From assembly GCA_021432635.1 (NCBI GenBank), contig MU270026.1, forward strand, positions 186,001 to 250,000: a stretch of 64,000 nucleotides of DNA, given 5' to 3'. Positions 1 through 64,000 of this stretch are shown here, piece after piece. The notes beneath the pieces are model-generated. The model searched no databases and had not been told where the DNA came from. It saw nothing but the letters and a program-made list of their open reading frames with translations. The position numbers and the translations under genes are program-made. Source of the DNA: Thozetella sp. PMI_491. Taxonomy: Eukaryota > Ascomycota > Sordariomycetes > Chaetosphaeriales > Chaetosphaeriaceae. Numbering within the stretch: the stretch's first letter is position 1; every line of letters begins with the position of its first letter.

Positions 1-401
1 CCTTGACAACAATCCGTTTCCCTGCCAGAAGCTTAGCTGCAGGCAGGTTTCCGCATGTTGACTTCGCTTCTATTGTGCATCTGTATGACCACGCATTGGC
101 GAAGAAGTTAGATCCTTCCTCTATCCTTAAGATGTCTTCGCGAATTATCTCAAGACCATCTTCTGGAAGCTCGTAGTCTGGCAATGCTGACAGCTCTTCG
201 AACGTCTCATATGCCGCGGCGAGAAGCGTTCGGTGAGCCTCAATCTCACTGTCTTTTACCTCGAAGCCTAAACTAGCTGCTGCGTCTCGGACATCTGCGG
301 CGGTAATAGGGTTGTTCCTAGCGATGTGAGTGGGCTGTTAATGCACTTGAATCCCTTGTATCGTGTACTTACTCCGAAACCTGAGACGACACAATTGACA
401 T
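1..401 (-). CDS. Amidase family protein, N-terminal part (cut by window edge)
   Basis: Amidase-signature hydrolases cleave carbon-nitrogen bonds of amides, often for nitrogen or carbon supply. Only the first ~115 codons lie in the window; the Ser-Ser-Lys catalytic core is off the left edge. Exon 1 runs 401-373 (ATG at 401), a 55-nt intron covers 372-318 (GTAAGT donor, CTAG acceptor), and exon 2 runs from 317 to the edge. The spliced N-terminus starts MSIVSSQVSENNPITAADVR. Further on are a NAWSYRCTIEAK segment and LLAGKRIVVK at the edge, which match the pattern of fungal amidases just before the core (an aromatic-rich segment, then PLAGK-x-V-x-KD). It is divergent from the aminotransferase gene at 801 and shares its 400-bp promoter region, so co-regulation is plausible. 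Family call is good, substrate unknown. Confidence 0.75.
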
Positions 402-800
402 GTTTGTTTCTGGGCCTAGTTCGGAAGGCTACTACCTATCTTGGTCAATCTCGTCTGCACAACTGACAGCCAGGGGTATCATTGTAAATGAGAGTCCCAG
501 AAAATACCACAGGAGCTATCCCCTAGAGGCAGGGTTAGCTGGGCTCCTCTCTGGTTAAGCGGACATTCTGTATTTTGTCCGACGCGGTGGAACTGGCGTG
601 AACGGCGACAAGGGATAGAGACTAAGAAGCAAAGGATCCACGCCGACACTAGGGCCAGGACTTTTGTCACTGAGGATCCACGCGTGACTGCATGTAAACT
701 GACCGCGCCTAGGCGGGAAAGGTCGAATTGATAGCGGGGATCGTGTTGCTTCGTTTCGACGGTACTCTCGTTCTCTGTTCCCAAATCTCATTCTTGCCTC
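402..800. promoter_or_regulatory. Divergent promoter region, amidase / aminotransferase
   Basis: About 400 bp lie between the two divergent start codons. They contain a GTCCGAC site at 577-583, the same 7-mer (on the other strand) that recurs in front of the permease and MFS genes. A direct repeat GGATCCACGC sits at 634-643 and 674-683. A CCG/CGG-rich near-palindrome occurs at 703-715. No coding sequence is convincing here. Confidence 0.35.
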
Positions 801-2246
801 ATGATATCCAAAATTGCGCCAGAAATGGAACACATCAACCTCCAAGGGGGTTGGCCCACCCCACGGCTACATCCCATCAAAGCGATGCAGGCAGCCTCGG
901 CGGAGGTATTTTCGAGCGCAAATATCCCTGAACTCCTCAAATATGGCCCGGAATGGGGCGACGCCTCATTGCGCGAGAACATTGGCAAGTGGCTGCTGGA
1001 CGTCTACCAGCCAAGCGCGGGTACGATTGGGGCGGAGCGAATTATTGTGACGAATGGAGCGTCCAACGGGCTCGCCACCATTTTGCAAAAATTCACAGAT
1101 CCCGCTGAGACCCAAGCCATCTGGATGGTTGAACCTACCTACTTTCTCGCTTGTCCAGTCTTCCGCGATGCGGGATTCGTGGGCCGCATACGTGCGGTGC
1201 CCGAAGGCTCGGATGGGGTCGACCTAGATTACCTCGCGCAAGCTCTAGAGGAGATCAGCGATGAATCTAGATCCACTTCAACCATCATTGCTCCCAAGAC
1301 GCCTGAGCTTGGGTACCCAAAAACCTACCGCCACATTCTCTATATGGTACCTACATTCTCCAATCCTAGCGGCAAGACAATGTCCCTTCGGAGACGCGAG
1401 CAACTCATTCAACTTGCCCGCAAGTATGATGTTTTAGTTGTTACGGACGACGTTTACGACGTCCTACGTTGGAGGAGCGGGAAAGAGCGTGATGAAGCGG
1501 AACCGAATCCGTTCCCGCCACCCCGTCTGGTCGACGTGGACCGAACGATGGGAGGACAGTCCAAATTTGGCAATGCCGTTAGCAACGGCTCATTTAGCAA
1601 GATCGTGGCCCCTGGGACACGGGTTGGCTGGATAGAGGGCACTCCAGCTTTCGTCGCCGCCATGGGAACTGTGTAAGTTTGCATTGATAGTCCGCGTCAC
1701 GAAAAACCTTTTCTGATATTATTTTCTAGTGGAGCAACCGTATCAGGAGGTTGTCAGGGGCATTTCGCATCCTTGATGGTCAACGAGATGCTTAAAAGTG
1801 GCGCGGTCGTTCGGCATCTGAATGAGCTTCTGATCCCGACTTACAGGCAGCGGTGCCTGGCCATGAAAGACGCGATAAGGAAACATCTATATCCCTACGG
1901 GGTACGTATTCTTGGAGAGCGCGAGGATCTTAATGCAAGAGAGGACGGGGCAGTAGTCCAATACGACGGTGGCTTCTTTCTTTACATTATCTTTCCCGAT
2001 GATGGATCGCTACCATCTGGCCGGGAGATTGCGAGAAAGGCACTGGACGATTTCAATCTCCGCATAGCGTACGGTGACCTCTTCGCCGTTCCTGACGACC
2101 CTATCACAGACAAATCGAGGTCTCAGCTATACACTCACGGCGCGAGATTATGCTGGGCATGGCACGAAGAGGAGGCACTGATAGAAGGTATTGAGCGGCT
2201 CGCTGAAGTCCTCATGATCCTTCAACAGGGGACCCAATCGAAATAA
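801..2246 (+). CDS. PLP-dependent aminotransferase, class I/II
   Basis: A fold-type-I pyridoxal-phosphate enzyme that moves amino groups between amino acids and 2-oxo acids, probably cytosolic (no signal peptide). Exon 1 is 801-1672, a 57-nt intron covers 1673-1729 (GTAAGT to TCTAG) and exon 2 is 1730-2246, giving 462 residues, normal for the family. The order of motifs fits: TNGASNGL near the cofactor phosphate site, FSNPSGKTMS with the family Asn-Pro, VVTDDVYD with the Asp that pairs with the pyridine nitrogen, and NGSFSKIVAPGTRVGW with the Schiff-base Lys. The C-terminal domain ends with an ARLCWAWHEEE segment. The pattern resembles the fungal group around yeast YER152C and 2-aminoadipate or valine-pyruvate transaminases; the true substrate cannot be read from sequence. 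Neighbours (amidase, NCS1 permease) suggest use in nitrogen-compound breakdown. Confidence 0.88.
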
Positions 2247-2954
2247 GTGTAATGGTAGAAGAGAATAGAGATCTTTTCCAGACTTGACATTTTACTTAAC
2301 ACAGTACTCTTCTATCAACCATGAGAGATACCCTACATGACAAGGCTAGGAAAGCCTGCTCGACCCAGGGCTTGTTCGGCCTTGGATAGTCGCAGTAGCT
2401 ACCAACATTTCCCTACGGCTACATAAGCGAAGCACTTACGTTGCATAAAGATTTTTTATTTTTAACTACTCTCACGCCTCCGTCAAATAAAGTCTAGATC
2501 TCACTTTGCGACAGAAGGCGGCGAGGTTCCATAGCTATCGAGTCATGTGGCTTAATGGCAGGAAGCCCCCCAAGATTTGGCGCTGTCGGACAATGGATCC
2601 ATGTCCGACAGGCTTTACCGGGAAAGGGGTACACCGACTGCGTGGCCAACCCCCGCCCGCCCCGCTAATAGCAAGGGGGCTTCTTTAGCCGTGCCACTAT
2701 CGCAATATGGGGAGAACAACCCAGGGAGGTAGCCTTATCTTGCAGAGCAACCAGTCTTTTGGGTACGTCAAGGCGAGACCATTTGCTGATCGCATTGGCT
2801 CGCGGAGAAGCGTTATCTCCTTCAAGGAAGTGGTTGGTGAGTTCAACGTGAGGTATAAATCTCATGGGCAGACCCTGGCCTCGGTCAGTGATCAAGGGCC
2901 TTACGCATCGTGGCCATTTTTTGTTAACCACAGAACCGACCGACGCGGCTCAAC
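2247..2954. other. Intergenic region upstream of the NCS1 permease
   Basis: It holds the 3' flank of the aminotransferase gene and the permease promoter. The short ORFs here look like noise. The one clear structure is the palindrome at 2583-2611, listed separately. Confidence 0.5.
2583..2611. promoter_or_regulatory. 29-bp palindrome with inverted GTCGGAC arms (candidate zinc-cluster site)
   Basis: The left arm CTGTCGGAC is followed by a spacer containing the palindrome ATGGATCCAT and then the right arm GTCCGACAG, an almost perfect dyad. It lies about 345 bp upstream of the permease ATG. Inverted CGG/CCG triplets are the usual form of Zn2Cys6 binding sites, and two such regulators are encoded at 10-15 kb. 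Binding itself is inferred. Confidence 0.45.
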
Positions 2955-4723
2955 ATGTCTCGATTGGCTCAATACCGGAACATGTCGTGGCGGGACATCT
3001 TGCACAAACTCGAAGCGCCTCAGAATCCATACAGCGCCACGTCGACCACCGAGGTCGACAGGTCGAAGCATGTCTGGTCCAACGACGATCTTGACCCGTC
3101 GAAACCGTCCTACCGCACTTACACCTGGCTCCACTACACCAGCTTCTGGCTTGCCTCGTCCTTCGCCACTGGAACATGGACAACAGGCAGCGCTATGATT
3201 GCTTTGGGCATGCCGTGGTATGCCTCATGGCTCGCTGTTGTCGTCTCCCACATTATCGGAGCGCTCTTGCTTGTAGCCAACGGAAGAGGCCCTGCGGCAT
3301 ACCACATCGGATTTCCAGTCTATGCTCGAGCCAGTTTTGGCATGTGGGGAAGCTATTTTGCCATTGTCTCTCGATGCATTGTAGTAAGTTGAAGCCAACA
3401 ACCCTCCAACGCTTCCCTGGCAGTGTTTAACAGTTTCAGGCCGCTATTTGGTTTGCCATCAACGCTTATTACGGTGCCAATTTTGTGTCTATCTGCATAC
3501 GCTGCATCTGGCCTCAGTGGAACAGTGTTCCCAATCGGCTTCCTGCGAGTTCGGGTACAACGACTCAACTGCTTGGGGCATTGGCGATCTTCTGGGTTCT
3601 AAGCCTTCCTTTCATATTTATCCACCCTCGCAATCTCAACTGGTATTTCGTGGCAAAGTCATGCATGGTCGCACCTGCATGCTTCGCCGTTCTAATCTGG
3701 GCCGTCGTGCTGAACGGCGGCTCGGTCGGCCCCTCCTTCAACGTGTCATCGCAGATCTCGGATCCGAACTACTACGGATGGCTTTGGTTGTCGGCACTCA
3801 ATTCCGGTTTTGGCGGCTGCTCGGCTTTGATCGTCGCCCAGGCCGATATTGCTCGATATGCCCGCAAGCCTAGCGACCAGACATGGTCACAGCTCATTAC
3901 TTACCCTGTCTTCAGCGCGTTGCCAGCACTATTTGGCATTTTAGTCGCTTCTTGCACGTCCAACTTTTGGGGCAAACAGTACTGGAATCTCTGGGATGTC
4001 TTGTCGAAGGCTCTCGACTATTACGAAATGTCTCCAGCATCGCGTGCTCTTGTCTTCCTGGCATCTTTTGCCTTTGCGGTTGCCGTTCTCGGCACCAACG
4101 TAGCAGCCAATTCTCTCCCATTCGGATCAGACATCGCCGGACTCTTGCCCCGTTGGATCAGCATCAGACGGGGACAAGTGCTTTGTCTACTACTCACGTT
4201 CCCCATTGTGCCATGGCAGATCATCAAGAGCGCCCAATCGCTTCTTACCTTCCTATCTGGATACTCAATTCTAATGGGCCCATTCGCCGCCATCTGCATC
4301 ACGGACTACTTCTTTATTCGCAACGGAAACTACTACGTCCCCGATCTTTATACGGGAACCACTAGCTCTCGCTATTGGTATTATCGGGGTTGGAACCTAC
4401 GTGCTATCGCTGCTTGGATCATCGGAGTCGCCCTCCCCTTCCCCGGCCTCATTGCGACCTTTGGTACTGTCTCTGTTGATACCGGCGCGAAGAGAATGTG
4501 GTATCTCGGATACATTCTTAGTATAGTTTTGTCTGGCGTTGCTTATTACGTCTTTTTCTGGATCTGGCCCGATGAGAACATCGACTCGTCCTTGACTTTC
4601 GAGCAGCTAGCCTCGGAATACGACGCCGTTCTAGAGGGGCAGGAAGCCGATGAGATTCAGGGAAGGGAAAAGATAGATCAGGTTGAGAAGGGGCTCGCAG
4701 AATCTGGGGACAAGGAGATATAA
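2955..4723 (+). CDS. NCS1-family permease (uracil/allantoin/nucleobase type)
   Basis: A plasma-membrane symporter of the nucleobase-cation-symport-1 family, which takes up uracil, allantoin, hydantoins, thiamine or related compounds. Exon 1 is 2955-3383, a 56-nt intron covers 3384-3439 and exon 2 is 3440-4723, giving 570 residues, typical of fungal Fur/Dal4-like proteins. Visible family features are the N-terminal NMSWRDILHKLE and NDDLDP segments, a TM-rich body of about 12 helices, GFPVYARASFGMWGSYF, the RCIVAAIWFAINAYYG stretch across the splice, ARKPSDQTWSQL, and GSDIAGLLPRWISIRRGQ. The C-terminus is acidic and cytoplasmic, as usual. A start at the internal Met of NMSW is possible but less likely. 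It lies downstream of the aminotransferase on the same strand and has a palindromic operator-like site upstream. The specific substrate is not known. Confidence 0.9.
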
Positions 4724-5058
4724 GACCGCGGCGTGTGAGATGCAATAATGGACAGAGGAGGGGTTGATATACTCGGGCCTGTAGCGCTGGTAATATGCTT
4801 ACTCTAATACGAGAAAAAATCCCAATAAAAGGATGCTCTTCAGGGTTTTGTTTTGTTTTTTAAAAAAAACCCAGGTTATTATGCACAGCTTCCGAATATA
4901 TTGAGTACCTTAGGTTCAATTTATTGGCGTTAGATCAAATCATTAAGTGCTTTGCTTAAGCATAGCGACTAAAAAATGAGTATCCTTAGTGCTTCCTGGC
5001 AGATAGACAGCGTTGCCATGCTAAATCGCTACCTGCACCTACCATGCCGCCCGCCCCG
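4724..5058. terminator. Convergent 3' region between NCS1 permease and MFS transporter
   Basis: About 335 bp separate the two converging stop codons. They are AT-rich with T and A runs (GTTTTGTTTTG then A8 near 4840-4870), as expected for overlapping 3' ends and polyadenylation. No gene is seen. Confidence 0.4.
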
Positions 5059-6998
5059 TTATTGGTATCTCTTTGCCTCTTCTTTAAACTTCCTAGCAGG
5101 AACACGGTCATGAAACAGCCTGTCCAGTGTCTCGGGAGTCATATTTTTGGTCTCAGGCAACCGGAAGTACGCCCAGACAAGTAAGATCAGAGTGAGAGCA
5201 GCCGCAGGGAATGCTGCTTTGCCCTTCAGGTTGCCAGCAGCTGGATTGAGCATGTAGGGAGCGACTATCTAAAGGGTTCCGTCAGATTTTGCTCTCCCGT
5301 AAACTTAGTTTAGGAAGAAGAATGGGTTGGACTTACTGTGTTGATGATGAGCAGGAAGTAGCAGGAATTTCTGCCGAGCGAGATGGTTTTCGTTCTGAGC
5401 CGACTGGCACCAACCTCAGCGGCAATGGCATAAGGAATTGGACCGACAGTTGAGCCTAATATACTCCGTTAGTTTCTAGTCAACGATGGTTTAAGTGTAT
5501 CATCTGGTAAAGGCGTTGTACCATATGCATAGAACCACACAAGGAGCACGGCAGCTTGGGCGTATCGGATGGTACTGGAGCCATCGCCGAGATCGATGAA
5601 CCCGGCAGTAGCCATAGGGACGAACATTCCGACCAACCCCACTAGGTAGATATCCCGTCGCCCCCATCGCTTCTGCAGGAACCAGGACGAGACAGTTCCA
5701 ACAAACGCAATGCTGTAACTGCCAAGGGCCAGCTTAAAGGAGTTAGACGACGAAAGTCCAGCCAGGCTGAAGAAGTATGTAATGTAGTTCTGTATCGCAA
5801 ATCCTGGAAGAACTTGGCAACCCTAGGTTTGAAGTCAGGCCTTGCTTCGTGTGTAATTAAATATCCGAGATTTAACACTCACCCAGCTGACCATCGCGAT
5901 CTCGGTACGCCTGAGGTTTGAGCCCTTGAAGCAGTCGGAATAGGAGCCACCGATATTCATGGCCTTCTCCATCTCGAGCGTATGGTGAATCATGGCCACC
6001 ACGTTCTTTTTGTTGACAGCTTCCTCTGGGGCTGTTACAACGCGTGACAGTTCCTTCTCAGCATCTTCAAGGCGACCTTTCTTAACCAGCCACCAGGGTG
6101 ACTCTGGGGCAAAGTAGCAAGCCGGGATTAGGAACGGCGGCCAAAGCCACTGGATTGCGAAAGGAATGCGGTAAGACCACTCGGTAGGATTATCCAGCAT
6201 ACTAATGAGCACGCCAGCAGCGATAAGGTGACCAATGACCCAGCAGAGGTTCACGTAGGTAGTCAGGTAGCCACGGAGAACCATCGGAGTAATCTCGCTG
6301 GCGTATCCCGGAGTTGCAGCCGCGAATATACCACAGGGAAAAGCACTGAGAATGGCCCCATTAGCTAAGAGTATTTCCAATAAGGAGTTGCACCCAGCAC
6401 CTTGGGTGGCGGCCGCGAAGGGTACTCACAGCAACAGGCAGCCGACCAGTAGTACCTCCCGGCTAGGGGCAAAGAAGGGGATGAAGATAGCTGCGAGTAT
6501 CGCGACGTGCGACCAAAGCATAACCTTCCGATATCCGTACCGATCCACAAGGTAGCCGTTGGCGAATACTCCTGGAATCATGCCGCAGATGCCAGCCATG
6601 GAGAAGCCAACCTGCCACTCTGTCGGGATACTATATGCTCCGGAAGGTAACTGGACGCCATATTTCTTCTGGAATTGGGGAAACGCGACTGTTTGATGCA
6701 TCATTAGTCCAGGTCCTATTTTATCCCGCTCAGGTCCAAGGGTACACTTGACAAGGGAAGACGCACAAAAGTTCGTAAGGAGAATTAAATCGTATGACTC
6801 CATGATCGTTGCCATAGACATGGTCAACGACCATAGTATGGCCTTGCGATAGTACTTGATGGCCTGGGACAGCGTGAGGGCCGTCTCGGCCGTTGTCCCA
6901 AGGGTTGCATGCTCTTCGTGCTGGGCCCTCGCCTTGTCTTGCGAGATCGAGCCCTCGAGGACTGTCGGCGGTCCGTCTCCTTTCTCAGAGTCCATCAT
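5059..6998 (-). CDS. MFS sugar transporter (hexose/alpha-glucoside-permease-like)
   Basis: A 12-TM plasma-membrane proton-sugar symporter of the major facilitator superfamily. Six exons join in frame: 6998-6767, 6688-6430, 6345-5883, 5822-5522, 5455-5337 and 5268-5059, giving 527 residues. The introns are 49-84 nt in size range, all GT-AG. Diagnostic segments are ESYDLILLTNFFAFPQFQKK in TM1, the loop VDRYGYRKVM, TPGYASEITP with LRGYLTTYVNLCWVIGHLIA as in fungal maltose/alpha-glucoside permeases, PESPWWLVKKGR for the PESPR motif, QKRWGRRDIYLVG and LPETKNMTPETLDRLF at the C-terminus. A donor GTGCGT in exon 1 and an acceptor just after a CTAAT branch site were chosen because they restore the family sequence. 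The gene is convergent with the NCS1 permease, and its promoter carries a doubled CGGTAGTCGGAC element. The substrate is inferred to be a sugar or glycoside. Confidence 0.88.
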
Positions 6999-7352
6999 TG
7001 TAATAGAATTGCGGAGGTAAGAACGATAGTATTGCCATCCACAACCTTCGGCTTGGTGTAGAGATGTGCGATGCTGCTCTAAGGCTAGGGGTGGCTAACG
7101 AGAAAGGCCAAACTCTACCGGGGTTATCAGGGCAGATTTATATCTGCTCTCGACGAGACCGAGGTTATCGTGAGCAGCCTCCTCATTCCGAAGGCCTCTT
7201 GCAGGGTGTATTTGCCGACATTGATCCAGTACAGTGGACTCGTTTTCCCCGTGTTCCCCGGATTTTGGGGGTCGGTGTGTGGAGAAGCTGAATGGTCTCG
7301 AGCATTGAGAGATCGCGCTAAGAGAGTCATAACTTGCACTTGAAGGCTTTGA

Positions 7353-7377
7353 CCGGTAGTCGGACCGGTAGTCGGAC
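7353..7377. promoter_or_regulatory. Two 12-bp direct repeats CCGGTAGTCGGA in the MFS promoter
   Basis: The 12-mer CCGGTAGTCGGA occurs twice head to tail (7353-7364 and 7365-7376), about 355-380 bp upstream of the transporter ATG. The core CGGTAGTCGG is found again upstream of the sulfatase, and GTCGGAC also in the permease palindrome. This is a candidate site for a Zn2Cys6 regulator. The rest of 6999-7866 shows no gene. Confidence 0.4.
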
Positions 7378-7866
7378 ACCTACTCGGCAGTAGGTGGAGA
7401 CTTCGTCTCGGCTAGGGGCGAACTTCAAATAGGCTTTCGCTAGTGTAGGCTACTATGAACTTAGCGGAGGAAAACAGCTGGAGGTTTCCCCAGCAGGTGC
7501 CTCAATCTGGCCCAGTAGATGCTCCAGGTTGTCGGGTCATATTCAGCGATGTTAATACTCATCTGTCTATGATCTCCAATTTTAGTGGGTCCCACATGTC
7601 AATGCCCTCTTTGCACTTGATTGGATCGTGGCTAGAGTGTTTGAGTCGCGGACAGCTTGGGAATGCCATGTTTCATGCCTCTAGAACGCACTTATCACAA
7701 GTTATATCCCTACGTGATCACGTGGTCGAGCACATTGCAGCTTATGGATTTTCTCTGGTTGTTACTATGCGTCTAGAATCTAAGGACCTTGCGGCAGGAT
7801 GAGATTCATGCTATAGATGGTCAAACGAATAAAGTATCAAAGCTGCGTATGGTTTGATTTCCATTC

Positions 7867-9405
7867 TCAACTCCGAGGATGTACAGGCTCGTCACCTATC
7901 TCAGCCATCTTATCTTCTAGCAGTTTGGTCATCATCTTGACGGTCTCCGCGTACTTAGGGTCATGATAGACATTAAAGAGCTCCAATGGATCCTCGTCAC
8001 AGTCAAAAAGCTCCCACTCCTTCTCCTGACCCCCAGGTCTCGTGCCTTCTAGTCCAAAGTCTTCCGCGTACCAATAAATTAGCTTATACCGCTGATCTCT
8101 CACTCCGTAGTGGGCATAGGCCTCGTGGATAATGTCGCGGTGCATCCAATAGCGATGGTACGCCACTTGCTGCCAGTCTGCTGGGGTCTGGCCTTGCAGC
8201 AGGGAGCGGAAGGTAAAGCCCTGCATATAGGTGGGTGTTCGCAAGCCGGCGAAGTCCAGAAATGTAGGCGCGAAGTCGACGTTGGAGATGATATCGTTGC
8301 ACACAGAGCCGGCTTTGATCTCTTTAGGAAAGCGGATCATGAAGGGCATCTGAAAGCTCTCCTCATACATGAAGCGCTTATCGAACCAGCCATGCTCGCC
8401 GAGGAAGAAACCTTGGTCGGAAGTATAGATAACGATGGTATTCTCAGCGAGACCCTCGGCGTCGAGCCAGTCGAGCAGTCGCCCGACATTGTCGTCTACG
8501 CTCTGGATGGTTCGTAGATAGCGCTGCATATAACGCTGGAATTTCCATTCAGCTAGCTCTTGCGTCGTCTTGAAGGTAAAGATGGTGCCGTCATCCTTAT
8601 CGATGAGCTTCAGTGACGTGATATCCTCCTGAGCTGGAGCGGGTATCTTGCGGTCGGTCCACCACCAGAGATCAACCATCTTCTCGCCCACTCGCGACCC
8701 ACCGTCGGGCTGTACGATGCCCAAGTCGAAGTAAGTGAGGTCTTCGGCTACTCGCATCTTTGCGATCTTGGCTGCTTTGGCGCGGTTTTTGTAGTCGTCT
8801 GTGAAAGTATCGGGGAGTCGGACTGGGTCTTTGTACATGTCTTTGTGCTTTACGTCGCATTCCCAGCTCCTATGCGGCGCTTTGTGGTGGCACATGAGAA
8901 AGAATGGCTTAGCCGTATCGCGTGCCTTCAGCCAATCGATGCATTTATCAGTTATAATATCAGTCGCATAGCCGGGAACACGTGCGGTGCCGCTGGGCTC
9001 AATAAATTTGGGATCCCAGTATTCGCCCTGGCCAGGCACGACGCTCCAATAATCGAAACCAGTGGGCTCATGGTCCGCACCCTCTCCGAGGTGCCACTTG
9101 CCCACCATAGCCGTTTGGTAGCCACCGGTTTGGAGATGCTTGGCAACATTGGGCATATGCTTGTCGATCTTGGAGTCCAATGTTCGTACACCATTGACGT
9201 GGTTGTGCGTGCCGCACAAGATGGCGGCACGCGAAGGCGTACATATGCTATTGGTCACGTAGCAGTGGTTGAAGAGCATGCCTTCCTTTGCTATGCGGTC
9301 GAGATTCGGGGTGTGGTTGATTCCTGCCCCGTAACAAGAAATGGATTTGGCAGCATGGTCATCCGCCATGATAAAGACAATATTGGGGCGCGTTGGCGTA
9401 GCCAT
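7867..9405 (-). CDS. Sulfatase (arylsulfatase superfamily, Cys-type)
   Basis: Hydrolyses a sulfate ester and releases inorganic sulfate. The 512 residues are intronless. The N-terminus NIVFIMADDHAAKSISCYG holds the metal-binding Asp pair (residues 15-16). TNSICTPSRAAI carries the C-T-P-S-R signature with Cys55, the residue converted to formylglycine in this family, so a maturation enzyme is needed. MVGKWHLGE and HHKAPH supply further active-site Lys and His, and IVIYTSDQGFFLGEHGW the C-terminal Asp-Gln/Gly metal ligands. There is no signal peptide, so it is probably intracellular and may act on imported sulfated sugars or other esters. It sits between the MFS transporter and the regulators and shares the CGGTAGTCGG promoter motif with the transporter. 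The absence of introns and the bacterial-like motif arrangement leave room for old horizontal transfer. Confidence 0.9.
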   Translation of the reverse strand: MATPTRPNIVFIMADDHAAKSISCYGAGINHTPNLDRIAKEGMLFNHCYVTNSICTPSRAAILCGTHNHVNGVRTLDSKIDKHMPNVAKHLQTGGYQTAMVGKWHLGEGADHEPTGFDYWSVVPGQGEYWDPKFIEPSGTARVPGYATDIITDKCIDWLKARDTAKPFFLMCHHKAPHRSWECDVKHKDMYKDPVRLPDTFTDDYKNRAKAAKIAKMRVAEDLTYFDLGIVQPDGGSRVGEKMVDLWWWTDRKIPAPAQEDITSLKLIDKDDGTIFTFKTTQELAEWKFQRYMQRYLRTIQSVDDNVGRLLDWLDAEGLAENTIVIYTSDQGFFLGEHGWFDKRFMYEESFQMPFMIRFPKEIKAGSVCNDIISNVDFAPTFLDFAGLRTPTYMQGFTFRSLLQGQTPADWQQVAYHRYWMHRDIIHEAYAHYGVRDQRYKLIYWYAEDFGLEGTRPGGQEKEWELFDCDEDPLELFNVYHDPKYAETVKMMTKLLEDKMAEIGDEPVHPRS

Positions 9406-10102
9406 GATGGTCGATGTGTGTCGAATGAACCAGGTGTAACGAAGTCTGGAGCTTGCAAAGGGGGCGGGATGATGGCTCGGGAATCGATATTGTCAACTTT
9501 CACGGGGTTAGGCCACCTCTATCGTGCAAGGTCATCGCAGGTCTTCCGGCAAGGTCTATGCAGCGAAGGAAAACAAACCGTGACCACCTCCATTATGAAC
9601 ACTTCTTCTCCATCCGGGGTCGGCGGGCTAGGAGCCCTTTCCCCGACATCTGGTAGTGCGGAGAAGCTGAGATCTAACAAATTCTCCACCACGAGTCAAG
9701 GGGAATAGCTGTATGTAGTTTAGCTCTGCCCACTTACTCCAAGTGCTGGTGGGAGGCAGCCGGAAGTCGGGAATCGGTAGTCGGTCGACCCCTCCTCCCC
9801 TCACCTTGCTCTGGGCTGGGGTAATTGCAAGGGCATCTATCACCCCTATCATTCTCCGGTTCGCCTAAAGACCGAGAGCCTGTCCGAGATCCGTAGTGTC
9901 CTGTATTGACCGACGCAATGCATGACAGGGCCGACGTCACGAGGTCGGTAAATAGTTGAATGTCCACATGGCATGTTTTACATGAACACATGCTTGCTAT
10001 TTACAGGCTGGCGCATGCACTTGTGTCATGGTGGCTGGAGAACATCGAATGGGATATTTGAAACTATCGTCGTGAATGTACCGTACTGGACGCCTTTGCC
10101 TC
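9406..10102. other. Sulfatase promoter region
   Basis: About 700 bp without a convincing gene lie upstream of the sulfatase start and downstream of the tandem zinc-cluster regulator. The one noteworthy element is the CGG-rich block at 9760-9789. Confidence 0.45.
9760..9789. promoter_or_regulatory. CGG-rich motif cluster upstream of sulfatase
   Basis: Three CGG triplets occur in quick succession (CCGGAAGTCGGGAATCGG), followed by CGGTAGTCGG and then a short palindrome GGTCGACC. The 10-mer CGGTAGTCGG is identical to the two copies in the MFS promoter and lies at a similar distance (about 365-380 bp) from the ATG. Confidence 0.4.
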
Positions 10103-12421
10103 CTAGTAAAAATCCGTGTTTTGCCCCACGCTAGTCCCCGCCCAGTCAATCTCACACTCCCTCATCCAGGGGCTAAGATCAAAGCTAGCTTCATTGCTGC
10201 CGAACGCAGTTCCAATCATATCCAAACTTACAGTAGGTGAACCAAACCCCCACACTTGTTGTGGCGTAGCGGTACTGTTGCGGAGGGGATGAAGCAAGGA
10301 AGGGGCACCTGTTAGGGGAGGCGGCGGCGCCCTACCTTCAGCATCGGTGATTACGACACTGGCGGCCCCAGTGTCGGCATCATAACCCAAGCCTAAGCTA
10401 TCATGTGGGCTAGCCGTCACCTGAACACTGCATTGGCTTCCCCCGCTAGCGCAGCTGTTGCTGTCGTCCACGAACCGAGCCTGGCGTACGAAGCTGTGTA
10501 CTCCGAGGCGCTGTGAGTCTTTGGCCGCCCGTGACAGCCGGCTAGGCAGGTTGTCCTCGGAATCTGACGAAGTGCTGCTGGGGTCGTGGCCATTTTGCTC
10601 TCGAATCCTAGCAGATAAAAGCTTCTCCAAACTGGTAAGAATGCTAGTCGTGATTGGGGCCTCCGAGAAAAATCTCCTCAGGAAGGCAACACATATATTC
10701 GCTTGGTTTATCGCATCGTTTGCGGTGATGAAATTTGCCGTAGAGCGCGAGCTTGACATGAAGAGAACGATGCGAGCGGCATGATAAGCGCAGACGGCGG
10801 TGTCATACTCCATTATTTCGCCGTCGGGGCTTCGATGATCAATGTCTGCTATGATCTGAATGATGGACGTTGCATGCTCGAGACAGATGTTTGCGGAGTT
10901 GGACAGGTACTCGGGCTCCATAGCCTCCAGAACTGCGTCTGGCGCTGCTTCTTGGTAGCCGCGCAGAAGCAGCCGGTAGAGGTCACAGTTGCATTGGTGC
11001 CACGAAAGATGCGCTGCCCGGTACCGGGGCCGCCACCTGGATTGTACATTTCTGAGACTTCCTAGGTGATATAGTCGCGATCCTGGCGTCTCCGCACGAA
11101 GCCGAAGCAAACTCTTCCGGAAGTCTTCTATAAGGTTTGCAAGCTGAGGGACGGCTTGCGCAGCCAGCGAAGCCTGTCGCATCAGCCGCAAGACGTCGCG
11201 GCGCATTATCATCAGCCGGATATTGAAAGCGAGCAAGCCCCCTTCTTCATCTTCGACGCTTGGGTAGGACTGAGGACTTGACTCGTAAGGCTGGTAGGAA
11301 CCGAATTCCTCTTCCGCTGCGGGCAGGCTGAGATAGATGGTCTCGTACGTGCATAGCTCGAACTCGCGGAGGCCAACCGCAAAGCTAAAGCACATTAGCA
11401 TTACTGACCACATTAATCGGCGACGTATTTCCTGCGCTAGGGGTGTGATATCGGTCTTTTCAAAGTTCAGGCGCAGCGCTGTAGCAGATCGCGCAGCGAT
11501 CGAGGCTAGCATGAAAGCTCGTTGAAATCTACCAACACTGAGATGAAATTGTATGACTAGGAGTAGTGCCTGTAGCTTGAAGATGGTAGGGTGTTCAATG
11601 TTGGCCCATATGTCGTTTTCAGCCTGTTGAATCCAGCTGTCTGCTCTGCCGGGATAATACTGGCCCAGTCGCAGCTTTAGAGAAGTGATGGCACAAACTC
11701 CTAGTGTAAGGGTCCGATCTAACGTGTTCTCAAGGGCACGACGGGTGACGGAGCCTTCGTGCAAAAAGCTTAATGCCATTATCGGGTGCAGGCGAAGAAA
11801 GAAATTGTCCAACAGAGCCAGCAGCTCATCGGCATCGGGGAGTGGTGAGCTGGCCAAGATTGTCAGCAGCAGAAAGAGGGAGAGGACAGCGGTAGCGTAC
11901 TTGTGGCAGCTGTTCGATGCTAGAGATTCTGGCATGCTCATCTCGCTGTCAACGCCGGCGCTGTTTATCAACAGTCCCTCCTCTGGCGTCCGAGCTGGCG
12001 CGCCCGACGAGGGTGACGACTCGGCCGCCAGCTCTTTCAATGGACGCTTAGTTTCAGGGTAAACGCACTGCTTCCCCCTGCGTCGACACGAGGAGCATTC
12101 TGGGTCGCCACCGGAACACTTGCTCTTTTGTGCTCGGCATTCGACACAGGCTCGCCTCCCACGTCGCCGTAATAGATGCGAGTGCTCAATGTTGGTGCTA
12201 GGGGAGAGCGCATCGACTTCACCAAATGAACAGGCGAACTTCAAACGACGGCAGTTGGCGCATTCTGGTGATCCGCCATCACACCTGACCTAGGAGTATT
12301 CAGGGAGAGTCAGCTTTTGGGCTAATAACCGTCTTGAGTTAAAGGATGATACCTTACGAGCACGGCATTGTCGACAGGTCTTCCTGGCCTGCCGGCTTTT
12401 TGCTGCTTCTGTCGATTGCAT
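10103..12421 (-). CDS. Transcription factor with two tandem Zn2Cys6 clusters
   Basis: A fungal nuclear regulator. Exon 1 is 12421-12353, a 63-nt intron covers 12352-12290 and exon 2 is 12289-10103. Splicing joins TCRQCRARK to VRCDGGSPEC, completing a first zinc cluster at residues 16-43. A second, ACVECRAQKSKC with C88, C91 and C98, follows at residues 71-98. Both have exactly the spacing CX2CX6CX6CX2CX6C, and most fungal factors have only one. A fungal-specific regulatory region follows (LDNFFLRLHPI, then helices with ARSATALRLN and EIRRRLMWSVMLM). A hydrophobic stretch at 11900-11850 is probably a 51-nt in-frame intron (GTACGC, CTGAC branch, CCAG), so the product is 734 or 751 residues. It lies directly after the sulfatase and transporter genes whose promoters carry CGG repeats, so it may control that block; this is inference. 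Confidence 0.85.
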
Positions 12422-12807
12422 CTCCTGGTCAGCGCTCTCAGTCGCCTTGGGGAAGTTGAAAGAAGTGGAGAAATTGGGCTCGGGTGTAGACTTGACCTTG
12501 CCTGTTACCCCTCCTCGTGGGGATGTGGACCCGAACTAACCGATCTGTCTACCAGCCGTGTTTTCTGAGACACTGACTCGTACGCTAAGCCGACGGCTCG
12601 GAGCTCTCGAGTGTAGTTAAACCTGGAAAATTAGTATCTAGCCATATTCCATACTCCTACCACGACACTAGTAACTACGGGAAGTAGCATACTAACATTT
12701 GCGGCTATTCTTCGCTCCTTCTGAACGTCACTTTGCCATGTCTCTGAACGTTTATAATTGATTCCTTGCCCCGTTTCCCGGCTGTTGAGGATATGAATAT
12801 CAACATG
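12422..12807. other. Spacer between the two regulators
   Basis: 386 bp serve as promoter of the tandem-cluster regulator and 3' flank of the next one. No gene or clear motif is seen. Confidence 0.4.
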
Positions 12808-14750
12808 TTACGCAAATGAGATCCAGATTTGGTTCTCGCTCATCACCCTGCAGATATCCCAAGGTCCAGATTCAGACAAGTCGAACCCGGCTTCTCCTTG
12901 AGAAGCCCAAATACGCTGTAGCAGATTCGAGGTCTGATGTATGTTTCCCAGGCCGATAGCTGCAAACATGTGATCGAGTCGCTCCAATAGGAACGACTTC
13001 TGGTCGACGTCAGTGACCACAGACCCGACGACTGCGATCGGCCAGCACAAGCTGGTGTTGATTCTAAGAGTCGGCGACAGCCGCGCCAGGGCTAATAGCG
13101 CGTCAGATGTGGCCTGTTTTATCATCGCTTGCTGCATGTTATCACCGGGATCGCTTGCGGTGTTGACGTTGGACACGGGTATTGGACGGGATAGTGGATG
13201 CAGTGCTGTGTGCAAATATACCAGCATCGCGTGCTGATATACTGTACCCGCCAACATGACATCTTCGCCGACCATGGGGTTGGGCGTCCACGCTAATATC
13301 TGGGTACGCAGGCTGGCAAAGAGTGCAAAGTCGTTGGCAGTTGGGCCGGCTCCCGGCACGTCTTGGTTGGTCATGAGCCGTCGGCCGAGATCGAAGATTG
13401 AGGGAATGAGGAGGATAAGCTCCAGCCAGCAGCCGCACATGTTGCCAATGTACTGTGATGTGGCGAGGTCCCTGGCCAGCTTGTCCAGTTTCTCACAGAG
13501 AAACAGCTGGGGGCTCAGGCGTGCGTCGATGGAGACCATGCTAAGGTTGGCAGTGTATACATAGTATTCGATGAGAAACTCCCGAAGGCTTTTGGGGATA
13601 GGACTGCTAGGCTCGAGGCACGGGAGGAGAAGCGGGTGCGCAGCCATGAGATGGTCGAAGATGGAACCATTCACATCACCTTTGGCGGTCTAAGCGGCGT
13701 TAGCACTACGACTGGAGAGAATAAGGGCAGGGACTAAAGTTGGCCTGGGGTGTGGGTAAACTAGCCTCGACGAAACACATAATCAGGGCGCCTACGCCAA
13801 GGACTAGGGACTTGTCGATCCCCTGGCTGCCGATGTAGCTGTTGATGGTCTCCTGGAAAAGCCTAAGCGACCGGTGGTAGTACTGCCCAGCGACCTGGTC
13901 CGTTTCGGTGCTCTTGAGAGCTCTTGATGCGCGATGTACAGCGCTTTGGGTGAGAATCAGCTGGAGGACAAGGTCGCTGCTGAAGGCCAGAGGGATGAGC
14001 TGGGTCATGAAGGGATTGTCCAGCGTCGATCCATTGGCCATGCTGGTGGTAGTGACACCTATGTAGTGGCTGAGGAGTTCGTACGAGGTACTGCCGCTCT
14101 GGCCAGGGAGAAAGCTAAGCTGGCGAGGGACCATCTCCAGCAGAGAAATCGACCCCCCGAGCGGCTCTAGACCGAAAGAGCCGGATAGCAAGGTCTCTTC
14201 GGTCGCAGCAGGCAGCTCGACAAGGTCTAAGATATCACCGCCACGGTTGACGGCCTGGACGCCGCCATCCGAGACGGTGGAGCTACCCGATCCGGACTTG
14301 GATGGGCTTGGGCTTGGTGGAGGTGAAGCTGTGCTGTCAGGCGAGCTCGCCGAGTGAACGGCTACGGGACGTGCCTCGGGACTATCCAAGCTGCCAGACC
14401 TGGGTTCGTCTAGGTAGGCGTGGGATGAACCCCCCGCGGGGGTAGGATGCAAATGGCTCGCTGCAGGTCCGGAGCGGCGCGGCGGGCCGGATACAGAGTG
14501 GGAGGATGCCATTTTCTGGACCCCTTCGCCCGAATGGGGCCAGCGGCACTCCAGCTCATTTCTCTCGCACCCCCGGCAGCGCGGCTTCGTCTCGTCGCAC
14601 TTCTTCTTGCGCGTCCGGCAGGTGAAGCAACCTGGGATAGTCAATCCCTGCCGCAAAGCAGAAGCTCAGGCCCGGCAGAAGGACCGGAGGCGGGGGGTGG
14701 GCCATCTTACCGGTGCGAACGCGGAAGATGCGGCGCGGCGCGGAGGCCAT
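12808..14750 (-). CDS. Zn2Cys6 transcription factor
   Basis: A fungal binuclear-zinc-cluster regulator. Exon 1 (14750-14711) encodes MASAPRRIFRVRT; a 79-nt intron (14710-14632) joins it to GCFTCRTRKKKCDETKPRC, giving the standard cluster with the basic RTRKKK segment and ERNELECRWP. A Ser/Pro-rich linker follows, then a fungal-specific regulatory domain (LLSHYIGVTTTSMANG, FSSDLVLQLILTQSAVHRAS, and later AAHPLLLPCLEP and CGCWLELILLIPSIFDLG). A second intron near 13761-13680 is needed to pass stops. The frame works with donor GTTTAC and acceptor AAAG, giving 593 residues, but this splice is weak and alternatives exist. An upstream Met at 14768 is also possible. The gene is tandem with the preceding regulator on the same strand; whether it serves the same pathway is unknown. 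Confidence 0.8.
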
Positions 14751-15537
14751 TATGGAGATGCCATGCACATCTCCGTGCGCTGCTTTCGGTTACCGAACTA
14801 GCTCAGCGACCGTGTTTACCGCGCAGAGACCGACACACTCAGCCTGGGGAAGCTGGCAGGGCTTCTTGAGCGCGATCTGCACGGCGAATCAGGTCCGGGA
14901 AGAAGATTCAGAACTGGGGCCGGGCACGCGAGACGTTGAGGTGGAGAACGATGCCGGCGTCTGGATACATATTCACGCGACGACAAAGATACACTCTTTA
15001 GCGGGAGGCGATAACGGCACCTAGCAGGTCTGATAGTGAGGGGACACCAATGTGGGCTGCGGACCGCGGTGTGGGGACCTCGAATGACTCGGAGGTTGGG
15101 CGGTATCCACTCTCGGCCAACTCCCGCTGTTCTTCGCATCGGCGATTACTGGTCCTTAGACCCAAACGAACGTCTCCCAATTATTCGCTATATTCTACTG
15201 CTCATCCCACAGTCATAATTGCGCTTCATTCCGTCCCAAGCATCCCATGAGAGCCTGTACAACACGAACATGACGATCCGCCTAGACGGAACCGCAAACG
15301 TGTAGAACTACCCCTTGACTAGTAGCAATATTCAAGGTTCCTGAATAGCAGTATCTACTCACCATTTTAGGCACCAGCAGTCGTATTCAGTATTATGTTT
15401 ATTACACCTAAGTTTATAATTATTCATAGGCATGTTGACGGCACAATACTACCTAATTTACATCCAGAAAGTGCATCTTGTATGCCAACCTAGCGACCTG
15501 TTAGGCAACCTTCACGTGACAATAACGATAAAATGCC
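14751..15537. other. Intergenic, promoter of the Zn2Cys6 gene
   Basis: About 790 bp. ORFs overlapping this stretch on both strands have no family-like sequence. Nothing else was seen. Confidence 0.4.
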
Positions 15538-16092
15538 ATGGTGCTAAACGGAGCAAGGGGCTGTATTAATACTCTCCAGCACCAGGCTCTGGTGGGGTAC
15601 TCAACTTCCCACTACCAAGGGCCACCTAACATGCCCAACGTCGCATGCTTGCCGCCAATACCACCGACATTCGGCTATAACAACCCCGTCACAGGCCAGC
15701 ACAGCGGGATGATGGCTTCCTTCGAGAGCTCTTTCCTGCTGTGCCCTGCCGCACCTCAGGGAACATCGGACCGCCCTCGTTTCCCGGTAACCCGAAAGCC
15801 ACGCGGCAACGATCCGTGGCAGCAGATGGAGTACGAGCGTTTTTGGAGTGGCGCAAAGCCAACGAGCCCGGGTATCATATGGGCTGCAAGATGCGCCAGG
15901 CTCAGCGGGTTATTCGCTAGCACCAGCACCAGCACCAGCACAGCAGTACTGCATCGAAGGCAATCGTAGAGCAAGCTGATGCCGCAGTCAGTCCTGCTAC
16001 CGCGGCCGCGCACGCTCAGCGGAATGCTAGGACTTCTGGAGGAAGCCGGCTAGCTAGCTTTACCCCAAGTCGTCAAGGTAGTCGACATAATT
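15538..16092 (+). pseudogene. Frameshifted relic of an unknown Gln/His-containing protein
   Basis: An ORF from 15538 reads sensibly to about 15840 (ATG at 15538 or 15630; for example NPVTGQHSGMMASFESS). At a T run near 15839-15843 the plausible protein continues in another frame as LEWRKANEPGYHMGCKM, then hits a stop, passes a CAC/CAG microsatellite (15921-15940) and continues as VEQADAAVSPATAAAHAQRN to a stop near 16092. The shift plus an in-frame stop mark it as decayed, or as carrying sequencing errors at the T run. I do not recognise the family. It sits at the edge of the repeat-rich block. Confidence 0.35.
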
Positions 16093-16320
16093 AAAGTAGT
16101 TGGAGCAGGCTCGCTATTAGTTGAAGCAGCTTCGCTAGTTGTCAACATGGTTAAAGCATAGTTACTCATAAGTAGCCAAAGTAGTCGAAGCAGGCTCGCC
16201 TTTAGTTAAAGCAGGGTCACCAGTGGTCAAAGTGGCTGAAGGAGTTTCACGGGTGGCCGAAGTGTTTGGCCAGTGGTCAAAGCAGGTTCGCCAATAGTCG
16301 ACGTGGTTGAAGCAGATTAG
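16075..16320. repeat. Degenerate minisatellite (AGTTGAAGCAGG-CTCGC type)
   Basis: Diverged units of roughly 20-40 bp built from motifs such as TAGTCGAAGCAGGCTCGCC, TAGTTAAAGCAGGGTCACC and GTGGTCAAAGCAGGTTCGCC follow one another. The differences are largely C/T and A/G. No coding capacity is seen. Confidence 0.6.
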
Positions 16321-16650
16321 ATCAAATATTACCATAAGAGGTCTAAATGATTTGAAATATAAGGCCCTATTTGTACAGCTTGCCCACTATTCTCAGTGCT
16401 AGATGACCCTGGCAGCTACCCCTGGCTGCTCCCTGGCTAGCTATATAGAATAGTAGAGCTCCCTCTCTACTATTAGATAGCTCTACAGAGCAATTTCCTT
16501 TTTTATGCCGAGAGATCTCAGCTCACGTAGTTGCGCCACACCTATTTTGCTCGTAATATATGTGTCCCATATTTACACCAGAGCAGAGCCGAAGCCGGAT
16601 ACCGAAGCCAGCCCTACATACGTTTCCCGCCTTAGACCTCCACTGTTCAA

Positions 16651-16803
16651 GGCGGACCTGCATGGAGGTAATCCAAGACATCGAAGTCTATGGCGGATCT
16701 GCACGGAAGTAATCTGAGACATCGAAGTCTAAGGCGGACTTGCACGGTAATCTGAGACGTCAAAGTCTACGGCGGACCTGCAATCTGAGACATCAAAATC
16801 TAG
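16651..16803. repeat. Tandem repeat, about 41-bp unit (GGCGGACCTGCA...GAAGTCTA)
   Basis: Units begin with GGCGGA at 16651, 16692, 16733 and 16771 (spacing 41, 41 and 38). Each contains TCTGAGACATCGAAGTCTA or a close variant. The last copy is partial. Confidence 0.75.
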
Positions 16804-17091
16804 GCCCTGGGACATTCGAATCCGGAATAATGCCATCATGGGATGCCTCTTACGATACCCCATACGACAGACTCGATCAGGCCTGTAGGATAGATAGCTC
16901 AAGCCCTCTGCCAATGCCTGAAGAATTAAAGACATGGGAGCCTACTCCGGGATCCGAATAGCAGATTGGTCTGGGGGAATGGCATTGCCTTACAACTGAT
17001 CCTTAGTCTTGGCTGGTAGCAAAGAAGTAATATAGGGGCGTCTAATTATTGACTGCTATGCCTCTGCCGCAGTTGGGGCTGATTCAGTGTT

Positions 17092-17159
17092 GGGGTAGCC
17101 TGATCTTTGGGGTGGCCTGATCTGCGGGGTGGCCTGAGCTGCGGGGTGGCCTGAGCTTT
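17092..17159. repeat. Four 17-bp tandem repeats GGGGTGGCCTGATCTGC
   Basis: Four exact-length units at 17092, 17109, 17126 and 17143 differ only at a few positions. They are embedded in a short minus-strand ORF that has no other support. Confidence 0.8.
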
Positions 17160-17165
17160 AGGTTT

Positions 17166-18158
17166 GTCTCTGGTAATGATTATGGATTGGCTCGATGGGT
17201 ATGGCGGTGGGGCTGCCTCCGCGCAGAGAGACAAGCAGCCGCTAACCAAGGGGAGATGGTTCTAATCTTTCTTGCCCATTTCAGAATCTTGCGTCAAGGC
17301 GAGCCTACAGAGGTTAGCCACAGTACCAATGATATAGTTCCCCTACCTATAACTATGCTTCACTAGTTTCGTTACATTGTAACCTCTGCACTGCTGGAGT
17401 ATAGTGCCTACTCGCTGTAGCACAAAGGCAGAATCGGTCAGCAGGAGACGTGAAGGAAATATTACTATATAGACAATGCCTTTCTTAAAGAGACTTAGCG
17501 TAGTATGCAGAACTTCCAAGATGGGCCTCTGTGCAGCTTCATCTATAGCCCATCCACAGTCACATACCTGTATAGTACGATGGCTCCAGAAGCGGCTAGT
17601 TAGGGGTTGGGGGGGGAGGGCGCCACTATCGTCATGTTGAGACCCGGCCGATAGGGATCCTGATTCTTTGCATCACGGTTTCCACTCAGGCCGTCTCAAT
17701 GCCCTTTCCCTAGTCACATTCTGCTGACATGTCGCGCCTCCAACCGGGAATGACAGCTCTCGCTCCGCAAAGCTAGCAAATACCTAGCTAGAGCTTTCCT
17801 ACTCAATTCAACGTTGATCGTACTGGCACACAGCGAGAAGTGTCCCGGGGTGAACCTAGATTTCGATCCTGGCTCTTGAGGCGTCAGCCTAATGCCGGTG
17901 CCGTGCTCTTCGGTCCCGGCGAGGCTCACCCAGACCGCGCCACGTACTTCTCGACACATTGCTAGCTAGCGCGATGAGAGGGAAAAGCGACGAGACTGAA
18001 AAAGCGCGTACAAAGGGAATCGGACGTGTAGGTCCCCGCATTCTGGTTTCGCCCGAAAAACCACGCTTATTTGCTGTGCTGGCAGTGTAGATCTTACAAT
18101 TATACTGCACCTAATAGCTACGGTATTGTTAAATACAGTTAAAATAGTTAAATTCGGT
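17166..18158. other. Gene-free flank left of the AT-rich element
   Basis: About 1 kb of sequence with rising A+T towards the transposon. Short ORFs here look spurious. I see no gene. Confidence 0.4.
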
Positions 18159-18166
18159 TTTATTAA

Positions 18167-18256
18167 GGGAATTACTAGGGACGCATAACGAATTACTACA
18201 GACGCATGATCTTACAGACGCATAACGGTTTTACCGCTTCTTATTGGCCTAAATTT
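18167..18256. repeat. Left terminal inverted repeat
   Basis: Begins GGGAATTACTAGGGACGCAT and ends near TTATTGGCCTAAATTT. It contains three GACGCAT words as subterminal repeats. It matches the reverse complement of 21501-21590 apart from about six transitions. Confidence 0.85.
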
Positions 18257-21200
18257 TCAGTGCCTATAACTACTTGCCCTATAAAGGCGGTGAGTAAAAC
18301 TCACTAATAATAGCCCTCTCTTACACTAGTAATCCTTAGATAGGTAGCTGAGTATCTTGTTGAGATTTTATAATAGCTGTTATAGAAAGTGAGTATATTA
18401 AGCCTATAAAGTATAACGACTGTTATATAAAGTGCTAGAGATGCTTAATATATTACTAGCTATTATTTATATAGCTATAATAATTATAGCTAATACTAAG
18501 GTCTCTTGTTATTATTATTTATCTACTCTTACTAGCTTCTCAGCCTTTAAATGCTTAGCTAAGTCTTTTAACTACTTATATATACCCTAGTTATTACCCT
18601 AGTACCTAGGGTAGCTAGTACTTATTAACTACTTTAATACTATAATACTTCTCCTCCTTCTAATAACTAGCTGCCCTAAGCTTTTTCAAGCTTTAATTAG
18701 GTAAGTATAGCCTTATTCTGGCTTTTTAAAGGTTAGCTATAATAGCTAGTTAACTAGCTATTATTTTAGGTTAATAACTAGCTTTAATTACCTATATATA
18801 GTTAGACTAGTAGAGGCTATATATTATTACTTAGCTTGTTATATAGTAATATAATAATCTTTAGGTTATAAATCTACTGATAAAGATCTTTAAAGGTTAG
18901 CTTATAGATATATTATTATAGATAAACGTCTTACTTAATAAAGACATTTTTAGTCTTTAAGACCTTATAGATCTTATAATAGTAAGGTATGCCTAGCTAG
19001 ATAAAAATAAAGTAATTGTTATTATAAAAGCTGATTAGTTATAGCTTAAGATTTTTAACTAATAGAATTACTATCTTTGCCTTATAATATAGTATAATAA
19101 TAAGTTAAAGATCCTTTTTAAATACTATTATCTGTAATTTATCTAGGTATTCCAACCTAGGTCTTAAATACTTATAAGAAAAAAGTACCTTGTCTTATAT
19201 ATAAGTATAGATAAAATCCTTCTCTTAATTACTAAGTATTTCTTTAATAGCTTTAACTAGTTAATATAAGTAGTTTATACTATTTAAGAGGTAGTTTTTA
19301 ATATTATTATTACTTATCTCTATCCTAGATATAACCTAAATACTAAAGTTTTAATACCTTTAAATATAATACTAGGCCTACTAGGCTTATATACTTATAT
19401 ATATCTAATAAAGATATATAAAAATAACTCTTTAGTTATTAAATTCCTTATAAATATTAGCCTAAGCCTCTTTATACTTCTCTTTAGTCTTAGCAAATAT
19501 AACAAACTTTTAAAGTATTAATACCCCCTTATAATTATAAGTAATTAGCCCTAAAAAGGTTTTATCTAGCTTTTTAATATTTTAGATTATATCTTTATTA
19601 TTAAAATTAAGTAAGACCTAGACTTCTTTATTACTACTGTTAATATTATTATTATTTAAAGTAAAAAGTTGTTTCTACTTTCTTTTTAACTAGAGAAAAA
19701 TATTTAAATTAATATAGTAGATATATAGCTATTATTATATATCTAGAAAAGCAGCTCTAAAAGCCTTTTTTATCTATATATTAAAGTTAGTAATTACTAT
19801 ATTAAGAAGTTAAATCTTATACTAATTAGTTAGTTTTTAAACAGTATTAGCTAGAAATTAAAACCCTTTAAGCCTCTTATTATTAATTATGCTAAATATA
19901 GTATTAAAAATAGTTTTTAGATAGGTCTAGCTAGTCACTTAAAACAAAGGAAGCTTATAATAGTTAGTATTATAAGTATTATTAAAACTTATTACCTTAA
20001 AAAACTGCTTTTATAGTTATATATAAGAAGGATAGGTCTATATAAGTCCTAATAGATAGTTTAAATTATTATCAGCCTATTTTATAATATAGGGAATCTT
20101 TTTATTATTAAATAACTTAATTAAAATAATAATAAAGCTATAATTATTAAGCTTTTCCTAGTTGTTTTTTACCCTAGTATTATAAATATCTTTCTTAGTT
20201 AAAACTAATTTAAGGTACTACTTAGTAATAATTACCTAGATGTTATATACTTAGATATTTATTTATTAACTTATTAACTTAATTAACTCTTTAATAAAGT
20301 TAATAAGCCTTTTATAAATAGAATATGTAAATAAATTAATATTAAGTATATAATTATATTAAAGGTGCTTTAAGTTAATATATTTCTAAAGAAGCTATCT
20401 GCCTTTCTTAAGGGCTTTAGTAATAACTTTTTACTTATAGTTATACTTCTAAGGCTTTTAATTCTAGAGTTTTTCCCTCTTATTAGGCTAGGGTGTTTTA
20501 TAGTGGTTATATTAAAAAGTATATTGTATTACTTAACTATTTTAGGTATAACTATTATATCTACTAATAATAAATCTATTAACTTTATTAAAAGTATTAA
20601 CTATATTAAAAAGCTCTTCTATAAAAACAGCTAGTTTATCTAGTATAAGTAGGTTTAAAATCAGAGATATAACTAATTTATTAAACTCTAACCCTAATAT
20701 ATAACTACCTTACTTTATTAATAGGCCTAAATATAAAGGTAGGGCTTCCCCTAAAGGGGGGGAGATTAAATCTTAAAGTAGAGAATATCCCTATCTCTCC
20801 TACTAGTAATAAACTTATTTATATAATTATATAAGGTTAAAGATAAGTTATTAATCTATATTAATTACCTCTTAGACAAGTTTTAAGGTAGAGGTAAATT
20901 AAGCCTAGGATAATATAGCTAAAGTTATAATAGGTAATAACTAGAAAGTAGCTTAATTTTAAAGATAGGTAATTTTAATAGACTTAGGGCTTAGGATAAA
21001 AATATAAATATAATTTTATTTTACTTATTAGGGATATTTAGTAAATCAATCTAGTAGATAGATCTTTAAATCACTCTTAATAGTCTATAAAGGGTTATTA
21101 AACACTTTATTATATAGGTAGGAAATAGTTATAAAGTATTTTAAAAACATAGAAAAAAGGTTTAGTATAGTATTATTATTACTAACACTATAGTAGAGAC

Positions 21201-21500
21201 TAACACTAGTTCCTAAGGTATTAATGATATCTGACAAACTAAGGGAGCTAGGTATTAGGTTTTAGTGTTATTATTTAGGAGGCGGCTGTTTTAAATGAGT
21301 TATAGTATTAAAGCGTTGCCGCTGTTAGCTTTTGATCGGGCGAATAGGGATAGGTATTAGGTTGTTATTATTATAGTTTAACTAAAGCTTTTTAAAGAGG
21401 TAATAAGACGTGTTTGTATTAGCTTAATTAAAGAAAAACAGCTAAAATAGCTTGGGGTATTTTGGCAGAATTTTAAGTGTGGTATATGTATTAATATTAA

Positions 21501-21590
21501 AAATTTGGGCCAATAAGAAGCGGTAAAACCGTCATGCGTCCGTAAGATCATGCGTCCGTAGCAATTTGTTATGCGTCCCTAGTAATTCCC
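21501..21590. repeat. Right terminal inverted repeat
   Basis: Reverse-complement partner of the left terminus, with ATGCGTC words in place of GACGCAT. It retains more C/G at the variable positions than the left copy. Confidence 0.85.
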
Positions 21591-21598
21591 TTTATTAA

Positions 21599-22420
21599 TA
21601 CTGTTGTAATATATTATAAAATAGTTCTTTATTAGTCTATACCACATCAACACTACGATAAAACATAATTATACAGGCCTCCTTTAACTCACATGTAACC
21701 GGTTGCTGCCCGCAGGCATTGGGGCACCCTTGGCCTAAGAGCAAGCCAGCTGGCGACCAGCTGGCGGCAGGCAACGCAACACAAGTCAAGATCAGGAACG
21801 CCTTCTACTCGTACAAGATGTATATACTTTAGACTAGGAACGCCTGGAAGAGGGGGAAGGAACACAAACCCTACGCCTCCTACGCCTCTACACAAGGGGG
21901 AAGGAGAAAACACAATCTAGGGAACGAGATGGAAGAGATAAAGACCCCGGAGGAGAGCGCTCACGAAGCCGCTCTTCTTTTCCCTCCTTTTTCAGTCAGG
22001 GTGTTTTCTAGCTAGGCAGTCCGTTGAATATAACCACCTCATTTGGCTATATATGGCCTAGACAGTAAACTCCTAGGCTTATAGATTAAATGCTAAAGGT
22101 AGGCATATCGACCCTTTCTAAAAAAGGCTAGAATTTATATTTGGACTAATTGGGGTTGGGGCTAGCAGGGGCTGCGCTGAGTTCGCCAGGCGGTTCTGGT
22201 CGAACGCCCGCAGGACACTACTACAAACTAAAACCCACCCGCAGAGATGCTAAGAGACTGCGTACAGCACAAGGATGCGAAGTACAAGTTGACATATTCG
22301 CCAAGACCACAGAGACCTTTCAAATGTGAGGAGGGCTATTTTGTGGGAAGCCGATTGGATTTCCTTCAGCCCGGCCCTGGGGGATTCTAGAAGAAGCCGA
22401 AGGCTTTACCCTTGTGTGCT
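21599..22420. other. Intergenic, right flank of transposon
   Basis: No gene recognised. Base composition returns to normal near 21,680. Short ORFs (for example at 21689-21913) have no family features. Confidence 0.4.
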
Positions 22421-23611
22421 TCATTCCAAACGAAACTCGACGCGGCCGCGGCCGCTCATTTCTCCATCATTGTCATGCCCCCAGGTTCTCCAGAGCCCGT
22501 GGAAGTCACTTCTTCGGCTGCTACTGGCCTCATCTGTCCTGATGACCCGAGCACCCTGGCGGTTGCGTTTCCGCCACTCCAGCTGGCGCTGCGACCGGGG
22601 ATCGAGCTCGGAATAGCTGATCGTCCCGACGGCGTTAACACACTGGGGACTCTGATGCAGACCGAGTTGTTCGAGGAGCTTCTTAGGCGCCATAGCCGGC
22701 TGGAAGAGATATTTCAGCTCCACCAGTCCGGCTAGCTCTGGAAGCCATGCGCGGACATATGAGCCGTCCTTGTCGTACTTAAAAGATTGGTGCACTGGGT
22801 TGGCGACACGGGAATTGCTCCCGCCAGCTTTGTTACCAAAGCCTGCAAAGTACTGCCAGTTCGCCCAATTTGACGCCACATCATAGTCGACGAGCAATGC
22901 TTCGTACATCTCTGCGCCATACGGCCAGTCCATGCCTAAATTCCGGGTAAGGTATGTCGCGACAATCTGGCGAGCCCGATTTGATGTATAACCGGTGAAG
23001 ATCAACTCTCGCTGAGATGCATCGACAAGGCTCATGCCTGTCGTGCCCGCGAAAACCCGTGCCATTGTCTCCGCGATCTTGTCGAGGTCCTTGATCCGAC
23101 CTGGTATGACCACGTCTGGGTCGGCGCCCTTGATCCCCCCAAGGCGGAACAGACTGCCCTTTGCCTTGATAGCACAGAGTCGCGTGTAATCTCGGTATAG
23201 TAGTTGAGATCGAAGACTCTCCGTACCCGGGCTCTCCCCCCCCCCGTAGCCTTCGACAGATTCGTACCGGGAATCCAGTCCTTCTTCGAATTTGATCAGG
23301 CGGTGGTGGACTTGCCGAGCGGTGATACAGCCTAGGGCAAGAAAAGCGGACAATTTAGCGCTGAACTTATTCCCAAGCATGTTTCGGGTCTCTTTATAGT
23401 CCTTAAGCTCGCCGGAGAGGATGAGTTGATGTGCCCGCTCCAACGCCGATTCCTCGCCGCCCTCGAACGTATGGGCAATTTCGGCGCCGGAGAGGGGTCG
23501 GCCCACGTTGGGCAGGCAATCCTCAACAGGATCGACCACCGCCTGCTCCAGGCTCTCGATGCTTGCGGGAATCACAAAAGGCTTGCACTGATCTGGAATG
23601 GTCGTGGCGTT
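22421..23611 (-). pseudogene. Cryptochrome-DASH/photolyase, C-terminal FAD-binding half only
   Basis: Blue-light flavoproteins of the CRY-DASH class bind FAD in a C-terminal helical domain and an antenna pterin in an N-terminal Rossmann-like domain. Only the first is present here. ETRNMLGNKFSAKLSAFLALGCIT, ESLRSQLLYRDYTRL, GTTGMSLVDASQRELIFTGY, TSNRARQIVATYL, MDWPYGAEMYEALLVDYDVASNWANWQYFAG and NPVHQSFKYDKDG are the classic FAD-pocket and Trp-chain segments of CRY-DASH. The open frame continues upstream through TTIPDQCKPFVIPASIESLE and then runs straight into T18-C30 (minus sense) with no ATG and no photolyase domain beyond it. The ~390 codons therefore lack about 200-250 residues: a truncated gene, or an assembly error at the homopolymer. 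A Gly/Arg-containing tail at the C-terminus recalls fungal CRY-DASH. Confidence 0.8.
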
Positions 23612-23629
23612 AAAAAAAAAAAAAAAAAA

Positions 23630-23659
<30 letters not shown>
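23612..23659. repeat. A18-G30 homopolymer tract
   Basis: Eighteen A followed by thirty G, immediately at the point where the CRY-DASH coding sequence breaks off. It is either a real polypurine tract or an assembly/sequencing artefact joining unrelated ends. Confidence 0.9.
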
Positions 23660-23660
<1 letters not shown>

Positions 23661-24004
23661 CGGCGCCTGACCTAGGGGAGGATGGGGTCTATATTTCCAT
23701 GGTCTGTTGATTCTCAGCCTTCTCAGGCCATACGCACGACTAGATGGACGATGCTATAAGAAACGAGGCGGCCCCCACGGGCGAAAGGTCCTCTTTGTGC
23801 CGACCTCAAGATGGAGAGAACGATACGAAATTTCTGAATTTCTTTCAAGGACCTTAAAAGTCTACTCTGAGAGGCAACAACTTCTGGATGTGCCTGTCCC
23901 ATGTAGATAGAACTGAGCCCGATGCTGCAGTTCTCGAGGCCCAGGGAGTTGCGAGCAACGAGAACCGCGCAAGTTTGAGAGGCGCTCAAACGTCGTCCAG
24001 GGGA

Positions 24005-24445
24005 CCCTGACGCCTGGCGACGCATGTACCTTGAACCTTGCAGAGAAGCTCGAATCATAGTCCCCGAAGCGTGATGTCTCAGTCGCCATCGCCCTCCTGG
24101 CCTGTACAGGTAGGTACGCTGTCATTCGCTCGTAGCTGACCCAACCCACGCGATCATCTTAACGGCGGGCACCAAGAATAGAACTGGGCAGCGTGCAGGT
24201 ACTATTCACTTCATAGGGATCCTTAAATCTTTGACGTTGACGTGGGGTATGTCGCTTCTACCTTAGACAGAATTATAACTTGTATTTAAGGGGCCACTTC
24301 GGTGGTTGCGGTACATTTGTATCTTATACCTTGCAGAGAACCCCGAGTTTCGCCCAGAGGCGCTGATGTCTGGGACGGATGTATTCGATACTTGGCACAG
24401 AACTGCGCTTTTGGCCCCAAAAATGGTTATGTTGGGGAGGGTGGG
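24005..24445. repeat. Degenerate repeats with CCTTGCAGAGAA ... GATGTCT core
   Basis: Segments around 24026-24082, 24324-24376 and 24381-24435 share an order of words: CTTGCAGAGAA (or TTGGCACAGAA), then CGAGTTT/CGAATCA, then GCGCTGATGTCTG. Minus-strand translation gives repeated peptides such as NSGFSARYK and KSAVLCQV, but there is no start or family match. Probably an old repeat. Confidence 0.4.
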
Positions 24446-24647
24446 GCACAGCAGGCCAATGCACTTCCTGTCCCAATTTCCACGCCTCTGCGCGATAACA
24501 TGCAAGCCATCATTACATTTGCCGTCACCTGGACGTACCTCTCCGCATGAGCGACCCTAGATCACGGAACTGACGTCCGTGCTCGCTACTAGCTTGTTGG
24601 CTTGCAACCCCCTACGGGAACGTTGCATTTTATTCAGCACCAGCGAG

Positions 24648-24695
24648 GTGAGGCGACAAACCAGTGAGGCGGCAGACCGGTGAAGCGGCAGACCA
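24648..24695. repeat. Three 16-bp tandem repeats GTGAGGCGGCAGACCG
   Basis: Units at 24648, 24664 and 24680 have 1-4 differences each. Confidence 0.7.
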
Positions 24696-24699
24696 GTGT

Positions 24700-25977
24700 G
24701 CGAGTAGGCGGGTCCTTCCTGCATACCTTCCCAGGCCGAAAAAAAAAGATTCACTTAGCTGCAGTGAAAGAGGGAAGCTAGCAACTGGCCGAAATTGTTG
24801 ATATCGCAGTGATCCAGAACCTACCCTCCTCTTTTTACAATATCAGAAGGCCCTCAGCAGAAGGATGAGGGGCTATTAAAATTATACATTATAGGTGACA
24901 CATCTTCGTCACCTAGGTGGCTCAAATTACCGTCCAGGTAATTTAGCCGTACTGTTCTCGTTGTAGTAAACCTCAAGCCATCTTATGAAGCTGATTGGGA
25001 TCCTGGAACGTATATTAGGATATTCATTGCCATGGCTCTAGATTTGCGGGAATAATCCGCATGTTAGTGACCATCCTAGCCCTATCATAGCGCAAGAGGA
25101 GCTGCAATAGATCGATCACGACGCCTTTTCGCTAGAGTACTACCCGTAGACTAGATAGTATGATACTCGCTGTCGTTAGGGATTGCCACTGCGCACCACT
25201 GGAGTATACTGTGATGCTCTCCTCCGATCAACTTATCGCACCCTGGGCTGGAGTCATTATGGATTGGCCTACGAGAGAAAGTCTCCCTTCTACAACCAGG
25301 ATTCTTGGAACGACCTCCAAGGGACGTGTTGCAACTGGTCATGAACACTATCTCCGTGGCCACATTATAGGACTGTGTGAAAATTTAAAACCACTAGTCT
25401 CGCCACGGTAGCACGCCGATAGCTGACGAAATGAGACAGCTCCGGCACCAAACTAGTAACAGGCACACATTCAGATTGAGTTATTGTCGGCATGTATCCT
25501 AATTCTTAAGAGACGGCGCGTTTTTCGTTCAACTAAAGTCGTAGCCCCAGGGCGGGCACAGTGCTACGCGTTCGAGGAAATCATGTCCGCTTCGGGGTTA
25601 GGCTAACCATACCATCCGTGGAGCCCGTAGACTATGGCGAAAGTCCCTGATCTCACATAAGCCCTAGCTAAACTAGGCCACATGTCTACATAACTGCAGT
25701 GCAGAGGTCTAGAAAGAGGATGATAGATAAAGCTAGGGGGTGGCTGGATCCACGTACTGCCACAGTGGAGTGGCTGTACAGCAATAACTACCTTCCCATA
25801 CCCAGGTATATACTTAGTTGGTTTTGGCACTGTTTCTGTGTACACCGCTACATCTGCCCACCTTATAAAAAACATTTGGTCTCTAAAATGATTTCTAGCT
25901 AGTTCCCGTCATTTTTCTTCAATTATCCCCAAGCAATCATCACGCACTAGCAAGAACTTTGGGCATAGCATTTCACA
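24700..25977. other. Gene-free interval before the GFA gene
   Basis: About 1.3 kb. Short ORFs on both strands show no recognisable domain. Nothing else was seen. Confidence 0.4.
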
Positions 25978-26601
25978 ATGGCCAGTGAAGTGCCTGCTAC
26001 CAGCGAAAGCGTACCATCGAGGCGACCCGTCACCGGCTCTTGCCTCTGTGGCAATATCAAATATGTCGCTTACCTGACGTTGCCGCACGGTCGCCCTACC
26101 AAACTGGCGAATTCGATGCAAATCTCGTACCGATGCAACTGTACTGTCTGTCACAAGACAGGCTTCATGCACATACGGGTAGCGAGCTCGCCAGACGACT
26201 TCGCACTGCTTGCGCCCCTCGACCCGCTGCAGGACCTCGGAGACTTCATGTGTGCCACAAAGGAGTTCCACCTCCTCTTCTGCCGTACATGTGGCGTTCA
26301 GTGCTTCAGATTTGCGGGCAAGGGCGAGGTGGTGGAGGGCGTGCTGCCGGGCGTCGGAGAAGACGGGGCCAAGACGAAATACTGGCATCCCGTCAAGGAG
26401 GGCTGGGCTGAGGGTCGAGAGAATGGGTGCTACCTTACCATCAACGCAGTAACGTTGGATGCTGGGCAAGAAGGTGTGGATTTGCGAGCGTGGACGGAAA
26501 ATAAGGCCGTGCTGTACCTAAACAACTTGTCACCAGAACTGGCGGACCTGCCAATTAAGCCAAATTCCTGGGAGAAACCCTTCGAGGGAGGGTGCTACTA
26601 G
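25978..26601 (+). CDS. GFA/CENP-V-type zinc-binding protein
   Basis: Belongs to the glutathione-dependent formaldehyde-activating enzyme/centromere protein V fold, a small beta-rich zinc domain found in enzymes that handle glutathione adducts and in many proteins of unknown job. The 207-residue intronless ORF starts MASEVPATSESV. Zinc ligands are visible in order: GSCLCGNIKY (residues 20-29), SYRCNCTVCHKTGFMHI (about 50-66) and LLFCRTCGVQCFRFAGKG (about 99-116). The ending GGCY after a Trp-rich segment is common in fungal members. No signal peptide or TM segment is present. Neighbouring genes give no pathway hint, and the substrate is unknown. Confidence 0.85.
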   Translation: MASEVPATSESVPSRRPVTGSCLCGNIKYVAYLTLPHGRPTKLANSMQISYRCNCTVCHKTGFMHIRVASSPDDFALLAPLDPLQDLGDFMCATKEFHLLFCRTCGVQCFRFAGKGEVVEGVLPGVGEDGAKTKYWHPVKEGWAEGRENGCYLTINAVTLDAGQEGVDLRAWTENKAVLYLNNLSPELADLPIKPNSWEKPFEGGCY

Positions 26602-27848
26602 GCATCTCACTGGTTGAGGAGACTGCACCTCGAAGGTCGAATAGATGCTATTTGAAGATAGCCCACCTCTACGTCGGACATCGCTCTTTAGTGCCGATTA
26701 AGGACTCCTTAGACTCAACGGGTAAGCTACCCGGTTGTCCCAGAGTCGACTCTGCACAGTTATCGTGTACGCCCCCTACATGAATGCCTGCGAGCATTAG
26801 ATAGGCGCGCTTCACGAACAATGCTAGAAGGGATGTCCAATGCTCTGTACAAAGTAGAACCTCGAATATAATTCCCTAAATTTAGCCAATGTGAGTTAGT
26901 CCAGGAATCTGATGTGTACTTTAAGGCATGACGTAGTCCCTCTATTAGAACGGATGGCTAGGAAAGGGATAAAAGTAGCTAGATGCATTTCACTTCTATA
27001 AAGCTGCTCAGTACTGATTTATAACTTGAGAAAGTTTGTTTCTCGCTAAATGCAATGATGATAGGAACCTGCTAGGCTTTGGTCTTTACCGGAAGCTTGG
27101 CTCCGTCCCCAAAAAGTTGCCTCACGCCCTTTTCTGGGATCCTGCTCTTTCGCCCTCTCCTTGGCTCCGTATGCTACTTTTTTGTAGACCGAAACCATTT
27201 GTTCATAATCGAGAAGATGGTGATTAGAAGCAACATAGATGTAAATGCATCACATAGATCCTTATAATTGTTCCAGTTCTACTGTATGCATGAGGATCTC
27301 GCGAAGACTATAGGTTGTGCATAGCATACGAAGATTATGCAGAGGCGGGGCATTTGCACAAACAGGTTCCATGCGCCTAAACACCCCCTGACCCTAGTCT
27401 ATCCACTCAGCTCCCCAGTCGCGTCTACAAGCGATAACACGTTGATGTCACGCTCCGAATCCCCATGCAGGTGATTGAAATTGCACATGCCCGAATGTCT
27501 TAGCACACCCGCAGTTAGTAGGCACGTTGCTGCAGCCGCCGCCGTCAATGGCCCGCACCGGCGCTGCAGCCAGGGGGCCATTCTGCAGCGTGCCTGGCTA
27601 ACCCAATAGTGCCACGCAACTATCAAGCTCAGAGCGCAGTGACCCGATTCTTGGAGGTGAGATACGGGTTCGGCACGACACCACGCCTATACCGCCGTAT
27701 TATTAGCCGGTGCAACAGGCCGACATATAATGTTACCTACCTTATATATAGACGATCGGCGCCCGCCCTGCCGGGGGCGGCCTTCCGCCGAAGCTCCCAG
27801 GCCCGCAAGCTTATCAGCAGCAGCCAGCTTCCAGTCCTCCGGTTCAGC
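26602..27848. other. Intergenic, promoter of the metallophosphatase
   Basis: About 1.25 kb without a recognisable gene. A TATA-like TTATATATAG occurs at 27740-27750, about 100 bp before the downstream ATG. Confidence 0.4.
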
Positions 27849-29270
27849 ATGCTGTCCGTCAGCGCCGGCGTCGTGGGGCTCCTCGCCTTCGCCACGCCTT
27901 CCGTGCAGCTCGCGACTCCGCGGTTCGCCAACAGCAGCAACAAGCTGTTCGGCCCTCTGCGCTTCAAGCCGGATGGTACCTTCCAGCTCTCCATATTTGA
28001 GGATCTGCATTTTGGCGAGAGTAAGCGCCCCGCCCGCGTACCCGGCGCAGATCCAACGGCTAACAGCTCCGCCCAGATGCGTGGGATTCCTGGGGCCCGC
28101 AACAGGTAATTATCGTGTTTGTATCTTATAACCACAACCCCGCGCATTCCGCTGACCGTGCCGCAGGACATCAACTCGGTGAAGGTCCTGAATAAGATCC
28201 TCGATGACGAGGCTGGCGTGAACCTCGTCGTCCTTAACGGCGATCTCATCACTGGTGAGAACGCCTACAAGGAGAACGCCACCGCCTACATCGACCAGAT
28301 CGTCGGCCCCATTGTCGCCCGCGATCTAACGTGGGCGTCGACGTACGGTAACCACGACAGCGACTACAACATCTCGCGCGAGGACATCCTCAAGCGTGAG
28401 CAGAGGTGGCCCAACGCGCGGACGCGCCAGATGGTGTTCGAGCAAAACTCTGGCGTGTCGAACTACTACCTCCCCGTGTATGGCTCCGACTGCAAGACTA
28501 AGTGCGGCACAGGCTGCACGCCCAGCCTACTTCTGTGGTTCTTTGACAGCCGCGGCGGATTTCTGTATCAGCAAAAAGATGCCTCGGGAAACCGGGTCGG
28601 CCAGCCAGATTGGGTTGATCAGAGCGTCGTTGACTGGTTCGTAGCCAAGAACACCGAGCTGACGCAAAAGTACAAGCGCGTGATCCCTTCCCTGGGCTTC
28701 GTGCACATCCCCACCAATGCGTCGCTTGCGCTGCAGGAAAAGGGCGTCGATGCTGAGCGGCAGCCCGGCATCAACGACGACTACTTACTCGCGCAGCAGG
28801 CCCAGGGCTGGTGCGAGGATGGGTCCAACACCTCGGGCTGCAAGTATGGCGGACAGGATATCCCGTTTATGCAGGCCATCACCTCGACACCCGGACTCAT
28901 GGCCGTGTTTTCCGGCCACGATCACGGTGATACGTGGTGCTACAAGTGGGATGCCCTGCTTCCTGGCATGAGCGTGAAGGGCAACGGTATCAACCTCTGC
29001 TTTGGGCAGCACTCGGGTTACGGCGGATATGGCAACTGGATTCGCGGCGCTAGACAGGTGGTGGTAAAAGAGGCTGACCTCAACAACTGGATCGTCGATA
29101 CGTACATCCGCCTCGAGTCCGGCGATGCGGTCGGGGCTGTCACGCTCAACTCGACGTATGGGAAGGACCTGTACCCTGTCACGCCTGATGACATGACATA
29201 CTGTCCTACTTGTAATTACTCCATCGTCACCCCCATGCCTGGAACGAAGAAGCAACGGCGCTTACGATGA
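27849..29270 (+). CDS. Secreted calcineurin-like metallophosphatase
   Basis: A binuclear-metal phosphoesterase of the PF00149 family, the fungal group around Dcr2/Sia1 and purple acid phosphatases, probably secreted or vacuolar. Exons are 27849-28020, 28077-28105 (29 nt) and 28167-29270, giving 434 residues; the introns are 56 and 61 nt. The N-terminus MLSVSAGVVGLLAFATPSVQ is a signal peptide. Metal-ligand motifs appear in order: FEDLHFGE (D-x-H), LVVLNGDLITGE (GD), STYGNHDSDY (GNHD), LGFVHIPT and FSGHDHGDTWCY (GHxH). The micro-exon restores the family sequence GENAWDSWGPQQDINSVKV. Several Cys pairs and N-glycosylation sites fit an extracellular location. The C-terminus is basic. The natural phosphate ester is unknown. 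Confidence 0.9.
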
Positions 29271-30021
29271 AATAGGTTAATAATACAGGACTAATGGTAA
29301 TGATCATATCTTGTAAAGTTCGCTTTATCGCAGCATCTTGGACCAAATAGAAAGTCGACAAGCGCGTATAGATGGGGATGATCTCCGATACGCAACTAAT
29401 TTAATCTCTCACATGAGCTTCCTGTGACTCTTTATCCTCTGTGCGTTGCTATCCTGAATTATCGATGCATCGAGAAGGCTTAAAGTAATGTCAGTTTACC
29501 GCTAATCCTACCTGCACCTTGCAAGCCAGGGACCTTGCTAGCATGATACGAGCTGAGAGTAACGTAAAGGGGAGGTATAATGTCCATGGAGACAGCTCTT
29601 CTGGCATCGCTGCAAGAGGGCGCTGCGAGTGGTGTGGCTAGAACCTGCGAACGTCAGCGCAGGTCTACTTCTCCGTCTGTCGGCGTTTCTAACTAGGTAC
29701 CTTAGTCACGACCTCAAAGCATCCTTAAGAGACAGGATGCCAGCCAAACAAGCTAACGCTGTAGGCGAGACCCTAGTTCGTCATAAGAAAGCAGAGCCAC
29801 ATGGTGGATTGAGTAGTAATCACTACGCGGGGGTGAGCGTCCGAGTCAACTCCGATTGGCCAGATTATCCTATCTCGAAATATGCGGAATAGCCCGTGGA
29901 CTTCAATTCCTGCCAACCCAAGTCTTCCTAGATTCTCATTTTCCACCCCTGCACCACGCAGGCTAGTTGGTTCGCTCACTTTACACTGCCTCCGTTCCCA
30001 CCTTAAATCTGCACTGCATAG
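29271..30021. other. Intergenic
   Basis: About 750 bp, with no gene seen. It includes the promoter of the next regulator. Confidence 0.4.
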
Positions 30022-32123
30022 ATGCCTCAGACAAAGCCCACTAGGTCAAGAAATGGTAAGACCATCGAAGCCCGAGGCAAGATCAAAGCGAGAGCTGACA
30101 GGCTGGACCCGACAGGCTGCACGGATTGTAGAGCGAGACGGATTAAATGCGATGAGCAGCAACCAAGATGTGGGCGGTGTTCTCGCCTAAACCTCGAGTG
30201 CTGCAAGCCTGAACCGCCAGTCCCACTCAAGCTCCGGAGACGGGGCTATGGTTCCCTCAAGTCAAGGCCTGCTTGGAACGCCCCTCATATCTTACCTAGC
30301 CATCCACTTCCTCGGAATTCCAACGCAACCCTGGAGGGACCGGCTCCATGTAGGCGTCCTGTCAGTTCGCCTTGCGTAAGCCCAGCTACTGCAGAAAATT
30401 CGGCCAGTTGCTTAAATGTCTTAACACCGCAGGGGAACCAGAGTGATGGAAACACTAGTCTTGCGATGGCTTGCCAGGTACCTACTCTTTTATCAGCTGG
30501 ACTCCCTAGCCATGTTTCCCTCTTGCCGAATGACGACTGGGATGCTACATTGTGCAACCCCAATCTAGATATGGGGCCGATTTTGGATGCCCCAAACGGT
30601 TGGCTTGATTCGCTACTCACGCCTCTGGAGCCTGCCCAGCCCTCAAACATTGCCGACTCTTCCGAACCCGTGATTGAAGATTTCCTAGCTGGGACTTTCA
30701 ACACATCGAGCACGATTCTTCCCATTGAGTCATCTTACCCATCACTTTCACGCGCATGGAGGCAGAGATTTCGCGGGTACTTTCGTACAGAACTATCGAC
30801 CTTCCCTCTAATTTACGACCTTCCCGAAGCTCTGGGTCTTGGAGGCAATGAAAAGCGAGCGCTAGCGTACTATCAAAGCCACTTTTCAGATCGCAAAAGC
30901 GTGAAAGGGTTCTCGTGGTCTCAATACTCTCTGTATCTCAGCGCAGCCACTAGCCACAGGATGATTCTGGATCTTATTCTGGCAATTTCTTTCCTCGGGG
31001 TCTCCCGCCATACACATGATCAAGACATCTGGCGGTTCGGAAAAGGTCGCCTCCAAAAGGGTCTAGAGCTTCTCTACCACCATATCACTAAACAAGACCC
31101 TAACCACGTGGCGGTTATAATCTCGTTTTGGATACTCCTAAATCTCATAATGGACAACGATGCATTGACGACCGGAATTGACAGACGGGATCTCAGCACA
31201 AAGATATTTAAATATGTATCCACGCATCAGCTCGACCGGTTGGTTTCCGGTACCACAGTGTCAACGCCCCGTGCATCCAGTGATCAAGATCAAAGCTCTC
31301 GAAGTCTTTTAATAAAAGTTCTCAGCATGATAGTCTATGCCGACACGCAGCTCAATTTCAACACCCGCGGAAGTCCACTCTCTCGGTACTTCTTCGACAG
31401 ACCCCAGACGCGCAACGTACTTCATCTGTCTCAAAACTACCTCCAGCTGAATCACGGCCAGAAGTACCCGCTCTCGGAGCTTCTCTACGATGTGGAGATT
31501 TCACCGTGTTTTGAAGCGTTTTACGAGCAGCATCGAATGTATCACTTGCTCAATCAGCTGTTCTGGGTTGGCATTGGAGACTATAACGACCTCGCCCAAA
31601 TGATTCAGAGCTTGGAGAGTGTGAGCACTGCGTGTTATGCGGCGATTCGAGTCCGAGCACTGACAAGGGATGTGATGAACAGAAATACAGCTCATTTTTT
31701 AGCATAGCTCACCTCGATAGCGATGAGAGCAGCTATTCCCGACTGCATTTCCACATCGACGCTGCGGTTTGCGAGTTCTACGCCATTCGCTTATATCACT
31801 TTCGCTGCGATAGCGGGAGAGAGCCGAATGATTCTATTAGGGACTTGCTTGCTTCCTACTTACAGATTGCCCATCGTATGCAGCGCATCAAAGTCCAATA
31901 CTATTGGTTTGACAGGTCATTATTTCTCATCGGCGCTGAGACACGGGATGCAATCCATAGAGAGTGGATCCAGAGTCGCATGGTTCGAACTGATCTCAAG
32001 AAATCCCTTCAACGAATTTGGGAGAGCGAGAGGGCGAGTGGGCACCGAATACGCCAGCAGGAGATGCGGAACATCTTACGGGATGAAGGCGAAGCGTATG
32101 ATGCTATCATGCCGACCTTCTAG
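30022..32123 (+). CDS. Zn2Cys6 transcription factor with Fungal_trans_2-like region
   Basis: A nuclear regulator. Exon 1 is 30022-31620, a 62-nt intron covers 31621-31682 (GTGAGC donor, CTGAC branch, ACAG acceptor) and exon 2 is 31683-32123, giving 679 residues. The zinc cluster is near residues 33-60: GCTDCRARRIKCDEQQPRC then GRCSRLNLECCKPEPP. A Pro/Ser-rich linker follows, and then the DUF3468/Fungal_trans_2-type region, with RQRFRGYFRTELSTFPLIYD, LILAISFLGVSRH and LLYHHITKQDP up to the C-terminal RMQRIKVQYYWFDRSLF. Without the intron the frame stops at 31707, so the splice is well supported. It lies 286 bp upstream of an S9 peptidase on the same strand, which it might regulate (inference). 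Confidence 0.85.
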
Positions 32124-32409
32124 TAGGTCTACATCGACGCGGCTGCCATTGGTCAGATTATCCACGCCCGGCTGCGATAGAGCTCTAATTGGCTAGAATA
32201 TCCTCACTCAGGCCACAGTCATGATGCTCGACTGATAGGAATATTGCGCTCTCTAAATCGAACTCGATTGGTGAGTTTAGCCGTGAAATAATCATGGCCT
32301 ATGTACATATAAACTGGTGTGAAGCACTCAGTCACCGCCCTTGGGATGTAACTTCCAACCTCCTCCTGACCTAACAAATATTTCCTAACAAACCCACAAC
32401 CAAGAAGTA

Positions 32410-34461
32410 ATGAGCAAGATGGCAGCAAACGAGACGGTGATTCTTGCTGAGATACGCGACCTCACACACACGGAGCTCTGGAAACGAACCGAAAAATTCT
32501 TTGCAGATATCCATGCCCCTTCCTATGGCAAGCCTAGCAACGCTGAGGATCTGTCCGTTTCTCCCGACGGAAAGAAACTCGCTTTCACGGGACTTGTCTG
32601 GAACTCGTTGGAGGAGGGGCACAAGTCCCAGGTGTACCTCATCGACCTTACTTATGCGACTGACCAGCCGGCTGGAAGCCTCAACCCTGTAGCTGTCACG
32701 CGGGGTCCTCACACCAGCAAAAACCCTAAATGGTCCCCCGATGGCAAGACTTTGATGTTTTTGTCAGATCGACTCCGCGCTGGACAGTACCAGCTATTTT
32801 CTCTTGCCACCGACCAAATCGGCGATGCCCGACCTATGACTTCAACACCACTCGAGGGCATAGTCGAAGAGTTCGCTTGGTCGAACGACGGAAAGAGTGT
32901 GCTAATTGGGCTTGCTGGGTTCGGCCTTCCGAAGTCGGGGTTCGAGGGCTCTGGATTTCTGCTAGCCAAAGAGGACGGCAGTCCGGCTTGGATGCCTCAG
33001 CTGAAGACAAATCAACAACTTGAAACTGGGCGCAGCCTCTGGGTCCATGACGTTCAAAGTCGACAAACACGAAGAGTCAGCTTGCCAGGCAGAAATGTAT
33101 GGAGATTTGCATGGTGCGGATCCCATGAGGCGATCGCCCTTGTCAGTGCCAGGCCGGAGGAAGGAGCATACCAAGAGTCTTCGGTTGTGAAGATGTCGAT
33201 TTCCGATGGCTCGGAGCAGGTATTGATCAAAGAAAACGGATATTTCTTCACGGAACTCACTGCCTCACCAACGGGAGATAAAATATGCGTCATTGAGTCC
33301 GTGGGCGGTTCTCGAACAAAGCTGATCGGCGAAATGATATGGATTGACGCCAAAGACAACAACTCCCAGTCGCGCCTATCCCTTAAAATGGACGTTTCAT
33401 CGATACAGTGGACTAGCGAAGACACCTTGATAGCAATGGGCGTGAGAGATCTCGAATCTATAGCTGTGGACATCCATCTACCTACACAGATGGCTCACGA
33501 GCTCTGGTCGACAGCAAACGCCTGTGGTCCATCTTACCCAAAAATTACCGCAGTTCCAAGCGGAGGGTTCGTCTTGGTGCGACATGGCTGGGAACTGGCG
33601 CCCCAAATTGGGTTCGTAGGGATAGACGGAAACTATCACAAGATCTTGGATTTTGACCACCCTGGCTACCGTCAGCTTCGCTCCCAGCTTGGACCAAGCC
33701 AAACCGTGTCGTGGAAGGCGCCGGATGGCTTAGAAATCCGGGGCCTCTTGTACGTCCCGCCCGGTGCGCAAAAGCCGTGGCCGTTGCTTCTCCATGTGCA
33801 CGGAGGCCCCTTCAGTGCCTTTCTCGATCACTGGATGGGGTATAATCAGCGGGTGCCGTTTCTCGTCGCCCATGGATTCGCCGTCTTGAACCCTAATCCG
33901 AGAGGGTCACTTGGCCGAGGCCGGGAATTCACTGAGGGTGTGAAGGGGGACGTTGGGGGCGGCGATTCTAGCGACGTCCTAAGCGGTGTTGATTATCTGG
34001 TCGACCTGGGAGTTGCGGACCCAGCGCGACTAGGTGTCATTGGAGCTAGCTATGGGGGCTACCAGGCAGCTTGGCTCACGACTAAAACTGATCTCTTTGC
34101 GGCTTCTGTCCCCATTTCTCCCGTTACTGATTGGCAGCTGCAGTGGATGTGCGGTGATGAGCGTCAGGATATATTCGACGGTCAGCCGTACAATCCAGAG
34201 AGCCTATCATTTCATCGAAGTCCGCTGCGACGCGTCCATCTCTGCAAGACCCCTACGCTACAGCTAGTCGGAACCTTGGATCAGTGCACTCCACCTCCCG
34301 AGGCACATTACTATCACACGGCCCTCCTCGATCACGGAATTAAGTCGAGTATCGTCGAGTATCCGGAAGAAGGCCATGGGGTACGCCGATTTCCGGCCGT
34401 GATCGATGCATGCTGCAGGATATTCAGCTGGTTCAACCACTACATGCCAGTCGAGGAGTAG
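32410..34461 (+). CDS. S9 family serine peptidase (acylaminoacyl/dipeptidyl-peptidase-like)
   Basis: Prolyl-oligopeptidase-type enzymes remove short or acylated N-terminal peptides. A beta-propeller limits access to an alpha/beta-hydrolase domain. The 683-residue intronless ORF has propeller repeats with SPDGKKLAFTG, WSPDGKTLMFLSDR and WSNDGKSVLIG, then the hydrolase from about residue 430. It contains LLLHVHGGPFSAF (oxyanion region), GVIGASYGGYQAAWL with Ser547, GTLDQCTPP with Asp624 and EEGHGVRRF with His656, the complete triad. No signal peptide or membrane anchor is visible, so it is likely cytosolic, which fits the S9C group rather than secreted DPP4/5. It follows a Zn2Cys6 gene in tandem. 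Start Met or the second Met (MAANET) is possible. Confidence 0.92.
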   Translation: MSKMAANETVILAEIRDLTHTELWKRTEKFFADIHAPSYGKPSNAEDLSVSPDGKKLAFTGLVWNSLEEGHKSQVYLIDLTYATDQPAGSLNPVAVTRGPHTSKNPKWSPDGKTLMFLSDRLRAGQYQLFSLATDQIGDARPMTSTPLEGIVEEFAWSNDGKSVLIGLAGFGLPKSGFEGSGFLLAKEDGSPAWMPQLKTNQQLETGRSLWVHDVQSRQTRRVSLPGRNVWRFAWCGSHEAIALVSARPEEGAYQESSVVKMSISDGSEQVLIKENGYFFTELTASPTGDKICVIESVGGSRTKLIGEMIWIDAKDNNSQSRLSLKMDVSSIQWTSEDTLIAMGVRDLESIAVDIHLPTQMAHELWSTANACGPSYPKITAVPSGGFVLVRHGWELAPQIGFVGIDGNYHKILDFDHPGYRQLRSQLGPSQTVSWKAPDGLEIRGLLYVPPGAQKPWPLLLHVHGGPFSAFLDHWMGYNQRVPFLVAHGFAVLNPNPRGSLGRGREFTEGVKGDVGGGDSSDVLSGVDYLVDLGVADPARLGVIGASYGGYQAAWLTTKTDLFAASVPISPVTDWQLQWMCGDERQDIFDGQPYNPESLSFHRSPLRRVHLCKTPTLQLVGTLDQCTPPPEAHYYHTALLDHGIKSSIVEYPEEGHGVRRFPAVIDACCRIFSWFNHYMPVEE

Positions 34462-34592
34462 CCCTCCGCTGGATACGCATGAATGAGGATGGAGAATTTA
34501 GCAGACGTTTCATTCCAAATGCTAACGGCGTGCACTGCGGAAGGAAGAATCAGAGAGTTGAAACAGTGAGAAAACATCGACTATGAAATCTG

Positions 34593-35720
34593 TTAAAGCT
34601 CTTCTTCATCGTTGAGGGCGTTTTCGCGCCTTTCCTTATAGTCCGAGATAGCCTGCAAGCCTTCCTTCTTCCGCCAGTCAGCCGCGGGCCACCCAAATTT
34701 GAAGTACAAATGCCTGATCCAGAGATAATCGTCGTCATCATAACCAAATCCATTATCGGTCATGTCTGGTTCTCCCTGCTTCTCCATTTTTTCGGCGTCG
34801 TAGGGTTCAACGTCATATCCCGAGAGTGTTGAATCGTTATCTGGTATGAAGACCGACCTGCAGGCTATGAATTCTTCCTGTTTCCTCTCGAAGCTACCCA
34901 CATCTAGAGTCAGTAAGTGCCTTAGGTGTCGTTGAGACATACTTGGAGAAGTTGGCTGCGACTGTCCATTTATGGACCAACAATATCGATAAGGGGGCAT
35001 TTAACCATGGAACACGTACTAGCTTGCCACATCATGGACCAATGAATCCATTCTAATGATTCTCTCGTAAATCAGCCCTTTCATCGTATCCAACTGCAGA
35101 GCAACGCCGCCGCTCTCATAGCCACGAGCGATATCGATTCGGTAACGGCGGCGAACAATCCGCTTGAGCCGAAGCTGCTCTTCTTCATCGCCACTTCCTC
35201 CCTGTTGGAGGCGGATTAGGCCATCGTCACCGCCGTCGTCCCAGGCATAGTCTTCTCCATCGTCGTCTGGGTCGTAATATGAATCAAAATAAGGTTCACC
35301 TAGCGGGTCACCGTTGTCTGGCTCGGGTACATAGCCTGTTGCGAAGCTTTTGTAGTCGACGTTCTGTTCAGAATCCAGCCTGGGAAGGTGTTTGAACACG
35401 TCGGTTGTAAAATCTGAACAGCGATATCTATACTCTTCGGCCGTGACATCTGGCCAACCCTCAGGCGGTGGGCATTGAAGCGAGTCTGCGGCGATGTGGA
35501 GAGTGGTGAGAAATCGGTAGTACTGGTAAAAGGGAGCGACTAATGTATCCCTGAGAGCCTTCTTTATGGCTTTTTCATGTTCCATGTAGACTTGATCGAG
35601 TTTGTGGGACGCTTTTCGCAGTGCAAGGGCAGAATCGAGAGTAGGCAAAGCTTGGAAGATTTGCATTAGGAGCTCAGGGGGTAGTTGAAGCAGCTGGCTG
35701 GGGCTTCTCGCGTCGGCCAT
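34593..35720 (-). CDS. F-box domain protein
   Basis: F-box proteins connect substrates to SCF ubiquitin ligases through Skp1. The ATG at 35720 gives MADARSPSQLLQLPPELLMQ, with the F-box LPPELLMQIFQALPTLDSAL at residues ~12-32. After it come a helical region, an acidic segment (YDPDDDGEDYAWDDGGDDG) and RRRYRIDIARGYESGG. The C-terminal part VGSFERKQEEFIACRSVFIP to DEEEL (34593) lies in another frame. It must be joined through two small introns near 35019-34965 (donor GTACGT) and 34955-34900 (acceptor CTCTAG). With standard donors the second junction is one base out of frame; a weaker donor GTCTCA would restore it. The model is therefore uncertain at the join, or the gene carries a shift. Confidence 0.7.
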
Positions 35721-36552
35721 CTTTTCTGTTGGGTACCTCGACCCCGTTGAACCTTTGTTGATGGTAATCACGTAATCTGAGGGCTCAGGAGCTAAATGAA
35801 TAAGATGAAAACACGTCTGCTGGTCGCTCCGGGCTGCAACACCCAGGCGTTGAGGCTATTGCTGTTGGGAACCACAGCCACAGCGTTGAAAGCGGCATGC
35901 GTGGACAGGCTGGATATGTGGACCCGACGTATGTGCTCCTGGCGGATCTAGGCCTAATTAGACCCCGGCCAGCCGAGGCGCGGGGGACTGGAGGAGCGCG
36001 AGGCTGGCGACAGCAGATCAGGAGGGAAAGGATTTCTTCTGCGAGAAATAGCACGTATCGATGCGCCGTGGTTACTATCTCACCATGCGATGTCTGAGGG
36101 CATAGGTAACGAGAGAGCTGTCGGCAGACGAGAAGAGGAAAGTTACTCACAGAAGCCAGACCGTAATGAGGCACCTCGGCGCTCTCAAACTCACCGCCAT
36201 CTGTCCAATGTGACTTTGAGCCGGGTAGGGGAGTGTGTCTTGTTGCACGCTATCGAAGCAGATGGCCGAGAAGTAGTGTGAGGGAGGTCACTCGCCCGTG
36301 GCTACGATTTGTGCATCGCGTTCGGCTGCCTGCTCTGCCATGCATTGCCGTGCCGTGCCGTGCAGACACCGTGACGATATCCTATTCGCTGTCACAGTGG
36401 GTCTCAATCATTCAAATAGATTCAAATAGGCCACTCCGCCAGCACCTCGTTGCATAACATTCTCGCATGCGGTTCGAAGTATTCTCCTGTTTCGCAGCTC
36501 TTCGGCTGGCGTGAGCGCACAAGACATTAGCAATTGGAGACACTTTGGTATC
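35721..36552. other. Divergent promoter region, F-box / kinase
   Basis: About 830 bp between divergent starts. GC-rich in the middle, with a short TGCCGTGCCGTGCCGTGC microsatellite at 36345-36365. No gene is seen. Confidence 0.45.
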
Positions 36553-37597
36553 ATGTCACAGGAGTGCGACGCGCAGCCTTTGCCAGCTGAGAGCGGAGAT
36601 GATGGACCTCGGAGCCAGGAGAGAATCCCTTCCGATGGGGCAGAAACCCCAGGAGAGCTAACCCAGACAGCCAAACCTGCTGCTGACATTCCGTCACAAG
36701 TTACCCAGGGCTCGCAAAGTGCAGAAAATCAGCCGGAAGAGCTCCGACTAGAGGCATTCGAGCTCGTCAGGGAGCTCGAAGAAGGTAAATTCGCGATCAG
36801 CTATCAAGCTCGCTACCACCAGTCTGGGCGCGACTGCGTCTTGAAGAGGTATCTCAAGCACCCCTCTTCGCAAGCGAAACTAGTACGGCGCCATATTGAA
36901 CTACGTGGCGATCTCCACCACCCAGGCATCGTCGGCTTCCACGGATGGTTCGAAGATGAGAGGTACCTGTATCTGATCTTCGACTACATCGAGGGGGGCG
37001 ATCTATACTCCCAGATAGAGGCGGAAGGTGCCTTCCCAGAGCCCCTTGCCGCCAGCTACGTCAAGCAGACGGCCGAAGCGCTCCAGTACCTCCACGACAG
37101 GCAGATCATGCACCGCGACGTCAAGACCGAGAACCTCATAAAGGCCTCGGACGGGACCATCCGCTTGGATGGTTTCACGCATAGCGCACGCGCAATAGAT
37201 GGCCGCCGCAACTCTTGCTGTGGCACACTCGACTATCTACCTCCCGAGATGCTCATTGCATACCGCGACAAAAATTCATACTCGGACGCCGTGGACCAGT
37301 GGACGCTAGGCGTTTTAGCTTACGAACTTCTTACCGGGAAGGCGCCTTGGGGTGACTGTACGCCGGTAGAAGTTCAGAGGCGGATTAAAAACCTTAACAT
37401 GGTCCCGCTGCCGGAAACAGTGACGGAAGCCGCGCGGGATTTGGTCCACGGGGTCAGGCGCCATTTTGACGTTTCCCCCCTCTGCTTTAGAGCCACTTGC
37501 TGACGCTCTCTTCTAGCTTATGCAGCTTGAGCCTGAAAGTCGCTTCACCCTAGAAGCCGTTCTCAATCATCCTTGGATTAGGGAGCACTGCCCATGA
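36553..37597 (+). CDS. Aurora-like protein kinase, diverged (DGF in place of DFG)
   Basis: Serine/threonine kinase fold closest in pattern to Aurora. Exon 1 is 36553-37452, a 64-nt intron covers 37453-37516 (CTGAC branch, TCTAG) and exon 2 is 37517-37597, giving 326 residues. Retained features are the ATP Lys in CVLKRY (K98), the alpha-C Glu in RRHIELRGDLHHPGIV, HRDVKTEN (H187-N194), the Aurora-like activation segment RRNSCCGTLDYLPPEML, and a C-lobe ending ESRFTLEAVLNHPWI. Altered features are the Gly-rich loop, reduced to LEEGKFAIS, and the metal-binding DFG, which reads D206-G207-F208 (RLDGFTHS). An acidic, disordered N-terminus of ~70 residues precedes the domain. It may be a low-activity or regulatory paralogue rather than the mitotic kinase. 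The start at 36553 is the first in-frame ATG. Confidence 0.85.
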
Positions 37598-37793
37598 ATA
37601 GGGGAGTTGAATACTGTAATACGAGCACGAGTTGAATACTGCAATACGAGCACGAGCATCACAACATCGCGAGAGAGTTTTTTCGACAGGGCCACCAGGG
37701 GCTCGGCCACAGCAATAAGCTGGGTTGGTCGGATTATTTAGTTAATTAGTTGTTAAGGTGTCTAAGGAATGTGATACAACAGGCCCTCGTCCG

Positions 37794-39569
37794 TCAAATG
37801 TCGTAAACCTTGAAGCCGCCCGGGATGCGGACCTGGAAGAACTGCGAAGGGTCGTACTTGAGCGATGCCGCCCTCAGCAGGTCCACGTTCTCCTTGCCGT
37901 AGCTCGAGAGGGGATCCTGGTCCTGGTTCGCGTAGTTGATGTACCGGAAGGGCACGTCCTGGCCGCTCGACTTGGCATACGCCTCGATCTCGGCCGTGGC
38001 GGCGCCGAGCTTCTCGCTCACCAACTTCTCCCACTTGGACGACGGGAGGAGCGCCTCGACCTGCATAACGTTGGCGTTCTGGGTCCGGCCCTCCAGGCCG
38101 AAGATATTGTTCGGCGCATCACCGTACGTCTTGGGCAGGGGAGTGAGCAGGAAGATGACATTGACAGCCTCGTCCACCTGGGCATCAAGCTCGGCCACCG
38201 TCTTGTCCATGACTTCCAAGACCTTGTTGCCCATGTCGATAGTGTTGAAGAAGCTGGAGGTGTACCAGACGTTGTACTCGACAGTGGTGGACGTCAGCAG
38301 GTTGATGAGGCTGGTGTAAGGCATGGTGGTGCGGGTGTCGATGAGGGAGGTCAGGTTGCCGAGACCAATAAATGAAGGCGAGTTAGCTTCGCCGTCGACG
38401 TTGGCGGTGATCAGGGCGACCGTCGAGCCGGAGCCGTGGGTCCATGAGAAAGAGACGAAGCCGTTCTCCGACTTGACCGTCGGCATGTTGTCGACCATGG
38501 TGGTATACTTTTGGAGGACGACGTCCCTCTGGTCCGAGAGGAAGGCCTGGATGCCGCCGTAGACATCGTGGGATGCGAAAGTGCGGATGTAGAACTTGGT
38601 TACGAGACCGACGTTGTTCCAACCGCCCTTGAGAACCTTGAAAAGATCCGGGTTCTGCTTGGCGCTGGCCCGGACGATGTTGCCGTTGGCGAGGACAACC
38701 TGAAGAATTCAATCATCAGTGATGACGACCATCGTATAGATACCATGGGCATTTACCTCATAGGCGATGACGTTGTCGGCGGACAGTCCAACCTTTCCAG
38801 AGTACCAGGAGAAGCCTAGGTAGCGATGCTACATTAGCCGACGCCTCTCACATGATCATGCCAAGGTGCGAAGCTTACCACCACCCAGGAGGAAACCACC
38901 GACGCCAACGTGCGGGGCACGTCCGCCTACCGACATGAGGCCGAGGGGCTCAAGAGCAGCGTACACGCTAGACCATCTTGCGCCAGTGCCAACGGCCACA
39001 TAGCTCGAGTTCTGCCAGTCCAAGTCAGAATTTTCACGCATACAATCGAGAGACAAACAATAGCCTTACAGATCCGCAGTTCGAGACCTTGATCGAGTCC
39101 AAGTTGCCAAGGTCAATGGTAACACCCTCCGCAATGTTGGCAGCAGTTGGGCTAGGAGAATGACCACCGCTTCGAATGGCAGCAGCCCAGCCGTTGCCAC
39201 AGTCGGCGGCGAGCGCCTTGATGCCGGCGGCGACCTGCTCGACGTTCTCGGGCTTGAAGACGCACCAGGGAGAAACGTCGGCCACGTCCTGCGAGTAGTA
39301 GGAAGTGAGGGTGGCCGTGTACTCGGCGTCTTCAGGGAAGAAGAGCTGAGCGCCCAGACCGGCGTTGATCAGCGTAGAGCACTTGGGTGAATCGTTAGCG
39401 CAGTGCGACGCGGGTCGTGCGGGGGGAAACGGCTGGTGGTGATGCTTACGCCCTTCAGGTTGCTCGAGGGGCCGCTGGTTTGGGAAGTAATGTTCTCGGA
39501 GGCGGCCGAGGCCAGGCTGGTGAGAGCCAAAAGCACCGCGGCGCCGGTAGCAGCGACCTTGGAAGCCAT
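37794..39569 (-). CDS. Secreted FAD-linked oxidase (BBE/VAO type, PCMH domain)
   Basis: Berberine-bridge-like flavoenzymes oxidise alcohols, sugars or alkaloid-like rings and often act outside the cell or in secondary metabolism. Five exons, 39569-39450, 39381-39070, 39011-38879, 38815-38757 and 38699-37794, join in frame to 509 residues; the introns are 57-68 nt. MASKVAATGAAVLLALTSLA is a signal peptide. The FAD domain shows WCVFKPENVEQVAAGIKA, then AAAIRSGGHSPSP with the His that carries 8-alpha-linked FAD, VAVGTGARWSSVY, and MSVGGRAPHVGVGGFLLGGG. The usual Cys of bicovalent members is absent from the latter, so a single FAD link is expected. The C-terminal BBE-type segment ends PSQFFQVRIPGGFKVYDI. 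Substrate unknown; the neighbours are not biosynthetic genes. Confidence 0.92.
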
Positions 39570-42500
39570 GTTGGACTATGCTGGTATCAAGCTCACCGTG
39601 TTTTGATAGAGATGGTACCGAACATCATCATCGGGAGTGAGCACCCGGGGATATTTAAACCGGCTCGCATTGTACGAAAAACCCGGGGTGCCACGTTGTA
39701 AATGGGCCCCCACACGGGGCTCAACCGAAATCGTGTACCTGACCCAGGCCCGTGGCACCGCTCTTTGCCTTCATAAGTCGTCTTCACTCCCGGGCGGACA
39801 TTTCCGATCCAGTCTAGCAGATTCGCCTACCTCAGCTATTACTACGAAGACGGTAGAGTATTGCCCTGCCTTACTACTCCCGGTGTGCGCTGCCCCTGGG
39901 CCAGCTTCTAGACCAGTGGGGCCGGCATGGATATCTCATGCTATGAATACGCACCCATGCACAACGCAATTTGGGCGGATGCCTACGCCGGTGCCCTCCT
40001 ACCTCGTACTCGTACAGAGAGAGACGCCAGCGCCCTCTCGAGGACAATCGAACCGACTTCCGGGTTTTCTCGGCCCCCCCTGCCTCACCCCCATTGCCCC
40101 CCCGAAAAGCATGTTAAGGAAAACAGATCGCCTCCCGTCTCCTGCCGAACTCGGTCTTCTATGAAGTTCATCCGGAGAAAAATGTAGACGTTCATTTAGA
40201 CGCTTTAAGCGGGAGAGGGGGCACGAAGCGACTGTGTGTAGGCAGTTCCTTCATTTCTGCTACCCTGCCCCGTATGCGGGGGAGGGGGGGATCTTCGATG
40301 AGGACTTTCGCTCGCATCGCTACCTTGGTTTAAGGTCGTGCCAATACGGTGGGGAACCGAAACCGAGCCCAGTAGCGCGCCAAGGCGGGCATTCTGGAGC
40401 CTAGTGCGAAGGGAAAAGACCACCAGATACAAAATAACCCCATCGCCGGTTGAAACAAGGTAGTAAAGCGTTCCATGGCTTCAAGAGCACTTCCTAGCAC
40501 CCCCCCTGGTTTGCTGCAGAGTCAGCTTTATGCGAATTTCAATTGTCTTCCTAATTGGGCAATCACGTCGCCCGCCAGTAGATATCAACATCCTCCGATC
40601 AATCCACAATCTACGATATAAGATGCCAACAAGAACAAAGCTCGCGTGAAGAAGGGATCCAAAAAAAAAAAAAAAATCCCGCTTTTAATCTGTACATACC
40701 TTGTGTTCTTGATCGCCGAGAGTTGCCCACGGGACGATCAGTCGATGTACCCACCCAGTTTGTCCGACTGGAGATGCCGTTCCTACCGATTTTCGGCTAG
40801 GATGGCCAGCTCAAGCCAGTCCAGCTTTCTAGTACCCCTGGTAAGACCCCAAGCTAAGTAGCATATCGATAATATCTCGTCCTGCCTCGAACATACGTAC
40901 TCCTAGCTTCGCGCTTAAATCTCACTTGCTACCGACCCCTGCCTTCGACCCATTTGCTCCTTGTCCTCCTCGTGCAAGTGTATAACACCAAAGAGGGGTC
41001 GCGGTCTCCCCCCAACCGGTAGCGATACGGGACACGCCTCCGCCCGAGATGCAGCCGAGTGGCTGCTGCCACTACGGACTTTCCAAGATCCAAGATATAA
41101 GATTCTTTTATTCATTCGTACAAGAGAAGGCAAGATGCCGGATTGTTAACGGTTAACATCCCATCCCGTCTGCAGGCGTGGATTCGAAAGAAGGACAGCA
41201 TCGGGAGACCCAATCAACAGTAGTATGTAACGTAGGTACAATGCAGCTTCAGCAAAAGTCTCGGTTACTTCCGGGATTCCGGAAATGGACTTGTTGATAC
41301 TTCGGCGGCCGCCTGCCAGGCATTCCCCCTGAATCTCCCTCAAGGACTCGTCCCTATCGCCCTACCGCACTATTGCATAATAGTTGCTCCTGTCCCCAGG
41401 CCTCTGTTAGGGGTGTAGGCTTTAACCCCAAGTTAAAGGCCGCAGCCAATGAACGGAAGCTTTCTTCCGAGATGCTCAGGGCGCCGCTGGGGGGCTACCA
41501 TGCTCTGTACAGACGAGCTAAAACGTCTTTCATTTACCGTCAACGGTGAGGATGAGGGGGAAGCTATTTCTGATACGCAACCTAAACAGTCTCGGCGGCA
41601 TGGGGTAGTAGGTCGCCAAGAGGAATGCTTCGACCCCCTTCCACACAAGACTTTTGCTCTGCTGTATCTAGCTCTCAGGATAGGCGTTAGACTATTTTGC
41701 CTTGGCGACCCGGGTGAATAGAAAACCTTCAAAGCGGGCCGTGAGCTGGAGCCCCTTTGAAGGCTTCAAGATGGGAGGATCGCCAAGTCCATGCAGGGCA
41801 CGGCCTTCCGGCTCTCGTCGCCCTGCTCGGTGGCTGCAGGGCTTTTCTCTCCGCCGGGACGGAGGACTCACGCTAAGACTAGCGCGAGCAAAATATAGTA
41901 CGGTACATACCATGTCCCAGGTGGAAAAAAAAACTTCATCTATGACATTGGACGCATGTCAGAAAGTAGGGGAGTGAGTAACTCTAGGTTGGGGCCCAGG
42001 AGAAATGAATCGAACGAGACATCGCCTTCTAGCTTCGACTAGCTTCGACCGCCACCTTACAGGTACCAGTGCAACGGTCTAGATTAACCCGGGATTCTCT
42101 CTAAACCTAAATCGGTCCTTATCTCCCGCGGATGCCACCCCTAGACGGGAAAGGCTGGTGTGGCTTGCGTGTAGGAGTTCAAATCACTTGCTTCTTCTGT
42201 AACGGGGAGGGATTCTTGTCGGGTTGCCCAGTCGAAGAATTGATGATTTATGTGCACTAGGCATGCACGTCAAGCTCTCCCCTAAAGCCTGCATGCGCAC
42301 CCCTCCAGGACCGACTCAGGATCAAGTTTGGTAACCGTCTCAAGCGGGGGGTATCTCTAGGATGAAGAATCCATGCCACGTTGGATCCTCCTCCCCACGC
42401 TCCCCGGTGACAGATTTTCCAGCTGCTGGGGCTCGGTGGAGTGAGAAGTGAATGCGTGTGCCATTGTATATATGATCATCCTCCGGATGCCCTACTCTGG

Positions 42501-42587
42501 GAAGGGAGAGTTCGCTTGGGCCTCCCAAACCTTCTTTTTAGCTTTTCTTCCTGGGAGGGTCTTCCCCAGCGCACAGAGATCGCCGCC
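39570..42587. other. 3-kb interval with no recognisable gene
   Basis: Many short ORFs on both strands, none with family features. An A15 run lies near 40661-40675. CT-rich promoter-like stretches occur just before 42588. The upstream region of the FAD oxidase has a TATA-like GATATTTAAA at 39651-39660 (read on either strand). Confidence 0.4.
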
Positions 42588-43947
42588 ATGGCCTCCAACA
42601 GTTCGGCCGTCGATCCGGCAGCCTTAGCGCTGATTTACCCGATGCCCACGGGCGACCCGTCCGTGACCTCAAAAGTGCTTGCGTCAATATGGATCATGTT
42701 CACCATCTCCACCATCTTCCTAGGGCTTCGTGTGTACTGCCGTTCGATTCGGACGAAGACTATGTGGTGGGATGACTACCTCTTGATTACGGGCTGGGTC
42801 TTGATGCTGGTAGCGGTGGCTCTGCAGACAGAGATCTTCCGCGATGGGTACTTGGTAACAGCGCTCTCGGGACCAATCATCAGCCCCGCGAATCTGGCTT
42901 CGGACAGTGTGATGAAGATTTCACTCGCCTTCAGCAAGACCTCTTTTTCTGTCATGTTGTTGAGAGTCACCAAGAAGGGTTGGGTACCTTGGGTGATCTA
43001 TGCCTGCACCGCTATCATGGACATTGCCTGTCTAGTCCATGCTGTGCTCACTTGGCGAGCCAGCTGCGGCGTTCCGGCGGCATCTTTCAACTGGCAGCCG
43101 TGCTGGTCGACAGACAGTGGCATTTGGATGAACATGATCGGCGCTAGTAAGTTTGTTTGCTATAGTTCTTCAGAGAGCGACCCGCGTCGCTACTGCCCAG
43201 CCGCGTATACTGATCGTTGTCCACTAAATAGTCATCTCCGCCGTGACCGACTTCATTCTCGCGCTTGTGCCAATCTACGTTGTCTGGGGTCTGCAAATGC
43301 CTAGACGAGAGAAATACGGTGTAGCCGTCGCCATGGGAATCGGTATTCTGTAAGCAGAATCTCGCACAGGTTATCCCTAGAGAAGATCATGCCCCGTTTT
43401 GCTAACCACTTATAAATCGTAGTGCCGGTGCTGTTGCTGTTCTCCGAGCTGTCGAGGCTAACCAGGTAACCAAAGTCGTCGGTCCTGCCTGTGAGTACCC
43501 AAGTCATCTAAAACTACCCGTCGGCGCCCAAGCCCAAGTTGCTAAACTACCTTTTGTCAAGTTTCCTACCGTCTTGCCGATTTGAGCATCTGGATCCACG
43601 CAGAGGCCGACGCTGCCTTGGTCGCCTGCTCTATCCCGGCCCTACGCGTCCTCTTCCGCGACTTCAAGAAGTACTTCACGACTAGCTCCCGCTCCCGCTC
43701 CAACGGACAGCAATATATCCGATCCAACCAGCAAAGCAAGTTTCACGGCGGAATGAACTCCAGCATTGCTGGAGCGACCACGGTGAAGCCCGACAACGAC
43801 AGTGAGACTAGCATCTTGTCCGACAAGAATGGAATACGACAAACCCGCCACGTGATCATCGAATATGACACACCAAATCACCATAAATATGGAGAGCAAG
43901 GCATCGAGCTTGAAAGCCAGCGAAAGCCACCTAGCCGTCGACCGTAA
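42588..43947 (+). CDS. Pth11-like integral membrane protein (fungal rhodopsin-domain family)
   Basis: A seven-helix plasma-membrane protein of the fungal 'rhodopsin domain' family (PF20684), which includes Pth11-like receptors. Exons are 42588-43146, 43232-43349, 43423-43490 and 43562-43947, giving 376 residues; the introns are 71-85 nt. Family pattern: VLASIWIMFTISTIFLGLRVYCR, MWWDDYLLITGWVLML (the typical W-D-D-Y), MKISLAFSKTSFSVMLLRVT, WVIYACTAIMD, CWSTDSGIWMN, then TDFILALVPIYVVWGLQMPRREKYGVAVAMGIGI and SIWIHAEADAALVACSIPALR. The cytoplasmic tail of ~100 residues is Ser/Arg-rich. There is no CFEM domain at the N-terminus. Ligand and signalling role are unknown. Confidence 0.9.
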
Positions 43948-45123
43948 TTGACAGGTCGTCGATTACGTGGTTGGCCTTGTTCATCCCAAGATGTAAATAC
44001 CAGCAGGACAAGGCCGAGGCTTTCGATGGCATTTCCAGTGGCCACGAAGCTGCACATGCTGTATAGATGAGGTGTAACACTAAAAAAGTACTGTTCCTGT
44101 TAGATAGAGCTGCGCTGCGTCGCATTTGGACATAAAAGGCCCGCGCTGAATGAATAAACATCAAAAAGGATTCAATTCAATCCTCAATTTGCAGCCCGAG
44201 GGTCTCCTTGTGCCTATCTCGCATAACTCAACACACAGGTAAAAGTGCTTGGACGTCCGGACTGACAACATGGTACGTAAGATAACTACCCAGGGAATTA
44301 ATTGCCAACAGTATCTTGGTGTCTTGGATAAGCAGCCAACTTCTGCTGGTTCACATTTTGCTAGCGTTGGGCTTTTCGCCCTCTCCAGGCTAACTCCTGA
44401 TTGCCACTGACGCCCGACTCTGTCATCTCTTGTCATTGTTTCTACATTATGGGCCCGACTAGAATCTGAAAGCAGTATTGCTAGCCCTTAAGGGCATCGC
44501 ACTACCAGTGGTGCTTGCTAACGCAAGGCATCGAACATTGGCCTAAGAATTCACCAACTGGTGGCACCCATTACCGCCGAAAGAGGGGGGTGTAGGGGCT
44601 TTACATGGGAGATGACCAATAGGAGGGCGGCACAGACGCATTCGAGCGGCACGCATGACGCCGTCTCACGCCTGGAATGATGGAGCAGCCCTCCCGCCCA
44701 AACAGCGCGCCCGCTTTGTGTTCTGTGTCCATTGCGACGGCACAACGGCGCCACCGTGCACTGAGTCTGGATAAGCGAGCGACGCGGCACGAAGCAAGGC
44801 GCTCGATTTGGAGCCAGATTTAAGGTTGAATGCCAAGAGATGCCAAGAGATCAGGTAGGGATCCTTGGCAATGGGGCGTTTAGATCTGGCAGATCCACGA
44901 CTAGTCGCGGCAAAAGCCAGGGGCCAAACTAACGGCGTCCTTGAGGAGCGCGCATCGTCACGCTCCCAATTTTGATGAGGCTGCGAGAAGCTATGCGATA
45001 TCCTTTGAACTATTTTAATTTGATGATCTATATTCTCTGGCTAATAAAGACCAGCTTTTCCTTGGACTTTTGCCCCTTCGGCTGCGTTAACAATGAGCTG
45101 CCTCCTCTATGAGCTACTCGAGA
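43948..45123. other. Intergenic
   Basis: About 1.2 kb, no gene seen. It holds the 3' flanks of the receptor and of the convergent hydrolase. Confidence 0.4.
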
Positions 45124-46077
45124 TCACACCATAATTTTGGAAAGAAGCTCGTCTAGCTCCTTCGCAACCAATTCTGGGTTGTCCTTTTGCACGAAATGTC
45201 CCGAATTCGGAGCCAGCAAAGGTCCCTTGGCCCTCTCGCCCTCCGTAATCTTGGCGAGTCCCTCGTTGTATGTATGCCAATACGGGTTGGCATAGGTCCG
45301 GGTCAGCAGCTTCTGGCGGCCCATCTTCGCCGACTCCTCTACAAAGGTCTCAAAGTCGTGCCCCACGACCGTCACAAACGGCCCACAACCTCCCGGGCCT
45401 TTGAGAACCGGCGAGTCGCTTCCGGGCAGTAGCGTTGCCAGATTCTTCCTGCTAAGCCCCTCTCGGCTGCCGACATCTGGGTGGAACGTCTTCCTCACGC
45501 CCTCCCGCTCGGTTCGCAAAGCCTCGGGCGTGATGCCGGCGGGGAGTACGCTGGCGTCGAAATTTTCGGCATCCGGGTCCGGGAAAATCGAGACAAAGTC
45601 GGAGTTGGCCAGAACGCTGTCGAGCAACAGCAGAGCCGAAACCGTCCCAGGGTACTCCTGGGCGTACAGACGGGCCAGTGCACAACCGATCGAGTTGGCG
45701 ACCAAGATCAACGGCACGCTTTCCAGCTCTGCGATTCCAAGCTTCCCGTTGACGATCTGCCCCAGTAATTGGTGCAGGTCCCTCACTACACTGATGCAAT
45801 CGTGCGCATGGGCAGGGTCAGAGGCCAACTTGTCTTGGGGGTCTCGATCCGTAGTCTGGCCCTGGCCGAAGCGGTCGTACGTCAGGATGGAAGGCAAGTC
45901 AGCCTCTTTGCGCAACTCCTTGAGCTTGGCGATGGCTGCGGACCACCCTGCCTGCGGCAAACCGAGACCGTTGAGGAAGACCAGGAGATGTGGCTTCGCT
46001 GTCGGAGAAGGCTCAAGCCGATAGCATATCTGCGATCCAGGCTTTGTTGAAAGCTCCAGGAATTGGAAGCCGTCCAT
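45124..46077 (-). CDS. Alpha/beta hydrolase
   Basis: Esterase/lipase-fold enzyme of unknown substrate, 317 residues from the first in-frame ATG (46077, MDGFQFLELSTKPGSQ). The open frame extends 36 codons further upstream without an ATG. Motifs: HLLVFLNGLGLPQAGW (oxyanion region), LTYDRFGQGQTTDRD, the nucleophile elbow LILVANSIGCALARLYA (Ser129) and, near the C-terminus, APNSGHFVQKDNPELV with the catalytic His294. The DSVLANSD region is a candidate for the Asp. The elbow N-S-I-G differs from the usual G-x-S-x-G in its first residue. It has no signal peptide from this start. It is divergent from a second, smaller hydrolase at 46694 with a 616-bp shared promoter. Confidence 0.82.
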   Translation of the reverse strand: MDGFQFLELSTKPGSQICYRLEPSPTAKPHLLVFLNGLGLPQAGWSAAIAKLKELRKEADLPSILTYDRFGQGQTTDRDPQDKLASDPAHAHDCISVVRDLHQLLGQIVNGKLGIAELESVPLILVANSIGCALARLYAQEYPGTVSALLLLDSVLANSDFVSIFPDPDAENFDASVLPAGITPEALRTEREGVRKTFHPDVGSREGLSRKNLATLLPGSDSPVLKGPGGCGPFVTVVGHDFETFVEESAKMGRQKLLTRTYANPYWHTYNEGLAKITEGERAKGPLLAPNSGHFVQKDNPELVAKELDELLSKIMV

Positions 46078-46693
46078 CTTGTCCGTACAAAGGCTAGGGT
46101 ATTTCAAGACAAAGACGTGGGAAGATTCAAGCAACTGCAATAAGATTAGGAGAAGAAGCTTAAGCTGATTTCTTGGGCGCTCCAACCTTAGGTAGGCGGT
46201 CGGGCTTGATGTGGGGGTTATGGTTAGTTCTTATATACGATTTTAGCACGATCTGCTTCGCGCGATCAAATAGGCCGAGCAACGACGTCTCTCCAGCTTA
46301 ATCAGCGGCAGCCCGTAAAAAAAAGAGAAAGGGGCAAGGCCGGCTTGGCACCTATGGCTTGGGCCGCTTAGGCACCGAATTTGGCATCAAACGAACAGAA
46401 GTCGAGAGCCAACAAAAGTTCCCAAGAAATCCACAAGCTAGACGTTCGTGGCGGCCCCTAGTGCTTAGCATGCGATGATAGCAAGCATTGATCGGCGTAG
46501 TTCGGCTGCCGGGCGGAAGGGAAGTGCCAGCTGCCAGCGCTTCCAGTACCTAACTTAAAACGAGAGTGCACCCCCGGATTCGCGCCTATAATGGCACCCT
46601 GCCTCCTCCACATTTGTCGCCGCCGATTCTGACTCGTCATCTTTGTGCTTTTCGTCCATCACCACCCTGACAGATCCACTCGAGCTGCATAGG
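46078..46693. promoter_or_regulatory. Divergent promoter region of two hydrolases
   Basis: 616 bp between divergent ATGs. A short A-rich run occurs near 46317-46330. No gene seen. Confidence 0.4.
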
Positions 46694-47465
46694 ATGTCCC
46701 CGGTGCTATTTCTCGTTCCCGGGCTTTGGGAAGGACCCCGAGCCTATGCCCCGCTAAAATCCTCGCTTGAGCAGTCCGGGCTCTCAGTGACCATCACGTT
46801 TTTGCGCAGCACGGGAACACGATATCCCGGCAATCCTACCATGGCAGACGATATTGCTGGGATTCAAGCCGACCTAGAAAAAGTCGTCGAGGCTGCAGGG
46901 TCCAACGGCGTCGTCGTCGTGCTCCATTCTGCCGGAGGCTTCATTGGGAGCAACGCGCTGCGAGGCTTGACCATCGGCTCCCGCAAAGAGCAGGGGAAAG
47001 AGGGCGGCGTGACCAAGATTGTCTTCATTGCCGCGGGAGTGGCTCCGGAGGGGTCCGATACATTTGGTGGCCCCTTCATTGTCGACTTGGTACGGTGTCG
47101 ACGTTTTTCCACCAAGTCACTCATGGTCTAACGAAGCACAGGATGATGGAAGCTGTGTCTGCAAGGACTCGAAAGAAGCATTGTTCCACGACCTCCCTGC
47201 GGCAGACGCCGACAAGTGGCAGGACACATTAAGCGTCCAGCCGGTCCTCGACCACTGGAAGACCAAGGTCACATATTGCGGCTGGAGAGATGTGCCGAGC
47301 ACGTATATTATCTGTGAACAAGACCAGTTGTTGCCGACTCAGGTGCAAGAGCTCATGGCTACCACGGCGGGATCGACGGTCATCAGGCTTGCAGCCGGCC
47401 ATATGGCACATCTCTCTGCTACCGAGAAACTAGCCCAGATATTGGTCCAAGAAGCGGCAGTATGA
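46694..47465 (+). CDS. Alpha/beta hydrolase, small (salicylate-esterase-like fold)
   Basis: A compact cytosolic alpha/beta hydrolase of the AB_hydrolase_6 type. Exon 1 is 46694-47089, a 52-nt intron covers 47090-47141 (CTAAC branch, ACAG) and exon 2 is 47142-47465, giving 239 residues. It starts MSPVLFLVPGLWEGPRAYAP, with the oxyanion loop, then VVVVLHSAGGFIGSNAL with nucleophile Ser79, and ends with IRLAAGHMAHLSATEKLAQI containing the catalytic His219. The candidate Asp is in STYIICEQDQLLP. The fold resembles plant methyl-ester esterases and bacterial EstC-like proteins. The substrate is unknown. The ORF in front of the ATG is in frame but lacks an earlier Met codon with better context. Confidence 0.85.
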
Positions 47466-48470
47466 ACTTCGAAATCATGCCATAGTCTGAGCGAACCTGA
47501 AACCTCGTAGCCCATTCTGGTTTGCCGTAGCATTTCGAGACCAAAAAAGGCGATAACTCACATACCGTTACTAATTGCGCGCATTCGGGTTCCACGGCAG
47601 GCACTGCCACCGTGACTTTCCGCCCTATCCATTATCGCCCGAGCTTGTGCCTGGGAATATCCGGTAGCTCACTCCGGCCTATTGGAACGGCGAGAGATGC
47701 AGTGTATTATGACGTGAGAAAAGACCCCACAAGTCCCGGGACCCTATTCGGAACTGGGCAGTTCCTTTGCTGAATGCCTCACCTCGTTCGGCAGCGTAGC
47801 AAGACTAAGACGAGGATGAGCAGCGTCAATTGCCTTCGGGATGCTGTGCCCTCAAAGCATACTGCCTTCCTCTTTCTCGCATGCCCGCCACTTCGGCAGA
47901 GCAATCCAACTGCGGCTTGGGAGCTGTTGGTCTGCACAGCTCTCGTTGCTACGCCGCACGCACCCGACGGTGTGCTCACTTCTGTGTCGCGTTCGCTTCA
48001 GGCGGGGGGCCGGAACTTTCCACATGCAGGTTAGCGAGCGGATTAGCCGCCAGGTCTTGGCAAATGAGATGCGGCGACAACCCGCATGTCTACGATGGCA
48101 CCATCAAACCGCGGGCACAGCCACCACCAAACCCCCGGTCATATATATAGTCACTTGGCTTCTCGAGGGGGCGGGCCGGGAAAAGCGCGACGCCCAAAGG
48201 GTCAGGTACAGTCGTCTGCCGTGGAGCTGTGCAGCGCCTAAGCGCCAGCCCCTCGCGCATGCTCCCATCACATCTGAGGGGGCCGGAATGCCATTGGTCC
48301 AACGACTGGGTAGGTTTTAGACAGCCGGGCATTTCGAACCCCTAATAAATAGTCTTGGCGTCGGTCACCGAGGGCGACGCTGTGATATTCACCATTGTGT
48401 GAACGAAATGATCCATCCAAGAGAAGCCACAAATACATTCTCGTTGTAAACGAATACTTCCTTCGCCGCC
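47466..48470. other. Intergenic
   Basis: About 1 kb. ORFs on both strands show no family features. A TATA-like CATATATATAG occurs at 48139-48150 upstream of the next gene. Confidence 0.4.
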
Positions 48471-50057
48471 ATGAATTCCTCATTTTTGTGGACTGTCGCT
48501 TTACTACGTAAGTGTCTACCCTTGGCCGTGTGCGGCCCTGATCGCCGCTTACTCTGCCCCAGTTGCTGCAAACTTCGTCAAGGCGGACAGCCCCAAACCC
48601 GCCGTCTCGAACCTGTACTTTTCTAACCTCCAGAGCTCATTTGCCATCAACCTGCCCCCAAATTCTGACGATGTAAACTTTTATCTCGTCGCGCCAACAT
48701 GGTATTCCTACTTTGCAGTGGGAATCGGCTCTACGATGGCCGGTTCCCTGATGCTTGTGGCCTACTCGGCAGCCGACAATCAACGTGAGCCCCCGGCTTC
48801 GTTGCCACCAAGAAATGGCTAACATCTGAACCTTCCCCTAGACGTCACAGTTAGCCCTCGTCTCGGAACGTAAGCTTGCGAGGACACTCGTCTGCGCTGC
48901 AGTCCCAAGGCTAACGGTGCATGCAGCGGAGACACAGAGCCGCCATACTATCCAGGTGTGACAGTTTCTCTAAGCAGCAGCTCCTCCATACAGAATGACA
49001 GTTTTGTGGTCTTCGGTACTTGCAAGGGATGTCGTGCCTGGCGCGGCGGCTCTCTCGCGACCGATTCAGCGACTCAGCCTTTCATATTTGCCGTGGGGCC
49101 AAACCTTGCCTTCGCAAGCGACGACTTGTCAGCCGGACTGCGGCGGCATATCGGCTATGGTTCGTTTGTTCCTCTCCGCTGTAGCGGTTGCTCTCTCTCG
49201 AGCTGACGAGCTTGATTTTGTAGGGCACTTTACGATGAACACGACACAAGCCTCGGGGCCCGATGCCTCCAACCTTTTTGCTACTGCGGCCTTCGATAAT
49301 ACCGTCATCACCGGTGCCACTGCGAGCGGCGGTATCCATGATGACGCGGATAGGAAGGCCCTTGCGCACGGCGTCCTGATGGCACTGGCTACTCTTGTGG
49401 CTGCTCCACTCGACACGCTCGTGGCAAATGCCCTACGACGATGGATAGTTGCGCACATATTGACCTCCACCTTACTCTTCATCCTAGTCATCGCCGGTTT
49501 CGGCACTGGGATTTCTCTGAGCCCAGAGTATATCTGGGTACGTTATGCTACCAAGAAGACAAGGAGAAAGCAAGTTAACTGTCATGTAGTCGCAATCGTT
49601 CCGATCCCCTCATCAAGTGCTCGGATTCGTTGCATTCGCCCTTCTGATGCTGTTGCTGGTTCTTGGTGTCGGCGGCCAGGTTGGAAAGGTGGCCGCAGGG
49701 CGCCAAGAGCAGCAGCAGGAACAGCAAAAGCCTAGGTGGCATGAAAGGGGATTTCGGGTCCATGCCTGGATCGGACGAGTGCTCTGGCTGATATTGCTCG
49801 TGAACTGTGGCGTGTAGGTGCTCCCCCGGGATCTGTGCAATTAGAGGGTGACATTAACTGACGAGACATCTAGTGGCCTGAAGACCGCTGCTGCCAGCAC
49901 GACCTTCATCATCGGCTATGCCGTTCTTGCAGCCGGTGCGTGTATCGCCACCGCCATGATTCTGGGCTGCCTCTATCTTTGCTTCCGAAAAGATCGGAAG
50001 TCAAAGGACCAGGAAGAAGATGCGGCGCATCAGCTAGCGTCCATTTATGACCACTGA
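48471..50057 (+). CDS. CDH-type cytochrome (DOMON-like) plus cytochrome b561 membrane protein
   Basis: A transmembrane electron-transfer protein: an extracellular haem domain like that of cellobiose dehydrogenase, followed by a b561 ferric-reductase-type membrane domain. Seven exons (48471-48507, 48563-48784, 48842-48869, 48927-49159, 49224-49537, 49590-49813 and 49874-50057) give 413 residues. MNSSFLWTVALLLAANFVKA is a signal peptide. The haem domain includes FAINLPPNSDDVNFYLVAP, GIGSTMAGSLMLVAY (candidate Met ligand) and RRHIGYGHF (candidate His ligand). The b561 part supplies candidate His ligands in ALAHGVLMALATL, IVAHILTSTL, SPHQVLGFVAF and RVHAWIGRVLW, and a last helix precedes a basic tail. 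It may pass electrons from extracellular oxidation to metals or the reverse; partners are unknown. Confidence 0.88.
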
Positions 50058-51049
50058 AGTCCTTATTGCCCGACCGTGGCATGTATGAGGAATGTGTGGA
50101 ATAACCGGTCGTGGCAAATTGACCCAGGGTCCGTCCCGCGAGAACAGGTGGGAGGTTATCTATTCAGCGCAATATGGCTTCTAAAATAAGGGAATCCCTT
50201 GAATTTACAGGGGGGCGGGAGCGGGCCGGTACCAGCTACTGGAGGCGTAGGACGTAGGAGTCAACGAATTTTATTAGTGACCCGAACTATGCTTGGGGCG
50301 TTCGGTCGGTCAATGATATTTATTGTGTGGTGTTCCTAAATCTTAACCCCCTAAGGTACTCGCCTTTCGCCACAAACAGCCCAGCGCTTCCCAATGTATT
50401 GTGAGGAAGTGTACCTATAGATCAGCTAATCCTGACCCGCGACTTGGCTTGACTTGCCTATAGCAGCATTTCAGGTTTAGGGTGAAAGAAGCTTGTCTTT
50501 CCTAAATGGTATGGTACAGACGACTCTTGCAGAAGATCGGTAGTTAGAATTTTTGCGGATCTGTTGAGCTTGGGTTAGTTACCCACACCACTTTCCACGG
50601 GTCAGGCCAGAGCAAGGGAGGGAGGGTCTTGGACTATACACTCCGCCCTCTAGGCTTATACTCTTTGGGCACGATAACCCCACCTGTGCTGATGGTGCTG
50701 ACGGCCTCATCTCTGGATTCAGCTAACATGCCCACTAGGCACCTACGAGATCGCTTCACCTCGTGGCCCTCGGCTATGGCCTATAGCATGCCAATGCCCA
50801 TCATTCGCATCACCGGTTACCCCTCTATCGTATTTAGCTGCCTTGTTAAAGAATTTTTGCAGATGCAGTGGGCCTTGGGTTCGACGCTATCCGAATTTTG
50901 TTCAATCTGCAGCCCTGTGGTTCGGCACCACGCTTATTGGAGGCGGTGTTATCCAAGCCTGCCTTAGCGGTCTTTTCTACCAGGGACGAGCGTATTCGGG
51001 GACGAGCGTATCGGGGGACGAAAACGTGATGCCCTGTGGGGGCTGAAAA
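50058..51049. other. Intergenic, promoter of the SDR gene
   Basis: About 1 kb, no gene. Near its right end GGGACGAGCGTAT is repeated: 50980-51030 contains three copies of (G)GGGACGA with GCGTAT after two of them, all CGG-rich. A possible regulatory repeat. Confidence 0.4.
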
Positions 51050-52400
51050 ATGCTTTCCCCGGTCGATAGCAATCTTACGTCTCCGCCCAACGGTGATCAG
51101 GGATCCTTGCTTCGTAACGAGCGTCGGTTCGACATCAACGCGTGGCCATCGACAACTCTCACTCAAGCTTCAGCTTTCGGTCTCGTCGGCGCGACCTCAG
51201 ACAATTCCGCCTCACGACCCCCCGGTCAGGGCAGCATGCTGCTTTATACCATCCTCATCGGTCTTGTTGTCATCGTTATCTTCGTCCTCACAATGTCGGA
51301 ATTCTGGGAAATGGCCCGTGTCACCCTCTTCGGGTCGAGCAACAGTGCATCGCGCGGAGGCGCCGCTGCCTTTAACCCGGCACGCGACATCCCGTCTCTA
51401 GCGGGGAGGGTAGTACTCATCACGGGCGCGGCGGGCGACCTCGGTCGGCAGACCGCTATCGAGCTGGCTCGCTACGGCCGGCCGGCCCGCATCTATGTTG
51501 CTGATCTTCCCCGGGACGACGCGGCCAAGAAAGCGCTGGCACAGCAGATTACCCATGAAGCCTATGGAGATGCGGCGACTGGTACGGAAGGCGCCGCGCG
51601 GCCTACGGAGATTCGCTTCCTGGACCTGGACCTTGCTTCGCTAGCCAGCGTCCGGAAATGTGCCGCCGATTTTGTTGCTCAAGAAGGCCAGCTGGATATT
51701 CTCCTTCTGAACGCAGGGATCATACAAATGGCGCCGAGATTGACTACAGAAGGCTATGAGGCGCATTTTGGCATCAATTACCTCGGGCACGCGCTTTTGA
51801 GCAGGCTGCTAGCGCCGACGCTGGTTCGCACGGCCGAGCGGCAACTGGGAGCCGATGTACGCATAGTCGTTGTCTCGAGCGAGGGCCATATTATGACACC
51901 CAAAGGCGGTATTGACTTCGATCAATTGAAGACGACATGCGCCAAGATGGTGGGTTCCCTTTTTCACGATTATTCTATATCCTAGGTAAGACAGAAGAGG
52001 CTCATTGTTTCGATGCGTGTAGGACTATGCGAAACGGTACGGGCAAAGCAAAGTCGCCCTGATCGGCTTAATGAGACACCTCAGCCGGGAGTATCCGCAA
52101 CTTAAGGCAGTTGCGATTCACCCCGGTAGGATCATTACTGGCATGGCCAGGGGGCTGGAGAAGGAGAGTACCCTCGTCCGCTGGACTAAGCCCATTGCAC
52201 CGCTGCTCTGCGTACCGGTAGCGGTGGGCATTAGGAACCACCTGTGGGCTACGACAAGCCCGGATATCTCGAGTGGCATGTATTACGAACCCGTGGGCGT
52301 GCCCGGGACGGAGTCTGCAGCGGCGAAGGACGAGAGTTTGTTGCAGAGGCTGCGCGAATGGACCGACAATGCATTGGCCGGAATCGAGCTGCTTGAGTAA
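51050..52400 (+). CDS. Membrane-anchored short-chain dehydrogenase/reductase
   Basis: An NAD(P)-dependent SDR of the retinol-dehydrogenase/WW-domain-oxidoreductase-like type. Exon 1 is 51050-51949, a 73-nt intron covers 51950-52022 and exon 2 is 52023-52400, giving 425 residues. A start at 51236 (MLLYTILIGLVVIVIFVL) would place the hydrophobic anchor at the N-terminus and give 363 residues, closer to the family. Motifs: VVLITGAAGDLGRQTAIELA (cofactor), FLDLDLASLASV, LDILLLNAGII (NAG), IVVVSSEGH (Ser) and, after the splice, RYGQSKVALIGL (Tyr-x3-Lys), then AIHPGRIITGMA. The catalytic set is complete. It is tail-to-tail with a DUF1295 reductase-like gene, a pairing that could suit lipid or sterol chemistry, but this is a guess. 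Confidence 0.9.
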
Positions 52401-52576
52401 GCAGCTTGATCGCCACGGATTCCTGATGCACACTGAGCATGGGTCCCTTATACCTAGAGGTACTCGGGCTGAAGAGACTCAAAGCTTTGTAATTCGAGTG
52501 GCAGTACATGAATCCATTATACCTGACTATGAGACAGAATACAAGGTAGGAGATCAAGACATCGTCGCGTCTAACC

Positions 52577-53693
52577 TCAGAAGCTATTGTGGACCACCTG
52601 CTCAATGGCCGCACCTGCAGCACCGGCTCCAACCACAATCCAGAGCCACTTGTTGGTGAGCACATCAGACCTCGGCCAGAAGGAGTTGTGCGTCTCCTTG
52701 AACTTCTGGAAATCGTGATGCTTCTCCGGACTCGACTGGGAGTATCGACGTTCTTGGTGCGCCTCGGTTTTCTTGTCCCCGCTAACGTAGCGCAGATAGA
52801 CATAGTTCATGATGCTTCCAAAGATCTCAATGGGAGCCAACATGTCGGATCCGTACAGCAGCAGCGGGAAGGAGAAGTGAATGAGAGCATCACCAAGATA
52901 ACTAGGACTGCATTAGCAGGTCTCTCGGGTCTTCTGACATTGGCTAGTGGACTTACTTTGGATGTCGGACCAGGCTCCATACACCTTCCTTGCACACGGC
53001 TCTCTTGTCTTGTTCGGACTCCTTGAACCGGGCCAGCTGCCAATCTGCAATGACCTCCAAAGCCAAACCAGTCGAGAACAAGCCGACAGCGCAAGCTTGC
53101 ACCAATGGGTGATAGCCGGTCAGGGCTGCCCCCGGATGGTGAAAAGGGGCAGCGAGGGGCAGCGTCAGAATGGTCTGGGCCAAGGCCTCGGGGATGAAGA
53201 GGGTGAAGAAGGCCTTGTTCCAGAACCCATCTTCCTTCTTGGCGATCTCATAGCGCGGATCATCATGGCCTTGGCCTTCCCGACGACGCTGGATGCTCCG
53301 ACTAGCAATTCGATAGAAGAGCCTACCACCCCACAGGGTCGCGCCGGCGACAAGCAGTCTCTCTGGGCGCGACAGGTGGGCCAACGCTTGGCCGAGAGTT
53401 AGTCCGCGATATACCATCCTGCGGCCCACGGCACTCCACCACACGTTTATCACGGGTGCGGCGGGCCATAGCCAGTCTTTGGCCTCTACGTTGTCAGTGG
53501 CTCTCCCGGCGATATAGGCTGCCACTGCCAGGGAGCCATGGATCGAGAGGCTGGGGAGAATGGTGTCTTTGAATATGCCCACATCGAATAGCTCGCGCCG
53601 CCAGCTGTTGTGGTACACGATGGTCGTCGGCGGCGGCCCCGACGTATCGTTCAGATGCCCCTGCAGGGCGGCGGGACGGTCGAGGTAAGACAT
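52577..53693 (-). CDS. DUF1295 (steroid 5-alpha-reductase-like) membrane protein
   Basis: Multi-pass ER-type membrane protein related to 3-oxo-5-alpha-steroid 4-dehydrogenases and ICMT-like enzymes; function of the fungal group is not settled. Exon 1 is 53693-52957, a 49-nt intron covers 52956-52908 and exon 2 is 52907-52577, giving 355 residues. It starts MSYLDRPAALQGHLND. There are several hydrophobic segments; the diagnostic C-terminal part is ALEVIADWQLARFKESEQDK, GVWSLVRHPNPSYLGD (the R-H-P-N motif across the splice) and LFQ-like aromatic helices, then ERRYSQSSPEKHHDFQKFKE. The last helix is small-residue rich (LWIVVGAGAAGAAI). An upstream in-frame extension without ATG was ignored. Confidence 0.85.
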
Positions 53694-55113
53694 CGTGTGC
53701 TCTGGGAGCCAAGACTCAATTCTCAGGAGCCGTCTGTGGTCTCTGGCAAGCGAGATGATTTGCTGGGAGCTGATGAACGGCTTGGCCGTGGACGACGTCA
53801 AAGTGCGGGGTGCCGGGGGGGTCGGGTGCCCATGATAGGCTGCCTATGACGAGCATACCTACACCTTGACATAATGCCTTAATAATCGAGGCGGCCGGTG
53901 ATTCGCGAAAGAAAGTTTTGCCGATACTTGGCTGGGAGGCACGGTCGCAGTCGTAGACTGGCTGCATCGATGCACGATTGGCTTGACAGTCGAGTCTGAA
54001 GCCTTATGCAAACTCAAGCGCCGAGCTGGTGTCTTGGCTCCACCGGCGTGGTGTAGTAGGTGAAAGACTTCTTCATGGGCGTCACCACCTAAAAGTTTCT
54101 CTATGCATTGAATAGTACCTTGTTTACGAGCAGAGTATTGAATTTTATTTCTTCTTTCTGTCCTCCTCTCCCCCTCCTTGGACTGTTCGTCTAGATGCCA
54201 CGCACAATTGAGACCAATAGCCATACGTCTACGTGGTTACCGAATAGTACCTTGGTTGCGACTGGAGCATTGACCTTGGCTCTTTTCTTTTTCTTCCCTT
54301 GTGTTAATCTGTTCGTCTGAACTTTGCGTGAAGTGCGCCGCCGAGACGAAGTGCCGAAAGCTTAGCTAATGAATAGCTTCCCTGCTTGCGAATGGCGCAT
54401 CGAATTTTCTTTTCTTTTTCCTTTCTTCTCCGAGCATGACGATGCGCTCGGACTGCAGCGAAATCCAATGGAACGCTGCTCAAGCATTGCGGTGTCGACT
54501 GGTAAGGTAATTGCAGCACGATCCCAAGAGGGGTCGTTGGGGAACGGCACGATGCCAGATTTTGCGGGGGAGCCCAAAATCAAAATGAAAGGAAGGCCGG
54601 CGATCGTCACGATCCACGGAAGGCCGAGTCTTAAGTGATTAGCCGGAATGTTCTAGTAAAACCAGGAGGCATAAGCCGACCTTCTGGAAGAATAGCCAGC
54701 ACGTTTCGGCGTCGGCCGGCCACATACAAGCTGAAACCGGGCCTTTGCTTCGACGCCCACGTTTCTCCTGCGTCTCCAAAGCTGATCATCCCTCACCCGA
54801 TTTTCGAGCCGCATTTCGGCGCACACAGACTGTGCAGTGCCGTCGACTGAGCTGCACACGCGGCATGCACGATGGCTCGCGGCTCGGCCAGTGCGGGTGG
54901 CCACGCGCTGCCGACTCTTGCCGGTGCGACGATGAAGCTGAGTGGCTCCTATATGGATCTTCCTAATTTCCAGTGGTGGCCGGCATTGCCGTTCTCCGTG
55001 CCAGCTCACTTGGCGTTTGTGATATTTATCCTTCCGCCCTCCTCCTACATGCCAGCTTTCATGTTCTCGCACCTTTTCCATCGCTACCTCTATCGCTACG
55101 ACGTGCAGGCACG
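53694..55113. other. Intergenic with three diverged ~130-bp repeats
   Basis: About 1.4 kb without a recognisable gene. It contains the repeat set at 54111-54480 and the promoter of the surface-protein gene. Confidence 0.45.
54111..54480. repeat. Three diverged ~130-bp tandem units
   Basis: Units start at AATAGTACCT (54111), AATAGTACC (54243) and AATAGCTTCC (54372), spaced 132 and 129 bp. Each continues with TTGTTTACGAG/TTGGTTGCGAC/TGCTTGCGAAT, a GCATTGA/GCATCGA word and a TTTCTTTTTCTT pyrimidine run. Confidence 0.5.
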
Positions 55114-56346
55114 ATGTGGTTACTACGGCAAACAGTACTAGCTTCCTTGGTGTTGACACTGGCCTGCACAGCCAGCGCCAGTCGCGATAACCATGAGGCG
55201 GCCGCGAGGAGAGAGCTCTCTCCTGGCCTTCCAGCTCCTACCAGGGTCGCTGCCCTTTACCCTCGCCAGGACCCCGGCAGCGGTCAAAAAGGTGGTGGGG
55301 GCGGCGACGACGGCCAGGCCCAGCAACAGGCCCAGCAACAGCTGCAGCAGCAGCTCCAGCAACTCTCACAGTCCTTCAGCCAGCGGCTCTCGCAGGTGAC
55401 GCAGCAGGCATCGCAATCGCTGTCTCAGCTGTCGCAGTCTGTCCAGCAGTTCCAGCAGAGTGTGGATTCCATCCGGCAGTCTGCCGACAGCGCCATAAAC
55501 AGCGTGCGCTCTTCGGCGGACTCGCAGGCCCGGCAGTCCGTCTCCAGCGCCGCCTCCAGCGCCGCTTCCAGCGCCAGCGTTGCCATCGCCAGCGCTCAGG
55601 CAGCGGTCTCTGCAAACACGTGCCCGACGTGTGCTACGTGCCCAACCTGCCCAGATGCGCAGGGGGCGCCGGCTGCAACGGTGACGGCGTTCGCAACGGT
55701 GACGGAAACCATCAAGATCAACGGCGCCTCCATTGAGACCGATGCTCCTGCTGCCGCGGCAGCCGCGCTACCGGCGCAGAGCTGTGCCGCAGATCCAGAA
55801 CAGGTACGTATTTGTTGCATCTCGTCTCAAGAACCTTCGAGCTAACTGGTATAGACAAACGCCAAGCAAGCAGAGCAGCAGCAGACGTCAGGTTTTGACA
55901 CGTGCACAACGGCCGGCAAGGCTCTGGCTATTATTGGCCTCATCTTAGGCGTTGTTGGGTTATCCGCGCTAGGCTTCACCATCTGGAGCATCCGCCGGCG
56001 ACGAACCTGGGACTCGAGGTCGGAGAGTTCTGAGGCAGGGAACAACATCACCTCGCCCGTCGGCCTCGGTGGTGCGGGTGCTAAAGGAGGCCTCGTTGAG
56101 AAGTGGCGGAACGGGCTCAGCAACGACGGCTCGCGACCGGCCAGCCCTGCGAGCAACTACAAGGACATCAAGCCGATCCGGCCTGTTCGCACCAGGGCCC
56201 CGCTGAAGGAAAGCATCTCCAAGCCCATCAGGATGAGCTTTTGGCGATGGAGGCGCGAAAGCGATGACCGACTTTCGTTCCAAGATATTGGAGCGCCTAA
56301 CATGTCAACGAGGACGAACACTGGCGGCCGGAATGATTACCCATAA
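55114..56346 (+). CDS. Single-pass surface protein with Gln/Ser-rich ectodomain (Mid2-like)
   Basis: Predicted type I membrane protein. Exon 1 is 55114-55803, a 51-nt intron covers 55804-55854 (GTACGT to TATAG) and exon 2 is 55855-56346, giving 393 residues. MWLLRQTVLASLVLTLACTA is the signal peptide. The ectodomain is rich in Gln and Ser: a Gln block around residues 68-90, then coiled-coil-like QS repeats (SQSLSQLSQSVQQFQQSVDS, SADSAINSVRSSADSQARQS). A short Cys pattern TCPTCATCPTCP follows at ~175-186. ALAIIGLILGVVGLSALGFT is the TM helix, followed by RRRRTW and a basic, Pro/Ser-rich cytoplasmic tail. The layout recalls fungal cell-wall sensors such as Mid2/Wsc, but no WSC domain is present. 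The Cys motif could dimerise or bind metal. Confidence 0.7.
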
Positions 56347-57065
56347 CTGAAGGGAACGGATTATTTGTCCGCTGATTTCAGCGACTAAGCTGGCGCGTAT
56401 CTGTACGCTAGGTTGGAATGGCCCGGATTGTTACCCGGGAGGTACCTATACCCCGGACGCAGTTTTGTTCTTTTTGTAGATATTTAGTTAGTAGATAATG
56501 CGGTGCTCGGACCTGTGCGGTCAATCTGATCAAACTTGAAAGCGGAAATCTCGAGATGTTCAGGCAAGTTGCGAACTAGGGCAACCCGGTGCAGATCGAG
56601 CGAGACGGTCGAGGTGGTCAAGTCACGCCGGCGGAAGTTGGTCGGTGCGCCGTATCTTAATAGGTATATAGCGAGGCAACATTTTACGCGATTGGACTTG
56701 AGCTGCGTCAAAATCAAAGGGGGCCCCGGTGGAATACCGAGCCCCGTACTCTGTATATGTGAGATAAGAGGGCTGGTGCCAGTGCTGTGCAGTCTTTTGC
56801 TTGGCAGCCCAAGTTGGCGTTACACGGATAGACGAGGACCACGCTTGCCCTCCGAGCCCCTGCCGCTGCAACCAGCTAATGTCAATCTCTGAGGCCAGCA
56901 CGATCCTGGCCTGTGGCCTGCAGGGGGTTTTCTAACTTTGATTCGCGCTGGGTATTAAGAGAACGCCTCTCCCAGCCCTACCACAAGCGCGGAACGCCAG
57001 CTATCTACGCTTCCGCTTCTTTTCGGCACATATCCCTAACGGCCTACCTCGCCGTCGCTCCAGCG
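56347..57065. other. Intergenic
   Basis: About 720 bp; no gene seen. Promoter of the Cys-rich secreted protein. Confidence 0.4.
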
Positions 57066-57582
57066 ATGCTACTCCTGCGCCTGGGACTCGCCCTCTCGGC
57101 GCTTCATGCCGCCCATGCCACCAATTGTGATTTTAAGGGCGGCTTCGCGATGCGGAAGCCCGGAGGTTGCTCCGGCTCGCAGGTTCGTTGCGAACGGGGC
57201 GTGCAGCCGCGGTGCTGCCCGGGTTCATTCAAGTGCTTCGGACAAATCGACAGCGCCTACTGCTGCCCGACCGAGAGTGACTGTTACGAAGATGTCTTTA
57301 ACAAGCCCCGGGTGCGTCCGCCAGCGAGAGACGATAAGAGAGTGCTTTTCTGACTCAATCCCTCTCCAGTGCGCAAACAGCAGCTGGTCTCTTTGGGATA
57401 ACACAGGATCCGTCGAGGACGGCGCGTGGTGCTGCGACGCTGGGTACTTCGGCCTGGCGACACTCCCACACTCGGGGAACGGGGGTGGCTTTGGCTGCAC
57501 TCAGTTGGGCTCGTCTCTCGGTTCGTATCAGGCTACGGCTACCGCGGCTCGAAATCTTGAATCGACGTGCGCAGATGCTTAA
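57066..57582 (+). CDS. Small secreted cysteine-rich protein
   Basis: Exon 1 is 57066-57311, a 58-nt intron covers 57312-57369 (GTGCGT, TCCAG) and exon 2 is 57370-57582, giving 152 residues. MLLLRLGLALSALHAAHA is a clear signal peptide; the mature part of ~134 residues has 14 Cys, including CC pairs in QPRCCPGSFKC, SAYCCPTESDC and AWCCDAGYF. This even number and spacing point to a disulfide-bonded extracellular domain. No family recognised. Small Cys-rich secreted proteins of fungi are often wall-, surface- or host-interaction factors, but nothing here shows which. A second open frame overlaps the 3' end to 57814 and might be an alternative C-terminus, though no good splice leads into it. Confidence 0.75.
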
Positions 57583-58369
57583 TGCTGGAGCACCGCAGTC
57601 GCCAGATTGGTCACAGTTGCCAATAAAAGTTGAGGAGGAGCCGACCCAAGGGTACCTGACACAAGCCTACGAGAGCCAAAGATATTACGCACCCCTCTAC
57701 GAGGCTCCAGGGGCCGAAATCCGAGCATATGATGAATTAGAAGCTCCCAGTGTGCAGAACTATGACATAACAGCCCGGGACCGGACGACACATGCGACCG
57801 ACACGTCCAGATAGAAGCCATCTATGCGCAGCTGCCTAGAATCTAGAGTACTTACAGGCTATGTTTGGTAATCGGTAGCTTTTTTTTTTAATCACATCTA
57901 GAAGTGAAAATCGTCAGTGGAAGGAGGATGCAAGCTCGAAACAGAAAGTACTCGAGCCATAGTAGGCATATTTCCAAAAAAACAGCATGTGTCATGGTTT
58001 AGACTACCGAATTTGGCTGGCGTGGAGCTGCGGTTTTCCGCAGTCCAAACCATCTGGCTAAGTATATGTGGGTCGTCGTGGATGTACCTCTTGGCGTTCC
58101 CGATACCCGCCCAGGGCCACCAGACCAGCCATAGCCAGAACTCGGGCTGCCAACAGGAGATAGTGATTGGCCATCTCTTCAGCCAGCGGCCGGGCTGTAT
58201 GTTAGACAAGGAAAAAAAGAAAAAAAAGGATATAAGTCGCCACCCCCCTCACCCACTTCCTACGACTATGCACCCCAATAGCAGAATCACATAGTGTGTC
58301 CTCTACCTGCCTGACATATTCGGTACACTGCTAACAATTGACGAATGCAGGTGTCGGTGTGCCTAAAAT
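57583..58369. other. Intergenic before the recombinase gene
   Basis: About 790 bp with no gene. A T9 run near 57882-57890 and A runs at 58213-58228. If the recombinase is a Starship captain, the left end of the element should lie here; I could not identify it. Confidence 0.4.
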
Positions 58370-61300
58370 ATGGAGGCAGCGGCCGCAAGAGTCCGAGCGC
58401 AGCGGGCTCAGCTCACGCAACCACGCCAGAAGCCACTAACCTCGGAGAAGCTTCAAGCATGCTACCATCGAGCAAACCGGCGACGCCCTATACGGCGACC
58501 ACGCGCGCCAAGAACCATAATAAATGATGTCTTAACGCTGCAACGATGGAAATTGTTTGCATCTCATTTCGAAGACCCCAAAGGCCGAGACTGGAAGGAG
58601 CTTGTTAGAGCCTTGTCCTGGGATGAAAGAGGCCTCGTGGAAGCGTATGGTAAATGGGCGATGGAAAGAGCCGGAGCAAGAATCAAAAGCGAGAGTGCGG
58701 TGCGTAGGTACTTCCGGAATTTATCGGCGCTCTACTTCAGGTTTAAAGGGGAACATTTGGACCTTCGACTCCGGGACCACATGCTGACTGTGGTACGATC
58801 GGAAATCACCCCGAACTACGGACTGCGAACGGAACCAAAGCGCAAAAACATCCTTGGGCCTCGCGCTTTCACCTATCTGGTTCACTTTGCGTGGGTTCGC
58901 TGGCGAAGACCTTTCAAAATTGGCCTCGACCGGAGCGATCACGTACTTTGTGAGATGCTCGAAGAATGGACTGGTTGCCGCCGGCATGAGTTGGTATACG
59001 CCAGCCAAGATATCGACACCTATATGCGGCAATACGACGAAGAGTCGGATGCCTTCACCGATGTCGAGGATGCCTCAGACAATGACGTTATGAAGCAACC
59101 TAAGAAGTGCTGGACCTGCAGTGAGCTGGATGGCAGGACCCACCCTCAGTACCAAGTCATCTGCTGGGAGGATGTGACCCTTGGTATTCTTCGCGACCCT
59201 TTCGACACCGGCCGAGATGTATTCACGATGGACATCATGCTGAGATTCCACAAAAATCACAATAAAGAGACACGCCCGACCAAGTTCCACTTTGAGGAGG
59301 AGGAATATCCCCTTCTCTGCCCTATCGCCATCCTTATCTCCAAGGCAGCTGCTGAGGGTGCGATCGATTTCACCAAATTAGGCATCGATGTCTCCGAAAA
59401 GAGTATGGAAGACATCATTTGCGCTCTCTATAACACCAAACTCCACCGTCCATCAGTCACGATACCCTGGAAGAAGGAGTTCTGGCATAGGCCAGTATTC
59501 CGCAAGACAGCATTCACCGCCGAGGGCAAACCAGTGAAGACAGATCAGCCTGTCACGGCGGCAATGCATGACAACAATCTTCGTAACCACGGAAAGGATG
59601 CAGGTCTGCCAGATAATTTGAAGTCATACGACTTTCGTCGAGGGAACTTAGACACTCTTGAGAGTAAGTTGTTAACGCCGGCCTAGATTGTACTCTGCTG
59701 ACACTTTAGAAGCGAATTTCAACCCAGCCACTCGCAATCGTGGAGCAAGACACCGGCCCGGCACCACTGTATTTGAGACGTTCTATTACGGTGACGGCAT
59801 GAAGTGCATCACCCAGAATGCGTTCCTGGGGCGCGGCGCTCACTCGCCCCTCCTGGATATTGTTAATTATATTGGGGTCATTTATGACGAGAATGCCCCG
59901 ACAGAAGCAACGGAGGAGATGATGCGTGCTGTCGGGTACAGTGAACTTGTGGTTGAGCTCGACCAAGAGCTGGCTGCCCTTGAGGCTGAACTTCGATCCA
60001 AGTACGGGAGCATCAGACTGTCCACACCAGCAGAGAGGGAACAGCACGCCAAGTTACAGACTCGCCGACGATATGCGAGGCAGACGGATCGAAGGCGGAC
60101 TGGCCAGCTCTTCCGCAAAGATTACTTCGACACGAAAAACAATGAGGAGCTCAGCAGACAGCTACAAAGCGAAACGCGACCAGAGACCAGTGAAACGCTC
60201 CGGCAAGTTTATTTCAGTTGTCCGGAACGGAGACGGATTGCCGCTCTTGCCGGTGATTTCGATAGTGAGCTTACTGAAGCGGAAAAAGTACAGAGGAAGG
60301 TCGACTGGACCTTAGCCTTGTTCCATTATGCCTTTGTGGTCGAACAAAAGGAGCCACTTGAAGCGACATATAATGATATGACCCAGCCGAAACTAGAAAA
60401 CGCAAAGCCCCCACACCGTCCATGGTTTACATCCATGATCCAAGACCCGGCAGGACCACCGGTTTGGGCGCCAGAGTTCAGTACAATGAAAAATATCCCT
60501 CCCAAGGCAAGAAAAGGCCCATACGAGTGTCCATTTTGTAGAAAACGGCCCAAGAGGAGAGCAACGATGTGGAACTGCGCCGACCGGCATCTCAGTCGCA
60601 TGACGGCCGGCATTCTCTGCCCACGTTCGAATTGCACATCTCAAGGCACCTCCTTCGAGAGCGAAATGGAGTTCAAGAATCACATGGCAGCGGACCACCA
60701 AATATACCTCAGGCCCATAGCAGGCAGCTACGAGGTTGCATTTACTCATTGCGAGATGACGCATGACATTACCGTTGGAGAATCGCCAACACCTGTTGCA
60801 CATGGAGACGAGCTCTTGATGGACGATATAACAAGCGAACATGCACCTCCCTTGATATATCCAGAGCCGGATAGTGGGACCTGGGCCTCGACTTTTGCTG
60901 TATCCAATGCGAAGGCGGAATCAGTCGGGGTTGCAGACTCAAGAGCGCTGCTTTTGCCCGGCCCAGAGAATGACTTTACCACAGAGCAGCTGAACAGCAG
61001 CCTTGACGAGTTCACTTTGCCGGATCAATGCTACGGCTGGGCATTGCCACCTACGGCTGAGGAAGTCGAGATGTTTGATGGAGGGTTACAGTGCCTACAG
61101 GACATAGGCGACAACATTATAGACCCAACTCTCCGAGATGGCATGATATCGGGTCGTCAGCCAGGAGAAGCAATCGTCGCTGAAATCTGGCCTGGAGACT
61201 CAGAGCCGGAGCCAGAACCCCCGTCGCCAGCCCCCGAATCGGATCCGACCTTCTCGGGTTTGCCTCACAGAGCATTGGAGGCCCTTACTATGGACATCGA

Positions 61301-61568
61301 TACACACTGCCAGAAAGCCCCAGAGCCGGGAGACGGATTATGGAACGTGGACAGTCTAGTCGGTCGGTACTCGGAGACATGTCTTCTGAGGGGTCGGGAG
61401 CGAAAGGAGGTAAAATATCGGGTCCGCTGGGAAGGCTGTGAGGACAAGGATGATACATGGGAGCCGAAGTCAGAGCTCTTGAGAGGTGGAAAAGAGGTCC
61501 GAAAAATGGTAAAACAATTTGACATTGACTACCCATTAGTGGAAGGCGATATCGACCTGACTAGTTAG
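58370..61568 (+). CDS. DUF3435/FluG-type tyrosine recombinase with C-terminal chromodomain
   Basis: DUF3435 (FluG-domain) proteins are the tyrosine recombinases that move fungal Starship elements, though not all members are captains. Exon 1 is 58370-59663, a 46-nt intron covers 59664-59709 and exon 2 is 59710-61568, giving 1050 residues. Residues ~60-460 carry the recombinase: RRYFRNLSALYFRFKG, EWTGCRRHELVYASQD (box-I Arg 204/205), KSYDFRRGNLDTLE (position of the H-x-x-R box, here D421-F-R-R424) and TTVFETFYY (candidate Tyr457/458), then the typical CITQNAFLGRGAHSPLL. A basic/coiled region follows, and near 703-760 a zinc-finger-like segment (YECPFCRKRP, LCPRSNCTSQG, FKNHMAADH). Residues ~976-1035 form a chromodomain: WNVDSLVGRYSE, KYRVRWEGCEDKDDTWEPKS. 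It points to the right edge, as a captain at a left end would. Confidence 0.82.
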
Positions 61569-61935
61569 GTGAATTTTCTGCTGATAAATGTTGTTAACTC
61601 CTCTGCGCCCTCCCGGGAAGCGTAGGGAAGATCACTTGAGGTAGCTTTTGTTAGTCTCTTGCTTGCTCTTCCTTTGGGACTGGTTGCCCGAGGTAGTACT
61701 TGGCTGGGCAAATAGGGTTAAGGCGTCAGAAATGGTCCGTGCTCTCCGGGCTATCTGTACCGACTTTGCGAGAAATGAGCCCTCAGTCAGGCCACTAAGC
61801 CCGAGTTGTGGCGCTATAAGGCCGGAGTTGCCACAAGCCGGGCCCGTGGCCGATACAGCTTTGTATAAATCAACGTCCTCCACGTTTTCAACGTCTTCAA
61901 ACTTTACCACCGCCTGATAGACACCTTCGTGGACC

Positions 61936-62321
61936 ATGGCGCTCTATACTCTCCAAAACGCCGAACGACGTGAAGCCCAGATAAAGGCGAAGCGACTCGC
62001 GCTTAAGGTGCTGCGAAGGCGAAGGACAATCCTCAATTCTGTCCACCGGTTTTTCAACGAATTTGGGCTACGGGCCTACGTGCATCTCGAAAAGTATGGC
62101 AGGGCCGGCAGTTATGATGTCTATACCTCACTAGATCCGTTACACCAGTCGATCGTAGGTTGAACTTTGCCTGCACGCACTGCAGAGGTTCTTCGCTAAT
62201 CATACAGGCGAAATGTTACCCCTTGCCTATTGTGTATACGCCTGGTAATGTGGCTACGCTGTGGAAAGGCACGAGGGCAGGTAAATACAAGACGAAGACT
62301 GGTAGGAACCTAGAAGCTTAG
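61936..62321 (+). CDS. Small MADS/SRF-like fungal protein
   Basis: Exon 1 is 61936-62154, a 53-nt intron covers 62155-62207 (GTAGGT, CTAAT branch, ACAG) and exon 2 is 62208-62321, giving 110 residues. The N-terminus is strongly basic (AKRLALKVLRRRRTILNSVH), then FFNEFGLRAYVHLEKYGRAG and YDVYTSLDP. This resembles short fungal proteins with a truncated MADS-like fold (KRRxxLLKKAxE ... VYVxIxxxGRYYTYxS). The spliced second exon gives AKCYPLPIVYTPGNVATLW, like the YPLP-x-TP ending common in such proteins. Function unknown; possibly DNA-binding. It may be cargo of a mobile element begun by the recombinase. Confidence 0.5.
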
Positions 62322-62860
62322 TCCGGCAAGCAACCTATAGAAACACTATGAGGGCTTACATCTTGGCATAAACGAATGGTTAGGTTGTCTTCGGAATCGT
62401 ATGCCCTACCCCCTTACGATCTAAGAGAGGAAATTACACTGCTACTGCCCGACTCAGCAGCCGTTGCATTTAGGGAGTCATTAAGTTTAAGCCGTTAGGA
62501 CAACCAGGGCCCACCGGGGGTCAGCAGGCAACACAGGAAGTTACCAAAGCAAAGGAAAGGTATGTGCCCAGTCTATCGACGCGGGCAAGGGAATAAGGGA
62601 TATAAGAGCTAGCTAGCGATTATGTGATTGCAAGAATCGCCTAGAATAGAAGGTTCTATACTCTTTATAAATAGCTGGATGCGCGTGGCTGGGCAGGGTT
62701 GGAGGGGGTAAATATTGCAGTGAAATTCTGCAAACACCCGGATGTAAGGTTCGTAGAGGTTACAGCGTGCTTGCTCGCATAGTTACTGTAGCTCTGTACC
62801 AGCTCTTCTCTATTTTCGTACAAGGATTGGGACAGGCTATACTGGCTTTCTCTCCTTTAG

Positions 62861-63229
62861 GATATAGAGGACAGGCTCTTCGATCTCAGGAAGCCTGACT
62901 CGGACGGATTCGTCGACGTCCTCGTGGCCAACGGGCCGGCGAGCGCGCCAGCGCCACACCGGCATGTCGTGGTGGACCTTGTGGGAGACACGGCCCCCAG
63001 AAGAACACCAAGGGCGAAAGGCCGGCCGACCGGCGATTGGATGCCGGGTAACCAGTTGGAGAGGACCAGTCAGGGGGGCAGAGAACCAGTCAGTGGGACA
63101 GAGAACCGGCCAGGGGGAGAGAACCGGTCGGGGGGACAGAGAACCGGTCAGGGGGACAGAGAACCGGTCAGGGGGACAGAGCCAGTGAGGGAGACCGAAA
63201 ACCCGGATCCCTTCCCTAGTGTTTTATAG
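62861..63229 (+). CDS. Possible exon with minisatellite (uncertain)
   Basis: An open frame begins after an acceptor-like TCTCCTTTAG: DIEDRLFDLRKPDSDGFVDV, then VANGPASAPAPHRHVVVDLV, and ends in Gly/Arg/Glu-rich repeats encoded by the 20-bp minisatellite. The first 50 codons look like real protein, but no start or upstream exon was found between 62322 and 62860. It may be a gene remnant. No family recognised. Confidence 0.3.
   Translation, partial: DIEDRLFDLRKPDSDGFVDVLVANGPASAPAPHRHVVVDLVGDTAPRRTPRAKGRPTGDWMPGNQLERTSQGGREPVSGTENRPGGENRSGGQRTGQGDREPVRGTEPVRETENPDPFPSVL
63063..63190. repeat. Tandem repeat, ~20-bp unit GAACCGGTCAGGGGGACAGA
   Basis: Units begin GAACCRG at 63083, 63103, 63121, 63141 and 63161, with partial flanking copies. 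The last two full units are identical, so expansion is recent. Confidence 0.8.
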
Positions 63230-63304
63230 CAGGGTAGGCTAGAGGACTAGACCGTTGGAGAAAGTGGCACTGCTTGTCCAGCCTCTAGCGAGACTGTCCA
63301 TCGC

Positions 63305-63906
63305 CTAATCTACAAAGAGAAACTGCCCCGAGACCGCACCCATGATCACCAACAAGAGTGCGGTGTACTTGTTGGTGAACTTGTACAGAACCGCAAGGGA
63401 AAGCATGTACAGAACCGCCGCCGGGCCCACCTGAGCGGTTTTGTCAATCACCTCCCCAATAGGCATGTCCTTCAGCTTGTCCAGGGAGCCTTCAATACTA
63501 GCCTTGAGAATCCTGTACTACCCCGCCACAGGCATAAGAGCTTATTGGAATGCGTGTCCTGCCGGTGACTAGCCGAGGAAGCGGTTCGCCTTCCCGTACT
63601 TGAGCCTTATCTCGGGGCGGCGCAGAAGTTCTGCAGCAGGGGCTTCAACTAGAACACCACGCGACTTGCTCTTATAGAATGCACAGTCGCATTCAGCCGT
63701 AGAAGCGTCAACAGCCCGAAAATTGGCTACATTGAATCAGTATAAAGCTCAAGAGACGTAAATCGGCGGAAACCCGTACCTCCCTCCAACCTCTTCTCCC
63801 AGCACGACCAGCTTATTTCCGACACCACGGTCGAAAGATACTCAGTTTCGCCTCGCACTATTCTGAAAAGGTAAACTTCCTCGAAGAATAGTACTAGTGC
63901 GTCCAT
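63305..63906 (-). CDS. Small membrane protein of unknown function
   Basis: Three exons join in frame: 63906-63780, 63726-63600 and 63512-63305, giving 153 residues; the introns are 53 and 87 nt, both with a GTACGG donor. The start MDALVLFFEEVYLFRIVRG precedes a soluble part with RAVDASTAECDCAFYKSKSR and EAPAAELLRRPEIRLK, then SIEGSLDKLKDMPIGEVIDK and two hydrophobic helices (PAAVLYMLSLAVLYKF and TALLLVIMGAVSGQFLFVD). Stops in both introns make the splices necessary, and both keep the frame. The C-terminal double helix ending GQFLFV is reminiscent of short fungal membrane proteins of unknown role. The true start could be upstream if another exon exists. Confidence 0.6.
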
Positions 63907-64000
63907 TGGAGGAAGGATAGTTGAAAGAGGTTTGTAGGTACAGTCTCAGAATGTGGCATCAGAAAAGGAAGGTGAGCAGATACGTGGAGTTATGGGGCAG

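Follow-up and report, generated by a model that had tools for sequence, protein, structure and literature searches.

Analysis of a 64,000-nucleotide stretch of contig C12 (C12:186001-250000 of a 72.3-Mb assembly, judged to be fungal from its gene content; the whole stretch is referred to below as the window) identified a two-exon gene at positions 58370-61568, whose predicted product of 1050 aa combines a DUF3435 tyrosine-recombinase domain with a chromodomain in a single polypeptide. The interpretation that we favor, with a probability of roughly 0.5, is that the gene encodes the captain-type recombinase of a fungal mobile element with dispersed copies, to which a chromodomain would have been added at the C-terminus.

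Gene structure and domain composition

The coordinates, the length of 1050 aa (plus stop) and the splice given in the original prediction were all reproduced. The parts of the gene and its product are as follows, with positions counted in the window:

58370..59663, + strand: exon 1, encoding the N-terminal part and most of DUF3435 (with R204, E207, K295 and Y420-x-x-R423)
59664..59709, + strand: intron of 46 bp, GT-AG type (GTAAGT...TTTAG)
59710..61568, + strand: exon 2, encoding the end of DUF3435 with Y457, the zinc-finger segment, an acidic linker, the chromodomain and the stop
58874..60296, + strand: DUF3435 tyrosine-recombinase domain, aa 169-627, split by the intron (Pfam PF11917, E-value 3.2e-44; supported also by the genome-wide search)
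60528..60698, + strand: zinc-finger-like segment, aa 705-761 (sub-threshold in Pfam; fingers judged by eye)
61341..61535, + strand: chromodomain, aa 976-1040 (Pfam PF00385, phmmer against the PDB, AlphaFold model, fold matches)

In the hmmscan search of Pfam, DUF3435 was matched over aa 169-627 (E-value 3.2e-44, 151.9 bits) and Chromo (PF00385) over aa 996-1024 (E-value 5.9e-7, 29.7 bits, against a gathering cut-off of 25.1), which bears out the earlier claim that both domains occur in a single protein, each above its cut-off. Exon 2 (1859 bases, uninterrupted by stops) matches both families even by itself (DUF3435: E-value 1.5e-14, Chromo: E-value 3.3e-7), so that the fusion is independent of the splice, as had been argued from the location of both domains in one exon. 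The alternative frames of this exon contain 24 and 30 stops, and those of the last 126 codons contain 7 and 5; of 10 blocks across the protein, 8 have their lowest GC content at the second codon position, the chromodomain block (0.59/0.40/0.55) among them. We regard the fusion of DUF3435 with a chromodomain as real. An annotation artefact, i.e. two genes or a wrong splice mistaken for one gene, is very improbable: the gene model was indeed built from the sequence alone, but both domains are encoded in the single exon of 1859 bases, with no stop between them. Recombinase activity, on the other hand, would depend on the splice, because the presumed catalytic tyrosine (Y457) is encoded in exon 2 and the unspliced reading frame terminates ahead of it, at 59686. 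The zinc-finger-like segment had also been predicted, and here the outcome is mixed: the second finger is complete by eye (C735, C740, H756, H761), whereas the first one is degenerate, with M729 in place of the missing final His, and the top Pfam matches (E-values 0.035 and 0.037) remain below the cut-off.

The recombinase domain contains the candidate catalytic residues R204, E207, K295, Y420-x-x-R423 and Y457. According to the alignment, R204 is common to a DUF3435 relative encoded on contig C74, while E207 and K295 are common to the relatives on C74 and C28; Y457 was paired by eye with the relatives on C74 and C22. For the captain of Sanctuary the residues R260, A263, K308, Y424, R427 and Y458 are given, of which Y424 and Y458 correspond to the pair of tyrosines that HhpA reportedly requires (PMC12506042). 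R204, E207, K295, Y420, R423 and Y457 can be read as their respective counterparts, by motif rather than by protein alignment, and the captain-type signature R..K..Y-x-x-R..Y, matched in the same manner, is present. In the original prediction the H-x-x-R box was described as D-F-R-R, which left the activity in doubt; these were the wrong four letters, and the box is Y-D-F-R (Y420-x-x-R423), with Tyr as in the Sanctuary captain. That prediction therefore stands in its reading of the protein as a captain-type recombinase fused to a chromodomain, but not in its doubt about the box. By eye, the Y-x-x-R box of the C74 relative seems to be without its Tyr, which implies that this residue is not universal in DUF3435. 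A structure model of exon 1, based on 3 sequences, was unusable (pLDDT 41.8). There is good support for reading the protein as the captain-type recombinase of a mobile element, possibly a Starship. The genes on C74 and C28 (C74:212378-213370 and C28:267379-268367) represent a second DUF3435 gene type, which has an open frame on C74 but contains stops on C28. On C22 (C22:152316-160420, L007 and L050), a DUF3435 gene with sub-threshold C2H2-like fingers is located ~6 kb from a DUF3723 gene, in what resembles a Starship-like pair.

All 48 PDB sequences that matched exon 2 at E-values up to 1 (phmmer) align to the chromodomain stretch, the best of them being CDYL (E-value 7.7e-4). The AlphaFold model of the domain (pLDDT 75.7) exhibits the three-strand sheet and C-terminal helix characteristic of chromodomains, and fold comparison revealed its resemblance to the chromodomains of HP1, Chp1, CDY and CHD; a Foldseek search with the same model gave no match at an E-value of 0.001 or better. 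The positions of the three-aromatic cage of HP1-type methyl-lysine readers, which we take to be W976, W1005 and C1008 in this protein, are aromatic in two of three cases: W976 and W1005 are kept, and C1008 occupies the third position, where the chromodomain of a protein encoded on C4 has Tyr in the alignment. The cage is thus incomplete. The C4 protein possesses the closest other chromodomain in the genome (46% over 43 aa). Our chromodomain alignment (A2) comprises 7 of 16 matches, with seven that contain stops, L016 and L023 excluded. Related open frames ending in a chromodomain (EAEWEVxKIL...) were found at C118:105503 (L019) and C22:19624 (L016); by eye they are not retroelement polyproteins, and the two perhaps represent a small family of chromodomain genes.

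The repeated left boundary and the extent of the presumed element

The gene is preceded by the following feature:

57971..58369, + strand: region upstream of the recombinase gene, presumed to include the left (5') end of the element; starts TTCCAAAAAAACAGCATGTGTCA, with the boundary shared by dispersed copies

The ATG at 58370 lies 400 bp inside the boundary at about 57971, from which the gene reads inward, and a TATA-like GATATAAG was noted by eye near 58229. A DNA search with 57000-58369 revealed 8 places in the genome, including 7 besides the window, each of which starts at 57969-57976; one more left-end copy, on C18, was recovered when the gene itself served as the query. The boundary is sharp in all 8 of the other copies examined: the 80 bp inside it align with z-scores of 7.7 to 17.5 versus shuffles, compared with -2.3 to 1.3 for the 80 bp outside. 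A pattern for the 23-letter core was matched 7 times when as many as 3 mismatches were allowed, and its reversed control not once; the pattern missed the copies on C5, C62 and C25 and added one on C30, which is known by the pattern only and brings the total to 10 left ends, the window's included, nine of them examined. The left-end alignment (A1) covers 8 of the 9 left ends then known, the copy on C25 (interrupted by an insertion) being left out.

Six of the 8 other copies end after about 60-180 bp with no recombinase remains, so that an independent short repeat located upstream of the gene is a lesser possibility. The C3 copy, in turn, keeps the upstream region as far as 58252, and the C18 copy, the only one that runs on into the gene, reaches 58413, beyond the ATG; 13 of the 16 N-terminal residues are retained there, and one stop is present. 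On the strength of these two copies we read the boundary as the element's own left end, and since it lies 400 bp upstream and the C18 relic extends into the first 16 codons, the recombinase gene most probably occupies the first position in a mobile element. The possibility that the left end belongs to a MITE with inverted ends was considered and set aside, as neither the 8 other copies nor 56501-64000 contain an inverted copy (best match with 8 mismatches of 22); likewise, the left terminus did not recur in inverted orientation within 6 mismatches of 23 in the window and the next 10 kb.

A search of the genome with the whole protein returned five matches, namely its own two exons, a fragment on C25 (aa 460-598, two stops), a fragment on C14 (aa 261-328, two stops) and the C4 chromodomain, with no second copy of the chromodomain part of the gene surviving among them. 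Across 389 bases, 49 differences separate the C25 fragment from the gene; 35 of them are C>T or G>A changes, which in our reading is a signature of RIP. No left end was found adjoining the C25 and C14 relics in the flanking DNA examined. Exon 2 had no matches in viral contigs, and exon 1 gave 9 pattern matches but no relatives in bacterial and archaeal genomes. A locus on C25 (C25:60001-63167, L047) contains a left-end copy a few hundred bp from the border of a RIP-degraded AT-rich block (GC about 0.2), which lies on the element side. The window itself includes an AT-rich block at 18001-22000 (GC 0.20-0.37 per kb), which between 18500 and 21500 has a TA/AT ratio of 1.67 and a (CA+TG)/(AC+GT) ratio of 0.25 and looks like a RIP-degraded repeat.

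On the downstream side, one further feature was delineated:

63512..64000, + strand: stretch 3' of the gene of which C14 and C5 carry diverged copies (on the reverse strand there); may belong to the element or be a repeat in its own right

Diverged copies of 63512-63755, of 63860-64107 and of two stretches further downstream occur no more than 1 kb from the C14 relic, an arrangement suggesting that the element may extend beyond 64 kb. On C5 a copy of 63518-64179 is present with no adjoining recombinase piece, so that this stretch may be an independent repeat. Comparison of 13 loci (on C14, C5, C28, C18, C25, C21, C3, C153, C37 and others) with 55000-64000 plus 10 kb yielded scattered blocks only and no common right end, and neither a direct repeat nor cargo was found in the window and the 10 kb downstream of it. 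None of the 4 genome matches to DUF3723 and none of the 25 to patatin is located on C12; together with NLR and ferric-reductase genes, these are the accessory genes associated with Starship cargo. The ~5 kb 3' of the gene contain scattered copies of other repeats, beyond which lie genes for a GT34 glycosyltransferase and then a photolyase, both of which look like host genes. A minisatellite of six 20-bp units is present at 63060-63181, with copies on C28 and C153. The region C14:1014381-1039287, which comprises the recombinase relic together with the copies of the downstream stretch, and a patatin match some 23 kb further along, is possibly an old Starship remnant.

These observations have to be weighed against other explanations of the gene. 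It could be the recombinase of a solo or short element of Crypton size, or a relic of one, with no cargo and with an incidental chromodomain; we consider this a genuine possibility, albeit one with less than even odds. The lack of DUF3723 and patatin on C12 fits such an element, as do the scattered repeats that soon give way to host-like genes, and DUF3435 genes are reported to be solo more often than associated with Starships (PMC12134995). Yet the frame is intact across 1050 codons, unlike the relics on C25, C14 and C18, and cargo may still lie further downstream, because the right end was not located. Starships span 15 to about 700 kb (PMC12134995). Nor does the sequence decide between a captain and a solo gene, since in the tree described in the same source captains are scattered among solo DUF3435 genes and do not form a separate clade.

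The fusion might also have arisen by a chance run-on of the recombinase into a neighboring or captured chromodomain gene, with no role in targeting. This would agree with the incomplete aromatic cage, with the similarity (46% over 43 aa) to the nearest other chromodomain and with the absence of a second fusion from the genome, where the relics are limited to aa 460-598 (C25) and aa 261-328 (C14). It is rather unlikely in our view, for the core, the fold and the codon bias of the chromodomain have been retained, and a separate chromodomain gene conserved at the far end of both Sanctuary and Frontier suggests recurrent use. Still less probable is a domesticated host gene, in which a former recombinase now serves as a chromatin- or DNA-binding regulator. 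A single intact copy amid relics is what domestication could leave behind, and domesticated Crypton recombinases joined to other DNA-binding domains are known (PMC3212892); but the domesticated DUF3504 proteins described there are devoid of most of the catalytic tetrad, whereas the catalytic residues are retained here, and the gene still adjoins the repeated left boundary.

Possible chromatin contact and choice of insertion site

If the gene indeed encodes the captain-type recombinase of a mobile element, the boundary at about 57971 would be the left end of that element, and the enzyme would, in the manner assumed for HhpA of Hephaestus, use short direct repeats as the sites where it cuts and joins DNA. 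Its N-terminal part and zinc-finger segment would read DNA, while the chromodomain would tether the recombinase to chromatin, through a histone tail or the nucleosome, and thereby bias or stabilize the choice of site. How Starships choose their insertion sites is not settled, with the captain family and direct repeats thought to matter (PMC12134995), and the idea that a Starship chromodomain gene could aid targeting was called purely speculative by its authors.

Steering into RIP-type heterochromatin should result in AT-rich flanks. The 1400 bases outside the left end have a GC content of 0.46-0.57 and a TA/AT ratio below 1 in all nine left ends analyzed (the window's included), so that none of the nine left flanks is AT-rich or RIP-like, and this counts against the targeting of constitutive (RIP-type) heterochromatin; on C25 it is the inside of the left end that is RIP-degraded (GC 0.25). 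The comparison covers left flanks, and copies inside AT-rich DNA are harder to detect; facultative chromatin of the H3K27me3 type, moreover, need not be AT-rich. The flanks also tell little about the fused chromodomain as such, because the window's copy is the only one to keep that part of the gene. Together, C1008 in the cage and the ordinary GC content of the flanks make strong, HP1-like reading of H3K9me3 less likely than a weaker or different contact with chromatin.

Chromatin-guided insertion by the fused recombinase is thus plausible, though unproven. The stronger proposition, that a captain-type tyrosine recombinase carries its own histone reader and that a Starship-like DNA transposon picks its sites by chromatin state, we regard as doubtful at present; the chromatin read in this way would perhaps be facultative, H3K27-type or gene-proximal, rather than RIP-type heterochromatin. 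In Verticillium, H3K27me3 in Starship regions was reported to be the same as in other adaptive regions (PMC12289983). If the proposition is true, chromatin-guided site-specific recombination would be encoded by a single protein. The combination of reader and recombinase in one polypeptide makes the targeting idea directly testable by removal of a single domain.

Comparison with known systems

Chromodomain-bearing integrases of Ty3/gypsy chromoviruses were reportedly described by Gao et al. in 2008. They resemble the present protein as integration enzymes of mobile elements with a C-terminal chromodomain, but they are integrases of retroelements, whereas here the domain is attached to the putative tyrosine recombinase of a DNA element. 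Another partial parallel is CryptonF, a group of tyrosine-recombinase DNA transposons that also possess an additional C-terminal domain (PMC3212892). There, however, the extra domain is GCR1_C, which is absent from the Pfam families reported for our protein up to an E-value of 10 (HMMER filters drop most matches above about 0.1), and the catalytic tetrad is R-H-R-Y, with Tyr at the H position in the present sequence. HhpA, the captain of Hephaestus, shares the DUF3435 domain, and its required residues Y381 and Y416 can be read as counterparts of Y420 and Y457; the account of HhpA in PMC12506042 mentions no chromodomain, and movement was reported for Hephaestus, while the present element is a putatively mobile one.

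The closest counterparts are Sanctuary from Bipolaris sorokiniana, which carries a captain gene and, separate from it, the last gene ROU50, whose product has a chromodomain (PMC12506042), and Frontier, with a separate CHROMO-domain protein at its far end (PMC11857905). Sanctuary shares with the present gene the DUF3435 captain, the Y-x-x-R active site and a position close to the 5' edge (about 350 bp from it), although its captain is shorter (786 aa) and has a predicted C-terminal DNA-binding domain. In both elements a chromodomain protein is part of the same element, for which heterochromatin targeting was proposed as a speculation, but it is the product of its own gene at the opposite end.

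We found no fusion of a captain with a chromodomain in the open-licence PMC literature, and reports in subscription journals are possible. Among the literature matches listed, only the Sanctuary and Frontier papers hold both DUF3435 and a chromodomain, as separate genes. In the relevant passages of further papers, the chromodomain belongs to an rve integrase (PMC8547959), to LTR elements with no recombinase-chromodomain fusion (PMC6338049) or to host-TE fusions other than with a DUF3435 recombinase (PMC10799480), or else Chromo and DUF3435 are mentioned in unrelated contexts (PMC10691877) or within an orthogroup list (PMC9426589), again with no fusion. Compared with the separate-gene arrangement of Sanctuary and Frontier, a chromodomain fused to a captain-type recombinase beside a repeated edge of a putative mobile element appears to be new.
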